Assembly (NCBI RefSeq): GCF_029946185.1
Contig: NZ_JAQSEA010000059.1
Span: 1 to 64,000 of the forward strand
Direction of reading: 5' to 3'
Origin: Prosthecobacter sp.
GTDB taxonomy: Bacteria > Verrucomicrobiota > Verrucomicrobiia > Verrucomicrobiales > Verrucomicrobiaceae
DNA length: 64,000 bases
The position numbers and the translations under genes were made by a program. Positions within the stretch are counted from its first letter, which is position 1, and every line of letters starts with the position of its first letter. The notes under the pieces were generated by a model, which was not told the DNA's origin, ran no database searches, and saw only the letters and a list, made by a program, of their open reading frames with translations. This document shows positions 1 to 64,000 of the stretch, piece after piece.

Positions 1-254
1 TTTCCAGAACTGATTTCCGGAAAGCGCCTGAGGAAACACGCGATTGAATCTCTGCCACCTCTGCACCTCCCGAAGAACTAAATCGCAGATTGGCTCTGAA
101 CCGATTCAGGAAAATCTCTGCGGCGTTCCAGCCTCTGCGGTGCAAATCTCCGGCCATTCCCGAATGGCCCCCGCCGTTACACTCCGTTCCACAATCTAAC
201 AGCCTTGAGTTCAGGTGCTCCGCTGCAAACCGAACATCCTCAGACTCGCCATTC
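1..254. other. Intergenic leader, no gene seen
   Basis: No reading frame here looks like protein. The stretch holds short palindromes (for example TTTCCGGAAA near position 15 and a GGCCATTC/GAATGGCC inverted pair near 153-170). It could be the 3' flank of a gene lying outside the window. I see no promoter I would defend. Confidence 0.4.
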
Positions 255-281
255 CGGAAATGAGTTTTGCGAATCGCTATA
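255..281 (+). repeat. 27-bp inverted repeat, left copy
   Basis: These 27 bases are the exact reverse complement of 2441-2467. The pair brackets the possible frameshifted gene, the toxin-antitoxin pair and the SGNH hydrolase. A looser relative with the same layout (GAGTTTTG, six bases, GCTATA) lies at 59853-59872, which suggests a dispersed intergenic repeat family rather than transposon ends. I saw no transposase between the copies. Confidence 0.75.
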
Positions 282-645
282 CATAGCCATGAAACGACTG
301 ATCCAATTGAGCTGCGAGATTATTTTCAGCGCGCTGACAGTATGGCTGATCATGCGATCTATGCCAGCGAGGAGTGTAGACTTGGCTTCAGCGATGAAAT
401 GAAGGCGCTGGAGCCGGAGTTTGGTCTTTCGTCGGATCATCTCCCTGAGATCCGGGTTGACCATGCCATGGTCGCGCGAGCGTTGCAGGACGCGGAGAGG
501 TGCGGTGAAAAAATGCGATTTTGGTTTGCTGCGGTTTGCCCAGCTACTGGAGCGGTTTAAGTGGCTGGCAAGACAAGCCGTACTGAAATTGTTTCAGCGC
601 CAGTTGCCCTATCACGAGACTTGCGCTGTGGCTGGGGATGAATAG
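267..645 (+). pseudogene. Possible frameshifted small gene upstream of the toxin-antitoxin pair
   Basis: Two neighbouring reading frames each look protein-like over part of this stretch. The frame ending at 560 gives an acidic, helix-like segment (from about 300 to 515, with ELRDYFQRADSMADHAIYA). The other frame, ending at 645, gives FGLLRFAQLLERFKWLARQA from about 520 onward. The switch falls at a run of six A bases near 510-516, where one extra A would explain it. Joined, they would make roughly 110-125 residues ending ten bases before the antitoxin start. I recognise no family. It may be a decayed gene, a sequencing error or chance. Confidence 0.25.
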
Positions 646-654
646 CTTTTCGTC

Positions 655-918
655 ATGACGACTGTCGCCCAAATCGAAGACTCGATCCGTGCTTTGCCAG
701 CATCCAGCTTTTGCGAATTACTCGACTGGATGGAACGTCGCCATGATGAGGTTTTACAAGAGCAGGGCTATGAGCCACCCGAGCTTGAAGCCGCCATGCT
801 CAAGGCGTTGGACAGTCCGCGCCAGCCCATCAATGAGGCGCTTTATGAAGGCATTCGTCAGCGTTGGCTGGACAAAAAACATGCTGAGGCAAATCAAGTG
901 GCGTTGCAGCCATGCTGA
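655..918 (+). CDS. Antitoxin of a ParDE/RelBE-like toxin-antitoxin pair
   Basis: This 87-residue protein begins MTTVAQIEDSIRALP, the pattern of short addiction-module components found upstream of RelE/ParE toxins. In such pairs the antitoxin binds and neutralises the toxin and usually represses its own promoter. It is charged and helix-rich, with no signal peptide. Its stop overlaps the start of the downstream gene by seven bases, which implies translational coupling. The family assignment rests on size, N-terminal pattern and gene order. I see no clear ribbon-helix-helix motif, so the DNA-binding role is inferred. Confidence 0.7.
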   Translation: MTTVAQIEDSIRALPASSFCELLDWMERRHDEVLQEQGYEPPELEAAMLKALDSPRQPINEALYEGIRQRWLDKKHAEANQVALQPC

Positions 919-1244
919 CAGCTGACATTGGCGCAGACGCTTTGTTGGATCTTGATCTGCAATTTGAATGGTATGCGGACGTTGCTGATGAAAATTTGGC
1001 GGAGCGCCATCTGACCGCGTTTCACGAAACGAAAGAGCAGCTTTGTCTGCAACCCGATTTGGGCCGCATTCGCCGTTTCCGAGATCGCCGACTCGCCAAG
1101 CTATGCTCCTTTCACCTCCAAGGTTCGTTTCAAAAACATCTGATCTTTTACCGCGTAGAGAACGATGTGCTGGTCGTTTTTCGCGTGCTCCAAGGCATGC
1201 GTGACCTCCCCCGGCGACTGCTGCAACCGCCGGGGTCAGAGTGA
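912..1244 (+). CDS. RelE/ParE-family toxin
   Basis: This 110-residue protein fits the RelE/ParE fold: an N-terminal helical segment (DLQFEWYADVADENLAERH), then a basic strand region (GRIRRFRDRRLAKLCSFHL), then the C-terminal strand-turn-strand with FHLQGSFQKHLIFYRV and VLVVFRVLQGMRDL. The last two match the typical toxin ending in which a Tyr-Arg strand is followed by a hydrophobic strand and a His or Met-Arg turn. Family members are either ribosome-dependent mRNA nucleases (RelE) or gyrase poisons (ParE), and the sequence alone does not decide which. It overlaps the antitoxin by seven bases. The pair looks intact, unlike the two VapBC loci further along. Confidence 0.8.
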   Translation: MLTADIGADALLDLDLQFEWYADVADENLAERHLTAFHETKEQLCLQPDLGRIRRFRDRRLAKLCSFHLQGSFQKHLIFYRVENDVLVVFRVLQGMRDLPRRLLQPPGSE

Positions 1245-1250
1245 GGCGGA

Positions 1251-2387
1251 CTACTTCAGCGCCGCACGCAGCACAGGCTCAAAAATCTCCGCCTGACGCA
1301 GGAATCCAAGGTCGGTGCCGTGGGAGGCATCATTAGAGCCTTCAGCGTCGGTGCCGTAGAGCGCATCTCCGCCGATGTAGTGAAGGTTCCCGACTTTGTC
1401 AGCCTTGAGCTGCTCGTACGCGCCTTTCAGCGCCGCGTGATTGTCGTCGTGGAACTTGGCCTTCGCAGGGGTGATCCAGGAGTTCGTAAAGCGGCGGTCT
1501 TCCACCAGAATAATCGGCGTGGTCGTATGCTTGGAGCGCAGTTGCTTCACCAGCGGCACGCATTTGGCCGTGACCTCAGCAGGCCCCATGTTGGGCAGGC
1601 AGTCGATCACGATGACGGCTGCATCGAGTTCATTGATGAGGTCGCCCACCGCCGCGTCCATCTTGCCATTGCCGGAGAATCCAATGTTGATGACCGGGTG
1701 GTCCAGATGACGGCCCAGGATGGCGGTGTGCACCATGCCGGGGCGCGAAGCATTCGCCCCATGCGTGATGGACGTGCCATAAAAAACAATGGGCTTTTTA
1801 CGTGGGACCAGCCCTTCGAATTTAGCGCCCGCCGGCACGCCGATTTCGAGTTTATCAATGCCGTTATAAAGAGGCAGATAGGCGGCAAATTCATGCTCAC
1901 CGGGCGTGAGATCGCTGATCATCACAGCTTCGACGTGCTGGCTGGCAGGCTTCGTGCAGGTGACCCATTTCCATTGGCCCTTAGCATCACGCGCATAGAG
2001 ATCCAGCCCGCTCACTCCCGTGGCCGGCATGGCCGGCATCGCCAGATTCGCTTTGGAAAGATCGTAGCGGCAGTAGATCGCCTTCGCGTCCGTCTTGAAG
2101 CGCACCATCATGCCCGCGCTGTCGCGGCTGAGACCCCACACCGCAGGCGTCACGGTTTTTTCCGCCTTCGCCGGGAGACGGTCATACCAGCGCTTCCGCT
2201 CCTGATCTCCCCAGCCACGTCCTTCCACGCCCCAGGCCGTCACATCATTCCACTGTGCATCCGCTGGAACCGTCGGGCCCTTGGGTTTGACCTTGGTTGC
2301 AGGTGCGGCAGTGGGCGCTTTGGGCGCGGCAGTTTGAGCGATCAGCGAAGTGCTGACAAAGAGAGCAAGGAGGATGGCTGGTTTCAT
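1251..2387 (-). CDS. Exported SGNH/GDSL-family hydrolase
   Basis: This is a secreted esterase-like protein of about 378 residues. The start at 2387 gives a clean signal peptide (MKPAILLALFVSTSLIAQ). In-frame alternatives lie at 2396 and 2417. A Pro/Ala/Lys linker follows, then a beta-sandwich-like N-terminal domain, then the SGNH catalytic domain. The catalytic serine block reads GTSITHG, block II reads NIGFSGNGKMD, and the Asp-His pair lies in NDASHGTDLGF near the C-terminus. The two-domain layout resembles the GxDLH-N/Lipase_GDSL_3 arrangement, often linked to deacetylation of polysaccharides. The true substrate is unknown. It converges on the upstream toxin gene with only six bases between them. 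Confidence 0.85.
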   Translation of the reverse strand: MKPAILLALFVSTSLIAQTAAPKAPTAAPATKVKPKGPTVPADAQWNDVTAWGVEGRGWGDQERKRWYDRLPAKAEKTVTPAVWGLSRDSAGMMVRFKTDAKAIYCRYDLSKANLAMPAMPATGVSGLDLYARDAKGQWKWVTCTKPASQHVEAVMISDLTPGEHEFAAYLPLYNGIDKLEIGVPAGAKFEGLVPRKKPIVFYGTSITHGANASRPGMVHTAILGRHLDHPVINIGFSGNGKMDAAVGDLINELDAAVIVIDCLPNMGPAEVTAKCVPLVKQLRSKHTTTPIILVEDRRFTNSWITPAKAKFHDDNHAALKGAYEQLKADKVGNLHYIGGDALYGTDAEGSNDASHGTDLGFLRQAEIFEPVLRAALK

Positions 2388-2440
2388 GAGTCGCATCAGT
2401 ACGTCGCGCGGCGCCATGTTCTCACGTCAATCAGCTCTGC

Positions 2441-2467
2441 TATAGCGATTCGCAAAACTCATTTCCG
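2441..2467 (-). repeat. 27-bp inverted repeat, right copy
   Basis: Exact reverse complement of 255-281. It lies just upstream of the SGNH hydrolase start (about 54 bases), so it could sit in that gene's promoter region. Confidence 0.75.
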
Positions 2468-2739
2468 ACAAGGCGGGTATGAGGAGGTCATTCCACGATC
2501 CATTGAAACCAGGTCTGTTTCTCTTGGCCTCGACCAGCCCCGCCACACCTTGGCTCCGCCATCACCTGACGCTCACCCCCAGAAGTTTCTCAGCACGAGA
2601 AAACAGACCCGCTTTCAACGCATCAAGGTATTACTTCTTCGCCAAGGCCACGAGGTCCGCGCGCCGGTGACACTTAGCCTGCATGGCGCGCCATTCCGCG
2701 CTGACCCATGTTCAAAGAGTACCATTCTGGACATGCCTT
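2468..2739. other. Intergenic stretch with a possible gene relic
   Basis: No complete gene is seen. On the minus strand a short frame between about 2727 and 2636 ends SAEWRAMQAKCHRRADLVAL-AKK and a stop, which looks like the C-terminus of a real protein. It has a stop codon just upstream in the same frame, so it may be a degraded remnant. The rest has no obvious signal. Confidence 0.25.
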
Positions 2740-3318
2740 TCACCCACGCACTTTCGCAAGCGCATTTTTAGTGGCCTCGTAGGCGGTCTTTTCCCAGGTG
2801 CGCATCGAGGCGCGCGCGGTGGGGTTTTCCATCGGCGGAACGGGTCCCGGCGCTCTCGCGAGGCCCGTGGCAATGGTCTTGCCGCTGCGTGCATGGGTCA
2901 CGAAGCCAACGGTGACACCCTGCTGCTTCAAGTCGGCAGTAACCCACACACGGATGACGGCGCTGAGATGATTGACAGCGGCGAATTTTTTGACCTCGCT
3001 GCGCTGGTTGGCAATGTTCAGGTGGGGGGGCACCTGCTTCATCTGCGTAAAGGGCGTATAGCTGAAAGCACGGCTGTCGTCCAAGGCGCGCTCCACGCCG
3101 CGGCGTATCGCCAAGTTCACCCGCAGTTCCTCGGCGGACTCCGGTTTGAAATGCGGCAGCGCACGATCACCCGGCAGATCACCCGTCGGCCCGATGCCGA
3201 TTGCCCCCGCGCGCACGTTGCGAAGACGACCGAGATTGCCCTCAGTGCAGGAGGGCAGAGCAGCTACGGTGAGCAGGCTGGCAAGCAAGAGGGTAAGGCG
3301 CAGACGGGTCGAACTCAT
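2740..3318 (-). CDS. Predicted lipoprotein of unknown function
   Basis: This 192-residue protein starts with a basic stretch (MSSTRLRL), a hydrophobic core and the lipobox LPSC. It should therefore be lipid-anchored after signal peptidase II cleavage at about residue 24. The mature part has a helix near VNLAIRRGVERALDD, a strand-rich middle (LSAVIRVWVTAD, GVTVGFVTHARSGKTIATG) and a helical tail. I do not recognise the family. Start and frame are well supported by the lipobox. It stands alone, with the next gene on the same strand 133 bases upstream. Confidence 0.7.
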   Translation of the reverse strand: MSSTRLRLTLLLASLLTVAALPSCTEGNLGRLRNVRAGAIGIGPTGDLPGDRALPHFKPESAEELRVNLAIRRGVERALDDSRAFSYTPFTQMKQVPPHLNIANQRSEVKKFAAVNHLSAVIRVWVTADLKQQGVTVGFVTHARSGKTIATGLARAPGPVPPMENPTARASMRTWEKTAYEATKNALAKVRG

Positions 3319-3451
3319 GCATCGTTATGCCACGAAGCCCCGGCCTTGTCATGCAGTAACAGTTCAGCCGCAAGTCTTCAAGCCCACGCAAAGCAGGGCC
3401 CTTTTCGACGAGGAACCCCAGCGTACAACTTCATGACAATCTCCCTTGCCC

Positions 3452-4183
3452 CTACCTGACCATCATCCAAACAGCCATCGCCATCATCATCAAGTTTTCG
3501 GTCAGAGAGATGAACCCCAAAGGAACCTTGCTACCGCCCCCCACACACGCGCAGCTCAGGTCCCGCTTCTCAATGTAAACCGCCTTGAACACAGACACCG
3601 CTCCAATCGTGCTCACCACCAGCGCCGTCGGAGCCACCAGCCAGGTCAGCACCCCACCAATCATGAACGCCCCGGCGACTGTCTCAATGAACGCATACAT
3701 ATACGCGTACGGCACATACCGCTGGGCCACCAGGTCATACTGGACAAAGCCCGTGGCAAAAGACTGCAGATCCCGCAGCTTCAGGATCCCCAGCACACAC
3801 ATGCTGAAGGCCACAAACAGCTCCGCAATGCGGATCGGCACCATCGCGCCACGAACCGCCCAGCACTCCACCACCGCCATCAAAAAAGTGATCGCAAATA
3901 CCGCAATCACCGGCTGATACGTCTTCCCCTCCTTCGGGTCCGGCCCCAGTCCCAGCCGCTCCCGCAAAGCATCGTAACCCCCCACGTGCTCACCATCGAT
4001 ATAGACCTGCGGAGTCTCATCCACCCCTTGCTCCTTTTTATACCGCTCATTCGCCTCCTCGGTCTGCAGGTGATGATCCTCAATTTCAAACCCGTGCCGT
4101 TTCAGCAGATCAAACGCCTTCAATCCCCACGGACACAAATGCTTCGGGGTCACCATTCGGTAGAGGCTCGCTTTTGTTTTCAT
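3452..4183 (-). CDS. Glutaredoxin-like domain fused to a MauE/DoxX-like membrane domain
   Basis: The first ~80 residues form a glutaredoxin fold with the active-site motif CPWG (one cysteine only) and the cis-proline/substrate motif TPQVYIDGEHVGGYDAL. Residues ~90-243 hold four hydrophobic helices typical of MauE/DoxX-like proteins, with a CAC motif in the last periplasmic loop (LSCACVGGGSKVPLGF). MauE proteins help form disulfides during maturation of methylamine dehydrogenase, but many homologues occur outside that pathway, as here. The fusion suggests electron transfer between a cytoplasmic thiol and the membrane domain. The missing second cysteine points to a monothiol or glutathione-linked mechanism. 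Substrate unknown. Confidence 0.85.
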   Translation of the reverse strand: MKTKASLYRMVTPKHLCPWGLKAFDLLKRHGFEIEDHHLQTEEANERYKKEQGVDETPQVYIDGEHVGGYDALRERLGLGPDPKEGKTYQPVIAVFAITFLMAVVECWAVRGAMVPIRIAELFVAFSMCVLGILKLRDLQSFATGFVQYDLVAQRYVPYAYMYAFIETVAGAFMIGGVLTWLVAPTALVVSTIGAVSVFKAVYIEKRDLSCACVGGGSKVPLGFISLTENLMMMAMAVWMMVR

Positions 4184-4508
4184 ATCGAAGATCCACTTTG
4201 TCCGTCTTCCCCGTGGAGAAGAAAATCAAACCGCCCCTTCACGTGGCATGAAGCGACCGGCATCATAGAGGGTACGATCATGGCTCATCGATTGGCCGTC
4301 TCCACATTCCGAATTTTCGTTCCTCTCAACCAAGCCAGGGTGGTCATCATATCAAAAATTCCACTTGGGATGGAATTTGAGACCTGCATGAAACCATGCC
4401 CCATGCAGCCGTTTCACAGATCCTTATTGGGTGCGGTGAGTCTCGCACAAACGCGGCACACTGTTTATGCTGGCGCCTCTCGTTGACTGCTTTAATCTAA
4501 ATCCTCCA
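4184..4508. other. Divergent intergenic region
   Basis: This gap separates the minus-strand glutaredoxin-MauE gene from the plus-strand gene at 4509 and should hold both promoters. I see no protein-like frame and no element I can name. Base composition is more AT-rich around 4290-4380 than in the flanking genes. Confidence 0.35.
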
Positions 4509-5015
4509 ATGACCGCCCGACGAAATGAACACACCTCATCTCCGTTAACGCGGGTGGTGAATGGGGTGTTACTGCTTGGCTGGTTGCTGTCTTCGAATGG
4601 ACTTGCCCCTGCCTTCACCCTTCTTGCAGCGAAATTGGATCGCTGCCATCAAGTGAAAGTGGGTAATTCGCCCGCAGGCCAGGTGCGGGTGGTGCTTTCC
4701 CATGAGGGCAATGCTGCGTCTCAGCGCCTGCATGTACACAGCGGCCTGACCACGCTGATGATGCTGTTTGCACAAGCGGCGGCTTCTCAGAAGGCCGACC
4801 ATGTCCTGGCCTTCCAGTCGATAGACAATCTCGGACGCCCCACCAAACGCGATGTGCTCTCGAAGGCCACCAGCATCCCTGCGGCTGCGGTGCATTACGT
4901 GCTGGTAAAGCTGCCTGCCGTAACCAGGCGCGAACGCATCGTTCGCCGTGAACACGCCCCCCTGTGGTCTCCGGGAGTACAGCTAAAGGCGGGCAAGACC
5001 CTCCTGCAGTGTTGA
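4509..5015 (+). CDS. Hypothetical exported protein
   Basis: This 168-residue protein starts MTARRNEHTSS and has a hydrophobic segment (VVNGVLLLGWLLSSNGLAPAFTLLAA) that may be a signal peptide or anchor. Beyond it lie strand-rich regions (QVRVVLSHEGNA, AVHYVLVKLPAV) and the phrase HVLAFQSIDNLGRPTKRD. I do not recognise a family. The start at 4509 is preferred over one at 4467 because the longer version adds residues ahead of the basic N-region. Codon use resembles the neighbours, so I believe it is real. No function is offered. Confidence 0.55.
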   Translation: MTARRNEHTSSPLTRVVNGVLLLGWLLSSNGLAPAFTLLAAKLDRCHQVKVGNSPAGQVRVVLSHEGNAASQRLHVHSGLTTLMMLFAQAAASQKADHVLAFQSIDNLGRPTKRDVLSKATSIPAAAVHYVLVKLPAVTRRERIVRREHAPLWSPGVQLKAGKTLLQC

Positions 5016-5427
5016 AGACAGGGCGCTGACCCTTTCTTCCAGTGATGCGATTTGCCGATGGTGGATCGCGCTCTGGCCATGCCTCCCAGCAGGCATGTTG
5101 CCGCCTGTCTTCCATTTTTCCCCGCCTCATCGTCCCATGAACACCCCTTCCTTTGCCCTTCTTCCCCCCTCTGCATCTGCCACTCCTGTCCGCGTCAATT
5201 CACTTGTTCAAAAGGCCCCCGCCCCACACCCGGAGCTTCACTATGAAGAAGCCCAAATCAACCTTGCCCAAGGAGGCAAAACAAAGGCCGGACAGATGAA
5301 GCATCCGGATCTTATACCAGGCGTGGGCAACTTACATTTACGCGAAACCATGCGCGTTCGTGAGGCCGTGCACATCGGCGCGATCTTCAGCTCCACCCTG
5401 CTGGCGTTGAGACAAACACACATCCTC
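5016..5427. other. Intergenic region, no supported gene
   Basis: An open frame runs from 5095 in phase with the next gene, but its composition is unlike the neighbours. The clear signal peptide begins only at 5428. I therefore read this as leader or non-coding DNA. No hairpin or promoter stands out. Confidence 0.35.
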
Positions 5428-5778
5428 ATGAAAAGCCTTCGCCTCGCATTTTTCATCCTTCTCACCGCACTGCATATCCCTGTCACCGCATCCGACATTC
5501 AGTCCCGCGGGACCACCATGACAGGCATTGTCACCAGCATCGATCACTCAACGCGTTCAGTCACTTTTGAGCAGAGCCATGGGAAGGAAATCCGCCGCTT
5601 TGTCTATGCCCGCAGAGCGAAATTCTGGCATGGGGACGCTGATGCTTCGCCTCGGTCGCTGCGAGCTGGAATGCATGTGCAAATCGATCTTCGCAATCCA
5701 GTATTTGGTCCCTATTTTGTGACGCAAATCGTGCTCCTAGTGCCCGCCCCTTCGGCCGTAGAGAAGGCAAACAAGTAG
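5428..5778 (+). CDS. Small exported protein of unknown function
   Basis: This 116-residue protein opens with a textbook signal peptide (MKSLRLAFFILLTALHIPV, cleavage near TASD), which fixes the start at 5428. The mature part is predicted to be mostly beta: GTTMTGIVTSIDHSTRSVTF, IRRFVYARRAKFWH, RAGMHVQIDLRNP, and GPYFVTQIVLL. The pattern of a short strand that records its own value followed by a threshold residue resembles small OB-like periplasmic proteins that bind metals or nucleic acid, but I cannot assign a family. A 22-bp palindrome 56 bases downstream may act as a terminator. Confidence 0.65.
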   Translation: MKSLRLAFFILLTALHIPVTASDIQSRGTTMTGIVTSIDHSTRSVTFEQSHGKEIRRFVYARRAKFWHGDADASPRSLRAGMHVQIDLRNPVFGPYFVTQIVLLVPAPSAVEKANK

Positions 5779-6610
5779 GTGCCATAGATCGGCAGCTAGT
5801 TTCCTTCTGCCATCGTCCTGCATGGATTGAAGTACGACAGACACTCCTGTCTGTCGGCCAGCGCCCCCGCAATCCCCCCTCGCCCGCGCACATCCAAACC
5901 CTCCTCACTTCCTCTTCCCCACCCTCACCACCTCCGCCGCACTCTCCTGTGGCAGATCCGCAGCCCCCTCGCCCGCTTCTTCAGCGACTCTGCCACCGCC
6001 CAGCGTCCCACAGCCACGCCCCATCATCAGCCCCATACGTCCCATAAGCCCTATCCGGCCTATTTTCCGAAAGCCCCCACCCAGTTCCGCCTACTCAAAG
6101 TGAAACACCTGCTCGGCCCACCATGTCCGCCAACTCGTCAGGCAGTCGCCGCCCCTCTACGCATGCTCCCAAGGCAAATTCGCCTCCGGCACCCGCAGCA
6201 CCTCCCTTCGCCAGCGACAGCGGCAAACACATTCCCCAAAAATGAAAAAAGCGGCACCCAGAACGGCGGTCCTCATCCCCCATTATCCCAAATCAGCAGG
6301 TTTCACACATGAACCACGGCAAAACATCCGGTGGTCATGGAGAAGTGTGTCCTTTCCGTACTTTCCGTACTTCGAGCGAGACTCCGCGCACCAAACAAAT
6401 CCCCTCCTTCAAAGCCCCCGACGGCCCCGCCAAAAAAGACGCCGAAATCGCCTACCAAAAAGGCGAAGCCGAGCGCAGCTTCACCTGGCTCCGCGCCAAT
6501 GCCGGGCAATAGACTTCAAAGCGAAAAGCGGTCAGGGCGGAGCAGGATTCGTGGCTACATGACAACATCATCATTTGCCGCCGCTGCCCTCCACCTCTTC
6601 CTTCGCGCTC
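5779..6610. other. Gene-poor, decayed-looking region
   Basis: No complete gene is supported over ~830 bases. Fragments suggest decay. On the minus strand near 6090-6140 a frame reads LTSWRTWWAEQVFHFE and stops, with stops upstream. Another near 5910-5990 reads VAEEAGEGAADLPQESAAEV and stops. On the plus strand near 6410-6512 a frame reads KAPDGPAKKDAEIAYQKGEA and continues to a stop. The region is very C-rich between 5860 and 6070. It separates the small exported protein from the regulator of the efflux operon. Confidence 0.4.
5835..5856. repeat. Perfect hairpin after the exported-protein gene
   Basis: CGACAGACA and TGTCTGTCG flank a four-base loop (CTCC), giving a nine-bp perfect stem. No T run follows, so it may be a repeat-type palindrome rather than a simple Rho-independent terminator. 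Confidence 0.6.
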
Positions 6611-7285
6611 ATGCACGTCCTGATTGTCGAAGATGATCCCAAGACCGCCGCGCTGCTCACCAGCGCGTTGCGGCAGGAGGAGTTTGAGGTCAGTCTTGTG
6701 GCTGATGGCGAGAGCGGCCTCCAGCGTGCCTTGGGCGAAGTCTTCGATGCACTGCTCGTGGACATCATGCTGCCGAAGCGCAACGGCCTAAGCCTCGTGC
6801 GTGAGCTCCGTCATCAGGGCCGCACCACACCCGTCATCATGCTTTCCGCCCGTGGCGAGGTCGAGCAGCGCGTGGAGGGCTTGAATGCGGGCGCGGATGA
6901 TTATCTGCCAAAGCCCTTTGCCATGTCGGAGCTCCTCGCCCGCCTGCGCTCGCTGCTTCGGCGAAATGTCGTTCACAAAGCAGCCGTGCTCGCGCTCGCA
7001 GATCTCACCTATGACGTCGGCACCCGTGAGACCCGGCGTGCTGGCAAACGCATCGAATTATCCTCTCGCGAGAGCCTGCTGCTGGAGTGCCTGCTGCGTG
7101 CCGAAGGCCGCGTCGTCAGCCGTCGCGATATCATCGTCAGCGTGTGGGAATACGATTTTGATCCCGGCACCAATCTCGTGGACGTCTATGTGCGGCGCTT
7201 GCGGGAAAAGATTGATCGTGATCACACCCCCACGCTCATTCAAACCGTGCGCGGCCTCGGCTACGCGCTACGCCTTCAGCCATGA
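6611..7285 (+). CDS. OmpR-family response regulator of the efflux operon
   Basis: This 224-residue regulator has a receiver domain (residues ~1-115) with acidic pocket E7/D8/D9, phospho-acceptor Asp51 in LLVDIMLP, and Lys101 in YLPKPF. A winged-helix DNA-binding domain (~125-224) carries the LSSRESLLLECLL and VDVYVRRLREKID helices and the wing QTVRGLGYAL. The start at 6611 matches the conserved MHVLIVEDD opening; an upstream in-frame start adds unrelated residues. The histidine-kinase gene overlaps it by four bases. The layout (regulator, sensor, TolC, adaptor, RND pump) is that of metal or biocide responsive systems such as CusRS or CzcRS. The true signal is not shown by the sequence. Confidence 0.93.
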   Translation: MHVLIVEDDPKTAALLTSALRQEEFEVSLVADGESGLQRALGEVFDALLVDIMLPKRNGLSLVRELRHQGRTTPVIMLSARGEVEQRVEGLNAGADDYLPKPFAMSELLARLRSLLRRNVVHKAAVLALADLTYDVGTRETRRAGKRIELSSRESLLLECLLRAEGRVVSRRDIIVSVWEYDFDPGTNLVDVYVRRLREKIDRDHTPTLIQTVRGLGYALRLQP

Positions 7286-8349
7286 CTCTGCGCCGCCGCA
7301 TCTTGTTTTACTATGCCGCCACGCTCAGCGTGTCGCTCGTCATCGTCGCGTTCTGGAGCTGGTTCGAATTCAACGAGCAGCGCGATGCGGCACTGCGCGG
7401 CGGTGCCGAGGCAGCCTTGAAGCACAACCCTCTCGTTGAAACAGTCGAAATCATTCTCCTGGGCGGCCTGCCCGCTCTGCTGCTAGGCATCATCGGCGGC
7501 AGCCTCCTCATGCGCCGCGCCCTGCGCCCCATCGAAGAACTGACCGAAGCCCTCGAAAAAACCACCGCCTCAAACCTCGCCGAACCCGTGGCACGCAGCG
7601 GCAACGGCGACGAGCTCGATCGCATGTCCGCTGTTTTCAACGGCATGAAAGAGCGCCTCGGCACCTCCTTCACCCAGGCACGCGAATTCACTCTGCACGC
7701 CTCACATGAGCTCAAAACTCCACTCACCATTCTCCACGGCACACTGGAACAAATGATGGGGGACACCACCACCCCGACGGCGCATCGGGAGCGCATCACT
7801 TCCATGTTGGAGGAAGTGCAGCGCCTCTCCAGCATCGTCGGTCAGCTCGCCTTCCTTGCCAAAGCCGACGCCGGCTTGTTGGAGACCCCCCATGGCACCG
7901 TGGCTCTGCACGATCTCGTGCGCGATCTCGTGGAAGACCTCACACTCCTCTCCGCCGCGCAAAATATCAGCATCACACTCGACGCATGCCAGTCCACACA
8001 TGTGAACGGAGATCGCATGCGCCTCCGCCAGCTTCTCCTTATTCTGGGCGACAATGCCGTGAAGCATAATCACAAATACGGCAGCATCACCCTCGCCCTG
8101 CATCAAGACGAAGCTCACGTCACCTTCCGTATCACCAATACCGGTCCGGCACTCCCGCCCGATTTGCGTTCACGTGTTTTCGAGCGCTTCCTGCGTGGCG
8201 ATGCCTCTCACAGCAGCACCGTCGAGGGCAGTGGTCTCGGCCTCAGCATCGCTGAATCCATCGCCAAATCCCATCGCGGCACTCTGGTTTTCGAAGTCAT
8301 TGAAGGCGACCGCACTCAGCTCACATTGAGCCTGCCTTCTGGGCATTAA
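7282..8349 (+). CDS. Membrane sensor histidine kinase
   Basis: This 355-residue kinase has two membrane helices (~8-26 and ~56-77) enclosing a periplasmic loop of only about 30 residues. A HAMP linker follows (RRALRPIEELTEALE to ~130), then the dimerisation domain with phospho-acceptor His142 in HASHELKTPLT, then a HATPase domain with N-box NAVKHNH, G1 NTGPALP and G2 GSGLGLSIA. It should phosphorylate the regulator encoded just upstream, with which it overlaps by four bases. The very short sensor loop suggests that the signal is read within or near the membrane, or by a partner, rather than by a large binding domain as in CusS. Confidence 0.92.
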   Translation: MTLRRRILFYYAATLSVSLVIVAFWSWFEFNEQRDAALRGGAEAALKHNPLVETVEIILLGGLPALLLGIIGGSLLMRRALRPIEELTEALEKTTASNLAEPVARSGNGDELDRMSAVFNGMKERLGTSFTQAREFTLHASHELKTPLTILHGTLEQMMGDTTTPTAHRERITSMLEEVQRLSSIVGQLAFLAKADAGLLETPHGTVALHDLVRDLVEDLTLLSAAQNISITLDACQSTHVNGDRMRLRQLLLILGDNAVKHNHKYGSITLALHQDEAHVTFRITNTGPALPPDLRSRVFERFLRGDASHSSTVEGSGLGLSIAESIAKSHRGTLVFEVIEGDRTQLTLSLPSGH

Positions 8350-8405
8350 TGACGGTTCTTTCATTGGTGATCGGTTCACAAAGTCGCTTTGTGACACCTG
8401 CCGTC

Positions 8406-9731
8406 ATGAAACTCACCTCGTTCCTCGTCCCCCTCGCGGCTGCTGCGCTTGCATCATGCGCACACTATCAGGCCCGCCCGCTCTCGGCGGAGGCCAGTTC
8501 TGCGGCGTTCGCCGGTCGTTCGCTGAATGATCCCGGCCTGCGGCAGTTTCTCACCGAACAAAAAGCCGCACAGGGCACCTGGGAGGTCAATCGCCTGTCC
8601 TTGGCCGCAGCCTATTTCCATCCCGATGTCACCCTCGCCCGCGCAGAAGCGGATGAAGTCATGGCCGCCATCAAAACCGCCAAACAACGGCCAAATCCCA
8701 TCTTCACCTTCGGCCCGCAGTATGCCAGCTTTCACCGCAACGCGATCACACCGTGGTTCCTCGCTGGCAACGTGTTCTATCAAATCGAAACCGCTGGCAA
8801 ACGCACACGCCGCACAGAGCAGGCGCTGGCTGCCGCAGAAGCCGCCAGATGGCGTGTCTCCTCCCGTGCCTGGGCTGCCCGCTCACGTGTCCGCATCGCC
8901 ATGCTGGAACTCCACAGCGCCCGCGAAAACATCCGCCTGCTGGAGACAGAGGGAAACCTCCACGATGATGCGATCAAGAAACTCACCGCGCAGATGGAAG
9001 CGGGCGCTGTATCGCCCTTTGAACTGACGCAAGCACGTCTGGCGCTGAACCGCACACGCCTCGCATTACAAGATGCACAACGTCTCGCCGCGACAGGCGA
9101 CGCCAAACTCGCTGCCGCCGTGGGCGTGCCGTTGTCAGCCTTGAAAAACATCACACTCGATTTCTCATCACTCACGCGTCTGCCTGCGCAAAGCATCAGC
9201 AGCAGCCGGCGTCTTGCCCTGACACAGCGCGCTGATCTAATGGCGCTGCTCGCCGATTATGCAGCCGCAGAGTCCGCGCTTCGCTTGGAATACGCCAAAC
9301 AGTACCCCGATGTGCGGCTCGGCCCCGGCTTCGATTACAACCAAGGTCAAAACCGCTGGCAGCTCGGTGTGAGCTTGGAACTTCCCATCAATGGCAATCG
9401 CGGCCCCATCGCGCAGGCGGAGGCCAAACGTAAGACTGCCGAAGCACGATTTCTCGCGCAGCAGGACACGATTCAAGGGGAGCTGAACATTGCACTCGCG
9501 GCTTATACAGCCTCACGCAAAAAAGCGGAGACCGCCGCCACCTTGTCGCAAGATGCCGTGGCTGCTGCGGGCACCACCAAACGCATGGTCGAAGCCGGCG
9601 AGCTTTCACCACTCGAACTCACCCGCCGTCAGATTGAAGCCAGCACCGCCAGTCTCGCCCGCATGGCCGCCGACATCGAGGCGCAGACCGCTGCCGGAGC
9701 GCTGGAAGATGCCATGCAGGCCCGCCTTTGA
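8406..9731 (+). CDS. TolC-family outer-membrane efflux lipoprotein
   Basis: This is a 441-residue outer-membrane channel subunit. The start at 8406 gives a lipoprotein signal with the lipobox LASC (mature Cys near residue 18). The body has two OEP repeats made of long coiled helices, such as ALAAAEAARWRVSSRAW and TLSQDAVAAAGTTKRMVEAG, each followed by the TolC-type phrase GAVSPFELTQARLAL or GELSPLELTRRQIEA. The repeated SP(F/L)ELT pattern marks the internal duplication typical of the family. It lies between the kinase and the adaptor gene and should form the outer exit of the tripartite pump. Confidence 0.92.
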   Translation: MKLTSFLVPLAAAALASCAHYQARPLSAEASSAAFAGRSLNDPGLRQFLTEQKAAQGTWEVNRLSLAAAYFHPDVTLARAEADEVMAAIKTAKQRPNPIFTFGPQYASFHRNAITPWFLAGNVFYQIETAGKRTRRTEQALAAAEAARWRVSSRAWAARSRVRIAMLELHSARENIRLLETEGNLHDDAIKKLTAQMEAGAVSPFELTQARLALNRTRLALQDAQRLAATGDAKLAAAVGVPLSALKNITLDFSSLTRLPAQSISSSRRLALTQRADLMALLADYAAAESALRLEYAKQYPDVRLGPGFDYNQGQNRWQLGVSLELPINGNRGPIAQAEAKRKTAEARFLAQQDTIQGELNIALAAYTASRKKAETAATLSQDAVAAAGTTKRMVEAGELSPLELTRRQIEASTASLARMAADIEAQTAAGALEDAMQARL

Positions 9732-9749
9732 TTTTCACCCACGCATACC

Positions 9750-10730
9750 ATGAAAACATTCGCCCCCATTGCTCTCCTGCTCGCAGTGAGTTCGCTCCAC
9801 GCCGCCGATTCAGGGGGTGCTGCACCCGCCGCCGTGACCAAAGAAGGCGATCTCGTCGTCATCACGCTCAAGCCCGACGCCGAGCAGCGTCTGCGGTTGA
9901 AAGTCGTACCCGTGGAAAAACGACGTGTGCCCGGCACGCGCCTCTTCTCAGGTGAAGTCGTTTATCCATTGGGCGGCGAAGGCAGCGGCGTCGCACCCGT
10001 GCTCGGTGGCACGCTGGATGAAGTGCTGCGTCTCGCCGATTTGCAAGCCGCTGCAGATGGTCGCGTTCTTCAAGCCAGGGTGCAGATCGATGCCGCGAAG
10101 ATTGCCGTCGAACGCGCACAAAAAGTACTCAATGCCGAGGCCGGCAGCGTTCGCTCCGTCGATGAAGCCAAGACCGCCCTTTCTCTCGCCGAAGGCACGA
10201 TGACCACGGCCAAAGCGCAACGCGACATCCTCGGCGATCCCGTGGGCAAAATGAGCGGCAACAAGCGCGCCTGGGTGCGTGTAGCGATCTACAGCGGCGA
10301 AATCAATCTCCTCGATGCCAAAGCACCCGCGAGCATTCGCACGCTGGGTTATGATGCCAAAAGCCAGAGCGCCGGGCCCGTCGCTGGTCCACCCACGGCC
10401 AATGCACTCACCAATACCGTGGACTGGTATTATCAACTTCCTGCCGCCAGCACTTTGCGCGCAGGTGAACGCATTGCCGTCGAGATTCCGACGCTGGCCA
10501 GTCAGGAAGAGCATCTCGTCATTCCATTCAACGCAGTGCTGCATGACATCAACGGTGGCCAGTGGGTCTACGCCCAGACTGCTGAGCACGTTTACACGCG
10601 AAAGCGCATTCAGGTCGCCCGCCTTGCCGGCACCGACGCAGTCCTGACCAGCGGTCCAGCCGCCGGCACCAAGATTGTGACCGATGGCTCGGCCGAGCTC
10701 TTTGGCACGGAATTCATGACCGGGAAATAA
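9750..10730 (+). CDS. Periplasmic adaptor (membrane-fusion) subunit of the RND pump
   Basis: This 326-residue secreted protein has a signal peptide ([18 protein letters not shown]). It shows the adaptor order: a strand region ([21 protein letters not shown]), a lipoyl/hairpin segment ([25 protein letters not shown]), a beta-barrel part ([13 protein letters not shown]) and a membrane-proximal end ([21 protein letters not shown]). It would link the inner-membrane pump to the TolC channel. It is somewhat shorter than CusB-like proteins. No Met-rich metal-binding N-terminus is visible, so a copper or silver role is not supported. The pump gene starts five bases downstream. Confidence 0.9.
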
Positions 10731-10734
10731 CGCC

Positions 10735-13700
10735 ATGCTGAATGCCATTGTTTCTTGGGCGCTAAACATGCGCGTGCTCGTTGTTGCTGGCGCACTGGCG
10801 CTGCTGCTCGTCGGCATCAATGCGACGAAGGATGCACCTCTGGATGTGTTCCCGGAATTCGCACCGCCGCTCGTCGAAGTTCAAACTGAAGCACCGGGCC
10901 TTTCCACCGAAGAAGTCGATGCGCTCGTCACAGTGCCGCTGGAAAATTCGCTCAACGGCCTGCCCTTCCTCAAAACGTTGCGCTCAAAATCAGTACTCGG
11001 TTTGTCATCCGTCGTGATGATCTTCGACACCGGCACCGACATCCTCAAAGCCCGCCAGCTTGTACAAGAACGGTTGAATCTCGCGCAGAATCGACTGCCT
11101 GCCGTGGTGAAGCCCCCGGTGCTCATGTCGCCGTACTCCTCCTTGAGCCGTGTGCTCAAAATCGGACTCACCTCGAAGACATTGTCGCAGATGGATCTCA
11201 GCGAACTGGCACGCTGGACGATCCGCCCTCGTCTCATGTCGGTGCGTGGCGTCGCCAATGTCGCCATCTGGGGACAGCGCGACAAGCAGTTTCAGGTGCT
11301 CGTCGATCCCCAGCGCCTCCGCGCCTCCGGTGTGACGCTGGATGCGATCACCAAAGCAGCCGGTGACGCCGCAGTGATCAGCGCCGGCGGCTTCATCGAC
11401 ACACCCAATCAGCGTCTCAGCGTGGCGCAGCTTGCCTTGATCGTCACCCCCGAGGATCTCGCACGCACCGTGGTCGAATTTCGCAATGGCGCTCCCATCC
11501 GCCTCGGCGACGTCGCGGAGGTGAAGATCGGCAATCCAGCACCGATTGGTGATGGCGTCATCAATGATGGCCCGGGCATCCTCCTCATCGTCGAAAAGCA
11601 GCCCTGGGGCAACACGCTCGATGTCACCAAAGGCGTGGAGCAAATGCTGGAGGAGCTCAAGCCCGCCCTTCCTGGAGTGGATGTGGACAGCACCATCTTC
11701 CGCCCCGCCACCTTCATTCAGCTCTCCATGGATCACCTCACCGAGGCGCTGTGGCTCGGCTGTCTGCTCGTCGTCGTCGTGCTCGCGCTGTTCCTCGGCG
11801 ACTGGCGCACCACCATCATCAGCCTCACCGCCATCCCGCTCTCGCTGGCCATTGCCTTGCTCTTCCTCGCCTGGCGTGGTGAAACGATCAACACCATGAT
11901 CCTCGCCGGCCTCATCATCGCCCTCGGCGAAGTGGTCGATGACGCCATCATCGATGTGGAAAACATCCTCCGCCGTCTGCGGCAGAACGCCACGCTTGCC
12001 ACGCCAAAACCAAAGCTGCGCGTCGTGCTCGATGCCTCGCTGGAGGTGCGCAGCGCTGTCGTTTACGCCAGCGTCATCATCGTGCTGGTGTTCATCCCCG
12101 TGTTTTTCCTGCCGGGTCTGGCAGGCACGTTTTTCAGACCTCTGGCGCTGTCCTACATTCTCGCCATCAGCGCCTCCCTCGTCGTGGCACTGACCGTCAC
12201 ACCCGCATTGAGCCTGATGCTGCTCAATGTCAAAACAGGACACCATCGCGATGCCTTTGTCGCTCGCGGACTCAAGGCCGCCTACCGTGCTATATTGCCA
12301 ATGTTTGCACGCAGCCCATGGCTCGCACTGCTCGTTCTCACCGGTGCCTTCGCCTTCACCGGCTTCATCTGGCACACCCAGCTCAAAGAGGAGTTTCTGC
12401 CCAACTTCAAAGAGCGCGACTTCCTCATGCACTGGCTGGAAAAGCCAAATACCTCGGTTGAGGCAAGCACCCGCATCACCATCGCCGCCAGCAAAGATCT
12501 GCGCGCGATTCCCGGCGTGCGAAATCTCGGCGCTCACATCGGTCGCGCGGAAGTAGCCGACGAAGTCGTGGGTCCGGACTTCACCGAACTATGGATCAGC
12601 CTCGACCCCAACGTGGACTACGATGAAACCATTCACAAAGCGCAGGCCGTAGTCGATGGCTACCCCGGCCTCACCCGCGACCTCCTCACCTTTTTGCGCG
12701 AGCGCGTGAAGGAAGTCCTCACCGGCGCCAGCGCCAGCATCGTCGTGCGCATTTTCGGCGCCGATCTCGACGTCCTGCGTGATCGCGCCGCAGCCGTCGG
12801 TGCCACCTTGAAGGATGTTCCCGGTGTCAGCGCCTTAAAGGTCGAATCCCTCACACTCGTGCCGCAGATCACCGTCAAGCTCCGCCCCGAATCCGCCGCG
12901 CTGCACGGCCTCACAGCGGGCAAAGTACGCCAGGCCGTGACCACGCTCATCAGCGGGCGAAAAGTCGGCGAGGTGTATCAGGACCAGCGCGTGCATGATG
13001 TCACCGTCTGGAGCCTGCCCGCAGTCCGCGCCGACTACACCACGCTGCGCGAACTCCTCATCGAAACACCCGCTGGCGGCCATGTGCGCCTCGCCGATGT
13101 GGCAGATCTCGCCATCGTCCCCACACCCAATGCCATCAAACGCGAAGGCGCTTCACGCCGCATCGACGTGACCTGCAACGTCACCGGCCGCGCTCTGGGA
13201 GAAGTCGCCAAGGAGATCGAAGAGCGCGTCAATAAAGTCCAGTTTCCCGCAGGCTATCATCCTGAAATTCTCGGTGAATGGGCCGAGCGCCAGTCTGCCC
13301 AAAGCCGCCTCGGCTGGCTCGCCCTCGCATCCTTTGCAGGCATCCTTGCCCTCCTCCTCGCCGACTTCCAATCACCACGTCTGGTCCTGCTCATCGCGCT
13401 CACCCTGCCCTTTGCCCTCATCGGCGGCGTCATGGCTGCATGGTTGGGCGGCGGCGTGCTCTCACTCGGTTCACTCGTCGGCTTTGTCACAGTCCTCGGC
13501 ATTGCTGCCCGCAATGGCATCCTGCTCGTCAGCCACTACCGCCATTTGCAGACCGACGAAGGCCGCCCCTTCGGACTCGATCTCGTGCTGGAAGGCAGCG
13601 TCGAGCGCCTCGTCCCCATCCTCATGACCGCCTCCACCGCCGCCCTCGCCCTGCTCCCCCTCGTCCTCAAAGGCAACGTCCCCGGCAACGAAATCGAACG

Positions 13701-13812
13701 CCCCATGGCCCTCGTCATCCTCGGCGGCCTCGTCACCAGCACCCTGCTGAATCTATTTCTCCTGCCCGCCCTGTATGCCCGGTTTGGCCGAGTCATCAAC
13801 AAGGGAATTTGA
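10735..13812 (+). CDS. RND-superfamily efflux permease
   Basis: This 1025-residue inner-membrane pump is of the CusA/CzcA type by length and opening (N-terminal TM1, then [20 protein letters not shown]). It has the two-fold RND repeat and twelve expected helices. The TM4 proton-relay motif reads [15 protein letters not shown]. The VD and EN acidic positions are kept, but the upstream DFG of CzcA-like pumps is replaced by ALG, and extra acids (E, D, D) appear. The Met triad used by CusA for Cu/Ag is not apparent where expected. The substrate is therefore open, with heavy metals only one option. It ends the regulator-kinase-TolC-adaptor-pump operon. Confidence 0.92.
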
Positions 13813-13855
13813 CTTGGATGTAATCATGCCCGATTAGCTCAATCTCAAAAATTCA

Positions 13856-13930
13856 GCGCGGATAGCTCAGTGGTAGAGCGGCTCGCTTACACCGAGTTGG
13901 TCGGGGGTTCGAATCCCTCTCCGCGTACCA
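13856..13930 (+). tRNA. tRNA-Val (anticodon TAC)
   Basis: A full cloverleaf is readable. The acceptor stem GCGCGGA pairs with TCCGCGT, the D arm is GCTCAGTGGTAGAGC, the anticodon stem is GCTCG/CGAGT with loop CTTACAC (anticodon TAC), and the T arm contains GGTTCGAATCC. The 3' CCA is encoded (13928-13930). It lies 43 bases after the RND pump and 550 bases before the low-GC defence-type module. tRNA genes are common integration sites, but I found no copy of its 3' end on the far side. Confidence 0.95.
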
Positions 13931-14484
13931 TCTTCCGCCTCAAAAGAGGGGAAGACCAAAGAAAGCCCCTCAAACGGGATGCCTGCCTCGAATAGAACAC
14001 AGTTGCAGCGTGCGTTTTCGCCATCCCTCAAAGTGGATGGAAGAGTCCCCAAACCCAAAGCAAGGCAACCCCACCTGGATGGCGGAGCCATCCCAGCCTG
14101 TAGCGAGGGGTTGAGCGCAGCGACACCCCTCGTCCAAGACAAACACCCCACACCTGCCTTCGCATCGCGTAGCGATGCCAGCGCTTTCCGGGGAGAACTC
14201 ACCCGCTGGCCCACACTTATCAGGGCGGCAATAACTTAGGTGCGCATCACCCAAGGAATTATGAACGATTTGCCAGAGTGGGGGGGATCCCCTATGCGAG
14301 CACAATTGGTGATACGTTTTGCTCATCCCGCATGGTGCCATCACGGGGAATATGACTTTGGAGGGATTGGCGTCTCGGTACGAGGAACGGGCAGGTTAGA
14401 ATCCAATGCAGTATGCTTTAAACATGATGTCTGCCAGCACTTATGTCCTAAAGCACAGGTGCAATAATTGCGACCTGCTATTAT
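13931..14484. other. Intergenic region between tRNA-Val and the nuclease-helicase module
   Basis: Apart from the hairpin cluster at 14021-14178, I see no gene. The part from about 14240 to 14484 is less GC-rich than the left flank and may be the edge of an acquired segment. A short palindrome-like GGGGGGATCCCC occurs near 14281-14292. Confidence 0.4.
14021..14178. repeat. Cluster of four hairpins downstream of tRNA-Val
   Basis: Four stem-loops follow each other: 14021-14040 (CCATCC/GGATGG), 14077-14093 (GGATGGC/GCCATCC, loop GGA), 14104-14132 (CGAGGGG/CCCCTCG) and 14162-14178 (GCATCGC/GCGATGC, loop GTA). No open frame in the stretch looks real. The arrangement resembles a composite intergenic repeat or structured RNA rather than one terminator. 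Confidence 0.6.
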
Positions 14485-16320
14485 TTAAGCAGTAGTAATT
14501 TGGTTATCGTTGAACAACCCTTTTGCAATCAACTCCGCCCGTGTCGCTTCTGGCGCTGGTGTGAAGAAAAGAATTTTTAGATGCTGCTCAGCGCGAGAGA
14601 AGCACACATAGGCAAGTTTCCGTCCGCGTTCCTGTTGCCCCTCGGTTGGTTCACCAGCGATTCCCGGCGTTAGCAATTTCGAGAAGCTGTATTGGTTCCA
14701 ATTTGCCTCAACGTCATCAAAGACCACAAGGACATTCGGATACTCTTCCCCCTTCACCCCATGCTGTGTGCTGTATGGCGTGTTCTCTTCGATGAATTCT
14801 CGGTATGCAAAAAGCTCACTTGTCGGCATGACGAAAAAACCGTCCGCGAGCCAATCCCCCTTTTCTTCACTGTGCGCTTCGTCATCATATTCTTCGGCGC
14901 GAGGTGGCCTTGCAAGCTGCTCCGCAAGGCGATCCGACACACGTATTAGGTTGTTATCTCTACAATAGACGAGCGCGTCTTTGGTGGTCGCCGCATCCCA
15001 GATTCTAGCCAGATCCCCAAGTTGAGCTTTCGACTGATCGATCATATCTTTGAGTTTGCGGTTCGCGTTCGGGCCGTGCGGATCATATGCAGGGCTGTTA
15101 GTGCGCAAAATGTCTATGACCCGCCTGTTTGCTCCGTTGGCTGATGATTCAATGAGCGGGCAAATGACTTCGAGAAACGGCTTTAGGAGATGGTGTTCTC
15201 CTGCCTCATAATCATCCTGTGTGCGCTGCGACGCATATGGCCCGGTGAATAGCTGTTGCAGGCCAGAAAATTTCAAGCGTCGTGCGATCATCTGACGCAC
15301 TAGAAAGAGCCGAATGACCTCGGGGTTGTCTGCCCAGCCCCAGCCTTCAATCGCCTGGTCCATTGCAGCAAGCGCACGGTCTAGTTGGGCATCCGAGTAA
15401 CGCTTGCGCGGACCTTCGGGCGCTTCCGCTCTAACCAATCGTATCTCAACACTACCTTGCACGTTGGCGTTGGAGCCTGCCGCCACTTGCTCAACATCGG
15501 TTCGAAAGGCATTCAAGAACGCAATTACCTGCGGTGAGCAACGAAAATTCTCGACTTTCGTTATTGATAGCCCGCCCTCTGGAGGTGCGAAGTCGCCCGC
15601 TCTCCCTTCATAAATCTGCTGCCACGGATCACCGAAATACCCGACCAACGGCAAGCCAGCTGCTCCACAGGTTTGGTTTAGCCCTTCGACGATTGGCACG
15701 TAAGTGTCCTGCGCTTCATCGACAAAGATGAAGGGGTAGCGCACACCAATCAGGCGGCGAAAATTAGTTCGTTCGCGGAAAAGGTAGCCGGCAATCTCAA
15801 TAATGTCATCGTGGCTCAATTTGCCGTTCAGATAATCGCTAAACGCGACATCATCGTATGAAAAATCTGTTACATCAGGCAGTCCAGCCAGTTCTTTCTC
15901 AAGTCTGGCAACTTTCTCTCGCGCCTTGCGCGCTGTTTTGGTGTCCTTGCCGTTATCGTCTTCCGCTGCTTTGGCGATCAAAGCAGGTAAGCGAGCATTT
16001 TGTAGTGCCTCTCGAATATCGCGCTGAAAACGGCTGATCTCGCTCCACAAGAAGCTATGCAGTGTCGACACATAATAGAGGTCATCAAAACCTAGCCTTA
16101 GCCGAATGACTTCGACAGCTCGATTGGTGAACGTGATGCAGGCGATGCGCTGTCCGTTTTGGCGCAGCGTCGCTCCTTGCGTTGCTCGAATTTCCGCAAG
16201 TGCGTCAACAAGTGAGGTGGTTTTACCGGAACCAGCACCCGCGATCAGCGCGAAACTGCGATGCGTGGCAAGGCACTCTCGAACGGCTTGATCTGCAACA
16301 GTTTGAACGCGGTCAGGCAT
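14485..16320 (-). CDS. UvrD/Rep-like superfamily 1 helicase (GajB-like)
   Basis: This is a 611-residue SF1 helicase. Visible motifs are Q-like residues at the N-terminus, Walker A AGAGSGKTTSL (~27-37), motif Ia ITFTNRAVEVIR, TLHSFLW, Walker B FIFVDEAQDTY, motif III GDPWQQIY, motif IV ENFRCSPQVI, motif V HGVKGEEYPNVLVV and motif VI YVCFSRAEQHLK. The start at 16320 (MPDRVQTV) sits two bases after the stop of the OLD-family gene, so they are co-transcribed. A longer frame would start inside that gene. Such a helicase paired with a class 2 OLD nuclease is the Gabija arrangement. It is longer than GajB of Bacillus cereus (about 494 residues). Lower GC than its neighbours suggests transfer. Confidence 0.88.
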   Translation of the reverse strand: MPDRVQTVADQAVRECLATHRSFALIAGAGSGKTTSLVDALAEIRATQGATLRQNGQRIACITFTNRAVEVIRLRLGFDDLYYVSTLHSFLWSEISRFQRDIREALQNARLPALIAKAAEDDNGKDTKTARKAREKVARLEKELAGLPDVTDFSYDDVAFSDYLNGKLSHDDIIEIAGYLFRERTNFRRLIGVRYPFIFVDEAQDTYVPIVEGLNQTCGAAGLPLVGYFGDPWQQIYEGRAGDFAPPEGGLSITKVENFRCSPQVIAFLNAFRTDVEQVAAGSNANVQGSVEIRLVRAEAPEGPRKRYSDAQLDRALAAMDQAIEGWGWADNPEVIRLFLVRQMIARRLKFSGLQQLFTGPYASQRTQDDYEAGEHHLLKPFLEVICPLIESSANGANRRVIDILRTNSPAYDPHGPNANRKLKDMIDQSKAQLGDLARIWDAATTKDALVYCRDNNLIRVSDRLAEQLARPPRAEEYDDEAHSEEKGDWLADGFFVMPTSELFAYREFIEENTPYSTQHGVKGEEYPNVLVVFDDVEANWNQYSFSKLLTPGIAGEPTEGQQERGRKLAYVCFSRAEQHLKILFFTPAPEATRAELIAKGLFNDNQITTA

Positions 16321-16322
16321 AT

Positions 16323-18392
16323 CTATGGTTGCTCGGCTGGGACAGGTGGATAGAGCCGATTTTCGAGCCACGCAAGTCCTTCCGCGATGTATGCTGGCAC
16401 TTGCCAGTTAGCCTCACTCGCCAGCACGTCCATTGCGAAGTCGGTTTTCTTGAAGCTGCTAGATTTGATGTGCTCGTATATGGAGTTATATGCTTCACCG
16501 AGCCCTTCTGGAATGGTAATATTGAGGCTTAGTGTTCCGTCACGCAAGCGCGCGAAGTTTTGGTAGGCGAACGCCTCCTCCAAAGTGCGCGGTCGCATGT
16601 TCATGGTAGCACCACCGTCGGTGACGGTGATGTCTTGTTGGAACGTGATATATCGACCTCGTTCTGCTGAGTGCTTTTGATCGGGCGTAATGCACATCAA
16701 TTCGTCAACGGAATTCACCTCAAGCAAATGTTTAAGGGATGCATTTGAAGTGAGCGCGCCCGGTGTGTCAGCACGGCAGGCTGGATGCCTTCCGGTAGGA
16801 TCAACCGAATCAAGGTCGGTCACAATGAGATACGGGATGCATAGGAAAGACAGCAATTCATCGAAGCGGTGTGCATATGCACCGCCGATTTCCAACACGG
16901 TGAGATACGACGCCCGCAATCGGTTAGCCGCCTTGTCTATCATTGTCGGCATCAGCAGCTTTTCCACCGAACCTTCAACCAGCACGGCGGCATCAGCGAA
17001 AAATAGGTCACAATGGGTCAGACGAAGGTAGCGTTTGAGGAACGCCAACGCTTCTTCCGGAGTTACCGGCTGATCGGCGATTTCAACGGCGGTGGGCTGG
17101 AAATCTCGTAGGCTGTGAACCTGCGTTGCATTCAATATTCTTGCCGGGTCAGGAGCTTCACCGTTGAGGTGGCAGCGCCTGAAATAGCGAACTTTGCCAA
17201 ACTCGGTGGCATCCAAAATGTGTGAAGAATGGGTGGTTACGATAAGCTGCGGAATCCAATCACCGGCTTCTTCGGCCTCAGCTGATTGCTGAATAACATC
17301 CCAGATATTAGTGATGAAGGTCTGCTGCACCTGTGCATGCAAATGCACCTCCGGCTCTTCGATAAAGATGATCTGGCAGAGCGGGCGGTTTTGAGAAGTG
17401 CGCACCCATTGGGAATGATAGTGCTTCGCCTGAATTGCCATGTAGATGAGATTTTTGAAGCCGAGACCGTTATATAGTTCCGGCAGTTCATGCCCACGGT
17501 AGACATCCACGTAGAGCAGATCTGTGTTGCCGCTCAATGCCGTCTCTGGGTTAAGAGTGGAGACAATTCTCAGCTCGCGGTCATTGACCGATGGGACTCC
17601 AATCCCTTTGATTACACCCATGATCCCAGCGAACTGTTTTGCATAGTGGTCCGTGAGTTGACGGTTATTTTCGTTGATAACGCGGTGTGCATCTTCAGCC
17701 ACTTCCGGTCGTTCAAGGTTCTTCTGATAAAACCCAGCAAAGGCACGAGATAGCCTGTTGCTGCGATTCTCCTCATCGTCGTCGATGTTTCTCTGGGCAC
17801 CAACAAAATCGATGCGAACCAGACTTTGAAGAAGGTTTCTGCCCTCATCCTTGTCCAAAGTCGCGGCTGTTACGCCTGCCTCGGTAGCTTCAAGCGACGC
17901 ATAAGTGATTTCAAAATGTCGATTTAGCTCTCTGTCGTCAGAGAGAAAGGCAGAAAGCGTCTTTTCTGGGGCCTCTTCGCCTGCTTGGGGGTAGGCGGTA
18001 AGATACGCTTCGCGTAGTTTGGCAGGATTAGGGGTTGCATAGCGCAGCCGAACGCCTAGCCGTTCAAAATTATCTGACAGGTTGGGGAGTAGCGTGAAGG
18101 CTCGTCCAAACTCGATGGAGTTAGGATCGACCTTAAACCAAATGTCCAGCTCTATTGAAGGCAGCGCATCTGCCTCTCCCGTTACTCCAAAATCATCAAA
18201 CTCAGGAATTCGGGCGACGGAAAAATCGTAGATGCGAAACTTCCGTTGTCCGAGAAAGCATCGAAAAATTGCAGTCGCAGAGGTCTTGCCGCTGTTGTTA
18301 GGCCCAACGAAGACCGTTTCTCGGTCTTCTATCGCTGCCGATACATTTTCGAGACGGCGGAAATTCCGGATTTCGATGCGGTCAATTTTCAT
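16323..18392 (-). CDS. OLD-family ATPase/TOPRIM endonuclease (GajA-like)
   Basis: This 689-residue protein has an ABC-type ATPase domain: Walker A GPNNSGKT at 30-37, Walker B IIFIEEPEVHLHAQ at ~341-354, and the H-loop THSSHILDA at ~387-395. A C-terminal TOPRIM nuclease domain follows, with the glutamate in VLVEGSVEKLL (E473) and the metal-binding pair D526/D528 in IVTDLD. The RTLEEAF segment near 602 matches the class 2 OLD tail. In Gabija, GajA cuts specific DNA when nucleotide pools fall and works with GajB. The domains fit, but the system here is assigned by architecture, and GajA of the type strain is shorter (about 578 residues). Confidence 0.88.
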   Translation of the reverse strand: MKIDRIEIRNFRRLENVSAAIEDRETVFVGPNNSGKTSATAIFRCFLGQRKFRIYDFSVARIPEFDDFGVTGEADALPSIELDIWFKVDPNSIEFGRAFTLLPNLSDNFERLGVRLRYATPNPAKLREAYLTAYPQAGEEAPEKTLSAFLSDDRELNRHFEITYASLEATEAGVTAATLDKDEGRNLLQSLVRIDFVGAQRNIDDDEENRSNRLSRAFAGFYQKNLERPEVAEDAHRVINENNRQLTDHYAKQFAGIMGVIKGIGVPSVNDRELRIVSTLNPETALSGNTDLLYVDVYRGHELPELYNGLGFKNLIYMAIQAKHYHSQWVRTSQNRPLCQIIFIEEPEVHLHAQVQQTFITNIWDVIQQSAEAEEAGDWIPQLIVTTHSSHILDATEFGKVRYFRRCHLNGEAPDPARILNATQVHSLRDFQPTAVEIADQPVTPEEALAFLKRYLRLTHCDLFFADAAVLVEGSVEKLLMPTMIDKAANRLRASYLTVLEIGGAYAHRFDELLSFLCIPYLIVTDLDSVDPTGRHPACRADTPGALTSNASLKHLLEVNSVDELMCITPDQKHSAERGRYITFQQDITVTDGGATMNMRPRTLEEAFAYQNFARLRDGTLSLNITIPEGLGEAYNSIYEHIKSSSFKKTDFAMDVLASEANWQVPAYIAEGLAWLENRLYPPVPAEQP

Positions 18393-18619
18393 GCGGGTTT
18401 GTATCCGGCTGGTTTGATCCTTGGATATAAATCTCTAGGGTCATCCCCCGCAAAGGGACATTTCGGGATGTGGTTTCAGCACTCATGCGGCGGGCAGTGT
18501 CTGTACCTGAGGACGGTTCGGGATTTGCTGACGATCCAGCGGAGGGTGGAGTGGGAGTCGCATTGCTCTTCATTGATTCGCTAAGATCGGCTCAATCTTT
18601 CATAATTCATCCTTCATAA
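18393..18619. other. Region upstream of the nuclease-helicase module
   Basis: This 227-base gap should hold the promoter of the minus-strand nuclease gene. Near 18594-18621 two near-identical copies of a short TTCATAATTCATC-like direct repeat occur, just beside the stop of the next gene. No tRNA-derived attachment copy is visible. No gene is supported. Confidence 0.35.
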
Positions 18620-21600
18620 TTACCTCCCCACCCGCATCCACTTCCGCGCCTCCATCCCGCTCGCGAGCTCCTTCACCCGCACTTCCCAGCTGCCCGGATC
18701 CTCATTCGGCGCCAGGTCCAGCTTGATTTCAACGATGCCATTCTCGGCCGCATAAAACCCGCTCCCTTCCGCCGCCTTCCCATTCGCATCACGAACATCC
18801 ACGCGCACCGGAATCACCGCCTTGGTCGGCGCCTCCTGGGTGGTCGTAATGCTCACCGCAATCTTCGCGCTGTTCCCCACCACCGCGTTCTCCGGCACCT
18901 CCAGTTTCAATCCCAGCAGCGGCTTCGGCAGCACCATGAAGATGCGCCCATCACAAGGCCCCAGATCCACCGGCCAGCTCATCACCCCATCGGCGCTGCG
19001 CTTCGGCACAATGAACTGCGTACCCGTCAGCTCATACACATTCGCCGATTCCACCTTCAAGCTCACCACCCCGCTCGATGGCACCCCATTTTCCATCACC
19101 AGCCCATGCTGCCCCACGTAGCTGCCAAACTCGCGCTTGTCGTTCATCACAAACACATAGGTCGCATCGCCAAACTTCCGCGTGCGCACAATGATCTCAG
19201 CATTGTCACACATCGCCTTCTGCGGCAGCGCGAACCCGCCCACAGTCCCCGCCATTTCCAGCACCTTCGCCTTGTCCACATCCGCCTTCTTCACCCGCTT
19301 GAAACTCGGCAATAGGAAATCCGCCTTCAGCGCCGGACACAGAAACTCATCCGCCACAATCTTCCCACCCTTCTTCTGCCAGTCCTGAATCCGCGTCACC
19401 ACCGACTTCGTCAGCACATCGCAATACGGCATGACCAGCACCTTGCGACCACTCAGCCCATTCTTGAGCAGTGTCTCCTCATACATAATGTCCGTCTGCA
19501 CATGCGCATGCTGCAGCGCCAGCCACACATCCGCCGCCCAGTCCGTGTTGTTCCCGTAGCTGCCGCGATGCGCAAACATCTGCGACGTAAAACTCTCCAA
19601 AAACGCCACCTCACTCCGCTCATCCGGAATCGCCATCAGCGTCGGCCCCAGCGGCTCGATCACATCATGCAGCAACTGCTTGAGCACCGGCGCCGTGTTC
19701 GAATTCGTGTATCGATACCCCCCCGGACTCCCCGTCGGCACCAGCGACTGCCACCCATGGTACATGATGCCCTGAATCGGCCGCGAGATCTTCGTCCACA
19801 GCGCCTCCTTCAAATGCATCGGCGCAATCGTGATATACGCCGCCTCCGGATCCTGATCCTGCCACGCCACCACCTCACCCGGCGCCTTGCTGCCAATCGG
19901 TGCCGTTTGTGAGCGATACCAGATCAACTGCGTCATCTTCATCACCCGCTGGTTCCTGCCCGTCGCCGCACTCATCGCAAAGAGCTGATCCGCGCACATT
20001 CCAATCTTCTGCGGATCAGGATAGGTGTAGGTCCAGTGCGAGATCACATCCACCCCACCACCCGCGCCGCCAATGCTCGGCTGCCGCACCGCCGGATCAA
20101 AAAACGTCCACACCTTGCTGCTCTTCACCCCCTTGTGCAGCGCCGTATGCAGCCCATTCCAGCCATCCCCAACCGTCCAGAACCAGCGCAAGTATTTCAA
20201 AATCGGATGATCATCCGCAATCACCCGATCCACCGGAAAATCCTTCATCTTCATCCAGTCCACCCCCCACTTTGCCGACACCTCCGCAGGAATCTCCATA
20301 TTCGCAAACTTCCGGTAAGCCTCCACATCCACCGCATTAAAACTCACCTGGCTGCTGTCCCGCACCTCCGAATCAATCAACGCCGTCGTGAACGCCGGAT
20401 GATCCCCATAAGCCTTCGCCACACTCATCCCCACCACCTGAAAGAAAGAAGCGAAATCCGGCAGCGACGCACAGATGTCCTGCCGCGCATAAGGTTTCCC
20501 ATCCCGCCCCACCCGCAGATTTTTCGCCTCCGACTCCAGCACACCCGCCGGCGACAAACTCGCAATGACTTCAAGCCCATTCGCCAGCGCCTCATCCAGC
20601 ATCGCCCGGTTCTTCACAATCACCTCCGGCTTCGCCGGCGGCACCACCTTCTTCTGCGCCCACATCTCACCATAGTCCGCTCCCAATCCAATGAAGTGCG
20701 TGAAACCGAGATCCTTCAAACGCGCGATCTCTTCCCCGCTGGCACCCCACATGATCACCGGCATGCGTTCCGGCACCCGCGGTACCAGTTTCAGCATGGC
20801 TGACTGCTCCGTTCCATAATCACCCACCTCAAACCTCGCCCGCAATTCATACTCATCCGCCTTGAGCGCCGTATTGAAAACATACTTGGCCGTGAAACTC
20901 TTCCCCATTGCCAAATCCGACACAAGAAACTCCTCCGTTGTCCCACCCAGGCTCACCTTCAGCTTCGCCGCTTTCAGCACCTCACGTCGCAAATTAGTGC
21001 AAACGATCTCCACTGCCTTCGCAGTCTCCATCCGCCGCCACACACTTCGTCCTGCCACAATCTGCATCGAAACGCGCTCAAAGCTCAGCACCCCCTCGCA
21101 AACACGCACCTCATCAATCAGCCCCGGAAACCCACCATAATTGCTGCCCAGCCGGTCCCCGATGCTCAGCGCTTTCGTCCCCGGCGTCATATTGCCATAT
21201 CCTGCCAAAATGGAACCACCTGCAGCCACCCCGTTCCGATAAAACTTCCCCTCACCCGCACCATCATAAGTGAATGCCACATGCTGCCAAACGTCCGCCT
21301 CCAGCTTGAACGGCAGCGAATAAATCGTCTTCGACTCCGCCCCAAATCCAAGAGTTACCCACATTCGCCTCAATCCGCCTTTATCTGCATCACCTAGCTG
21401 CCACTGGTAGTCCGTGTGATCGACATACTTCTTGTCCAGCAGGAAGCAGCGCAGCTTCGGTTCAAACTCCGCCTTCGGCTTGATCCACATCTCCAGCGTG
21501 AACGCCCCCTTCACCGGCTTCACCGCCACCACTGCCGCATGCCGTTTGTCATCCACCGGAAATCCCGGAAACGACTCCAAAGCCCCGCCAAATTTGCCTT

Positions 21601-21790
21601 TCGGATTCAACACCGCTCCATGCAGTGCCACATCCTGCGACTCCCCATCAAAATTCCAATACCCCAGCACGTGGGGTCCAGTGGCATCTTCCTTCGCATA
21701 ACCCGTCTCCCAGGTTTCTTGTAGCGCAGCCTGAGCAACCCATGGAAAACAAAGTCCTAACAGGAGAAGAAAGCGAACGGTTTGGAACAT
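18620..21790 (-). CDS. Large secreted LamG-domain, glycosidase-like protein
   Basis: This is a ~1056-residue exported protein. The start at 21790 gives the signal peptide MFQTVRFLLLLGLCFPWVA. Residues ~30-230 form a LamG/concanavalin-like domain (HVLGYWNFDGESQD, AFTLEMWIKPK, WQHVAFTYDGAGEGKFYRNG, GLIDEVRVCEGVLS). The middle looks like a TIM-barrel glycoside-hydrolase fold of the beta-galactosidase type (ARLKDLGFTHFIGLGADYGE, TALIDSEVRDSS, MYHGWQSL). A trimerisation-like/Rossmann segment follows (KVLVMPYCDVLTKSV), then a beta-sandwich C-terminus. It probably binds and processes polysaccharide outside the cell. The exact GH family is unassigned, and the acid residue in DSEVRDS is only a candidate catalyst. 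Confidence 0.75.
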   Translation of the reverse strand: MFQTVRFLLLLGLCFPWVAQAALQETWETGYAKEDATGPHVLGYWNFDGESQDVALHGAVLNPKGKFGGALESFPGFPVDDKRHAAVVAVKPVKGAFTLEMWIKPKAEFEPKLRCFLLDKKYVDHTDYQWQLGDADKGGLRRMWVTLGFGAESKTIYSLPFKLEADVWQHVAFTYDGAGEGKFYRNGVAAGGSILAGYGNMTPGTKALSIGDRLGSNYGGFPGLIDEVRVCEGVLSFERVSMQIVAGRSVWRRMETAKAVEIVCTNLRREVLKAAKLKVSLGGTTEEFLVSDLAMGKSFTAKYVFNTALKADEYELRARFEVGDYGTEQSAMLKLVPRVPERMPVIMWGASGEEIARLKDLGFTHFIGLGADYGEMWAQKKVVPPAKPEVIVKNRAMLDEALANGLEVIASLSPAGVLESEAKNLRVGRDGKPYARQDICASLPDFASFFQVVGMSVAKAYGDHPAFTTALIDSEVRDSSQVSFNAVDVEAYRKFANMEIPAEVSAKWGVDWMKMKDFPVDRVIADDHPILKYLRWFWTVGDGWNGLHTALHKGVKSSKVWTFFDPAVRQPSIGGAGGGVDVISHWTYTYPDPQKIGMCADQLFAMSAATGRNQRVMKMTQLIWYRSQTAPIGSKAPGEVVAWQDQDPEAAYITIAPMHLKEALWTKISRPIQGIMYHGWQSLVPTGSPGGYRYTNSNTAPVLKQLLHDVIEPLGPTLMAIPDERSEVAFLESFTSQMFAHRGSYGNNTDWAADVWLALQHAHVQTDIMYEETLLKNGLSGRKVLVMPYCDVLTKSVVTRIQDWQKKGGKIVADEFLCPALKADFLLPSFKRVKKADVDKAKVLEMAGTVGGFALPQKAMCDNAEIIVRTRKFGDATYVFVMNDKREFGSYVGQHGLVMENGVPSSGVVSLKVESANVYELTGTQFIVPKRSADGVMSWPVDLGPCDGRIFMVLPKPLLGLKLEVPENAVVGNSAKIAVSITTTQEAPTKAVIPVRVDVRDANGKAAEGSGFYAAENGIVEIKLDLAPNEDPGSWEVRVKELASGMEARKWMRVGR

Positions 21791-21844
21791 AGATGTCTCA
21801 TACGAGATCGAGCCCCCGGTTCGCACAACGAACGCCGAATCAAT

Positions 21845-22885
21845 TCACGCCTTCACCGCCCACCTCAGCTTTGCCGGAGCCGCCCGCGGATTGTCACGGG
21901 TCTCCTGCGAAGTGGGGCGTATGACTTCATCGTTGGTGGCGCTGAAAAGACCGCTGCGCAGCCCTTCACGCAAGAGATGCTTCACCCGCCGGTCTTCTCC
22001 TGAATGGAAGGTAAGGATGGCGACACGCGCACCGCTGCGCAGACAGGAGGGCAATTGACGCAAGAAAGTGTCGAGCGCGGTAAACTCCTCATTCACAGCA
22101 ATGCGCAGAGCCTGAAAGACGCGGCGCACGGTTGTATCTCGGTCTTCCTCGTTCACCCGATGCGGCAGCGCACGACGCACAGCTTCAGCCAGTGAACGTG
22201 TCGTCGGTTGATCCGTCTCAGCCAGCGCCTGCGCGATCAGTTTCGCGTGCGGCTCATCCGCATTGTCACTGAGGATGGCAGTGAGTTTCTCGGCGCTGAG
22301 CTTTTGCAACAATTCGCGTGCAGAGACACCGCGTTGCGGATTCATGCGCATATCGAGCGGGCCGTCGTGCTTGAAGCTGAAGCCACGGGCGGGATTGTCG
22401 AACTGCATGGAAGAGCAGCCAAGATCGGCGAGCAGCACGTCCACACCATTGCCCCAGCCGATTTCGCCAAGGGCGCGGGGCAGTCCGGCGAAGTTCATAC
22501 GCTTCACGACGAGCGCAGACTCCTCGCAGCCCCCTGCACGCAGCCGCGCCTCGGTGCGCACAATTTCGAGGGGATCCTGATCGAGGGCGAGTAGAGTGCC
22601 GCCTGGTTGCACGGCCTTGAGCAAAGCTGCAGCATGGCCACCGTAGCCCAGTGTGCAATCCACAGCACGTTCGCCGGGTTGGGGTGCAAGAATTTGCAAA
22701 ATCTTGCTCAACAAGATGGGCACATGCTGTCCGGCGGGTGTTTTGCCGGAGGCACGCACCTTCGCGATGGTCTCGGCATAAAGCTCGGGATTCAGCTCCT
22801 TGTACTTGTCCTCGAAGCGCTGCGGATTTTTACCGGAGTACCGCTTGCGGCGACGGTGCGGCGTTGGGAGCTCTGCTTCGCTCAC
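21845..22885 (-). CDS. rsmH: 16S rRNA (cytosine-1402-N4)-methyltransferase RsmH
   Basis: This 346-residue enzyme carries the RsmH signature: HVPILLSKILQIL at the start of the fold, the SAM site CTLGYGGHAAALL, the acidic LLALDQDPLEI, the LLADLGCSSMQFD motif, and the C-terminal block RVFQALRIAVNEE with ILTFHSGEDRRVK. It modifies C1402 in the decoding centre of 16S rRNA. An N-terminal basic extension (PHRRRKRYSGKNP) is longer than in E. coli. Translation probably begins at a GTG that overlaps the stop of the upstream pyrophosphohydrolase gene by four bases. In most bacteria it lies in the dcw cluster; here no division genes are adjacent. Confidence 0.95.
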   Translation of the reverse strand: MSEAELPTPHRRRKRYSGKNPQRFEDKYKELNPELYAETIAKVRASGKTPAGQHVPILLSKILQILAPQPGERAVDCTLGYGGHAAALLKAVQPGGTLLALDQDPLEIVRTEARLRAGGCEESALVVKRMNFAGLPRALGEIGWGNGVDVLLADLGCSSMQFDNPARGFSFKHDGPLDMRMNPQRGVSARELLQKLSAEKLTAILSDNADEPHAKLIAQALAETDQPTTRSLAEAVRRALPHRVNEEDRDTTVRRVFQALRIAVNEEFTALDTFLRQLPSCLRSGARVAILTFHSGEDRRVKHLLREGLRSGLFSATNDEVIRPTSQETRDNPRAAPAKLRWAVKA

Positions 22886-23226
22886 AGTTCGTTGTATTTA
22901 GCGTTTGATCCCCGTGCCTTGGCCACGGGATAGCGTGTTTCATTGCGCTCAACCTTGTCGAGCATCGCCTGACCGAGATCGACGCCGAGATTGTGAGCGA
23001 GTTCAAAGAGCAGGATACCTACATCGGCCATCTCATCCTTCAGCTCTGGCAGCTTGTCCTTTACCCGCTGCTCGATCTGCTCCGGCTGCTGCCAGACAAA
23101 GTGCTGCAGCAGCTCCCCCGCCTCCGCCGTGATGGCGACCGCGAGCTCCTTCGGACTGTGAAACTGCATCCAGTCCCGGGCGTCACGAAACGCACAGATT
23201 CGGGCGGTGATTTGTTCGATGCTCAT
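22882..23226 (-). CDS. MazG-like nucleotide pyrophosphohydrolase
   Basis: This 114-residue protein has the all-helical NTP-PPase fold. The metal-binding acidic motif reads AEAGELLQHFVW and, further on, ELKDEMADVGILLFELAHNLGVDL, the EExxD-type arrangement of MazG and dCTP pyrophosphatase families. It should hydrolyse non-canonical or excess NTPs to NMP and PPi. The start at 23226 (MSIEQITARI) is preferred, since the longer frame begins with a Cys-rich unrelated stretch. It is co-transcribed with rsmH by four-base overlap. Confidence 0.9.
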   Translation of the reverse strand: MSIEQITARICAFRDARDWMQFHSPKELAVAITAEAGELLQHFVWQQPEQIEQRVKDKLPELKDEMADVGILLFELAHNLGVDLGQAMLDKVERNETRYPVAKARGSNAKYNEL

Positions 23227-23339
23227 GCAGCATGATGCAGGTGCGCACTCGCAGGAGCAACCGGGAAGGCGACAAGATGCACTCATTCAGTCGCAAGCCA
23301 CGCGGAGACGCCTTCGCGCAAATCAAGGATGCTTTTCCC

Positions 23340-23756
23340 ATGAAAATTCAATATCAAATCGCACTTGCCACCTGCCTCGCAATCACCAGCGCTCTCCATG
23401 CCGCCGGAGATTCCCCGGTGGATTTCGTGAAACAGATCAAGCCCATTCTCGCTGCCCGCTGTGTCGAGTGTCACAATTCGGAGACGCTGCTGGGCGAACT
23501 CAATCTGCAAACACGGGCGCTCGCTTTTGAAAAGCGCAAAGCCGGACCCGTGATCGTGCCGAAGAATGCAGAGAAGAGCATGCTGTATCTCGTGCTGACA
23601 CTGCCGGCCAGAGACACGAAAGCCATGCCCGCCACAGGCCATCGCATTCCGAAGGATGAGATCAGCACGATCCGGCAATGGATTGATGAAGGTGCGAACT
23701 GGCCCGAAGGTGAGGACGGTGCCGTCACGTTGAAGCATAAGAATTCCGCAAGGTAA
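23340..23756 (+). CDS. Exported monoheme c-type cytochrome (planctomycete/verrucomicrobial type)
   Basis: This 138-residue protein has a signal peptide (MKIQYQIALATCLAITSALHA) and one heme site, CVECH, in the phrase IKPILAARCVECHNSETLLG, the PSCyt1 pattern. Later conserved phrases include SMLYLVLTLP, AMPATGHRIPKDEISTIRQWIDEGANWP, where Met in AMPA is the likely distal heme ligand. It should carry electrons in the periplasm. The intradiol dioxygenase gene follows 124 bases downstream on the same strand. Divergently placed MazG is upstream. The partner oxidase or donor is not evident here. Confidence 0.9.
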   Translation: MKIQYQIALATCLAITSALHAAGDSPVDFVKQIKPILAARCVECHNSETLLGELNLQTRALAFEKRKAGPVIVPKNAEKSMLYLVLTLPARDTKAMPATGHRIPKDEISTIRQWIDEGANWPEGEDGAVTLKHKNSAR

Positions 23757-23880
23757 GAGGCCGAGCAAGGCGAAAGACCTGATTGAAGGCGGAGTTACGA
23801 CAGCTGTGCTGCAATGATTGAATCATTTCGTGAGCAACCAACCGATGATTCAGCGGTTTGGATGGTATCAAACCCTGCTC

Positions 23881-24672
23881 ATGAACACCACGATTCAACC
23901 CTTCCACATCCCGCTCAGCCGCCGTAAACTGCTGCACAACCTGCTTCTGACCACCGGGGGCATCATCACCGGGAGTGTGTATGCCGAGGCGCTTGCGCTG
24001 ACCCCGCGTGCGACGGAAGGACCATATTATCCGGATCATCTGCCGCTCGATCAGGACAATGACCTGACGATGATCATTGGTGGCAAAGCCCCCGCGAACG
24101 GGGTGGTGACGGAGTTCGGTGGCCGCCTGCTGAATGTGGATGGCAAGCCCGTGCAAAATGCCTTGGTGGAGCTCTGGCAGTCCGACAACAACGGCTGCTA
24201 CATCCACAGCCGGGGCACGCAGCAGGGCAAGGAGCGTGACCCTCAGTTCCAGGGTTATGGGAAGATCGAGACCAATGCGAAAGGCGAATATCGCTTCCGT
24301 ACGATCCTGCCAGGCTTGTACACGGGTCGAACGCTGCACTATCACATCCGTGTGAAGCAGAACGAAAAGAGTATGCTGACCACGCAGTTGTTCATCGCCG
24401 GTGTGCCGCAGAATGACCGCGATGGCATCCTGCGCAGCATGGGAACGGAGCAGCAGCGGCTCTCCGTCATTCGCGAATTCAAACCCATGAGTACCGAGAG
24501 CAAAGAGCTCGCCGCAATCTGGGACATTGTGATTGGTCACACACCAGAAGAGAAGGAACAGCGTGGTCGCGGTCCCGGAGGTCCGGGCGGACCACTACCG
24601 CGTCGTCGTGACAATGCGGAATTGCGTGGGCAGGATCTCAGTGACTTGGTCTTGGGGCCTGCGCCGTTCTAA
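23881..24672 (+). CDS. Tat-exported intradiol ring-cleavage dioxygenase-like protein
   Basis: This ~263-residue protein matches protocatechuate 3,4-dioxygenase-type proteins: RATEGPYYPDHLPLD at the start of the domain, the carboxypeptidase-like strand VDGKPVQNALVELWQSD, then the iron ligands Tyr in NGCYIHSRG and Tyr plus two His in YTGRTLHYHIRV. A twin-arginine-like signal (SRRKLLHNLLL) precedes it. The C-terminal tail is Gly/Pro/Arg-rich (GRGPGGPGGPLPRRR). Family members open catechol-type rings using Fe(III) and O2. Exported versions in these phyla are little studied. The start at 23881 is chosen for the signal; a frame open from 23818 exists. Confidence 0.85.
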   Translation: MNTTIQPFHIPLSRRKLLHNLLLTTGGIITGSVYAEALALTPRATEGPYYPDHLPLDQDNDLTMIIGGKAPANGVVTEFGGRLLNVDGKPVQNALVELWQSDNNGCYIHSRGTQQGKERDPQFQGYGKIETNAKGEYRFRTILPGLYTGRTLHYHIRVKQNEKSMLTTQLFIAGVPQNDRDGILRSMGTEQQRLSVIREFKPMSTESKELAAIWDIVIGHTPEEKEQRGRGPGGPGGPLPRRRDNAELRGQDLSDLVLGPAPF

Positions 24673-24679
24673 TCACGGA

Positions 24680-25387
24680 TCACGCAGATAGCAGCCGCTC
24701 CACCAGCTTGGGCAGTTCAGCTGACACCGGTCCGACAATGTGCTCATGGAAGTGCCGTGAGATCTCGGTGCGCTCGATGTTGATCTCGATGAGACGGCAG
24801 TTCGAATGGCTCGCGACCTGCTGCGCAAATCCAGCCGCCGGATAAACGACTCCGGAGGTGCCGATGCAGAGAAATACATCGGCTCCCTCCAAGGCGCTCA
24901 TAATGGTCTCCATCTCGAAGGGAAATTCACCAAACCAGACGATGTGCGGGCGCAGGCCGCCGATCTCGCCACAGGCGCGGCAGCGCGTGCCCGATGACAA
25001 TTCTTGGGTCCAGGACAGAACTGCGCCGCAGCATTCACAGCGCGCTTTGCGCAGTTCTCCGTGCATGTGGATGAGCTTTTCACTGCCGGCGCGTTCATGA
25101 AGGTCATCCACGTTTTGGGTGACCAGCAGAAACTTGCCGCGCCATTCGCGTTCCAACTTCACCAGAGCAAGATGACCTGCGTTGGGCTCCACGGTGTTCA
25201 ATGCCGCACGGCGCAGATTGTAAAAATGATGCACCAGTTCGGGATCACGGGCGAAGCCCTCTGGTGAGGCGACTTCTTCAATGCGATGGCCTTCCCAAAG
25301 GCCGTCCACACCCCGAAATGTCGGAACGCCGGATTCGGCGGACATACCCGCGCCGGTGAGCACGACGATGTTTTGCCCGGCGCTCAT
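24680..25387 (-). CDS. cobB: NAD-dependent protein deacylase, Sir2 family
   Basis: This 235-residue sirtuin shows the NAD motif [15 protein letters not shown], the catalytic region [13 protein letters not shown] with the active His in HMHGELRKA, and a four-Cys zinc site (CECCG ... CRACG). The FGE phrase after VWF fits class III/U bacterial enzymes, which remove acyl groups from lysines. The start at 25387 overlaps the stop of the methyltransferase gene by four bases (ATGA), so they form an operon. The last residues end eight bases from the convergent dioxygenase gene. Confidence 0.93.
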
Positions 25388-25962
25388 TTCTTCGGCTGCC
25401 GCTGCCTGACGCATTCAAACAAACACACGCCGGTGGCGACAGAGACATTGAGGCATTCCACTTTGCCGCCCATGGGAATCTTGACGAGGAAGTCGCAGTG
25501 CTCACCGGTGAGGCGGCGCATGCCGGGACCCTCAGCACCCATGACGATGCCAATGCCGCCTTTGAGATCGAGATCGTAGAGGCTCTTGGTGGATTCATCA
25601 GCGGTGCCGACGAGCCAGATGCCGAGTTCTTTGAGCTTGGCCATGGCGCGGACGAGATTGGTGACGCGGATGAGCGGGATGTTTTCCGCACCACCACAGG
25701 CCACGCGGACAACAGTCTCCGTGATGGGCGCGGTCTTGTCCTTGGGCATGATCACGGCGCAGACACCTGCGGCATCGGCGGTGCGCAGGCAGGCTCCGAG
25801 ATTGTGCGGGTCCTGAACGCAGTCGAGAATCAGTACGAGAGGGCTTTCTTTGCCTTCGAGAATCGCTGGAATGTCTCCTTCTTCATAGACACGCACGTGG
25901 TTGTCAGCGCGGGAGTGGCGGTTCTGTCGGGCTACGGGTTGTTCGGGACGGTTAGGGCGCAT
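25384..25962 (-). CDS. SpoU/TrmH-family RNA 2'-O-methyltransferase (RlmB-like)
   Basis: This 192-residue SPOUT methyltransferase has the three family motifs: motif 1 [21 protein letters not shown], motif 2 [14 protein letters not shown] and motif 3 [20 protein letters not shown]. RlmB methylates G2251 of 23S rRNA and is usually about 245 residues, with an N-terminal L30-like RNA-binding domain. Here only a short, basic N-terminus ([16 protein letters not shown]) precedes the catalytic domain. Its target may therefore differ or it may need a partner. It is followed by Sir2 with a four-base overlap. Confidence 0.88.
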
Positions 25963-26054
25963 GTTGTCCCAGACAGTGCGCTGAGAAAGCGATTTGGCAA
26001 AATGATAGAATCACCGGCTTGCAGGCTGTGTGAACTGGCGGGAGGAGTTTGGGC

Positions 26055-26708
26055 ATGAAGACACTCCTCAAGCGCTGGTGGCTGTTCCTCGCCGTTTTGG
26101 CCGTACTGGGGCTTGGCTTTGTATTCGGTTGCGAATGGTGGGTCGCGCGAACGGCAGAGGGTCGTTGCTTTGATGCCGTGGAAGCAGTGCCCGCCGCTCC
26201 TGTGGCGGTGGTGCTGGGCACTGCGGCGCGACTGACTGACGGCAGGGCCAATCTCTTCTTTCTCCCACGCATGGAGGCTGCAGCGGCGCTCTTCAAAGCA
26301 GGGAAGGTGAAGGCACTGATCGTGAGCGGTGACAACGGGACGCAGGGCTACGATGAGCCGACGGACATGAAACGTGTGCTGATGCAGTTGGGCGTACCGA
26401 CGGAGAAGATCGTGTGTGACTATGCCGGATTTCGCACACTGGACTCGGTGGTGCGGGCCAAGGAGGTCTTTGGCCAGCAGCGGGTGATTTTTGTTTCACA
26501 GCGATTTCACAATGCGCGGGCGATCTATCTGGCGCGGGCGTTTGGAATCGAGGCTTACGGCATGGATGCGCAGGATGTGCCCGTGGCACTCTCAGTGAAG
26601 ACGTTTCTGCGGGAGAAACTGGCCTGCGTCAAAGCAGTGCTGGATGTGAATGTGCTCGGCACCCAGCCGAGGTTTCTCGGCGAAAAGGTTTCCATGCCGC
26701 TGGAGTAG
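26055..26708 (+). CDS. SanA/YdcF-like DUF218 membrane protein
   Basis: This 217-residue protein has one N-terminal membrane helix (WWLFLAVLAVLGLGFVFG) and a periplasmic DUF218 domain. The domain shows PVAVVLGTAARLTDGRANLFFLPRM, ALIVSGDNGTQGYDEPTDMKRVLMQLGVP and VIFVSQRFHNARAIYLARAFGI, the SanA pattern. SanA-like proteins affect envelope barrier function in enterobacteria; their reaction is not settled. The start at 26055 is the first ATG; a TTG two codons upstream is possible. It converges with dnaE, stops being one base apart. Confidence 0.88.
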   Translation: MKTLLKRWWLFLAVLAVLGLGFVFGCEWWVARTAEGRCFDAVEAVPAAPVAVVLGTAARLTDGRANLFFLPRMEAAAALFKAGKVKALIVSGDNGTQGYDEPTDMKRVLMQLGVPTEKIVCDYAGFRTLDSVVRAKEVFGQQRVIFVSQRFHNARAIYLARAFGIEAYGMDAQDVPVALSVKTFLREKLACVKAVLDVNVLGTQPRFLGEKVSMPLE

Positions 26709-26709
26709 C

Positions 26710-29700
26710 TCACAACCAGACCGTCAGCGCGCGACGCAGATCGGGACCGGGAGTGACGCGGAAGCTTTCATCAAGCTCGAGCCGGGCTTTGTGGCCGTTT
26801 TGGGAGATTTCGAAGAAAACAGGGAGCGTGCCGGGGTATGCGAGAAGCACCTCTTGAATGCGTTCGAGGTCAGTTTCGTCGTGCTGCTTGGTGTTAAGTC
26901 TCAAGACGTACGGTTTCGGAGGAGCAAGCGGCTTCGGCGGCGGTGGCTCGGAAGGATCGGGGTCACCGGCGTTGCGTGGTTTGGCGGCCTTGGGCTTGAG
27001 CGGCTGCGCGTTGTTCATCGTGACGCGGTTGCCGTCGGTCTTCTGATCTTTGCTGACGCGAATACGCAGATCGAGCACGGCACCATTGGCCAGCACCTCC
27101 TTGAGTTTCTCGTAATCATCACTCCAACACATCATCTCCTGCACCCCGGTGAAATCTTCCACCTTGAAGGTCGCGAACGGTCGGTTGTCCTTCTTGGAGT
27201 AGCGCACTTCGAGCTGGCTGAGGATGCCGGCAATGGAGTGTGAGCTCGCTTTCACCTTGGTATCGATCTCTTCAATGGAGGAGATCTTGATGAACTTGGT
27301 GGAGTCGAAATGCCCCCGATAGCTGTCGAGCGGATGACCGCTGACATAGAATCCGAGGAGCTCTTTTTCGAAGGCGAGCACCTCATCCGTGGTCCAGACG
27401 ATGGAGGGCGCTGCAGCTTCGTTCTTCTTGGATTTGGGCTGCGCGAGATCGAAGTCATCAAAGAGGCCGCCCTGGCCTGCTTTTTTGTCCTTCTGCATTG
27501 ATGCTGCCGAAGCGAGCACCTGCTCGAGCTTGGCGAACATCACGGCGCGCGACTCTTTGGTGAAGTCAAAGGCCCCTGCTTTGACGAGAGACTCCATGAG
27601 CTTCTTATTCACCGCACGGTTGTCGAGCCGTGCTGCAAAATCTTCCAGGCTGAGGAAAAGACCGTTCTTTTCACGCTCAGCGATGGCCGCCTCCATGGCA
27701 CCTTCACCGACGTTTTTGATAGCGCTGAGGCCATAGCGAATGACGTTCGGAAGGTCTTCCTCAGTTTCAAACCGCTCGGGAGCAAACTTGAGGGAGGATT
27801 TGTTGACGTCCGGTGGCAGCACCTTGATGCCCATCTCGAAGCACTCGCTGACGAAGTTGGCAATCTTGTCGGGGTTGCTGATTTCATAGCTGAGCACCGC
27901 CGCCATGAACTCCACGGGATAATTCGCCTTCAGGTAGGCTGTGCGGTACGTCACGATCCCATAGGCAGCGGAGTGTGATTTATTGAAGCCGTATTGCGCG
28001 AATTTTTCGAGCAAGTCGAAGATGGAGTTCGCGAGCTTGGCGTGGATCTCATTCGTCTTGAGGCAGCCTTCGACGAAGATGAGACGCTGGCGGGCCATCT
28101 CGGCGGCGTCCTTCTTACCCATCGCTCGGCGGAGCAAGTCGGCTTGTCCGAGAGAGAATCCGGCGAGCAAGTTTGCCGCCTGCATGACCTGCTCCTGATA
28201 GACCAGAATGCCGTAGGTCTCCTTGGAGATCTTCTCCAGCAGCGGGTGGGGATAGTCCACCTTTTCCTCGCCCTTCTTACGCTTGATGTAGTCTGGAATA
28301 AACTGCATCGGGCCGGGACGATACAGCGCCAGGATAGCGATGATTTCCTCGATAGTGTCGGGACCAAGCTGCTTGCAGGTGTTGACCATCCCACCAGATT
28401 CCATCTGGAAGACGGCGACTGTTTCGCCGCGTTTGATGAGATCAAAGGTCTTGGTGTCATCGAGTGGCGCATCGGCCACTTTGAAGCCGGGAACTCGCTT
28501 GTTGATCCAGTACTCGGCTTCGTGGATCACCGTCAGCGTTTTGAGGCCGAGGAAGTCCATCTTGAGCATGCCCAACTCCGTGAGCGGCTTCATCGCATAC
28601 TGCGAAAGGATGGCGTCTTCCTTGTCTCGCGTGAGGGCGATGAAGTTGTCGAGCCGGCGATCACCAATGACGACACCAGCAGCGTGAACGCCGGTGCCGC
28701 GCGTGAGGCCTTCGAGGAAGGTGGCGTGCCGCCAGAGTTCCTGTGCATTACCGTCGGATTCGAGCTTCGCGGCGAGGTCGGGGTTTTTCTTCACCGCCTC
28801 CTCCAGATCGATGTTCAGCTCATTCGGAATCATCTTCGACAGCGCGTCGCTGTCGCCATAGCTCCAGCCCATCACGCGACCAACGTCGCGGATGACCGAC
28901 TTGGCCCCCATGGTGCCGAAGGTGATGATATGGCAGACGCTGAGGTCGCCGTATTTTTCACGCACGTATTGAATGACCTCCGGACGGCGCGTCTGGCAGA
29001 AGTCGATATCGATATCGGGCGGGCTGACACGCTCAGGATTGAGAAATCGTTCGAACACGAGTTCGAAGCGGAGCGGATCAATGTCCGTGATGCCGAGGCA
29101 GAAGGCTACGAGCGATCCGGCGGCAGAACCACGACCGGGACCGACCGGGATGTCGTGCTTGCGAGCCCAGTTGATGAAGTCCCAGACGATGAGGAAGTAG
29201 CTGGTGAAGTTCTTCTCGCCAAGCAAGGCGAGTTCCACCTCCATGCGCTCGTGCAGGACCGCGTCATTGAGTGCGCGGTCGCGGCCATAGTGGCGTTCGA
29301 GGCCTTCCATGGTCAGCCTGCGCAGGTATTCATTGCGATCCCCGCCATCGGGCATCGGATACTGCGGATAACGGTCGATGCTGGTCGAATCGAGGTGGAT
29401 CTTCAAATCGCAGCGTTCAGCGATTTCGAGAGTGGCATCGCAAGCCTCGGGCACTTCCGAAAAGAGGGCGCGCATTTCTTCGGCGGTCTTGAAATAGACC
29501 TCCGGGGAATAGGTCATGCGGTTCTGATCGTAGATGCTCGCGCCCGTGCCGATGCAGATCATGATGTCGTGAGACTCATGATCGCTGCGGTTGAGGAAGT
29601 GGACGTCGTTGGTGGCGACAGTCTTCAGATCGTACTGCTTGCCCCACTCGATCATCTGCCGGGCGCTCTTGCGCTGGGCCTCCGTGTTGTGGTTCTGGAT

Positions 29701-30228
29701 TTCGAGGTAGAAATTTTCGGGGCCGAAGATGTCGCGGAACTCCAGCAGACTTTTTTCCGCTTCGTCCTTGCGGTCGGTCAGGAGGAACTCGTTGATTTCG
29801 CCGTTGATGCAGCCGCTGAGGCAGATGAGGCCCTTCGCATGCTCACGCAGGGCGTCTTTGTCCACGCGGGGTTTGTACCACTGGCCGTCAAGGTGCCCCT
29901 TGGTGATCAGTTTGGAGAGATTTGCGAAGCCCTCGTTGCTGGAAGCCAGCAGTGTGAGATGCGAGGAACGCTTGCGCCCCGTCACTTCGTTTTTATCCGC
30001 CATGGAGCCTGGAGCCAGGTAGGCCTCACAACCGATGATGCTCTTCACCTTGGCCTTTTTAGCGGCCATGTAGAAGTCGATGGCACCGTAGAGGTTGCCA
30101 TGGTCGGTCATCGCCACGGCAGGCATTTCCAGCTCCTTCACGCGTTTCATGAGCGCATCAATGCGCACAGCGCCGTCTAGCAGCGAGTATTCGGTGTGGA
30201 GATGGAGGTGGACGAAGGAATCTGACAT
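26710..30228 (-). CDS. dnaE: DNA polymerase III alpha subunit
   Basis: This 1172-residue replicative polymerase begins with a PHP domain (HLHLHTEYSLLDGA, AMTDHGNLYGAIDFY). The polymerase core follows, with GPGRGSAAGSLVA at 363-375 and the catalytic aspartates in PPDIDIDF (405, 407, 409). A helix-hairpin-helix and an OB domain follow (SIAGILSQLEVRYSKKDNRPFATFKVEDF). It copies both strands in bacteria with a single DnaE and makes up the polymerase III core. A plus-strand frame of 728 residues lying inside it is a GC-driven shadow. A hairpin (30231-30253) lies just upstream of the start. Confidence 0.96.
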   Translation of the reverse strand: MSDSFVHLHLHTEYSLLDGAVRIDALMKRVKELEMPAVAMTDHGNLYGAIDFYMAAKKAKVKSIIGCEAYLAPGSMADKNEVTGRKRSSHLTLLASSNEGFANLSKLITKGHLDGQWYKPRVDKDALREHAKGLICLSGCINGEINEFLLTDRKDEAEKSLLEFRDIFGPENFYLEIQNHNTEAQRKSARQMIEWGKQYDLKTVATNDVHFLNRSDHESHDIMICIGTGASIYDQNRMTYSPEVYFKTAEEMRALFSEVPEACDATLEIAERCDLKIHLDSTSIDRYPQYPMPDGGDRNEYLRRLTMEGLERHYGRDRALNDAVLHERMEVELALLGEKNFTSYFLIVWDFINWARKHDIPVGPGRGSAAGSLVAFCLGITDIDPLRFELVFERFLNPERVSPPDIDIDFCQTRRPEVIQYVREKYGDLSVCHIITFGTMGAKSVIRDVGRVMGWSYGDSDALSKMIPNELNIDLEEAVKKNPDLAAKLESDGNAQELWRHATFLEGLTRGTGVHAAGVVIGDRRLDNFIALTRDKEDAILSQYAMKPLTELGMLKMDFLGLKTLTVIHEAEYWINKRVPGFKVADAPLDDTKTFDLIKRGETVAVFQMESGGMVNTCKQLGPDTIEEIIAILALYRPGPMQFIPDYIKRKKGEEKVDYPHPLLEKISKETYGILVYQEQVMQAANLLAGFSLGQADLLRRAMGKKDAAEMARQRLIFVEGCLKTNEIHAKLANSIFDLLEKFAQYGFNKSHSAAYGIVTYRTAYLKANYPVEFMAAVLSYEISNPDKIANFVSECFEMGIKVLPPDVNKSSLKFAPERFETEEDLPNVIRYGLSAIKNVGEGAMEAAIAEREKNGLFLSLEDFAARLDNRAVNKKLMESLVKAGAFDFTKESRAVMFAKLEQVLASAASMQKDKKAGQGGLFDDFDLAQPKSKKNEAAAPSIVWTTDEVLAFEKELLGFYVSGHPLDSYRGHFDSTKFIKISSIEEIDTKVKASSHSIAGILSQLEVRYSKKDNRPFATFKVEDFTGVQEMMCWSDDYEKLKEVLANGAVLDLRIRVSKDQKTDGNRVTMNNAQPLKPKAAKPRNAGDPDPSEPPPPKPLAPPKPYVLRLNTKQHDETDLERIQEVLLAYPGTLPVFFEISQNGHKARLELDESFRVTPGPDLRRALTVWL

Positions 30229-30281
30229 GCGCGGGGTACAGGATTAACCCCGCTTGGAAGGGATGAACAAGAGGTAGTTGT

Positions 30282-31016
30282 TCACATTTTTCCAGCACCC
30301 GGTTTGCGATGGGCACGGTGATGGTGGCGGTAATGGCTGAGCAGCAGCCAGCCGGTGATGATCACGATACAAGTCACGGAAATTGTGATAATCAGATAGA
30401 TGTTGTTGGCCTTGGATGCCGGAGTGTCCTCTGGCGCGACTGCTGCTGCGACCAGTTTGAGTTGAAATGGCCGGCTGGTCTCTCCAGGGAACACGACTTG
30501 GGGACGAAGCTCGGTCTTTCCCGCCTGAGAATGCAGCAGGATCAGGCTGGTGTTGGCTTCCTTGGCAAAATCGATCTGAAAGGTGGCGGAAACCGCCGGA
30601 AGCTGGCCGCTGGCCGTGCCAAGCAGGTGCACCTCCTGAGTGTCCGCAGTCAGCGGGGTGTTGTCGGCACCGTCCATGGCCTGAATTTTGCAGGCTGGCA
30701 GGCTGGCCTTTTTTCCATCGACCAGCAGCCCGAGCGAACTGGCGAGGTATTGCTGGGCTTTTTCATGGGTCGCCGCCACCTGCTCGGGCGTCTGCTCCAG
30801 ATACCAGGAGCCAGGGACCGGCGGCAGCGAGGTGGGGTCAGTGGCCAAAAAGGTGCGGGGATCGACATTGATGCGCAGCGTGTAGCCACCAGCGGAGTCG
30901 AATTCCGCCTCGATCGTCATATTCGGCACCACATGGGCACGGGCGATGCTGGCGACAGCCAAAAAAACCAAGACGACGACGCCTAAGCGCGGCCTGCTTA
31001 AAAACCTCTGCATCAT
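30282..31016 (-). CDS. Hypothetical exported, C-terminally anchored membrane protein
   Basis: This ~244-residue protein has a signal peptide (FLSRPRLGVVVLVFLAVASIARA). The extracytoplasmic part is strand-rich (VVPNMTIEAEFDSAGGYTLRINVDPR) with two cysteines at most. Near the end is one hydrophobic helix (IYLIITISVTCIVIITGWLLL) and a His/Lys-rich tail (HYRHHHRAHRKP), likely cytoplasmic. The layout suggests a periplasmic domain held by a C-terminal anchor, as in some surface-assembly or lipid-trafficking proteins, but I recognise no family. It sits upstream of dnaE on the same strand and is divergent from the FHA-cyclase gene. Confidence 0.7.
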   Translation of the reverse strand: MMQRFLSRPRLGVVVLVFLAVASIARAHVVPNMTIEAEFDSAGGYTLRINVDPRTFLATDPTSLPPVPGSWYLEQTPEQVAATHEKAQQYLASSLGLLVDGKKASLPACKIQAMDGADNTPLTADTQEVHLLGTASGQLPAVSATFQIDFAKEANTSLILLHSQAGKTELRPQVVFPGETSRPFQLKLVAAAVAPEDTPASKANNIYLIITISVTCIVIITGWLLLSHYRHHHRAHRKPGAGKM

Positions 31017-31216
31017 AGCGCATGGTGGAGATGCCTGCGGCAATGGCAAATATATCGTCACGCCCAGCATTAAACCGCGCAGAATGGAGGAGTGGATTTC
31101 CCAGATGGCACAAGGCTTTCGAAAGAACCTGCGAAAAACCTTGTAGCAAGAAGATGACCGCGCTTGACTTGCGGCGTGTAAATTGCTTCAAAAGAGCATT
31201 CCTTTATAACAACCAC

Positions 31217-32143
31217 ATGGGCGCCACACTCAAATCACTGGAGAAAGAACTCGAGATTACTCTCGAGGACTTCAATCTGGTTGGACGCAGTCCGGATGCC
31301 AGCATCCGGCTGGTGGACGGTGGTGTGTCGCGTCAGCATGCCACGATCCGGCGTGACGGGCAGTTGTTCTGGGTATCCGACCTTGGCAGCGCGAATGGCA
31401 GTTTCGTCAACGATGTGGCCGTGACCACGGCGCGGGCGCTGCGGCATGGTGATCGCGTGCAGTTTGGCACCAGCACCTTTGTTTTTGACAGCCAGGACGA
31501 AGAACGCCCCCCGAGCGAGTCTGGCAACGTCAGCACGCAATCGCTCCACACCATCGCATTGCCGGTCAAGACGGTGAGGGCCACCCTGCTCGTTGGCGAC
31601 TTGCGCAATTTCACCACCATTTCCTCCCAGCTCAGCGCTGAGGAAGTGGCCGCCATGCTGCGTGAGTGGTATGCGCAGTGCGAAAAAGTTCTGAAATCCC
31701 GCGATGCCATCATCGACAAGTTCATTGGCGACGGCGTCTTTGCCTACTGGCCGGGAGATGACATCTCCTCGCGGGTGAAGGCCACGGAGGCCGCCAAAAT
31801 TCTCAGCAGTCCTGAATCCAATGAATCCCCCAAGCGCAAATGGCTGAAGGAAAACATGAACTTGGAAGTTCATTGCCACATCGGCCTGAACATTGGTGAT
31901 GTCGCGCTGGGTGCCATGGGCCGTGGAGTGAACACCGCCGTGGGCGAAGCCGTGAACGTGACCTTCCGCATCGAAAGCCTGACCCGCAAGCTACAGGTGC
32001 CTGTGCTGGCGGGTGCACCGTTTCTCAAAGGCTGGGAAGAAGGTCTGCTGCAATACCAAAACGCCGGAGTTCATCCGGTGAAGGGCCAGCCTGATCCTGT
32101 CGAAGTCTATTCGCTGATCGACGTGCCGACGATGTCGTTTTAG
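31217..32143 (+). CDS. FHA domain plus class III adenylate/guanylate cyclase
   Basis: This 308-residue protein joins an N-terminal FHA phosphothreonine-binding domain (~10-95: LVGRSPDASIRLVDGGVSRQHA, DLGSANGSFVND, LRHGDRVQFG) to a class III cyclase domain (~120-300). Metal-binding aspartates lie in LVGDLRNFTTI and KFIGDGVFAYW. The lysine of IDKFIGD suggests ATP rather than GTP. The transition-state region reads VGEAVNVTFRIESL, with the needed Asn and Arg. It would make cAMP in response to a phosphorylated partner. The start at 31217 removes an upstream non-coding-like extension. A REPIN-like pair of palindromes begins 10 bases after the stop. Confidence 0.92.
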   Translation: MGATLKSLEKELEITLEDFNLVGRSPDASIRLVDGGVSRQHATIRRDGQLFWVSDLGSANGSFVNDVAVTTARALRHGDRVQFGTSTFVFDSQDEERPPSESGNVSTQSLHTIALPVKTVRATLLVGDLRNFTTISSQLSAEEVAAMLREWYAQCEKVLKSRDAIIDKFIGDGVFAYWPGDDISSRVKATEAAKILSSPESNESPKRKWLKENMNLEVHCHIGLNIGDVALGAMGRGVNTAVGEAVNVTFRIESLTRKLQVPVLAGAPFLKGWEEGLLQYQNAGVHPVKGQPDPVEVYSLIDVPTMSF

Positions 32144-32153
32144 GAGGCCGTAC

Positions 32154-32184
32154 AGTAGCCATCTCGCTCCCGCGAGATGAGCCC
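32154..32184 (+). repeat. REP-like palindrome, copy 1
   Basis: AGTAGCC is followed by the perfect stem ATCTCGC/GCGAGAT with a four-base loop. It pairs in inverted orientation with copy 2 at 32241-32275 and shares its AGTAGCC lead and stem pattern with the lone copy at 59812-59848. Confidence 0.7.
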
Positions 32185-32240
32185 ACAGCTCCCGGTGCCT
32201 GCCACGTTTTCAATGACTCGAAAGCGATCTGCCTCATAGC

Positions 32241-32275
32241 GCGCGCAGCTCCTCTCGCGGATTGAGAGGGCTACT
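32241..32275 (-). repeat. REP-like palindrome, copy 2 (inverted)
   Basis: Read on the minus strand it gives AAGTAGCCCTCTC, four bases, CGCGAGAGGAG then CTGCGCGC. The first part contains the stop codon of the GNAT gene. With copy 1 it makes a REPIN-like inverted pair about 120 bases across, filling the gap between the FHA-cyclase and GNAT genes. Confidence 0.7.
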
Positions 32276-32783
32276 TTGCTTCGCCGTCCAGCAGACGCTG
32301 CATGTCCTCACGCGTCATGCGGTAGAGCAGCCATTCGCTCATTCGTTTGGCACCGATGCGCTGCTCATACACCTGTTGCGCATTCACATTCCAGTCCAGC
32401 GCCGTCCATTCCACACGGCCACAGCCGCGCTCATGCGCGAGGCTCACCACCTTTTTGAGCAAGGCGCCGCCTACACCACCCTTGCGCCGCTCTGGCAGCA
32501 CAAACAAGTCTTCGAGGTACAAGGTCGGCAGCGCGAGAAAACTCGAATACGTCTCCACCAGGATCATGTAGCCACAGGGATCGGGGTCCTCGTTCACAAA
32601 TGCCAGCCAGACCTCGATGCGTGGCTGTGCGCCAAGAGCATCCTCCACCAGGCGTACCTGCGCGTCTGCATCGGGTGGTGGCAGCTTCTCAAACACTGCC
32701 AGGGCTATGACCAACTGGCAAAACGCCGCTGCATGCTCACGCGTCAGCGGACGCAGCTCGATTTGCAGCGCCGCCTCATGCAT
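32271..32783 (-). CDS. GNAT-family N-acetyltransferase
   Basis: This 170-residue enzyme has the GNAT core: LYLEDLFVLPERRKGGVGGALLKKVV carries the acetyl-CoA R/Q-x-x-G-x-G/A loop, and GCGRVEWTALDWNVNAQQVYEQRIGAK is the C-terminal block. This last phrase resembles spermidine/diamine acetyltransferases (WNxxAxxfYxxlGa). Starting at 32783 it overlaps the miaB stop by eight bases, so it is co-transcribed. Substrate is not resolved; polyamines are possible from the C-terminal motif. Its stop lies within a REP-like palindrome. Confidence 0.9.
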   Translation of the reverse strand: MHEAALQIELRPLTREHAAAFCQLVIALAVFEKLPPPDADAQVRLVEDALGAQPRIEVWLAFVNEDPDPCGYMILVETYSSFLALPTLYLEDLFVLPERRKGGVGGALLKKVVSLAHERGCGRVEWTALDWNVNAQQVYEQRIGAKRMSEWLLYRMTREDMQRLLDGEAK

Positions 32784-34134
32784 GGAGCACAGGATCGCCA
32801 AACAAGGTGAAGTGTCCCGCCTCAGCGACACGCACTTTGAATATCTCGCCGGTGTGACGCTCGGGGTTGCCGTCGAAGACCACGATGCGGTTTGAACCCG
32901 TGCGTCCGGTGAGGCGCTGGTCGTTCGTCTTGCTCGGTCCTTCGCAGAGGATTTCGACCTCTTTGCCGACGAGCTTGTCATACATCGGCAGTGCGATGCG
33001 GTTCACCAGCCCCAGCAAATCCTGATTTCGCTCTTCCTTGACGCGTTCAGGCACCTGAATGGCCTCATCCATTTCCGCTGCGGGCGTGCCCCGGCGTTTG
33101 GAGTAACGAAACACGAAGGCATTGTCGAAACCGATGTTTTCAAACATCTGCCGCGTTTCCAGGTAGTTCTCCTCTGTCTCGCCGGGGAAACCCACAATCA
33201 CATCTGTCGTCACTGCGATGTCAGGCCGCGCCGTGCGAATGCGTTCGACCAGCTCCGTAAACTTCGCCGCCGTGTAAGGCCGGTGCATGCGTTTCAAGAT
33301 GGCATCGCTGCCGCTTTGCACCGGCAGATGCACATGCTCGGCGAGTTTCGGCAGATAGGTGAAGGCTTCGATGAGATCCTTCTTGTAGCCAATCGGATGC
33401 GGGCTCGTGAAGCGGATGCGTTTGATACCCGGCACCTCATGCACGGCTTCCAACAACTGCACAAAGGGGCTCTTGCCATCAACCGCCGGGAATTCATGCC
33501 TGCCGTAGAGATTCACGATCTGACCCAGCAGGGTGACTTCTTTTACACCGCGATCGGCAAGACGTTTCACCTCTTCGACAATGTCTGCGATGGGCCGACC
33601 ACGCTCGCCGCCGCGAGTGTAGGGCACGATGCAGAAGGTGCACTTCATGTTGCAGCCCTGCATGATGCTCACAAAGGCGCTGGCCTGCTTCTCCTTCAGC
33701 GTGTGGTCACGGATCGTGTTCTGCGAGGCCGCTTCCTCCTCCACATCGACGATGGAAAAACGCTCATCGTCCATCTGCTTCGCCTCTTTGGCACGGATGA
33801 TCTCATCCACGTAGTCCACCACGCGATGGTACTTCTGCGTTCCGACGACGAGATCCACGTTCGCCTTGTTCACCAGTTCACTGCCACGGCTCTGCGCCAT
33901 GCAGCCCATGAACCCAGTGACCAGCGGCGTGCGCCGCCGCCGCACCATGCCCATCTTTCCCAGGGCTTTCTGCTCCGCCTGATCGCGCACGGAGCAGGTG
34001 TTGATCAGCACCACGTCCGCGTCTTCATCACGCGCCGTCATGGTGTAGCCGCGCTCGACGAACATCTGCGACACTTGCTCGGTGTCGCGCTCGTTCATCT
34101 GGCAACCGTAGGTTTTGATGTGTACAAGGGGCAT
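32776..34134 (-). CDS. miaB: tRNA-2-methylthio-N6-dimethylallyladenosine synthase MiaB
   Basis: This 452-residue radical-SAM methylthiotransferase has the three Cys of the auxiliary cluster (KTYGCQMNERD, NTCSVRDQAEQK, GFMGCMAQSRG), the SAM-cluster motif MKCTFCIVP (CxxxCxxC with GCNMKC) and a C-terminal TRAM domain (MYDKLVGKEVEILCEGPSK). It adds 2-methylthio to i6A37 of tRNAs reading UNN codons. The start at 34134 (MPLVHIKTYGC) matches the family; the frame extends eleven residues upstream. GNAT follows with an eight-base overlap. Confidence 0.95.
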   Translation of the reverse strand: MPLVHIKTYGCQMNERDTEQVSQMFVERGYTMTARDEDADVVLINTCSVRDQAEQKALGKMGMVRRRRTPLVTGFMGCMAQSRGSELVNKANVDLVVGTQKYHRVVDYVDEIIRAKEAKQMDDERFSIVDVEEEAASQNTIRDHTLKEKQASAFVSIMQGCNMKCTFCIVPYTRGGERGRPIADIVEEVKRLADRGVKEVTLLGQIVNLYGRHEFPAVDGKSPFVQLLEAVHEVPGIKRIRFTSPHPIGYKKDLIEAFTYLPKLAEHVHLPVQSGSDAILKRMHRPYTAAKFTELVERIRTARPDIAVTTDVIVGFPGETEENYLETRQMFENIGFDNAFVFRYSKRRGTPAAEMDEAIQVPERVKEERNQDLLGLVNRIALPMYDKLVGKEVEILCEGPSKTNDQRLTGRTGSNRIVVFDGNPERHTGEIFKVRVAEAGHFTLFGDPVLHA

Positions 34135-34200
34135 TGGGGGGTGGGGATCATACCCACACCCGCCCAAAACACAACCCTGAGGCGCTTGGCCCCGTCCGGG

Positions 34201-34641
34201 TCAGGCCTTGATCTCAAAAATCGCCTCGACTTCCACGGCGGCGCCGGTGGGGAGCTGCGCAAAGCCTAGGGCGCTGCGTGCGTGGTAGCCGTCGCCTTCT
34301 TTGCCAAAGATTTCGTGTAGCAGGTCGGAGCAGCCGTTGATGACGAGGTGCTGGTCGGTGTATTCCAGCGTGGAGTTCACGCAGCCGAGCACCTTGAGGA
34401 CTTTGAGGCCGTCCAGCGTGCCGTGCGTGTCCCACACCGACCGCAGCACCTTTTCCGCACAGTTTTTCGCCGCCTTGTAGCCGTCTTCGGTCGAGACGCC
34501 TGCGCCCAGCTTGCCCTTGAGGTCGCTCACGTGACCGGAAGTGAGGAGTTGATTGCCGCTGCGGATGCAGAGGTTCAGATACGCGGGAGGCTGCTTGGTG
34601 AAGACGAGGCCGAGGGATTCTGCTTTTTGCTGGGGTGTCAT
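34201..34641 (-). CDS. RidA-family protein
   Basis: This 146-residue protein belongs to the RidA/YjgF/UK114 family and, by its extended N-terminus and QLLTSGHVSDLKGKLGAGVS, to the YjgH/RidA-like (TdcF-related) branch. Typical features are ALGFAQLPTGAAVEVEAIFEI at the end, though the arginine that RidA uses to bind imine substrate (often in VRV or CRV) is not seen at the end of the strand, where VEAIFEI appears. The classic role is hydrolysis of reactive 2-aminoacrylate imines. The start at 34641 fits the conserved MTPQQKAESLGL. Confidence 0.85.
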   Translation of the reverse strand: MTPQQKAESLGLVFTKQPPAYLNLCIRSGNQLLTSGHVSDLKGKLGAGVSTEDGYKAAKNCAEKVLRSVWDTHGTLDGLKVLKVLGCVNSTLEYTDQHLVINGCSDLLHEIFGKEGDGYHARSALGFAQLPTGAAVEVEAIFEIKA

Positions 34642-34714
34642 GTTTGGAAGGGAGAAGTGGATGCAGAATACGAATTGGAAAACGAAAACTGGCAAACAGT
34701 TGAAATCAGAGCCG

Positions 34715-35767
34715 TCATGTCTTCACCACGCCGCCCATCTGCCACATCAGCTTGTCCAAGGCGAGGCCCAGCTTTTCGCTGCGGCCATTGATCAACCCGG
34801 CCCAGCAGAATCCGTTGGCGGTGTGCACCATGATCGTGCTGGTGCCCGGCAGCGAGCCTCCGTGCCACCAGTTTGGCACCTTGTTCACGTTCCATCCCCG
34901 CGCGTAGCTCTCGCTCACGCCATGCGTGGTCATGGCACGAATCGAATCCTGATTGAGCAACACCGGGAGCTGTGAGGCGAAGCGCACAAGGTCCCCCGCC
35001 GTGGAGATCCAGCCGCCGTGGGAGTCCATGCGTGAGACATTCATGCCATACGCCGCACCGGGTTTGGACGTGAGATACATCACTTCCTGCGGCCGCCGCT
35101 CCGCTAGGGTGTTGCCAGCAATCTGCATGCTCGTGATGCCGCATTTTGACAGCACTTCCTGCGTGATCAGCTTGTCGTAAGGCAGCTTCAGTACTTTCTC
35201 CAACACTCGGCCCAGCACGCAGTAGCCGAAGTTCGAATACGCAAAGTGTTCTCCCGGCTTGTGCGTCTGCTTCTGATTCGCCAACGCCCAGGCGATGAGC
35301 TCCACATGATTCATCTGCGGGTTTTTAAACATCGGATCATCCTTGTCATTCGCCCAGCCGCCGCTGCTGTGAGTGAGCAGGTGATCCAGGGTGATGGCCG
35401 CCACATCTTCACCGTAGTCGCCGCCAAGGATGCCCTGCGGGCCAAACACTTTGCTGTCGGGTTTGAGCAGACCTTTTTCGATGCACCTCATCACCGCAGT
35501 GGCCGTGATCGGTTTGGAGACACTGGCAATGCGGAAGCGATACTGCGGAGTGACAGCCTCCGCTCCATCCGCATCGGCAAAACCATACGCTGCTTCGAAG
35601 TTGATCTTCCCCGCCCTGCCATAGGCGATGCTCATGCCCTGGATGCCATGCTCCCGCAGGAACCCTTCAGCGATGCCGCGAATTTTTCCCTCTTCGGATT
35701 GGGGTGCCGCAGCAGCAGCAGCCATCGGCCATGCAGCCAGCGAGCTCACAAAGACGCGTCGTTTCAT
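34715..35767 (-). CDS. Exported serine hydrolase, class C beta-lactamase family
   Basis: This ~350-residue protein has a signal peptide (MKRRVFVSSLAAWPMAAAAAA) and the penicillin-binding fold: SxxK in IASVSKPITATA, YxN in FAYSNFGYCVLG and a HGG motif in NWWHGGSLPG. Family members include esterases, D-aminopeptidases and true beta-lactamases; the wording here does not single one out. It probably acts on cell-wall or small ester substrates in the periplasm. The start at 35767 is chosen for the signal; it is divergent from the GH71/99-like gene 38 bases away. Confidence 0.88.
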   Translation of the reverse strand: MKRRVFVSSLAAWPMAAAAAAPQSEEGKIRGIAEGFLREHGIQGMSIAYGRAGKINFEAAYGFADADGAEAVTPQYRFRIASVSKPITATAVMRCIEKGLLKPDSKVFGPQGILGGDYGEDVAAITLDHLLTHSSGGWANDKDDPMFKNPQMNHVELIAWALANQKQTHKPGEHFAYSNFGYCVLGRVLEKVLKLPYDKLITQEVLSKCGITSMQIAGNTLAERRPQEVMYLTSKPGAAYGMNVSRMDSHGGWISTAGDLVRFASQLPVLLNQDSIRAMTTHGVSESYARGWNVNKVPNWWHGGSLPGTSTIMVHTANGFCWAGLINGRSEKLGLALDKLMWQMGGVVKT

Positions 35768-35804
35768 GTAAACCACATCACACCTTGACGCCCAGCCAGC
35801 GTCA

Positions 35805-37061
35805 ATGAAAACATCCCGCATGCTCCGGTTTCTCCTTCTGCCAGTCTTGCTTACCCTCAGCTCCCGCGCTCAGACTGTTGATACCAGCACGCTTACCGGC
35901 AAAGTCGTCTGCGGCTATCAGGGCTGGTTTCGCTGTGAGGGAGATGGCAGCAACAACGGCTGGCATCACTACGCCGCAGGAAAGTTCTTCGAGCCAGGGC
36001 ACTCGCACATCGAGATGTGGCCAGATGTGAGTGAGTTGCCCAAAGAGGCACGCGTGACGACGCCCTTCAAGCATGCCGATGGCAGCACCGCCGAGGTCTT
36101 CAGCTCCGTCCATCCCGCCGTCGCTCAACTTCATTTCAAATGGATGCGCGAATACGGCATCGACGGCGCATTCATCCAACGCTTTGCCACCACCACTCGG
36201 GACAAACGTTTCCGTGAGCCCATGGACCAAGTACTCGCAAACTGCCAGGCCGCCGCCAAAGCCCATGGCCGCGGCCTGACGCTGATGTACGACCTCAGCG
36301 GCATCAAAGAGGATGGCATTCAGCTGGTGATCGACGACTGGAAGCGCCTCATCACCGAAAAGCGCCTTGATCGCGCCGGTCCGTCCTACTTCAAACACCA
36401 CGGCAAGCCACTCGTCGCCCTCTGGGGTCTCGGCTTCAACGACCGTGCACCCATGCTCGAAGAGTGGTCACGCCTCATAACCTTCCTGCGCGATGATCCC
36501 GAATTCGGCGGCTGCGCCATCATGCTCGGCGTGCCCTACTACTGGCGCACGCTGGACCACGACTGCATCAAAGACCCTCAGCTGCACGCACTCATCGCCC
36601 GTGCCGACATCGTCAGCCCCTGGGCGGTGGGCCGCTTCGGCACCCCAAAAGACGCCACCAGCCGGGGAGAGAAGTTTCTGAAACCCGACATCGCCTGGTG
36701 CGCTGAGCACAAGCTCGACTACCTCCCCGTCCTCTTCCCCGGCTTCAGTTGGACCAATCTCTCCAAATCGCGCCATCAAGAGGCCAAATTCGACGCCATC
36801 CCACGCCTTGGCGGCGAGTTCCTCTGGTCCCAAGCCCTCGCCGCCAATCAAGCCGGAGCGCAGATGCTCTATGTGGCCATGTTTGACGAGCTGGACGAAG
36901 GCACCGCCATCTTCAAAACCGACAACCATCCGCCTGTGGGTGAAAGCCGCTTCCTTGCCGAGCCTGATCTGCCCAACGATCACTACCTCTGGCTCACGGG
37001 CATGCTCGGAAAGCTGCTGCGGGGTGACACGGCGGACGAGATGCCCAAACGCGGGCCCTAA
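35805..37061 (+). CDS. Exported GH71/GH99-like glycoside hydrolase
   Basis: This 418-residue secreted protein matches the family found next to xylan or alpha-mannan loci and annotated as GH71/GH99-like. Visible phrases are GKVVCGYQGWFRCEGDGSNNGW at the domain start, WMREYGIDGAFIQRFATT, LTLMYDLSGI, PLVALWGLGFNDR and ARADIVSPWAVGRFG, with LYVAMFDELDEGTAIFK near the end. GH99 enzymes act on alpha-mannosides by an unusual epoxide mechanism using two carboxylates; the pair here cannot be named with certainty. The signal peptide (LRFLLLPVLLTLSSRAQ) begins after residue 7. Confidence 0.8.
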   Translation: MKTSRMLRFLLLPVLLTLSSRAQTVDTSTLTGKVVCGYQGWFRCEGDGSNNGWHHYAAGKFFEPGHSHIEMWPDVSELPKEARVTTPFKHADGSTAEVFSSVHPAVAQLHFKWMREYGIDGAFIQRFATTTRDKRFREPMDQVLANCQAAAKAHGRGLTLMYDLSGIKEDGIQLVIDDWKRLITEKRLDRAGPSYFKHHGKPLVALWGLGFNDRAPMLEEWSRLITFLRDDPEFGGCAIMLGVPYYWRTLDHDCIKDPQLHALIARADIVSPWAVGRFGTPKDATSRGEKFLKPDIAWCAEHKLDYLPVLFPGFSWTNLSKSRHQEAKFDAIPRLGGEFLWSQALAANQAGAQMLYVAMFDELDEGTAIFKTDNHPPVGESRFLAEPDLPNDHYLWLTGMLGKLLRGDTADEMPKRGP

Positions 37062-37062
37062 T

Positions 37063-37299
37063 TCACGACAAGTCCGACGCCAGCACCGAATTCGCCGCAC
37101 GCAGTGCCAGTTCCTTGGCCTGCGCGATCACGCGCACGGAGGCGGCGTCAAAGAGGTAGGCATGGCAGCTCGGGCAGGTGATGGCGCGCGTGACCACGAT
37201 GGACCCGCAACCTTCGCAGACTTTGTACTGCTCGGGATGCGTGGCGATCTTCTCGGCCTGCTTCAGACGTGAGTCTGGTTTGTGCTCATGTGCGCTCAT
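37063..37299 (-). CDS. Small zinc-ribbon protein
   Basis: This 78-residue soluble protein has two CxxC knuckles (CEGCGS and CPSCHAY) separated by about 15 residues, a classic zinc ribbon. Both sides are helical and charged. No DNA-binding or enzymatic role is visible. Its stop is one base beyond the stop of the convergent GH71/99-like gene. I recognise no named family. Confidence 0.7.
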   Translation of the reverse strand: MSAHEHKPDSRLKQAEKIATHPEQYKVCEGCGSIVVTRAITCPSCHAYLFDAASVRVIAQAKELALRAANSVLASDLS

Positions 37300-37402
37300 T
37301 TAGTTGTCATTACGATGCTACGATGACATTGGCCGAGTGCAACGTTGCTGATAAACAACTTACACTGTTTTTTGTGCTTGCTTTGCGGATGTCGCGCCGA
37401 CA

Positions 37403-38776
37403 TCAGCCCAAACCCGCGACGCTCCACCCATCGCGATATTTCCGCGTGAGCTGCGCATTGAGTTCCGGCTGGTTCGTCACCTGGCCTGCCGCCGCATCCC
37501 ATTCGATCCACCCGCCCGGATTCCGTTCGGCGAGGACGCCGAGCAGCACCGCCTCTGTCACGGGACAGCCGTAGGTGGGCAGGTCAGCAGCGGCTTTTTC
37601 ACCCTTCATGCAGGCGTCCACCCAGTCGGTATAATGATTCGCGATACGCGTCTTCGGATACGCAAAGCCGGTGAACTTCTCCTCCGGCACCAGCCACGGG
37701 CGCTGGCTGTGCGGTTTGAAGATGCTGCCGTTTTCGCCGATGAAGAAGATGCCACTCGGGGTGTCCTTGGTGAGCACGCTGGGTTTGATGACACGAGCAT
37801 CATACGGGTACCCACCATCCATCCACGTCATCTTGATCTTGTCGCCCGCCGTGAGCGCCGTTCCGGGAAACTCCAGCTCAAGGTGGCGCTTCTGCGCATA
37901 GAGATCGCCCTTGCTGCCTGCATCGAGGCAGCGCACTCGCGTGGGAGCCGCAAGGCCGAGGCAGGCAAAAACCACATCGAAGTAGTGGCAGCCCATGTCC
38001 CCCATCATCCCAACACCGAAATCCACCCATGAGCGCCACATCGAAGGATGATAGGCCCCTTCGAGAAACGGCACCTCATTCGCGACTCCAAGCCAGAGGT
38101 TCCAGTCCAGATTCTCCGGCACCGGATCAGCCGCCGCTTTGCGTTCGGTCACCTTCGGCCACCAGCCAGCCGCTTTGTTCTCCCAGCAGATGACCTCCTT
38201 CACCTTGCCGATGGCTCCGCTCTTGATGAGATCCACCGTCAGCGAGGTCTCGATGCTGGAATGCCCCTGCGTGCCCATCTGCGTCGTCACCCCGGCCTTC
38301 GCCGCTTCTGCACCAAGAATCCGCGCCTCGTGAATGTGGTGCGTGAGCGGCTTTTGCAAATACACATGCTTCTTCGCCCGCAGCGCCGTCACCGCCATGG
38401 CCGCATGCATGTGATCCGGCGTGCCAATCGTCACCGCGTCGATGGTGTCGCCCAGCTTGGCAAGCATTTCGCGAAAATCCCGAAACGCCGCCGCGCCCTC
38501 CAGCCGCTTCGCCGCATCGGGGTCCTGCAATTCCTTCCGCCTTGTCGCGTTGCCGCCACGCGCGAGTTCGAGCGTCTTCGCATCCACATCGCACATGCCC
38601 ACAAGGCGAACCTTGTCATGCCTCATCACACTCATCATCGTCACGGCGCCCATCCCGCCTACGCCGATGGAGGCGACTTGAAACATCGAGTTCGGCGACC
38701 TCGCACTCAAAATGGCAGGCGCGGAGATGGAAGCTGAGGCGGCGAGAGATTGCTGAAGAAAGCGGCGACGGTTCAT
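37403..38776 (-). CDS. Tat-exported Gfo/Idh/MocA-family oxidoreductase
   Basis: This 457-residue protein begins with a twin-arginine signal (MNRRRFLQQSLAASASI). The NAD(P)-binding part shows VASIGVGGMGAVTMMSV, MCDVDAKTLELA and AVTIGTPDHMHAAMAVTAL. The catalytic/structural block reads VYLQKPLTHHIHEA, where the family usually has EKP, then MMGDMGCHYFDVVFACLGL. Such proteins oxidise or reduce sugars and related compounds; exported members are common in Verrucomicrobiota and Planctomycetota. The substrate is unknown. Confidence 0.9.
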   Translation of the reverse strand: MNRRRFLQQSLAASASISAPAILSARSPNSMFQVASIGVGGMGAVTMMSVMRHDKVRLVGMCDVDAKTLELARGGNATRRKELQDPDAAKRLEGAAAFRDFREMLAKLGDTIDAVTIGTPDHMHAAMAVTALRAKKHVYLQKPLTHHIHEARILGAEAAKAGVTTQMGTQGHSSIETSLTVDLIKSGAIGKVKEVICWENKAAGWWPKVTERKAAADPVPENLDWNLWLGVANEVPFLEGAYHPSMWRSWVDFGVGMMGDMGCHYFDVVFACLGLAAPTRVRCLDAGSKGDLYAQKRHLELEFPGTALTAGDKIKMTWMDGGYPYDARVIKPSVLTKDTPSGIFFIGENGSIFKPHSQRPWLVPEEKFTGFAYPKTRIANHYTDWVDACMKGEKAAADLPTYGCPVTEAVLLGVLAERNPGGWIEWDAAAGQVTNQPELNAQLTRKYRDGWSVAGLG

Positions 38777-38832
38777 GGACGGACAGGAACGTCATGGCGT
38801 GCGCGCCTCTCTCGCTCAAACTTCTCCCATGA

Positions 38833-39300
38833 TCAATCCGTCTCCACTTGGTGCCAGTGAACGAGGCCTGTCTTCTCATCGTGCCAAAGCTGCGCGAGGT
38901 AGGAAGTGCTGTCCTTTCCTTCAAGCCCATACGCGATGTTTCCTCCGACGCTATCCTGCGTCCACCACGCCGGTTTGTTGGGGCTGCTGGTCAGGGTGAA
39001 GGATTCGCCACGTTGGTAGCCTTTCTTTTTGACCATTTGGTCGAACACGTCGGCCTGGAAGGTGCATATCAGCCACTGTTCATAGGCACCGTCCATGACC
39101 TCCCGCTGATAGTAGTCCGCATATTTGATCTCCGTGACGCTGGCAGGGGGCGCAAAGCCAAAACACCCACGAAAAGCCTCCTCCTGCGCGGCACGTGTCT
39201 TCGCTTCTCCCGACTTGGTACAGCCTGTCTGCAACCAGCAGGTGGTTAGGCACGTCAGCATCCAGATGGAGTACCACGCAAACTGCTTCCTCACATTCAT
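38833..39300 (-). CDS. Predicted lipoprotein of unknown function
   Basis: This ~155-residue protein has a lipoprotein signal (FAWYSIWMLTCLTTCWLQTGC) with lipid-attachment Cys in LQTGC, so the start at 39300 is supported. The mature part has aromatic-rich strands (ADYYQREVMDGAYEQWLICTFQAD, WWTQDSVGGNIAYGLEGKDS). I recognise no family. It stands between the Gfo/Idh/MocA gene and the large WD40 cytochrome gene, all on the minus strand. Confidence 0.65.
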   Translation of the reverse strand: MNVRKQFAWYSIWMLTCLTTCWLQTGCTKSGEAKTRAAQEEAFRGCFGFAPPASVTEIKYADYYQREVMDGAYEQWLICTFQADVFDQMVKKKGYQRGESFTLTSSPNKPAWWTQDSVGGNIAYGLEGKDSTSYLAQLWHDEKTGLVHWHQVETD

Positions 39301-39365
39301 GCCGATGATGGTAGCCGGTGCTGAGTCCAGGACAAGTCGCTTTGACTGCACGCCGGCAGTCCGCC

Positions 39366-42300
39366 CTACTTCGCCGCCACACCCGTCGGCTTCCGGATTT
39401 TCAGCAGCATCGGAAAACTCGTCTGCAACCCCGCACTGTCGTGCTCATTGCGTGCAGAGCTAAGTGCAGCATGGATGAGCTTGTCCTGATCCTTCACCCA
39501 ATTAGCGGCGCGGAAGAAAATAGGGCGTTCGTTTTCCTTCTCACGAATCTGCACGCCATTGAGCCCGATGTCATCGACGATGACCCCATGGGGCAGACCA
39601 TGCACATCGAGGCTGAGGATGCCGTCATTGCCCATCCGCACGGCGCGAATCCAGGCCTTCACCGTCTGCCCGGGAGCGAGAGTGATTTCGAGGGGCTGGG
39701 TCTCGTCTTTGATCTCGCGCATCACGGCTTTGCCACCCACATCAGGCTCCATGACGACGATGAACTTCGGAGCAGCGCCAAGCGTGACTTTGCCAAAGGT
39801 TCCGGCGTCGTGCGTGAGGGCTTTGGCCTTCGCGGTGATCTTGAGCTTGCTCCAGTCGGCGTTCGCTGCCGCATCTGGCGCGGCGTGGAGGCTGCCGCTG
39901 ATCAAATCGTGCCCTGCTTCGATGAGGATCGGTGATGAGGCATAATAGCCGGCAGGCAGGCCGGTGATGTCGATTTGAATCAGATCATCGAAGTCATCCA
40001 CACGCTCGGCGCGGAAGGAGAAACCGACGGAGGCTCCGGGCATGACGGTGGGATTCATGCCGGCAAGCTTCACACTGAAATCAGGCATCGGCTGGCGGAT
40101 GCTGAGCGCATAGACATAGCGCTCGCCACCCCAGCCACGGGTGTCGGTGACTTTGATGATATAGCGACCATCCGCAGGCGCGGTAAAAGTAAGCCGCGAG
40201 TCGCTGCCGAGCTTACGATCACCGCTGTCGTCATTAGCGTAGTTAAGCGTGAAGACGGGCAGGCCGTTCGGCACGATCTGACTGCCGATGGGCTTGGGTT
40301 CGACGATGTAGCAGGGCTCGTCGAGCGAGTGGGAATTGGCCGTGGTATCGAAGTAGGCGCTGCGTTTGCCGCCGGAGGTGTAGAAGAAGCAGCCGCCATC
40401 CGGGCCACGCGGCATGCGGAAGATCTTCATCACGTCGCCATTGAAATAGGCGAACTCATTCAGCTCCATCTCCTCCCAGTTTTGCAGACGGATGTCAGGG
40501 TTGTTGGCATCGACGCTGCGGAAGTTGTTGTAACTGTCGCGCACGGCTTGGAGCAGCATCCGTTGCACCGGCTTGCCATCGGCATGCAGCACTTCCAGCT
40601 TCGTGTCAGCAGGTGATCCGCCAAGGTCAGCCAGCGTCTCAATGATCCACGTCTGTCCTTTTTTGGCATCAAAGGAGAAGTGATCGGTGTCGTTGGCATT
40701 CGCGATGCATGCATTCACCGTAACTGGAGCGGTCACGTTTTGCGCCTTGGGGATGCTGTCATTCCCCGCCACTTCTTCGACCTGCGCCAACCCACTCACT
40801 CGCAGCACGGGCATGGAGCGAAAGCGCAGAGCCTTGGCATCAAGCGGCACGTTCATCATGCCCGCCTTGTCGGCCTTCATCATCACCGTGGCCTTGTCGC
40901 CAAGATGCTGGCCGATGAGCGTGACCTTCGTCTCTTTGCCAGCCTGCGCCAAAAGCGGTGACCAGGCGGTGACATAGGGCAGCGCGCCAACCGTCAGGCG
41001 ATAGGCGTGATCAGCGCCACCATCCATCGTGGTGTTGCTCACGATCACAATGTACTCACCATCCCCAGGCGCCTTCCACGCGAGGAAGGGATCGCTCCCA
41101 CTGTCGAGGCCACGATTCACCGCGAGCACCGTGTGGTTCATGTCCATGATCTCCAGCGTGGGCGCTTTCGCCATGCTGCCGATCTGGGCAACGGCGAGAT
41201 CGAGCACAAGTTCCTCGCCTGCTTTGGCTTTGAAACGATACGCATCATGCTGACCGGTCTCAGACAGCGTGCCCCAGAGGCTGGCGGGCAATGACGCGAT
41301 GCTGACAGGCGCACCTTTGAAATCCGCCGCCTGCGTGATGGTCGGCACAAGGTCATCGGCATAGATTTTCATCCGTGCAGATTCACCCGCAGCACTCTTG
41401 AGCCAGACTTCGTAAGTGCCGCGTGGCACTTCGGAGGTGGCGGTGATTTTCACGCGAGCCATGGTAGGTTTGATGGAGCTCTTGATGAGCTCCAGTTTCA
41501 GTCCGGGATGCGAAGCCATCGCCTGCGTTTCTGCGGTAATGTTCTTGCCGGTGAAGGTCACCATCAGTCCACCTCCGATGTGCGCGGCGCGTGGGGTGAC
41601 GCGTGAGAGTTCGGGCTTGATGGCCTTGGCTGGTTTTGCAGGCGCAGGCGCCATCACCGCCTTGCCCGTGGTCGATTCATAAATGCTGAGACTTCCATCC
41701 ACTCGACCAGCCACGAGTTGCGCCTTGTCCGTGAAAGCGAGTGCGGAGGACCAGTCAGGCTGTTTCTCCAGCGGGATCTTCTCCGTGAGATCCACGCTGC
41801 TCCAGAGCTTGAGCGATTTGTCCGTCGAGGTGGAGGCCAGCAGTTGCCCATCGCCAGACAACGCGAGGTTCAAGATGCCGCCTTCATGCGCAAAACGGCT
41901 GGTGATGATCTTGTTCGTGCCCTCCTTGGCATCGGCGCTAATGCTCCACAGGCGGATGCGATTGTCGCCACCGGCGGCGAAAAGCTGTTTGCCATCGGCG
42001 CTGAAAACGACGCTCGTCTGCTCCTTCGTCGGCTGTGAAAGCGTATCCAGTCGCTGCCCGCTCGGGATGCTCCAGAGCTTCACTGTTCGGTCCGCGCTGG
42101 CACTCGCGAGCACCTTGCCATCCGGGCGAAACGAGAGACCATTCACCACGCCATTGTGCCCTTTAAGCAGGGCGACTTCCTTGCCCGTGGCCACATCCCA
42201 CAAGCGAATCTTTTGATCGTAGGCTCCGGTGGCGATCATCTTGCCATCGGGTGAAACGGCGAGTGCATAGGCGGCGTCGAGATGACCTTCAAACGAATGC

Positions 42301-42968
42301 AACGGCGTGCCATCGCTGGTCTTCCAGCTTTTCACGATGCCCACGATGCCCGCCTCTCCGCCGGCGGCATACACTGTCGCGCCATCGGGTGAAAACGCGA
42401 CTGCGTTGGCTTTGCCCTTGATGCCGGTGAGCTTGCGCACCACCGCCCGCGTGACCGGATTGAGCAACTCGACCTCGCCATAACGAGCTACCGCGATCAA
42501 CTGCACTTTCGGCGAAAACGCCACGGCCTGGATCGCGTGTTTTGGCGTGACCGTTGGCAAAATTTTCGGCGTGATGACCTCCCGAGGCATCGGCTTCACA
42601 TCAGCGAGTTGCGGCCCATTGGCACCCGTGTTGATCCACGTCTTGATCAATGCAATCTCCTCGGTCTTGAGTTTGTCGCGCTTACCCGGCGGCATGAATT
42701 CATTCTTTCCGCCGCGGCCTGAATGACCTTCGAGAAACTTCACCAGCATGCTGTCATTGGCTTTGCCCGCAACGATCGCCACGCCCTCCTTGCCTCCTTT
42801 CATCAAGTTCGCAAAGGTGTCCAACTGGAACTCGCCATCGGCATCGGTGTCGTCATGGCAGTCGATACAGTAGGTGTCGAAGAGCGGGACGATCTGCTTG
42901 GTGTAGTCCACGGTTTGGGCGTGGGTGGTGGCTTGAGCCGCCAGAAAAATGAAGAGGAGGCGTTTCAT
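39366..42968 (-). CDS. Giant exported c-type cytochrome with WD40 repeats and pre-peptidase domains
   Basis: This 1200-residue protein has a signal peptide (MKRLLFIFLAAQATTHA), then a heme site CIDCH near residue 35 in the PSCyt1 setting (IVPLFDTYCIDCHDDTDADG). WD40 repeats follow at ~140-430 (for example AYALAVSPDGKMIATGAYDQ, IRLWDVATGKEVALLKGH). The remainder has Ig-like and two or more PPC/pre-peptidase segments (DAYRFKAKAGEELVLDL, DHFSFDAKKGQTWIIETL). This is a hallmark surface-protein type of Planctomycetes and Verrucomicrobia, of unknown function, usually found with the DUF1501 and DUF1549/1553 proteins seen nearby. The start at 42968 drops an unrelated 53-residue extension. Confidence 0.9.
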   Translation of the reverse strand: MKRLLFIFLAAQATTHAQTVDYTKQIVPLFDTYCIDCHDDTDADGEFQLDTFANLMKGGKEGVAIVAGKANDSMLVKFLEGHSGRGGKNEFMPPGKRDKLKTEEIALIKTWINTGANGPQLADVKPMPREVITPKILPTVTPKHAIQAVAFSPKVQLIAVARYGEVELLNPVTRAVVRKLTGIKGKANAVAFSPDGATVYAAGGEAGIVGIVKSWKTSDGTPLHSFEGHLDAAYALAVSPDGKMIATGAYDQKIRLWDVATGKEVALLKGHNGVVNGLSFRPDGKVLASASADRTVKLWSIPSGQRLDTLSQPTKEQTSVVFSADGKQLFAAGGDNRIRLWSISADAKEGTNKIITSRFAHEGGILNLALSGDGQLLASTSTDKSLKLWSSVDLTEKIPLEKQPDWSSALAFTDKAQLVAGRVDGSLSIYESTTGKAVMAPAPAKPAKAIKPELSRVTPRAAHIGGGLMVTFTGKNITAETQAMASHPGLKLELIKSSIKPTMARVKITATSEVPRGTYEVWLKSAAGESARMKIYADDLVPTITQAADFKGAPVSIASLPASLWGTLSETGQHDAYRFKAKAGEELVLDLAVAQIGSMAKAPTLEIMDMNHTVLAVNRGLDSGSDPFLAWKAPGDGEYIVIVSNTTMDGGADHAYRLTVGALPYVTAWSPLLAQAGKETKVTLIGQHLGDKATVMMKADKAGMMNVPLDAKALRFRSMPVLRVSGLAQVEEVAGNDSIPKAQNVTAPVTVNACIANANDTDHFSFDAKKGQTWIIETLADLGGSPADTKLEVLHADGKPVQRMLLQAVRDSYNNFRSVDANNPDIRLQNWEEMELNEFAYFNGDVMKIFRMPRGPDGGCFFYTSGGKRSAYFDTTANSHSLDEPCYIVEPKPIGSQIVPNGLPVFTLNYANDDSGDRKLGSDSRLTFTAPADGRYIIKVTDTRGWGGERYVYALSIRQPMPDFSVKLAGMNPTVMPGASVGFSFRAERVDDFDDLIQIDITGLPAGYYASSPILIEAGHDLISGSLHAAPDAAANADWSKLKITAKAKALTHDAGTFGKVTLGAAPKFIVVMEPDVGGKAVMREIKDETQPLEITLAPGQTVKAWIRAVRMGNDGILSLDVHGLPHGVIVDDIGLNGVQIREKENERPIFFRAANWVKDQDKLIHAALSSARNEHDSAGLQTSFPMLLKIRKPTGVAAK

Positions 42969-43114
42969 GATATCACGAGTGAGTCGGGTGTGTGGAAAGT
43001 CGCTGCCGCTCGATGCGGAATTAGTGGGTCTACCGAGCCTGCTCGGAACCCCGTCGTGGAAGCAGTCAGTTGCAAAGACATTTTGTGACGGTGGTATTGG
43101 CCGAAGCTCACAGT

Positions 43115-43624
43115 TCAGAACCCCCATGCTCCGATTAATTCATCTCCATTTCTGGCCTGACTGATCAGCGTCTTTTGCCCCAGCCAGCCACGGTTCTTTC
43201 CAGAGATGATCTCAACGGCTTTCTTGTTTTGATCGCGGCGCACTAGAAACCAATCGATCCAGCCAACCTCGTTATAAAAGGGAGCTGGAAGATAACGCAA
43301 AAAATGGTCTTCGGTGACATGAGTGGCTGAATGGTCAAGCAGCAAGGCCACCTTTCTGCCGTATGCTCCACGCTGCGCCGCAAATGACGAGATTGGAATG
43401 CCGCGACTCAGATCAAGTATCGTGGAATAAAGCTTTTTGCCTTTGGTCAGATCGTGAAGCGCCGATTCGGAAGGTCTTTTGAGCGGCAGATCATGGCTCC
43501 ATTCTTGCGGATAGGCGTAAAGAACAACACTCACAGCTTTTGGCTGCTCATTCCTGGTTTTTGTGTTCGTGCAACAAGCAGCGGATACAACGAGAAGAAT
43601 AATAGCAGGCAAGCTTCTTCTCAT
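43115..43624 (-). CDS. Predicted lipoprotein of unknown function
   Basis: This 169-residue protein has a short signal (MRRSLPAIILLVVSAAC) with a lipobox at SAAC. The mature part has no family I recognise; it contains WSHDLPLKRPSESALHDLT and LLDHSATHVTEDHFLRYLPAP. It lies five bases from the DUF1549/1553 gene stop, so they may be co-transcribed. Codon use is less GC-rich than its neighbours, hinting at different origin. Confidence 0.6.
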   Translation of the reverse strand: MRRSLPAIILLVVSAACCTNTKTRNEQPKAVSVVLYAYPQEWSHDLPLKRPSESALHDLTKGKKLYSTILDLSRGIPISSFAAQRGAYGRKVALLLDHSATHVTEDHFLRYLPAPFYNEVGWIDWFLVRRDQNKKAVEIISGKNRGWLGQKTLISQARNGDELIGAWGF

Positions 43625-43629
43625 AGAAC

Positions 43630-45831
43630 TCAGTGATTAAACAAAAACTCTTTTGATCCCATCAGGCTCCAGAAGATGTCTTCCAGCGTAGTGCGGCGGT
43701 CTTCCGGTTTGGCGGTGGCGAGCATCGCAGTGGCCTTGGTGGTTTCGCGCTCAGTGGGGAGACGGGCGAGGGCGGTGAGGTAGGCTTCTTCGACGATCTT
43801 CTCATTGCTGAGCTTGCTGCCGAGCAGCGCATCGAGGCGGTTGTCTTTCTGAGCCAGCTTCAGGTTAAGTGTATCTCCATTCGCGATGTGCAGAGCCTGA
43901 GCCATGCTCGGTTCATTGGTGCGCTCGCACTCGCAGGTGGCCACACGGTCAGCGCGGCCAAAGCTCTTGAGGAAGTAGCTGGCAATGTTGCTGTCAGGCA
44001 GTTGCAAAGCGCGGAATCCCATGGGGTAGCTGTCAGCGGTGCCCTTGTTGGCATTGCGGCGGTCGATCTTGAAAGTAGTGGGCGCTGCGGTGACCTGAGA
44101 CACGGTGTCCAGCAGCACTTCCGCTTTGAGACGCCGCGGCACATAGTGTGAGCCGTAGCGGAGATCAGTGATGTTTTCCGGCAGGGTGACGCTGCTGCGT
44201 TGATAAGTCTCGCTTTGCAGGATGGTGCGCATGAGGGCCTTCAGGTCGAACTTCCGCTTCACCAGATGCTCGCAGGCCGCGGCGAAGAGCGGTTCGTTGC
44301 TGGCGGGATTCGTCACCCGCAAATCATCCACGGCTTCCACGAGACCGGAGCCAAAGAAGTTGGCCCACACGCGGTTCACGATGGCACGCTGAAAAAGTTT
44401 GTTGTCGGCACCCGTGAGCCATTTCGCCAGCGGCACACGGCGGTCCTCCGTGGAAGTCATCGAGACAGCCGTGGTGACATCCAGCGGGTGTGGCGGCTGT
44501 GGCTTGCCCGTCAGCGGCTGCACCAGTTCCCCATCAGCGGCGGAGAACAGCACGCGCTCTTCGGCCTGCGCACCGTTTTTCGTACGCACCCGCGAAAGCA
44601 TGTTGGCAAAAGCGAAGTACTCGTTGTTCGTCCACTTTTCCATCGGGTGGTTGTGGCACTTCGCGCAGGCAATGGAGGTGCCAAGGAAGGCCACGCTGAT
44701 CGTTTCCGCACACTTGGTGGGCTCGTCATTCAAGATGAAGAAATTGCCCGCTCCGTTCTCCAGCGTGCTGCCTGTGGCCGTGAGGAGATCGCGCACCATC
44801 ACGTCCCAAGGCGTGTTCGCGGCCACGTTGCGGCGGATCCAGTTGTAATACGACCACATGGCCTGCGGCACCAGCTTGTCGCCATTGACCAGCAGCAGAT
44901 CACTCCAGCGGTGCGACCAATAATCCACGAACTCCGGACGCTGCAGCAGCGCGTCAATGAGGCGGTCTCGCTTGTCAGCACTCTTGTCCGCAAGAAAAGC
45001 ACGCGTCTCTTCCAGCGAAGGCAAAACGCCAATCGTATCGAGAAACGCACGTCGCAAGAACTCGTGATCGTCCGTGCGCCCCGAAGGCGGAATGTTCAGC
45101 GCACGCAGCTTCACGAGCACATGCTCGTCGACGAAATTGCGCGGCTTCATCTGCGCAAACGCAGGCTCATCCACCACACCATCGCTCGGCACAATGAGCG
45201 TGGAAACCGCGAGTCGGCTGAGATACCACGCGCTGATCGTCGTTTCACCACGCCCGGTAGTTTTGACAATGCCCTGCTCATCCACCGTGGCCACGCTGGC
45301 ATTCACTCCATTGTACTTCGTCCACCGCGTCACGTCCTCGCTATGACCATCGCTAAACTTCGCGGTCACTTTCAGTGGCAGCGTCACACCCTGCTTTGTC
45401 ACCAGTTGCTTCGGCTCCACATCCAGTGAGACGATCAGCGGATCACTCGCCTTCGGCCCCGGCGCACCCGCGGCAATCCAGCCCGCGATGGCCTGGTACT
45501 CCGGCGAGTTCACTTCAAAGCGCTTGTCGCCTTTGTGCGGCACTGCTTTGACCGCCTTGAGCAAAAACAAACTGCGCGCCGGATCTTCCATCGTGAGGCG
45601 ACGTCCGTTTGCACTGCGCGTGACCGAGATCCAGTCGCCCTCGTCATCAAACCCACGCAGAGACAACCTAAAGCCCCCCTGTCCTGCGGCAGCCCCATGA
45701 CACGCCCCCATCGCACAGCCATACCGCGTGAGGATGGGCTGGATGGTGTTACGAAAGGATGGCGCTTCGGCGGCGAGCGACGAAGTGGTGACCAAGGCAG
45801 CGAAAAGGAGGCTGGAGATGCGGAGTTGCAT
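43630..45831 (-). CDS. Exported DUF1549/DUF1553 protein with cytochrome-type and Ig-like domains
   Basis: This 733-residue protein has a signal peptide (MQLRISSLLFAALVTTSSLA), a Cys motif CAMGACH (CxxxxCH) in the N-terminal cytochrome-like part, an Ig-like region (PKQLVTKQGVTLPLKVTAKFSDG), DUF1549 (RTDDHEFLRRAFLDTIGVLPS), CAKCHNHPMEKWT (CxxCH) and a C-terminal DUF1553 (RAIVNRVWANFFGSGLV, DLRVTNPASNEPLF). These proteins are typical of the phylum; their reaction is unknown. The start at 45831 is set by the signal. The usual partner, DUF1501, lies upstream on the same strand, but a toxin-antitoxin pair on the opposite strand now separates the two. Confidence 0.9.
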   Translation of the reverse strand: MQLRISSLLFAALVTTSSLAAEAPSFRNTIQPILTRYGCAMGACHGAAAGQGGFRLSLRGFDDEGDWISVTRSANGRRLTMEDPARSLFLLKAVKAVPHKGDKRFEVNSPEYQAIAGWIAAGAPGPKASDPLIVSLDVEPKQLVTKQGVTLPLKVTAKFSDGHSEDVTRWTKYNGVNASVATVDEQGIVKTTGRGETTISAWYLSRLAVSTLIVPSDGVVDEPAFAQMKPRNFVDEHVLVKLRALNIPPSGRTDDHEFLRRAFLDTIGVLPSLEETRAFLADKSADKRDRLIDALLQRPEFVDYWSHRWSDLLLVNGDKLVPQAMWSYYNWIRRNVAANTPWDVMVRDLLTATGSTLENGAGNFFILNDEPTKCAETISVAFLGTSIACAKCHNHPMEKWTNNEYFAFANMLSRVRTKNGAQAEERVLFSAADGELVQPLTGKPQPPHPLDVTTAVSMTSTEDRRVPLAKWLTGADNKLFQRAIVNRVWANFFGSGLVEAVDDLRVTNPASNEPLFAAACEHLVKRKFDLKALMRTILQSETYQRSSVTLPENITDLRYGSHYVPRRLKAEVLLDTVSQVTAAPTTFKIDRRNANKGTADSYPMGFRALQLPDSNIASYFLKSFGRADRVATCECERTNEPSMAQALHIANGDTLNLKLAQKDNRLDALLGSKLSNEKIVEEAYLTALARLPTERETTKATAMLATAKPEDRRTTLEDIFWSLMGSKEFLFNH

Positions 45832-45860
45832 GAAGCGACGGAGGAAATTAAGATGCCAGC

Positions 45861-46076
45861 ATGAGTTCACTGGCTGAAATCGAAATCGCAGCGGCTGGAT
45901 TGCCGTCGGCGGAAAAGCATTCGCTGCTGAGTTGGCTGACGACGGAGCTTTCAGCCGAAAGCAGCCAGCCTGTCGAAGGACCGCGCATTTCAGGGCTCGG
46001 CAAAGGCAAGTGGCAGGTGGCGGATGATTTCGACGCACCGCTGCCTGATGAATTCTGGCTGGGCCGTGATGCATGA
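45861..46076 (+). CDS. VapB-type antitoxin
   Basis: This 71-residue protein (MSSLAEIEIAAAGLPSAEKH opening) has the N-terminal helix pair and the short acidic tail (DAPLPDEFWLGRDA) of addiction-module components upstream of PIN toxins. Its stop overlaps the PIN start by four bases (ATGA). In VapBC pairs the antitoxin blocks the nuclease and represses the operon. It is intact, while its toxin is interrupted. Confidence 0.75.
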   Translation: MSSLAEIEIAAAGLPSAEKHSLLSWLTTELSAESSQPVEGPRISGLGKGKWQVADDFDAPLPDEFWLGRDA

Positions 46077-46459
46077 ACTACTTGCTCGATACGCATGCGT
46101 TCATCTGGTGGAACGAAAACAGTCCTTGAATGCCCGCGCATGTGCGGCAGACCTTGAGTGACCGCTCGAATCAAATCTGGCTGAGCTATGCAAGCGTGTG
46201 GGAAATGCAAATCAAAGTGCAAATCGGCAAAATGAAGCTGGGCGCTCCGCTGGCCGATCTGATCGACCAGGAAGTCCGCGTGAACCGTCTGCGATTGCTC
46301 TCGATCAGCTACGACGACATCCTGAAACTCGACAACCTGCCCATGCACCACCGCGATCCTTTCGATCGTATGATTCTTGCACAGACGCTGACAGGTGGAT
46401 TTCATTTGGTGACGTGTGACTCAGAATTCTCTGCTTACGGGGTTAATTTGTTTTGGTGA
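46073..46459 (+). pseudogene. VapC-type PIN toxin split by an in-frame stop
   Basis: Reading from 46073 gives MNYLLDTHAFIWWNENSP, which contains the first catalytic Asp of a PIN domain (LLDTHAF). A TGA at 46127-46129 then stops the frame. The same frame continues from 46130 to 46459 with the rest of a normal PIN toxin: IWLSYASVWEMQIKVQIGK, DLIDQEVRVNRLRLL and DPFDRMILAQTLTGG, containing the other acidic residues. One base change would restore a 128-residue toxin. It could be a real nonsense mutation, a sequencing error or (unlikely) readthrough. If translated only from 46130, the first Asp is missing. Confidence 0.8.
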
Positions 46460-46480
46460 AGCCCCCCGCTCTACAGTGAT

Positions 46481-47860
46481 TTACGCAAACAGCTCCTTGA
46501 TCGCCTGCGTGCCGAAATCGACGACGGGATACGGTCTGCCTTGCGGGCCGGGGAGTTCGGTGGTGAGATCGATGCCGAGGGACTCATAGATGGTGGCGAC
46601 GATTTCTTTCGGGGCGACGGGGCGCTCGGTGGGGTAGCCGCCAATGTCGTCGGATTTGCCTACGACTTCGCCGCCTTTGATGCCGCCGCCGGCAAAATTG
46701 ACGGTCCAGCAGTTTGGCCAGTGGTCGCGACCACCGGCGGGATTGATCTTCGGCGTGCGGCCGAATTCGGCGAGGCAGGTGACCATGGTATCATCGAGCA
46801 TGCCGCGCTGAAACAGGTCTTCGATGAGGGCGCTGTAGCCTTGGTCATACATCGGGGCGACGATGTCGCGCATGCCTTCGATGCTGGTGAAGGGCTTCGA
46901 GCCGTGGATGTCCCAGGTGATCTCGCCAAACACCGTGATAAAAGTATTCACGGTGACGAAACGCACCCCGCGCTCGACGAGGCGGCGCGCGAGCAGGCAG
47001 CTCTGGCCGAAGCGATTCAAACCGTAGCGCTCGCGCACTTTGAGCGGCTCTTTGGTGAGATCGAAAGCTTCGCGGGCCTGCGTGCTGGTCATGATGCGAT
47101 AGGCGGACTCGAAATTGGAGTCCATGAGCTTGGCCTGTTCGCTGTATTCGAAATTCCGCACGCTGCTGTCCACCAGTTCACGCATTTCACGGCGGCGTTC
47201 GAGGCGCACCTCACCGATTTCCTTCGGCGGCAGGAGATCGGGCACTTTGAAATCTTTGACCGAGGGATCGGCGTTTAGCACGAAGGGATCGTAGGCTTTG
47301 CCGAGGAATCCTGCGTCCTGACCGTGCGGCATGTTGCCACCTGTGGGGCCCATCGACTCTGGCAGAATCACATGCGCGGGCAGGTCGCTGCGGCGGCCTT
47401 GCAGGAACTCCAGGGCGCTGCCCACGTGCGGTGTGTTCACTCCGCCGGTAAAAAGCCGGCCCGTCTGCATCATCTGATGCCCCGTGTCATGCACCGCAGC
47501 AGCGGTGTGGTAGCAGGAACGGACGAGGCTGAACTTGTCCGCGATCTTCGCATGCAGCGGCAAGATTTCGGAGATTTCGAAGGCGTTGCTTTTGGTGCGG
47601 ATGGGTTTGAAGGGGCCGCGAATCTCGCTCGGCGCATCAGGCTTCATGTCCCAGAGATCCTGCTGGCTCGGCGCACCGAGATTGAAAATCATGATGCAGG
47701 CCTTGTTGCTCTTTTTGGCATCGACCTTTCCTTCCGCCTTCAGTTTGGCGAAGCCGGGCATCGTCAGCCCGATGGCGCCGAGGGCGCCTGCCTGCAGGAA
47801 ATCGCGACGCGAAATGCCGTCGCAATTGGTGATGGAGCCTTGACCGGAGAACTTGAACAT
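46481..47860 (-). CDS. Tat-exported DUF1501 protein
   Basis: This 459-residue protein carries a twin-arginine signal (ISRRDFLQAGALGAIGLTM) and the DUF1501 pattern: CIMIFNLGAPSQQDLWDMKP, then DTGHQMMQTGRLFTGG, then DLFQRGMLDDTMVTCLAEFGRTP and GRDHWPNCWTVNFAGGGIKGG. The fold is related to alkaline phosphatase/sulfatase-type enzymes. It pairs with DUF1549/1553 proteins in these phyla, and the function of the pair is unknown. The start at 47860 fits the signal. The stop is 22 bases from the PIN relic. Confidence 0.92.
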   Translation of the reverse strand: MFKFSGQGSITNCDGISRRDFLQAGALGAIGLTMPGFAKLKAEGKVDAKKSNKACIMIFNLGAPSQQDLWDMKPDAPSEIRGPFKPIRTKSNAFEISEILPLHAKIADKFSLVRSCYHTAAAVHDTGHQMMQTGRLFTGGVNTPHVGSALEFLQGRRSDLPAHVILPESMGPTGGNMPHGQDAGFLGKAYDPFVLNADPSVKDFKVPDLLPPKEIGEVRLERRREMRELVDSSVRNFEYSEQAKLMDSNFESAYRIMTSTQAREAFDLTKEPLKVRERYGLNRFGQSCLLARRLVERGVRFVTVNTFITVFGEITWDIHGSKPFTSIEGMRDIVAPMYDQGYSALIEDLFQRGMLDDTMVTCLAEFGRTPKINPAGGRDHWPNCWTVNFAGGGIKGGEVVGKSDDIGGYPTERPVAPKEIVATIYESLGIDLTTELPGPQGRPYPVVDFGTQAIKELFA

Positions 47861-48042
47861 GGTGCGCGAAGGGGTTGAGCTGCTTATTAATACGCATCCT
47901 GAGTCCACTTCTAAATGGACGATGCCACTTTGAAGATGGGCCTTTCCGGCCCCCTTGGGCCCTTTACGGAGGAAACATTCCCGTAAAGAAAGGGTTGTTC
48001 TTTCCTGCTGCCAGCGTGCTAGTCTTCACTCCTCCCCTCCGC

Positions 48043-48579
48043 ATGAAAGCACTCCTCATCACCCTCTCGCTGCTTCTGACCGTCTCCCTGCATGCCCAGA
48101 CGGCACCGGGGCAATCACCCACAGGGCAGGGGGGGCAGCAGGACAATGTGACGCGTGATGGTCTGTGGGATGGCCGGCTGAAGGGTGGCAACTACATCGT
48201 GCGCTGCAATTCGATCATCGCCCTGTCGAAACACGAATACATCTCGGACGGCGTGGCACGCGTGGTGGAAGTGAACCTGACGCTGAGCTCGTCGATGGTC
48301 GTCCGCTTTTATTTTCTGGAGCCCTACAAGCCAGAAACAGGCAGCAATACCGTGGGTGCGGGCACTCAGGCCCTGGAGAAGGCGAAAGGTATGTTCGATC
48401 AGGCGGCCGGACGTGTTTCGCCAGATCTGGTCACCCCGAAAGTGGTGAAAAACTACCCCACCTCCACCCATGCACACACGATTGAATTTGTACTGAAGGA
48501 GGAGGCACAGCTCAATTCCCTCTTTGGCAGTCTGGAGCGTTCCTTCCGCACAGGTCAGGGACGTGTGTGGAAAGAGTAG
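48043..48579 (+). CDS. Exported protein of unknown function
   Basis: This 178-residue protein has a signal peptide (MKALLITLSLLLTVSLHA, cleavage at AQT), a Gln/Gly-rich linker (GQSPTGQGGQQDN), then a folded part with DGLWDGRLKGGNYIVRCNSI, ALSKHEYISDGVARVVEVNL, VVRFYFLEPYKPE and VKNYPTSTHAHTIEFVLKEE. I recognise no family. The start at 48043 is set by the signal; a frame open from 47875 adds unrelated residues. It converges on ychF. Confidence 0.7.
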   Translation: MKALLITLSLLLTVSLHAQTAPGQSPTGQGGQQDNVTRDGLWDGRLKGGNYIVRCNSIIALSKHEYISDGVARVVEVNLTLSSSMVVRFYFLEPYKPETGSNTVGAGTQALEKAKGMFDQAAGRVSPDLVTPKVVKNYPTSTHAHTIEFVLKEEAQLNSLFGSLERSFRTGQGRVWKE

Positions 48580-48586
48580 TCACAGG

Positions 48587-48614
48587 CACTCATTGCGGGC
48601 TGGAGTGCCCGCCT
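48587..48614. terminator. Hairpin between convergent genes
   Basis: GCGGGC and GCCCGC with a six-base loop lie in the 39-base gap between the exported-protein gene and ychF. No T run follows on either strand, so it may be a bidirectional weak terminator or a repeat. Confidence 0.4.
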
Positions 48615-48618
48615 AGCC

Positions 48619-49734
48619 TCACACGTTGAAGCGCCATTCCACGACGTCGCCGTCGCGCATGACGTATTCTTTGCCTTCAATGCGCCACTTGCCTTTTTCC
48701 TTCGCCTTGGCGTTGGAGCCGAGTTCGACGAGGTCATTGAAATGCACGATCTCACCGGCAATGAAGCCGCGCTCGAAGTCACCATGGATGACCCCAGCAG
48801 CTTGCGGGGCCTTCATGCCTTTGACGATGGTCCACGCGCGCGTTTCCTTCTCCCCGGTGGTCAGATAGGTCTGCAGGCCGAGGAGGTCATAGACGCCCTT
48901 GATGAAGAGTGACACACCACTGTCTTCGACGCCGATGTCCTTAAGGTAAGCCTTCGCCTCTTCATCCGAAAGATCGGTGAGCTCGCTTTCGATCGCGGCG
49001 CTGACGACCACCGCGCTGGCTTCATGCGCGTGTTTCACGTATTCACGCACTTTGCCCACGAACACATGCGCGTCCGGGCTGTTCGTGGCAGCAGCGAGGT
49101 CGGACTCCGACACGTTGCAGGCGAAAATGCAGGGCTTCGAGCTGAGGAGGAAGAAGCTCTTGAGGAGTTTCCGCTCCTCTTCGGTGCATTCCAGGGTGAC
49201 GGCCGGCTTGCCAGCGTCAAAGTGCGGGATCAGCCTTTCACAGAGGGCGAGTTCTGCCTTCGCGTCTTTTTCGCCTCTCTTCGCATTCTTTTCGGCCTTG
49301 TCCTTGCGGCGCTGGATGGCGTCCATGTCGGAGAGGATCAACTCGGTGTTGATGACTTCGATGTCGCGCACAGGATCAATCGTGCCGCTGACGTGGGTGA
49401 TGTCGCCATCTTCAAAGCAGCGCACCACATGCACGATGGCGTCCACCTCACGGATGTGGCTGAGGAATTTGTTGCCCAGACCTTCGCCCTGGCTCGCGCC
49501 TTTGACGAGGCCGGCGATGTCCACGAACTCAATCGCGGCAGGCACCAGTTTATGCGAGCCCGAGAGCTTCGACAGCACGGCAAGGCGTTCATCCGGCACG
49601 GTCACGACGCCGGTGTTCGGCTCGATGGTGCAGAAGGGATAGTTGGCTGCCTCCGCCTTGCGGGTACGGGTGACAGCGTTAAAAAGGGTGGATTTGCCAA
49701 CGTTGGGAAGGCCTACAATACCGGCTCTAAGCAT
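48619..49734 (-). CDS. ychF: Ribosome-associated GTPase/ATPase YchF
   Basis: This 371-residue P-loop protein begins [20 protein letters not shown] (Walker A GLPNVGKST), then FVDIAGLVKGASQGEGLGNKF (switch/DxxG), the CNVSESDL motif in place of the GTPase NKxD, and a C-terminal TGS domain (KETRAWTIVKGMKAPQAAG, FERGFIAGEIVHFND). YchF and its human homologue OLA1 prefer ATP and bind ribosomes. Its first ~120 bp also occur, inverted, in the chimeric scar at 52905-53045. No clear operon partner. Confidence 0.96.
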   Translation of the reverse strand: MLRAGIVGLPNVGKSTLFNAVTRTRKAEAANYPFCTIEPNTGVVTVPDERLAVLSKLSGSHKLVPAAIEFVDIAGLVKGASQGEGLGNKFLSHIREVDAIVHVVRCFEDGDITHVSGTIDPVRDIEVINTELILSDMDAIQRRKDKAEKNAKRGEKDAKAELALCERLIPHFDAGKPAVTLECTEEERKLLKSFFLLSSKPCIFACNVSESDLAAATNSPDAHVFVGKVREYVKHAHEASAVVVSAAIESELTDLSDEEAKAYLKDIGVEDSGVSLFIKGVYDLLGLQTYLTTGEKETRAWTIVKGMKAPQAAGVIHGDFERGFIAGEIVHFNDLVELGSNAKAKEKGKWRIEGKEYVMRDGDVVEWRFNV

Positions 49735-49756
49735 AAGGGCGCGAGATTAAGGCGGA

Positions 49757-49795
49757 TTGAGAAATGAGCAAGCAGTGAGCGCGGCTCAGTTCAGG
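49757..49795 (+). repeat. Direct repeat flanking the histidine-kinase gene, left copy
   Basis: The 17 bases TTGAGAAATGAGCAAGC recur exactly at 51364-51380, and the next ~19 bases match at about two-thirds of positions. The copies bracket the histidine-kinase gene and the left one sits in the ychF upstream region. Confidence 0.6.
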
Positions 49796-49980
49796 CAGTT
49801 TTCAAACCTGACGCCTGAAACCGGGCAAACCGGGCCGCATGCAAAGCTCTGCGGTCAGCCTGAAAACCGCGTTCAAGGCCGTTTTGCAGGCAGTTGCTGC
49901 CTGACCTCCTGCTCCCAATGACAAGGGTAAACTAGGGAGAACAGATGGCTATTACTCGAATGGCCAAGTAACGTGCCTCG

Positions 49981-51306
49981 ATGTCCCTGACCAAAAGCCA
50001 GCAATACGCCTCCCTGAGTGATCATTTCGCGACCCGCCGTGCTGCAATTTTGGAAGCCTGGCGCAAGGCGGATCGCGCTGATCCCGATCAGACCACCGGA
50101 CGCTCTCTGACCGTCAGTCAATTCTTCGACCATATCCCGGAGATGCTCGATGCATTCGAATACCGGTTGCGCTCGCGCCCGGGCGGCATCGACGCCCAGT
50201 CCGCTGATGGCGACAAAAAGGATGAAGGGGTCAAGCATGGCCTCCACCGCTGGCAGCAGGGCTATCGCCTGCGGGAACTCATTAATGAATGCGGGCACCT
50301 TCAAGTCAGCCTGTTTAATGAGATGGAAAAAGTCGTCGCTGAGCACCCCTATTTTGAACGTGCCGTGCTGGTTGAGGCGAACCGCCAGATCATGGAACTG
50401 GTCAACGACATGATCAGCGAAAGCGCCGGCCAGTACGAACGCATGCAGCAGGCGGAGTCCGCCGGGCATGTCGGTGATCTCATGGGCGCGCTCGCCAGCG
50501 TAAATGAAATCGAGAAACGACGCGCCACACTAATCCATCAGGCCGTCCACGATCTGAACAGCGACGTCGTCGGTGTCAGCCTCGCAGCCTCGCTCTTGGG
50601 CCGGACGGAAATCGCCGAACCCGACCGACTAGAGTTCGCCACCATGTTGCAGCGGGGAGTATCTGGTCTCAGTTCGATGCTCGGCGACCTGATGGAACTC
50701 GCACGACTGGGTGCAGGTCAGGAAAAACGGCGTATCGCCCCGTTCAATGCCGCAACCCTGCTCACCGAAAGGTGCGACCTCAACGAGCCCTTTGCCAAAG
50801 AACGTCATTTGTTCATGGAAGTGAATGGACCCGCCTCGCTGGAAGTTGAGGGCGATGCCGACAAGGTGGGCCGTCTATTGCAAAATCTACTGATGAATGC
50901 GCTCAAATACACTCCCACCGGAGGCGTCAGCGTGACTTGGGGCGAAGAGAAGGAAAACTGGTGGCTGATGGTCAAGGATACCGGCCCAGGCCTTCACTCC
51001 AGAGCCAGCGCACCTTTAATAGCCGGTTTGCAGGAGGCCACCGCCAGCGCCAAGGAGGCCGATGAAAAATCCACCGCAATCAAAGGCGAAGTCTCGAATG
51101 TCCTGCCTCCGCCCTGGGACGCCGCCGAGCAGTTCCACCCGCCTAAACACCAACCCGGCGAGGGTATCGGGCTCTCCATCGTAAAACGCATGTGTGAATT
51201 GCTCGATGCGAGTTTGGAAATCGCCAGTTCGGCGGAAACAGGAACGACATTCCGCGTGGTGTTTCCACGCCGTTATCGCAGCGCACCTCAAGTTCCATCC
51301 CCGTAA
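49981..51306 (+). CDS. Soluble histidine kinase with an RsbRD-like N-terminal domain
   Basis: This 441-residue kinase has no membrane helix. Residues ~1-165 look like an RsbRD-type helical (globin-like) sensory domain (AAILEAWRKADRADPDQTTGR, VEANRQIMELVNDMI). An H-box-like segment follows (HQAVHDLNSDVVGVSLAAS), then a HATPase domain with N-box NLLMNALKYTP, G1 KDTGPGLHS and G2 GEGIGLSIVK. An unusual insert of ~60 residues (KEADEKSTAIKGEVSNVLP) sits between G1 and G2. No response regulator is adjacent, so its target is elsewhere. Direct repeats flank the gene. Confidence 0.88.
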   Translation: MSLTKSQQYASLSDHFATRRAAILEAWRKADRADPDQTTGRSLTVSQFFDHIPEMLDAFEYRLRSRPGGIDAQSADGDKKDEGVKHGLHRWQQGYRLRELINECGHLQVSLFNEMEKVVAEHPYFERAVLVEANRQIMELVNDMISESAGQYERMQQAESAGHVGDLMGALASVNEIEKRRATLIHQAVHDLNSDVVGVSLAASLLGRTEIAEPDRLEFATMLQRGVSGLSSMLGDLMELARLGAGQEKRRIAPFNAATLLTERCDLNEPFAKERHLFMEVNGPASLEVEGDADKVGRLLQNLLMNALKYTPTGGVSVTWGEEKENWWLMVKDTGPGLHSRASAPLIAGLQEATASAKEADEKSTAIKGEVSNVLPPPWDAAEQFHPPKHQPGEGIGLSIVKRMCELLDASLEIASSAETGTTFRVVFPRRYRSAPQVPSP

Positions 51307-51363
51307 CCTGGTGGCCCTCACCTCAGAAGGGTCACTGCGGTCCTGCCGGCTTATTTTGACCGT

Positions 51364-51400
51364 TTGAGAAATGAGCAAGCGTTGAGCGAGGTTCAATCCA
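51364..51400 (+). repeat. Direct repeat flanking the histidine-kinase gene, right copy
   Basis: The first 17 bases match 49757-49773 exactly. The copy overlaps the end of the dead VapC gene. Confidence 0.6.
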
Positions 51401-51732
51401 ACCAGCTCGCAAATCGCAGGCCGGGAATCTTGGCAAAATCTACCGTATTGCGTGTCAGGAGAGTGGCGTCATGTACGAGAGCAATGCAGGCGATTTTCAA
51501 ATCCATCGTGCCAGTTCGGATTTTGGCAGCCTTCATCTCCCGAAAGCTGCCACTGCTCACGATATTCACGGCCCCGGAGGTCCACCTCACGAGCCAGGGT
51601 GGTGTCCCGCAATTTTCCAGCGACCTGACGCCAGTCCTTTTTGACCGGAGTGATCTTGAGAACGGTGTTCCGCAGTTCACTGAGCGATTGCTCCACCGTG
51701 CTGAGACGTTGTTCGAGTGTGCCTGTCGTCAT
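51393..51732 (-). pseudogene. Decayed VapBC toxin-antitoxin locus (internal deletion)
   Basis: Two minus-strand frames overlap here. From 51732 the antitoxin starts [20 protein letters not shown] and reaches GREYREQW, a known VapB pattern. A second frame then gives [19 protein letters not shown] and [17 protein letters not shown], the C-terminal end of a VapC PIN toxin with its last acidic residues. The antitoxin tail and the toxin N-terminus (with the first catalytic Asp) are missing, as after an internal deletion. The locus should not make an active toxin. Confidence 0.7.
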
Positions 51733-51912
51733 GCCTGTATTTTATGCCAGTTCGAAGCGCTGGCCAGAATCCGTTCTCAACTTGCTCCGTCCGTCGTCCC
51801 CGTGAGCCTCTGTGGCTCTGAGCATAGGGGGCGAGAGTAGGGAGCATTGGGTATACCACCGCCGCCGCACCTCAAAGGGGTTCCGGCATGCAGCCCAGGA
51901 AGACTTGCAGCA

Positions 51913-52707
51913 TCACCGCTCGACTGACAACACCTCTCCGGTTGAATGGGTACACACAAGGCATCGGATCGGAGGTTGCATATCACGTCCTGAATACCAT
52001 CGCAGGCCGTTTTCCTCCTTACATGGTGCGGCGCGGAGAACGGCGAGCACCTGCTGTGCGTTGATTCCATCATCCTCCATCAAGCCAAGCGCCCTTCCGG
52101 TAAATGACCGCCCGCTGATTACTTTGGCGGACGGCAGACGGTAGTCCGAGACATCTCGGGATGGTTCTCCGCGCACGACAAGGCTGGCTTCAGATGCACC
52201 AGGAAGATGGCGGGGCTTACGGCCTTGAATACAGATCTGCCACACTTCCACGCTGAGAGCAGGGAACCCATCCTCCTGCCTGCGCTGCTCCTTCCAACCC
52301 ACCACCAGCCCATTGGCTGACCATTGTAGATCAAGCCATCTGCTCTGACGCCGCAGCCAGGCCATGGCATCCTCAATGTTGTCAAAATGCTGCTGTCCCT
52401 CTTCCAGCACGGCATGCACATCACCGTCTCCATTGGGACGGTAGATGCCCTGGCTGCCATACCAGCGCCGCTGTCGCCCTTGGAGTTTAAACACCTTCGT
52501 CATGCTTGCCCATGAATATTCCCGGCGGAAAGCATCCAGCGCTTTGATGTGCATGGTCTGGCCTGCTCGGGTCGCCGCAATCGTCATTCCAGGTGACATC
52601 ACCGCCTCATAACTGTCACCGCGAGGCGCGGTGCATGCGCTCACCAGCGTCAGCAAAGCAGCAGCAATGGCATGGCAACAACGCCGGATGTGCGGCCTGA
52701 AAATCAT
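51913..52707 (-). CDS. Predicted lipoprotein of unknown function
   Basis: This 264-residue protein has a lipoprotein signal ([19 protein letters not shown] then LVSAC), so the start at 52707 is supported. The mature part has [21 protein letters not shown], a Trp-rich middle ([22 protein letters not shown]) and [13 protein letters not shown] near the end. I recognise no family. Its 5' flank runs into the chimeric tgt/ychF scar, so its present promoter may derive from that scar. Confidence 0.65.
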
Positions 52708-52768
52708 GCACAGATTAAAACCGCCGCAGGTTCTCTCAACAATCTGTTTTTGGCACTTCCACCCCGCC

Positions 52769-53050
52769 AGCTTGCCGCTTTCCACCTCATTGACGAGAGT
52801 CCGCGCCCTTTTTCCGACCCTCCCATGTCTTTTGAACTTCTTGCCACCGATCCCTCCTCCCACGCGCGTCGCGGGAGCCTGACGCCGCCGCATTGCGTGG
52901 TGGAGACGCCGGTGTTCGGCTCGATGGTGCAGAAGGGATAGTTGGCTGCCTCCGCCTTGCGGGTGCGGGTGACAGTGTTAAAAAGGGTGGATTTGCCAAT
53001 GTTGGGAAGGCCTACAATACCGGCTCTGAGCGTAAGGGCGGCGAGATTAG
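52769..53050. pseudogene. Chimeric scar: tgt 5' end joined to inverted ychF 5' end
   Basis: From about 52769 to 52916 the sequence matches the upstream region and first ~92 bases of tgt (55538-55683), including [12 protein letters not shown] with about 91% identity across the coding part. From 52905 to about 53050 it matches 49606-49751, the first ~120 bases of ychF and its flank, at about 96% identity. The two halves meet at the 12-base GACGCCGGTGTT, which is present in both real genes. Neither half can give a working protein. The structure is the junction expected from a tandem duplication of the interval between ychF and tgt. Confidence 0.9.
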
Positions 53051-53097
53051 CGGTCTGCCACGCCAGTGCATGCCCGGTTCTGTGCTCGTGGCCGAAA

Positions 53098-54417
53098 TCA
53101 GGGCGCACCGGCCGGGGCAGCAGTGCCGACATTCGTCGGCTGGAAGGTGAGAACCCCACCAGAGACGGAGGGTGTGATCGTGGCGCCGACCGAGTTGGTG
53201 ACGCTCAAAGTGCCGTTGGTAAACTGCTGGGCCGCCGCTCCCTGCAACACCAAGGTCCCGCTAGTGAGGGTGGCGCCCTGAAAAGTCTGCCCACTGCTGA
53301 TCGCAAGAGTGCCAGGGCCGGCTCTGACCAGCGAGGCTCCCGACAGCGCATTGACATTGCCAGCCAGAGTCACCCCCCCCTGATTGACGATCTGCTGCGT
53401 GTTGCCATTTGAAAGAACCAATTGACTGGAGGTTGGCGCGTTGGGAGTCACTGTCAGGCGATGCAAGTGGCCCTCAGCCCCCTGTGAGATTGAAGCAGCT
53501 GGGGATATGCCGCCCGCCGTGCCTGTGCTGGCGAGAAACACATTGCTGCCGGAAACCTCCCCGGAAATCCGCAGGCTGCTTGCTTGGGACGCGGAAATCA
53601 CATTGACCGTTTGCGCCTGCGATTGATTTCCTCCTTGCAAGCTCATCGAGGTGCCGGCTGCATGTGAATTGCCACCTGTCTGGCTGCCCGAGGTGCCTCC
53701 GCCGAAAATGCGTGTCAGCAGACTGGGGCCGTCACTTTTCGCCTCAGCCGTCTTGAGTTCAGTTGCGTTTCCTAGCGTGATCTTCTGAGTGCTGGCAGCG
53801 TCGTTGTGCGCGAGCGTTAAAGTAGCACCAATCGCCCGGGCCTGCTGCGCCACTTCCTGACTAATTTCTGGCGCGGCGTGCAGCGGCTGCTTGAAGCTGG
53901 CGCTATCGAGCAGCGTGCTGGAATGCGTGAGTGTGTTGAGATTCACCTGCACGGTGTCGCGCGTGCCTTCGGGACGCTGCACGATCAGGTGGCCAGGGTT
54001 CAGAGCCATGCTCTGACCGCCCAGATCCCCCCGCAGGCTGCCTTCGAGGCAGGTCATTTTCACCGAGCCGTCCGGCAGGGCGGCCACGATGGCGGAACCA
54101 CGCACGGTGACATCTCCCTGCGGCGTGGTGACCTGAACCGCCGGACGTCGCAGAAAACCCGCCCCGGAAGAGATCAGCACCACGCCTTTGGAGAGCGAAA
54201 CATCACCACGATCCCCGACCTGTGCTGACGTGTTGGAGCCGAGGCGTACCACGCTGCCGCGCTGATCCACCGTGGCTTGAGCACGGGCATTGCTGCCCGT
54301 GATCACCTGATTGCCTGCGGTTTGCACGTTACCGCTGGAAACGGTGATGGAACCTGCGGTAAGAGCCGTGCTCTGCATGACAGCGACTAGGGAAAGGAGG
54401 AGGGAGCCTTGCTTCAT
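53098..54417 (-). CDS. Exported FecR-like protein with a repetitive C-terminal region
   Basis: This 439-residue protein starts with a signal-like [22 protein letters not shown]. Residues ~30-170 form a FecR-like beta domain ([57 protein letters not shown]). The rest is Ser/Thr/Gly/Gln-rich with strand repeats ([38 protein letters not shown]), like autotransporter passenger strands, and ends in a Pro/Ala tail. FecR domains in these phyla are found in secreted adhesin or signalling proteins. An outer-membrane protein gene is directly upstream on the same strand. Confidence 0.75.
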
Positions 54418-54486
54418 AGATTTAAGTGGATTTAAGCCATTTGCGCAGATCTTGACAAGAAAGGTGGGGAGACGTCAATCTTGATG

Positions 54487-55473
54487 TCACCAAACATGAG
54501 ATAGTGCCAGCCCCAGGCCGGTGTTCAGGGCCTTGTAATCGAAGGCATTGACATCGGAATGGTTGAAAATGCCGCTGACGTAGATTTGCGCCGTCAGGTT
54601 GGTGGTGACCTGATAGCCCATTCCCATAAACAGCAGGTGATTGAGGTCATTCCGGCTGACCTGTACGTAGTCAAACCAAGCGAATCGATACAAGCTCGTG
54701 AAAGCCAGCTTCGATGTAATCTGCCACGTGGTCCCGGCCTGGGTGCTGTATTCATGACGACGGAGGTCGGAGGGAGCTCCCTCGACACTCACGGCAGCAT
54801 TCCCACCCAGCCAGACGCTGACAGAAGGGCTGAGCAGCCAGCCTTTGCGCAGACCGGTCTCCAGAAAATGGTTCTCATAGAGACGGTTTCCCCAGTTCCA
54901 CGGCGAAGTGAGCCGTTGATAGCGATACTGCGCCCAAACATTGAAACGGGAAATGCCGCCAGCCAGCTCTCCCCGTCCCTGATGATACTGCAGGCCTATC
55001 TGGCTGCCGAAATCGTCAAAATCGAGCTGCTGCAGGTCTGCATAGCGCCACAGCGAGTAGGAAGCCATCGCCAGCAGGTTGATGTTTTCGGTCAGCTTCG
55101 GAAACCATGCGCCCCGCAGGCCGGTGCGGCCCACCCAGTCCGAACTCTCCGGTCCGGGAGCCAGGGCGGCGTTCGAGGTGAAAAAACCGCTGGCTTCGAG
55201 CGACACAAGGAACTGTTGAGGCTTCTGCCGCACCAGTCCGCTGATGCTTTGCTGGCCAAACTCACGGTCGAGCAGGTTGATCTCCTCCTGGGTGGCCGGG
55301 GAAGCCACCCTCTGGTCACGCGCATCCCGTTTCGTTGTGCGCAGCGCTTCACGAATGGTCTGGTCGATGACCGCCCGGTCCACGGCTGGGCTTTGGGCCA
55401 TCGTGGAATTTGCACCGGCAAAAATGCTGCAAGCTATCAGCCACAGAGTAATAAAGGATTTATGTAAAAACAT
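54487..55473 (-). CDS. Predicted outer-membrane beta-barrel protein
   Basis: This 328-residue protein has a signal peptide (MFLHKSFITLWLIACSIFAGA). The first ~90 mature residues are soluble and charged (REALRTTKRDARDQRVASPA). The rest alternates short strands rich in aromatic residues (LAMASYSLWRYADLQQLD, FNVWAQYRYQRLT, TWQITSKLAFTSLYRFAWFD) and ends in Trp (ALSHVW), a typical outer-membrane C-terminal. It precedes the FecR-like gene by about 70 bases and the two may work together, for example in surface display. That link is inferred. Confidence 0.75.
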   Translation of the reverse strand: MFLHKSFITLWLIACSIFAGANSTMAQSPAVDRAVIDQTIREALRTTKRDARDQRVASPATQEEINLLDREFGQQSISGLVRQKPQQFLVSLEASGFFTSNAALAPGPESSDWVGRTGLRGAWFPKLTENINLLAMASYSLWRYADLQQLDFDDFGSQIGLQYHQGRGELAGGISRFNVWAQYRYQRLTSPWNWGNRLYENHFLETGLRKGWLLSPSVSVWLGGNAAVSVEGAPSDLRRHEYSTQAGTTWQITSKLAFTSLYRFAWFDYVQVSRNDLNHLLFMGMGYQVTTNLTAQIYVSGIFNHSDVNAFDYKALNTGLGLALSHVW

Positions 55474-55591
55474 GCGGGTGAATTTTTATGAATGCGCACC
55501 TATTTCGTCAAGTCCGAATCGGCTCCCTCGTGTGCATGCTTGCGCTTTCCGCCACATCGGCGAGACTCCGCGCCCTTTTTGCGGCCCCACC

Positions 55592-56734
55592 ATGTCTTTT
55601 GAACTTCTTGCCACCGATCCCTCGTCCAACGCACGCCGCGGGCGGCTGACGACGCCGCATGGCGTGGTGGAGACGCCGGTGTTTATGCCAGTGGGCACCC
55701 AGGGCACGGTCAAGGCCATGCACCCGGAGGAATTGCGGGCGCTGAATTCGCAGATCATCCTCGGCAACACCTACCATCTCTTTGTACGCCCGGGGATGGA
55801 GATCATGCAGGCGGCAGGTGGCCTGCACAAATTCGCCAACTGGGACCGGCCGATTTTGACGGACAGCGGCGGCTTCCAGGTCTTCTCGCTGGCCAAACTG
55901 CGGAAAATCAAAGAGGAAGGCTGCCACTTTCAAAACCACCTCGACGGTACGCCGATGTTCATCGGCCCGGAAACGTCCATGGAGATTCAGGCGACCCTGG
56001 GTTCGGACGTCGCGATGCTGTTTGATGAATGCACACCGTATCCCTGCGAAGCCAAAGCGGCGGAGAAGAGCCTCGATCTGACCCTGCGCTGGGCGAAACG
56101 CTGTCGCACCTGGATCGATGAACACCGCCCGCAGACCGGCGGCGGCGCGCAGCAGCACTTTGGTATTGTGCAGGGCAGTGTCTATAAAGAGCTGCGTGAA
56201 AAATCCGCCCGTGAACTGGTGGCGATGGGTTTTGACGGTTACGCCATCGGCGGCCTCAGCGTGGGCGAGCCAGAAGAGGACATGATGCGCATCGCCGAAT
56301 GGACGACTCCGCATCTGCCCGCCAATCAAGCCCGCTATGCCATGGGCCTGGGCACGCCGCCGCAGGTGGTCGAGTTGATCGCACGCGGAATCGACATGTT
56401 TGACTGCGTGCTGCCCACTCGGCTGGCGCGAAATGGTGCGGCCTTCACCCACGAAGGCCTGATGAACCTGCGCAATGCCTGCTACGCGAAAGACTTCCGG
56501 CCCATCGCCGAAGACACGCATCCGCTCTGCCAGGGCTTTTCACGGGCGTACATCCGCCATTTGGTTCAGGCACAGGAGATTCTGGGTTTGCGGTTGATTT
56601 CTCTTCATAACCTGCATTTCTACGCGTCCCTCACGTCCAGGGCACGTCAAGCGATCGAACAGGGTTGTTTCGCCGAGTTCCGGGCTGAGGTCGTCGCGAA
56701 ATACAAGTCCACCTCTGCAGCCCCCGAATCATGA
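55592..56734 (+). CDS. tgt: Queuine tRNA-ribosyltransferase Tgt
   Basis: This 380-residue enzyme has the TIM-barrel motifs of bacterial Tgt: GTQGTVKAMHPEEL, ILTDSGGFQVFSL (active-site Asp), FDECTPYPC, IVQGSVY, GGLSVGEPEEDM and MFDCVLPTRLARNG (catalytic Asp in FDCVLPTR). It exchanges guanine for preQ1 in the anticodons of tRNA-Asp/Asn/His/Tyr. The usual zinc site CxCxxC is altered to DxHxxC here (in EDTHPLCQGFSRAY), with the downstream His kept (LHNLHF). YajC overlaps its stop by four bases. The start at 55592 matches the family; a longer frame exists. Confidence 0.94.
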   Translation: MSFELLATDPSSNARRGRLTTPHGVVETPVFMPVGTQGTVKAMHPEELRALNSQIILGNTYHLFVRPGMEIMQAAGGLHKFANWDRPILTDSGGFQVFSLAKLRKIKEEGCHFQNHLDGTPMFIGPETSMEIQATLGSDVAMLFDECTPYPCEAKAAEKSLDLTLRWAKRCRTWIDEHRPQTGGGAQQHFGIVQGSVYKELREKSARELVAMGFDGYAIGGLSVGEPEEDMMRIAEWTTPHLPANQARYAMGLGTPPQVVELIARGIDMFDCVLPTRLARNGAAFTHEGLMNLRNACYAKDFRPIAEDTHPLCQGFSRAYIRHLVQAQEILGLRLISLHNLHFYASLTSRARQAIEQGCFAEFRAEVVAKYKSTSAAPES

Positions 56735-57084
56735 TCTCTATCTCTCTCGAAAACACCCTTCTTCTGGCCCAAGCCGCACCTGCGGGAGCCCAAGGCGGCC
56801 TCCTTGGCAGCCCGATGATGCTGCCGATCCTCATGATCGTGGTGATGTACTTCGTCATCTTCCGCCCACAGCAAAAGCGCATGAAGGAGCATAAGCTGCT
56901 CATCTCCAGCGTCGGAGTGAGCGACCACGTCGTCATGGAAAGCGGCGTGCACGGCATCATCACCAGCGTGAAAGACCGCACCGTCATGGTCAAGATCGCC
57001 GACAACGTCAAAGTCGAGTTCGAACGCGTTAAGATCGCCGCTGTGACGAAAAAGTCCGACATCGTTGAAGTGACCGAAGCCTGA
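56731..57084 (+). CDS. yajC: Preprotein translocase subunit YajC
   Basis: This 117-residue protein has one membrane helix (MLPILMIVVMYFVIFRPQQKR), the RPQQKRMKEH signature after it, and the conserved strand-rich tail (VGVSDHVVMESGVHGIITSVKD). It associates with SecDF to help protein export. It overlaps tgt by four bases and precedes secDF by 44 bases, the classic tgt-yajC-secD-secF order. Confidence 0.95.
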   Translation: MISISLENTLLLAQAAPAGAQGGLLGSPMMLPILMIVVMYFVIFRPQQKRMKEHKLLISSVGVSDHVVMESGVHGIITSVKDRTVMVKIADNVKVEFERVKIAAVTKKSDIVEVTEA

Positions 57085-57128
57085 GCGGCTCCCCTTTAGT
57101 TTTTCCCAACCCACCAGCCCACCTGTCC

Positions 57129-59552
57129 ATGAATCCCTTCGCCACCTTTTTTGTCGGTGCCTCCATTTTGATGATGCTGCTCGTCTATGTCGGCACCGCA
57201 TTGCCAAAGACCAAGCGCCGGGTGGGCACGCTCCTCATCATACTCACCGCCTTCTCGGCCATTTATACGGTGAAGACGATGGGCCTCCAGAAGGGCATCG
57301 ACCTTCAGGGCGGCAGCGAGTTCATCGTTCAGCTGGCTCCGGGCAAGAATGACGACGGCAGCCCCAAAGCAGTGACCAGCAGTGATGTGCAGCAGGCAAT
57401 CGCGATTTTGGAAAGACGCCTCAACCCAGATTCTACAAAGGATCTCACCCTGCAGCCGGAAGGCAGCGACCGGGTCGTGATTCAGATGCCCGGTATCACC
57501 GAAGAGGAGATCAAAGAGGTTCGAAAAACCATTCAGACCGTGGCGCACCTCGAATTTCGTCGGGTGCATCCTGACAGCCAGTCCAAGTTGGAGCAGATCA
57601 AGGCGCGCGGTGGCATCAAGGAGCCCGGCTGGATCGAAATGCCCTACAGCAAGCCCATCACTGCCAAGGATGGCAGCATCATCAAGCGGTCTGAACTTGT
57701 GCGCGACACGCCGGACATTGAGGGCAAATACGTCTCCAGGGCAGATCGCACCGTCGATGCCGAGGGCAACAAAGTCTCGCTCCAATTCAACAGTGCGGGT
57801 GCCAAGCTCTTTGATGAACTGGCTGCTGTGCATTATCAAAAAGAAATGGCCATCATTGTGGATGACCAGATTCACTCCGCACCCGTGCTGCAGGCCAAAC
57901 AATATGGCGGCAGAGCGGAAATTTCCGGCGGCGGCGGAAAAGGTTTCTCCCAGCAGGAGGCCGACACGCTGTCCACGCTGCTGAGCAACCCGCTGCAGAA
58001 CCCGATGAAGATTCTCTCCGAAAGCTCGGTGTCCTCGTCCTACGGTAAAGCAGCGATTGATCAGGGAAAATGGGTGCTCGTGACCGGTCTTATCATCACC
58101 ACGATCTTCATGCTCATCGTTTACCGCCTCGCTGGCATCGTGGCCATCGTCGGGCTGCTCATCAACCTTTCCGTCCTGTTTGGCTCCATGGCCCTGTTCG
58201 GCTTCACCCTCACCATGCCGGGCATCGCGGGTATTGTGCTGACCATCGGCATGGCCGTGGATGCGAACGTGCTGATCTATGAACGACTCCGTGAGGAAAT
58301 GGAGGCGGGCAAAACTTTCACCGGCGCGCTCGAAGCTGCTTATGAAAAGGCCTTTTCGGCCATCGCTGACTCCAATATCACCACGCTGATCTCCGCCATC
58401 ATCCTCGTCGTCATCTCCGGCGGTCTGGTCAAAGGTTTCGCGGTCACCCTCATGATCGGTCTGGTTTCTTCCATGATCGGTGCCCTCATCGTCACCCGTG
58501 TGATTTTCATGTGGGCCATCGACAAGAACATCCTGACCACCCTCAAGACCACTCACATCGTTCCCGACAAGGTCTTCAACATTCTGTCTGCATCTCCCAA
58601 GTTCATCATCGCATCGCTTGTTGTCACCGCGATCTCCTTTGGTGCCATCGCCAAGAAGGGCGACCACAGCTTCGGCATCGACTTCCGTGGCGGTGGCCGT
58701 GTCGATGTGGTCCTGAAAGAGGGCGCGAAAATTGCAGACAGCGAATTTGACGCCCTCTTCAAGACGCTCAAGCAGTCTGATGGCAAGGACCTCGGCACCT
58801 ACTACATCCAGCGCAAGACCGACCCCACCAACGGCAGCGAGAACGTCAGCATCCGCTGCGAAGAACTCAGCGGGGCTGTGATTCAGGGGGCCATCAATAA
58901 GAAATGGAATGCAGATACGATCAGCGGCACCAGCATCGCCACGGTCGGCTCCGTCATTGGTGAGGAACTCAAGCAGCAGTCTTCGTTGGCGCTGTTCTGC
59001 GCCTTGGTGGCCATCTTTCTTTACCTGATCGTCCGCTTTGAATTTGCCTTCGCCTTGGGTGCTATCGTAGCGCTGTTCCATGACATTCTTATCGTGCCGG
59101 GCCTGTGCGTGCTGTTTGGACAGGAACTCAGCGTCATTCACGTTGGCGCTCTGCTCGCCATCGCCGGTTACTCCATCAATGACACCATCATCGTGTTCGA
59201 CCGCATCCGCGAGACCATCCAGCGTGGCACGGGTGGCAGCATGCGCGAGATGATGAACGAGGCCATCTGCAAGACCCTGAGCCGGACGATCCTCACCAGC
59301 TCCACCACCCTGGCCCCCATGGTGGTCCTGCTCTTCCTTGGCAATCCTGCCATGCTGGAGTTCGCCATGCCGATCACCATCGGCATCCTGCTCGGCACCT
59401 ACTCCTCCATCTTCATCGCCTCCCCACTTGTGCTGTGGTACTCGAAGAAGTCCGGCACCAGCCTCAAGCACCAGGTGCTCGATGCACAGGTCGAGCAGTT
59501 GAAAGCCCAGCAGGCCATCGCCGCCGCAGCCGTGGCTTCTGGCAAAAAGTAG
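57129..59552 (+). CDS. secDF: Fused protein-export membrane protein SecDF
   Basis: This 807-residue protein joins SecD and SecF. The SecD part has DLQGGSEFIVQLAPG, the P1 domain, AEISGGGGKGF and the membrane motif MAVDANVLIYERLREE. The SecF part begins near residue 480 (NILSASPKFIIASLVVTAI) with DFRGGGRVDVVLKEG and GYSINDTIIVFDRIRE. The acidic and Arg residues that couple to proton flow are in place. It drives late steps of Sec export. It ends the tgt operon; a hairpin lies 44 bases after the stop. The fused form is common in several phyla. Confidence 0.95.
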   Translation: MNPFATFFVGASILMMLLVYVGTALPKTKRRVGTLLIILTAFSAIYTVKTMGLQKGIDLQGGSEFIVQLAPGKNDDGSPKAVTSSDVQQAIAILERRLNPDSTKDLTLQPEGSDRVVIQMPGITEEEIKEVRKTIQTVAHLEFRRVHPDSQSKLEQIKARGGIKEPGWIEMPYSKPITAKDGSIIKRSELVRDTPDIEGKYVSRADRTVDAEGNKVSLQFNSAGAKLFDELAAVHYQKEMAIIVDDQIHSAPVLQAKQYGGRAEISGGGGKGFSQQEADTLSTLLSNPLQNPMKILSESSVSSSYGKAAIDQGKWVLVTGLIITTIFMLIVYRLAGIVAIVGLLINLSVLFGSMALFGFTLTMPGIAGIVLTIGMAVDANVLIYERLREEMEAGKTFTGALEAAYEKAFSAIADSNITTLISAIILVVISGGLVKGFAVTLMIGLVSSMIGALIVTRVIFMWAIDKNILTTLKTTHIVPDKVFNILSASPKFIIASLVVTAISFGAIAKKGDHSFGIDFRGGGRVDVVLKEGAKIADSEFDALFKTLKQSDGKDLGTYYIQRKTDPTNGSENVSIRCEELSGAVIQGAINKKWNADTISGTSIATVGSVIGEELKQQSSLALFCALVAIFLYLIVRFEFAFALGAIVALFHDILIVPGLCVLFGQELSVIHVGALLAIAGYSINDTIIVFDRIRETIQRGTGGSMREMMNEAICKTLSRTILTSSTTLAPMVVLLFLGNPAMLEFAMPITIGILLGTYSSIFIASPLVLWYSKKSGTSLKHQVLDAQVEQLKAQQAIAAAAVASGKK

Positions 59553-59596
59553 TCGGAGTCTCTTAACGAGCACGATTTCGATCCCTCACACTCCAG

Positions 59597-59625
59597 GCAA
59601 GGCGGGCGTTCAGCGCTCGCCTTGC
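59597..59625. terminator. Hairpin after secDF
   Basis: GCAAGGCG and CGCCTTGC form an eight-bp stem, with GCG/CGC inside, after the secDF stop. No T run follows, so termination is plausible but not certain. Confidence 0.5.
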
Positions 59626-59811
59626 TGAAGTGAGGAATCTAGAACGCCCCTCTCTTCGCTGCACAGAAGGTGGCCAAGGGGGGTGTAACCGACGGCTAGA
59701 ACTGGAAGGCAACCTTACCTTTTCAGAAGGAAGCATGCCGTGAGTGATGCACGTTTCTCGCCAACTCCTACGCCGTGTTTGAAACACTTGAGTGCTGGTT
59801 TCGGCGAAGCC

Positions 59812-59848
59812 AAGTAGCCCTCTCGCGCCGCGAGAGGAGTTGGCCGCG
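59812..59848 (+). repeat. REP-like palindrome, copy 3
   Basis: AAGTAGCC leads into the stem CCTCTCGC/GCGAGAGG (three-base loop), then AGTTGGCCGCG. It is the third member of the family at 32154 and 32241. A GAGTTTTG-N6-GCTATA sequence (59853-59872) directly follows. Confidence 0.7.
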
Positions 59849-60007
59849 TTCCGAGTTTTGGAAACTGCTATAGAAAGCGCCCCCTGCCACATTCACGCTG
59901 TGCGCTAATGGTCTCATCTCGGGGGTTGCTGATGCACTTTCGGCCTGCCAAGGGAGGGCGACCGTTTTTCAAACACGGCTTGGCTACTTATTCGAGCCCT
60001 CTGGGAT

Positions 60008-60042
60008 CAAAAAAAAGAGGGCGGCATCACAGCCGCCCCCTC
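60008..60042 (-). terminator. Rho-independent terminator of the L,D-transpeptidase gene
   Basis: On the minus strand a GC-rich stem (GAGGGGGCGGC with GCCGCCCTC, two-base bulge) is followed by eight T bases, just after the gene that ends at 60067. It is the clearest intrinsic terminator in the window. Confidence 0.85.
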
Positions 60043-60066
60043 ATTTTGGTAAAGCTTGTCGTTCGT

Positions 60067-60945
60067 TCAGTTGCTCGCTGGAGGCGGCGCATTCGCCGGC
60101 TCCGCAGGCTTCACTTCAATAGGCGGTGCAGCGGCATCGGGCGCGCTTTGAGGGGCGGCGGTCGGAGGCGGCGTCCCTGGGGGTGTTATCACTCCCCCCT
60201 TCGGACCGTTGGGATCATCAGGAGCCAGAGACGTTGCTGCGTCAGCCGCTGCGGATGCTTCTCCAGCTTTCTTTTTCGCCGCCGCGAGCTTGGCGGAATT
60301 GGCCCTCGATTTTTCCGCAGATTGTTTGAGGTAGGTTTGATAATCCGGACCATTGCCCGTGATCGTCACCGGTGTGCCCACCGCCGTGTGTTCGAACAGA
60401 ATCGGTGCCATCTTGGAAGGCAGGCGGATGCACCCATGTGATGCCCGGCGCCCGGGCTTCGGAATCGGCCCGATGTGCATGCCCACTCCATCGCCGGTGA
60501 GACGCATGAAGTAAGTCATCTTGGCAGCTTGGAAGTGGCCGCCTGCCGGCAGCAGGTCACGCCCCTGCTTGAAGTCCGAGTTCACCAGTTTGCCATCCTT
60601 GTCGAAGCCCTTGCCATAGAGATTGGAGACCTTGTCTTTGATCTTCTCCAAGATCTTGAACTCGCCGGTGGGCGTTGGGAAGCTGGGAATGCCGCTGGCA
60701 CAGTAAGTCCAGCCAACCACGTCCTTGCCGTTGTACAGGGTCACACGTTGCACATCCACATTCATGACCATGCTCGTGATGGGTTTCTCCCCGCCGGTCC
60801 ATTCACCCGGATACTTCCACTCGGCTTTCACCGGCTCTGGCGGCGGTGCTGGTGGCTTCTTGCGGAACAACTGGCAGGAGGCCAGCAACACCATGCTGGG
60901 GAGAATCACAGCACGCGTCAGAGTGAGAGAGAGTTTGAATTTCAC
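60067..60945 (-). CDS. L,D-transpeptidase (YkuD family) lipoprotein
   Basis: This ~292-residue protein starts at a GTG (60945) that gives the lipoprotein signal ending LLASC. It has the YkuD domain in the middle with HIGPIPKPGRRASHGCIRLP, which holds the catalytic Cys in SHGCIR and its His. The C-terminus is a long Pro/Ala tail (PPPTAAPQSAPDAAAPP), perhaps to reach or contact the cell wall. Such enzymes make 3-3 crosslinks in peptidoglycan or attach lipoproteins to it. A TTG at 60981 is an alternative start. Confidence 0.88.
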   Translation of the reverse strand: MKFKLSLTLTRAVILPSMVLLASCQLFRKKPPAPPPEPVKAEWKYPGEWTGGEKPITSMVMNVDVQRVTLYNGKDVVGWTYCASGIPSFPTPTGEFKILEKIKDKVSNLYGKGFDKDGKLVNSDFKQGRDLLPAGGHFQAAKMTYFMRLTGDGVGMHIGPIPKPGRRASHGCIRLPSKMAPILFEHTAVGTPVTITGNGPDYQTYLKQSAEKSRANSAKLAAAKKKAGEASAAADAATSLAPDDPNGPKGGVITPPGTPPPTAAPQSAPDAAAPPIEVKPAEPANAPPPASN

Positions 60946-61002
60946 AGAGTCGATACTAAGGGGACTGCCTCCTCCTCTCAAGTACCAGCGGAAACAATAT
61001 TT

Positions 61003-61656
61003 TCAGGAAAGATCGAACAATTCCGCAGGGCTTGAAATGAGCAGGTCCGCCCCACACTCGATCAACTCCGCTTCGCTGCGAAATCCCCAGCGCACTCCCA
61101 CCGCGCGCATGCCGCTGTTCTTCGCAAACTGCATGTCGATGCCCGAATCTCCCACGTAGGCCATTTCGTTTGTCTGCAAACCAAGGAAGGCCGCCATCTC
61201 GTGCGCCCCCGCCGCATCCGGCTTGCGCAGTACCTCGGCGCGCTGGCCCAGGATGTGGTCAAACAACCCCGCACCAAAGAAATGCTCCGTCATCGGCACA
61301 GTGAAACGATGCGCCTTGTTCGAAATCACAGCCAGTTTGACACCTTTGCTTTTCAACTCCGCCAGCATCTCCACGATGCCCTCATAGGGCCGGGTCTGCT
61401 CGTTCCAGAGGATGTCATACTGCGCGCGATACTCCTCCACGCAGACCTTGATCAGCTCCTCACTCCGCGCCGCCTCCGGCAAAGCCCGCTCCACCAGTTT
61501 TTCCATACCATCCCCCACCATCTGCTTGAACACTTCCTTCTCGCAGCGCGGATAACCCCGCGCATCCAGCATCCGGTTGATCGACTCCGCGATGTCCGCC
61601 AGCGAGTCAATCAGGGTGCCATCGAGGTCGAAAATGAAAGCTTTGAGTGGGGGCAT
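61003..61656 (-). CDS. HAD-superfamily phosphatase, phosphoglycolate phosphatase-like
   Basis: This 217-residue enzyme begins MPPLKAFIFDLDGTLIDSLA, the nucleophile motif DxDGT, followed by a helical cap, motif II VISNKAHRFT, motif III Lys in LRKPDAAG and motif IV YVGDSGIDMQFAKNSG. The order and size suit Gph-type enzymes, which remove 2-phosphoglycolate made by DNA repair or oxygenase activity. Other phosphosugar substrates are possible. The start at 61656 removes 144 upstream residues with no family pattern. Divergent from the histidinol-phosphatase gene. Confidence 0.9.
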   Translation of the reverse strand: MPPLKAFIFDLDGTLIDSLADIAESINRMLDARGYPRCEKEVFKQMVGDGMEKLVERALPEAARSEELIKVCVEEYRAQYDILWNEQTRPYEGIVEMLAELKSKGVKLAVISNKAHRFTVPMTEHFFGAGLFDHILGQRAEVLRKPDAAGAHEMAAFLGLQTNEMAYVGDSGIDMQFAKNSGMRAVGVRWGFRSEAELIECGADLLISSPAELFDLS

Positions 61657-61725
61657 GTTTCCTTCATGCCGCGAAATGAGGCCGCGATCAACTTGCCAGA
61701 GCGCCCAATGCAGCGAAAAACTCCC

Positions 61726-62538
61726 ATGCTCACCGATTACCACACGCACACGCCGCTTTGCCTGCATGCCGAGGGGAATCCCGTCGATTACGCACGGCAC
61801 GCCCAGAGCATCGGTCTCGCTGAAATCGGCCTGTCGGATCACAACCCCATGCCGGAGAAGTTCGACGACTGGCGCATGCTCCTCTCCGACCTGCCGCGCT
61901 ACTTTGAACTGGTCAACGAAGCGCGCACCGCGCTGCCGGGCTTCCCCATCCGCCTCGCCCTCGAATGCGACCACATCGAAGGCTATCAAAAATGGATCGA
62001 TGAGACCGCCGCCATGGCAGACTGGGACTACCTCATCGGCAGCGTCCACTACATCCATGACGGCATAGCTGTGGATGATCCGAAGCATGTGTCACGCTGG
62101 AAAACCGCGTCCGACATCGAGCACATGTGGGGCATGTACTGGAAGCTCTATGAGCAGATGATCCGCACTCAGCAGTTCGACTTTCATGCGCATCCCGATC
62201 TCGCCAAGCGCTTCGGCCTGCGCCCTGCCGGCGATCTGCGCCCCTACTACGAACCCGTGATCCAGGCCCTTGTCGATACCAACGGCATCCTCGAAGTCAG
62301 CACCGCCGGCCTGCGCAAGGACGTGCGCGAGATCTACCCCGCCCGCGAGATGCTGGAGATGGCCTTCGCTGCCAAAGTGCCCATCGTCATCAATTCAGAC
62401 GCCCATCTGCCCACCGATGTGGGCGTGGACTTCAACAAGGCCCTCGATCTCGTGCGCAGCGTCGGCTACACCACCACCGTGCGTTTTGCACAACGCCAGC
62501 GCCAAGTAGTCCCACTGCCTGAAAGGTGGCCCCTATGA
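61726..62538 (+). CDS. PHP-family histidinol-phosphatase
   Basis: This ~270-residue enzyme opens MLTDYHTHTPLC, the first metal-binding motif of PHP phosphatases. Further ligands lie in GLSDHNPMPE, ALECDHIEGY, IGSVHYI, DFHAHPDLAKRFG and VINSDAHLPTDVG. The pattern fits HisK-type histidinol-phosphate phosphatases, which carry out the penultimate step of histidine synthesis. In-frame starts at 61708 and 61666 are possible. folP overlaps its stop by four bases, but no other his genes are near. Confidence 0.88.
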   Translation: MLTDYHTHTPLCLHAEGNPVDYARHAQSIGLAEIGLSDHNPMPEKFDDWRMLLSDLPRYFELVNEARTALPGFPIRLALECDHIEGYQKWIDETAAMADWDYLIGSVHYIHDGIAVDDPKHVSRWKTASDIEHMWGMYWKLYEQMIRTQQFDFHAHPDLAKRFGLRPAGDLRPYYEPVIQALVDTNGILEVSTAGLRKDVREIYPAREMLEMAFAAKVPIVINSDAHLPTDVGVDFNKALDLVRSVGYTTTVRFAQRQRQVVPLPERWPL

Positions 62539-63377
62539 TCTTCCAAGCCCGCCAGCACCGCATCGAATTTCCCCGCCGCCCGCTGGTGATGGGGATCGTG
62601 AACATCAATGACGACTCCTTCTGCGGCGATGGCACGCTGGATCCCGGCAAGGCGCTGGCCCAGGCCAAGCAGCAGCTTCAGGATGGCGCGGACATCATCG
62701 ACATCGGCGCGGAAAGTGCACGGACCAACCGCGAAGCCATCAGCGTGTCGGAGGAGATCGACCGCCTGCTGCCGTTTCTCGAAAAGTGGCCGGAGCTCAG
62801 CTCCCGCTTCAATGCGCCGCTGCTTTCCATCAACACCTGGCGCAGCGACGTCATCGCGGAAGTGCTGCCGCATGGCGGCGACCTCATCAACGACATCAGC
62901 GGCCTGCCGGATGCGTTCAATGCCAAACTCTGCGCCGAGCACAATGCCGGACTGCTCATCATGCACAGCGTCGGCCAGCCGAAGGTGCCGCACACCCATG
63001 TGAAGTATGACAGCATCATGGACACCCTGGAGCACTTCTTCGAGCAGCGCCTCGTGCTCGCGGAAAGCGTCGGCCTGCCGCGTGAAAACATCATGCTCGA
63101 TCCCGGCATCGACTTCGCCAAACAGAAGGACGACAACCTTGTCATCTATCGCGAACTCAAGCGCCTTCACCGCTTCGGGCGCCCCATCCTGCTGCCCGTC
63201 TCACGCAAGACCGTGATCGGCGATGTACTCGGCATCCCCGCCTTGGAACGCGATGCGGGAACCCAGGCCTGCATCGCCGCAGGCATGCATCGCGGCGCGC
63301 AAATTTTCCGTGTTCACCACGTCAAAGCGGCCGTGCAAACCGTGAAGACGCTTTGGGCGGTCGAAGGTAGTCGCTGA
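62535..63377 (+). CDS. folP: Divergent dihydropteroate synthase
   Basis: This 280-residue TIM-barrel protein matches DHPS by order of motifs, but key ones are changed: MGIVNINDDSF stands for the usual MGILNVTPDSF, DIGAESARTN for DIGGESTRP, INTWRSDV for the SIDT strand, and HRFGRPILLPVSRKTVIGDV keeps the SRK motif. RVHHVKA replaces RVHDV. The enzyme joins p-aminobenzoate to the pterin pyrophosphate in folate synthesis. The shifts in two flexible loops may affect substrate or sulfonamide binding, or mark a DHPS-like branch with another role. It overlaps the histidinol-phosphatase stop by four bases. Confidence 0.82.
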   Translation: MIFQARQHRIEFPRRPLVMGIVNINDDSFCGDGTLDPGKALAQAKQQLQDGADIIDIGAESARTNREAISVSEEIDRLLPFLEKWPELSSRFNAPLLSINTWRSDVIAEVLPHGGDLINDISGLPDAFNAKLCAEHNAGLLIMHSVGQPKVPHTHVKYDSIMDTLEHFFEQRLVLAESVGLPRENIMLDPGIDFAKQKDDNLVIYRELKRLHRFGRPILLPVSRKTVIGDVLGIPALERDAGTQACIAAGMHRGAQIFRVHHVKAAVQTVKTLWAVEGSR

Positions 63378-63584
63378 GGTGGGCAGGGTGTGTTGGACGC
63401 GCTGCGGTCTTTCATCACCCACCACCCATTCCGCCAAACCGCCGGACTCTGGAGACGCCGCGCCGATGCTGCGGCTCCATGCACCCCTAGACGGGTGGGC
63501 TGCCGCCACACCCCATCTACGACCACAGCACTCCCTTCAGCCTTGAAGGCCTGTTTCAAGAACAAGACTGACGGGGGCCGTGAA
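63378..63584. other. Short intergenic region
   Basis: No gene is supported in this 207-base gap between folP and the repeat protein at the window edge. It is GC-rich with scattered small palindromes. Confidence 0.4.
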
Positions 63585-64000
63585 TCAGGCAGCGCCTTCT
63601 TCCGCTGGAGCGGGCTTGGGAGCCGAAGTTTCATCAGCAGGGGCTGCTTCGACAACCTCAGCCGCAGGGGTTTCCTCTGCCGCAGCAGGTTCTTCCACTG
63701 AGGATTCTGCCAGTGCAGTTTCAGCTTCCTCTGCCAGCTCCATTTCCGCCATGGACTCTTCCACCGGTGCTTCTGTCAGCGTGGGTTCAGCTTCCTCTGG
63801 CTTTGCTTCAGCAGCCTCGACTTTGGATGCTTCCTGTGCCAGTGCTGATTCAACGGCTTCTGCCGCCGCAGGGTCTGCCAGTGCAGTTTGAGCCTGTTCT
63901 GCCAGCGCTTCTTCCGCCATAGATTCTTCTACCGGTGCTTCTGTCAGCACAGGTTCAGCTTCAGCAGCTGCTTCAGCCGTTGTATCCTCAGCAGGAGCCG
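63585..64000 (-). CDS. Ala/Glu-rich repeat protein, 5' end beyond the window
   Basis: The frame is open from the window edge to a stop at 63585. At least 138 residues are visible, almost all Ala, Glu, Pro, Val, Ser and Thr. The phrase LTEAPVEESMAE recurs with a 56-residue period (168 bp), followed by ELAEEAETALAES-like helices. A GTG at 63950 could be a start, but the frame stays open upstream, so the gene likely begins outside the window. Such low-complexity acidic tails occur on surface or stalk proteins and on nucleic-acid-binding proteins; I cannot assign a family. Confidence 0.7.
   Translation of the reverse strand, partial: APAEDTTAEAAAEAEPVLTEAPVEESMAEEALAEQAQTALADPAAAEAVESALAQEASKVEAAEAKPEEAEPTLTEAPVEESMAEMELAEEAETALAESSVEEPAAAEETPAAEVVEAAPADETSAPKPAPAEEGAA

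Follow-up and report, generated by a model that had tools for sequence, protein, structure and literature searches.

A very probable case of horizontal acquisition: a two-gene Gabija operon of the long GajA/GajB lineage at a tRNA-Val integration hotspot in Prosthecobacter

The locus examined here raises the question of whether an OLD-type nuclease gene followed by a helicase gene constitutes a Gabija anti-phage system, and whether it reached this genome by transfer. It lies in a 64,000-nucleotide stretch of a Prosthecobacter genome (assembly GCF_029946185.1, contig NZ_JAQSEA010000059.1, positions 1 to 64,000), hereafter the window, the relevant features of which are collected in Table 1. Our analysis indicates that it is very probably a two-gene Gabija anti-phage operon of a long GajA/GajB lineage, obtained horizontally and situated at an integration hotspot, the 3' end of tRNA-Val(TAC). 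It would thus represent a well-bounded case in which Gabija crossed phyla and entered a tRNA hotspot in an environmental genus. Sister genomes show empty, scarred, and occupied versions of one tRNA-Val site, and the pair also draws attention to a long Gabija lineage that is conserved. The understanding of the Gabija system itself is unchanged, the window pair being an ordinary member of the family.

Table 1. Features at the Gabija locus (positions in the window)
Feature	Position	Strand	Remarks
tRNA-Val (TAC)	13856..13930	+	ARAGORN; 3' end faces the module
Dispersed ~110-bp intergenic repeat	14070..14185	.	Native to the genus; on the left side of the acquired DNA
Acquired stretch, approximate	14186..18585	.	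Low GC; both genes with short flanking segments; relatives lack it
gajB	14485..16320	-	UvrD/Rep-like SF1 helicase, 611 aa
gajA	16323..18392	-	Class 2 OLD nuclease, 689 aa; AAA_15 ATPase 1-392 and OLD-like TOPRIM 464-528
LamG-domain protein	18620-21826		Right of the module; common to most genus members

The identity of the pair is established by profile matches over the full length of both proteins. GajA matched the PADLOC GajA profile PDLC00093 over residues 1-682 (673 bits, E 2e-202), and GajB matched the GajB profile PDLC00143 over residues 3-610 (594 bits, E 1e-178). The preliminary description, which had named the pair GajA and GajB from the sequence, thus came through the profile search, and the coordinates, the gajA-gajB order, and the 2-nt spacing it had given were confirmed. 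The corresponding Pfam families are PF13175 and PF20469 for the two GajA domains in Table 1 and PF00580 (UvrD-helicase) for GajB; the NCBIfam profiles gave no Gabija-named match for either protein. Among PDB sequences, the top matches were the Endonuclease GajA of the solved Bacillus cereus Gabija complexes and B. cereus GajB, respectively. Similarity to these two proteins is low (phmmer E 1e-9 for GajA and 4e-6 for GajB) and falls mostly in motif regions. Both genes are intact, and the layout is shared by homologous loci: wherever enough sequence was available, gajB lies directly 3' of gajA with a gap of -8 to +18 nt, except at L031, where no gajB was found after gajA; at L025, gajB is present after gajA but truncated.

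The catalytic motifs are conserved as well. In B. cereus GajA, the class 2 TOPRIM active site comprises E379, G409, and D432/D434 (PMC10781630), and class 2 OLD proteins are GajA proteins adjoining a UvrD-like helicase (PMC10568477). E473 and D526/D528 of the window GajA align with E379 and D432/D434, and all three residues are invariant in 26 GajA homologues; G503/G504, aligned to the LEVGG motif, are likewise invariant. The Walker A motif (GPNNSGKT, residues 30-37) is near-invariant from G30 to T37 in the same 26 sequences, whereas IEEPEVHLH (residues 344-352), tested as Walker B, and an FKKT motif at the C-terminus are invariant. The Walker A and TOPRIM residues pointed out in the earlier reading are confirmed. 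Among 23 GajB homologues, no variation occurs in the helicase motifs AGAGxGKT, DEAQDT, and STQHGVKGE.

The Gabija system of B. cereus VD045 (PDB 8sm3, 8jqb) shares with the window pair its gene order, its combination of an OLD ATPase-TOPRIM protein with a UvrD-like helicase, and its Walker A and TOPRIM E..G..DxD motifs, while its proteins show only distant sequence similarity and are each about 110 residues shorter than those of the window. The lengths had been described as atypical, which holds relative to the B. cereus type proteins and fails as a mark of anything unusual. Full-length GajA homologues measure 677-752 aa (n=39), and 34 of 35 GajB homologues measure 611-615 aa, a single 588-aa protein extending the whole range to 588-615. 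The best PADLOC profiles (PDLC00093, 736 aa; PDLC00143, 632 aa) are similarly long, in line with the window proteins and with no notable difference from them. Unusual length was accordingly rejected as a novelty: these values are the norm in the lineage, and the long form is a common lineage, beside which the type proteins from B. cereus are short. A search for a solved structure of the long lineage, and for a report of phage protection by it, found neither.

AlphaFold models were built from the 26 GajA and 23 GajB homologues. They added little because their confidence was moderate (pLDDT 76 for GajA and 84 for GajB). The best Foldseek matches of the GajA model were solved GajA structures (E 1e-18), although with a TM-score of only about 0.4 at this pLDDT. 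For the GajB model, UvrD/Rep matches ranked above B. cereus GajB, which hints that the long GajB may be a fuller helicase. In known systems, GajA and GajB act as a complex: DNA is cut by the TOPRIM domain, with access governed by the ATPase and the helicase (PMC10781630; PMC10568477). A 2025 preprint proposes that the Gabija system of Pseudomonas aeruginosa PA14 acts on linear DNA without bound RecBCD and prevents the phage genome from circularising (PMC12407980). By analogy, GajA of the window (ABC ATPase and TOPRIM nuclease) would assemble with the SF1 helicase GajB into a complex that cuts invading linear phage DNA or blocks its circularisation. As the structurally studied systems are only remote relatives of this lineage, we infer this detailed biochemistry, including formation of the 4:4 GajA-GajB complex of characterised Gabija, DNA nicking or cleavage, trigger, and phage protection. 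The long lineage spans phyla and has little beyond the catalytic motifs in common with B. cereus Gabija; that it differs in phage-DNA recognition or trigger, perhaps because its GajB is a fuller Rep/UvrD-like protein in place of the reduced B. cereus form, is a tentative and rather doubtful suggestion.

The base content of the locus argues for a foreign origin. GC is 0.523 for positions 14006-18585 and 0.589 for the rest of the window, and windowed GC is 0.51-0.53 over 14-18.5 kb and mostly 0.57-0.62 outside. The lowest-GC 4.58-kb stretch of the entire 64 kb starts at 14212 (0.521), and the next non-overlapping one reaches 0.570. GC3 is 0.53-0.54 in the two genes, as opposed to 0.66-0.75 in the flanking genes, so the AT-rich third codon positions already remarked upon are real. 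The distance from tRNA-Val to gajB is 554 bp, close to the approximately 550 bases first estimated. The insert can be bounded because genome G021, which lacks the pair at this site, aligns with the window both to the left (91%) and to the right (89%) of the module: similarity to empty-site relatives ends at about 14005 and resumes at about 18595. The ~110-bp segment on the left has 8 matches in its own genome, 27 in G013, and 10-12 in G001/G002. Being a dispersed repeat of the genus, it is set apart from the insert, and the acquired stretch is therefore placed as in Table 1. A phmmer search of the window ORFs found no integrase, the tRNA-Val 3' end is not repeated in the window down to 13 nt, and terminal repeats bounding the insert were sought and not found. 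As neither an integrase nor a second tRNA copy is present in the window, the module is cargo or a remnant rather than a complete element; gajAB would thus be cargo left after loss of the element's ends, or would have arrived by recombination.

Comparison of the tRNA-Val locus among relatives, which had been suggested as a check, revealed the gajAB-less site directly in several of them. The distance from the tRNA-Val 3' end to the 3' end of the LamG gene, with no gajAB between, is about 16 bp in G011, 28 bp in G032 and G017, 262 bp in G021, 309 bp in G028, and 429 bp in G012. In G012, the site carries a second copy of the tRNA-Val 3' half, which is a typical integration scar. In G023, a mobile element occupies the site (L089:1-12750), with a tRNA 3'-end copy as its terminus; its genes encode a TraG-like coupling protein, two different tyrosine integrases, and a MobA/MobL relaxase. 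The attL half of this element was not found in the 38 kb to the left, where only a different 73-nt tRNA-Val occurs on the other strand. In G008, a 5.2-kb cassette, described below, lies at the site. The tRNA-Val 3' end is an integration site used repeatedly in the genus.

The distribution of the pair is sporadic and extends far beyond the genus. One scan of GTDB species genomes returned 38 loci at 54-79% identity in Pseudomonadota, Planctomycetota, Kiritimatiellota, Thermodesulfobacteriota, Acidobacteriota, Myxococcota, Actinomycetota, and Verrucomicrobiota. Within the genus, a GajA-GajB pair was present in one of 34 genus-mates (G019), 38% identical at its best stretch and located in a region without tRNA genes; orthologues are thus not widespread among close relatives, and the transfer first proposed from base content and the tRNA gene stands. 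The weak, partial matches to GajA in G001, G015, and G018 probably represent fragments or OLD-like proteins of another kind; those of G001 and G018 have no GajB match beside them. In both the GajA and GajB trees, the window proteins group with those of two MAGs, one of Rhodobacteraceae and one of Phycisphaerales, apart from the Verrucomicrobiaceae copy L012; the joining fork has support of 100/100 for GajB and, below full, 94/77 for GajA. Conjugative plasmids carry relatives of gajAB (52% in Phaeobacter, for example), the GajA relatives among phage records are all distant (25-29% identity), and IMG/VR contributed one contig with a 63% partial match. A search of E. coli genomes for the pair, with a Citrobacter homologue as the query, gave no match.

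The nearest homologue, L006, is on contig JABURR010000061.1 of the Rhodobacteraceae MAG Bin_6 (GajA 79%, GajB 82% identity). It has the same protein lengths, the same 2-nt gap, a low GC (0.52 within a host of 0.61-0.66), and a tRNA 3' end facing gajB, as in the window. DNA similarity between the two is confined to the gene pair. Unlike the window pair, that of L006 lies in an 8.3-kb element (L006:3842-12210) between two exact 58-bp direct repeats of a tRNA-Thr 3' region, with a tyrosine integrase adjoining one repeat. Such an integrase element is a plausible vehicle for these modules, and horizontal acquisition of gajAB is strongly supported.

Other readings of the pair were weighed against this evidence. 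An OLD nuclease and a helicase could serve DNA repair or the maintenance of a plasmid or element, the GajAB name merely reflecting broad PADLOC clusters. The low similarity to tested Gabija proteins, the closer resemblance of the GajB model to UvrD/Rep than to B. cereus GajB, and a Phaeobacter plasmid (L122:8088-14064), where genes for a DNA-repair exonuclease and a large AAA ATPase (SbcCD-like) come after the pair, can be read in this way; the arrangement there is possibly an extended operon. However, the sporadic distribution, the presence on plasmids and integrative elements, and the low GC fit accessory defence rather than housekeeping repair, and the long profiles belong to the Gabija set, which leaves a repair or maintenance role improbable. 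A fragment of another OLD-based system is scarcely credible. PARIS AriA, the retron Eco8 effector, and Septu PtuA have a related ABC ATPase (with TOPRIM in some), and the AriA profile scored 170 bits and the Eco8 and PtuA NCBIfam profiles about 40 bits. Yet these matches are confined to short motifs or, at most, the ATPase half, the NCBIfam scores fall far short of their cut-offs of 250-500, and the partner is a UvrD-like helicase instead of AriB, a reverse transcriptase, or the HNH protein PtuB. The full-length GajA and GajB matches contradict this reading, and all three identities were rejected for their partial, weak matches and wrong partners.

Vertical inheritance, in which the pair would be ancestral in the genus and lost in relatives while the base content is a local quirk, is very improbable. 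Several genomes are incomplete, and the distant pair in G019 could be taken as a trace of such an ancestor, but that pair shares 38% identity and is at another locus. In addition, contiguous gajAB-less sites occur in relatives with 77-91% identical flanks, and the tree neighbours of the window proteins belong to other phyla. A horizontally acquired Gabija operon accordingly remains the preferred reading.

Two further gene groups were observed beside tRNA-Val in sister genomes. G008 carries a 5.2-kb cassette (L091:6963-12121), which may be a small biosynthetic cluster, with an AMP-binding enzyme, a PLP-dependent decarboxylase, and further ORFs resembling a methyltransferase and an acyl-carrier protein. 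Between cusA and tRNA-Val, G021 encodes a 1367-aa ORF (L084:3360-7463, minus strand) in which VipA and VipB sheath domains (type VI) are fused to a C-terminal TIR domain, neighboured by a MoxR-like AAA ATPase (7460-8536) and a DUF4062/VMAP-C-like protein (8568-10301). PADLOC gave only a weak TIR match for this ORF, and its VipA/VipB and TIR parts match different loci in other searched genomes of the phylum.
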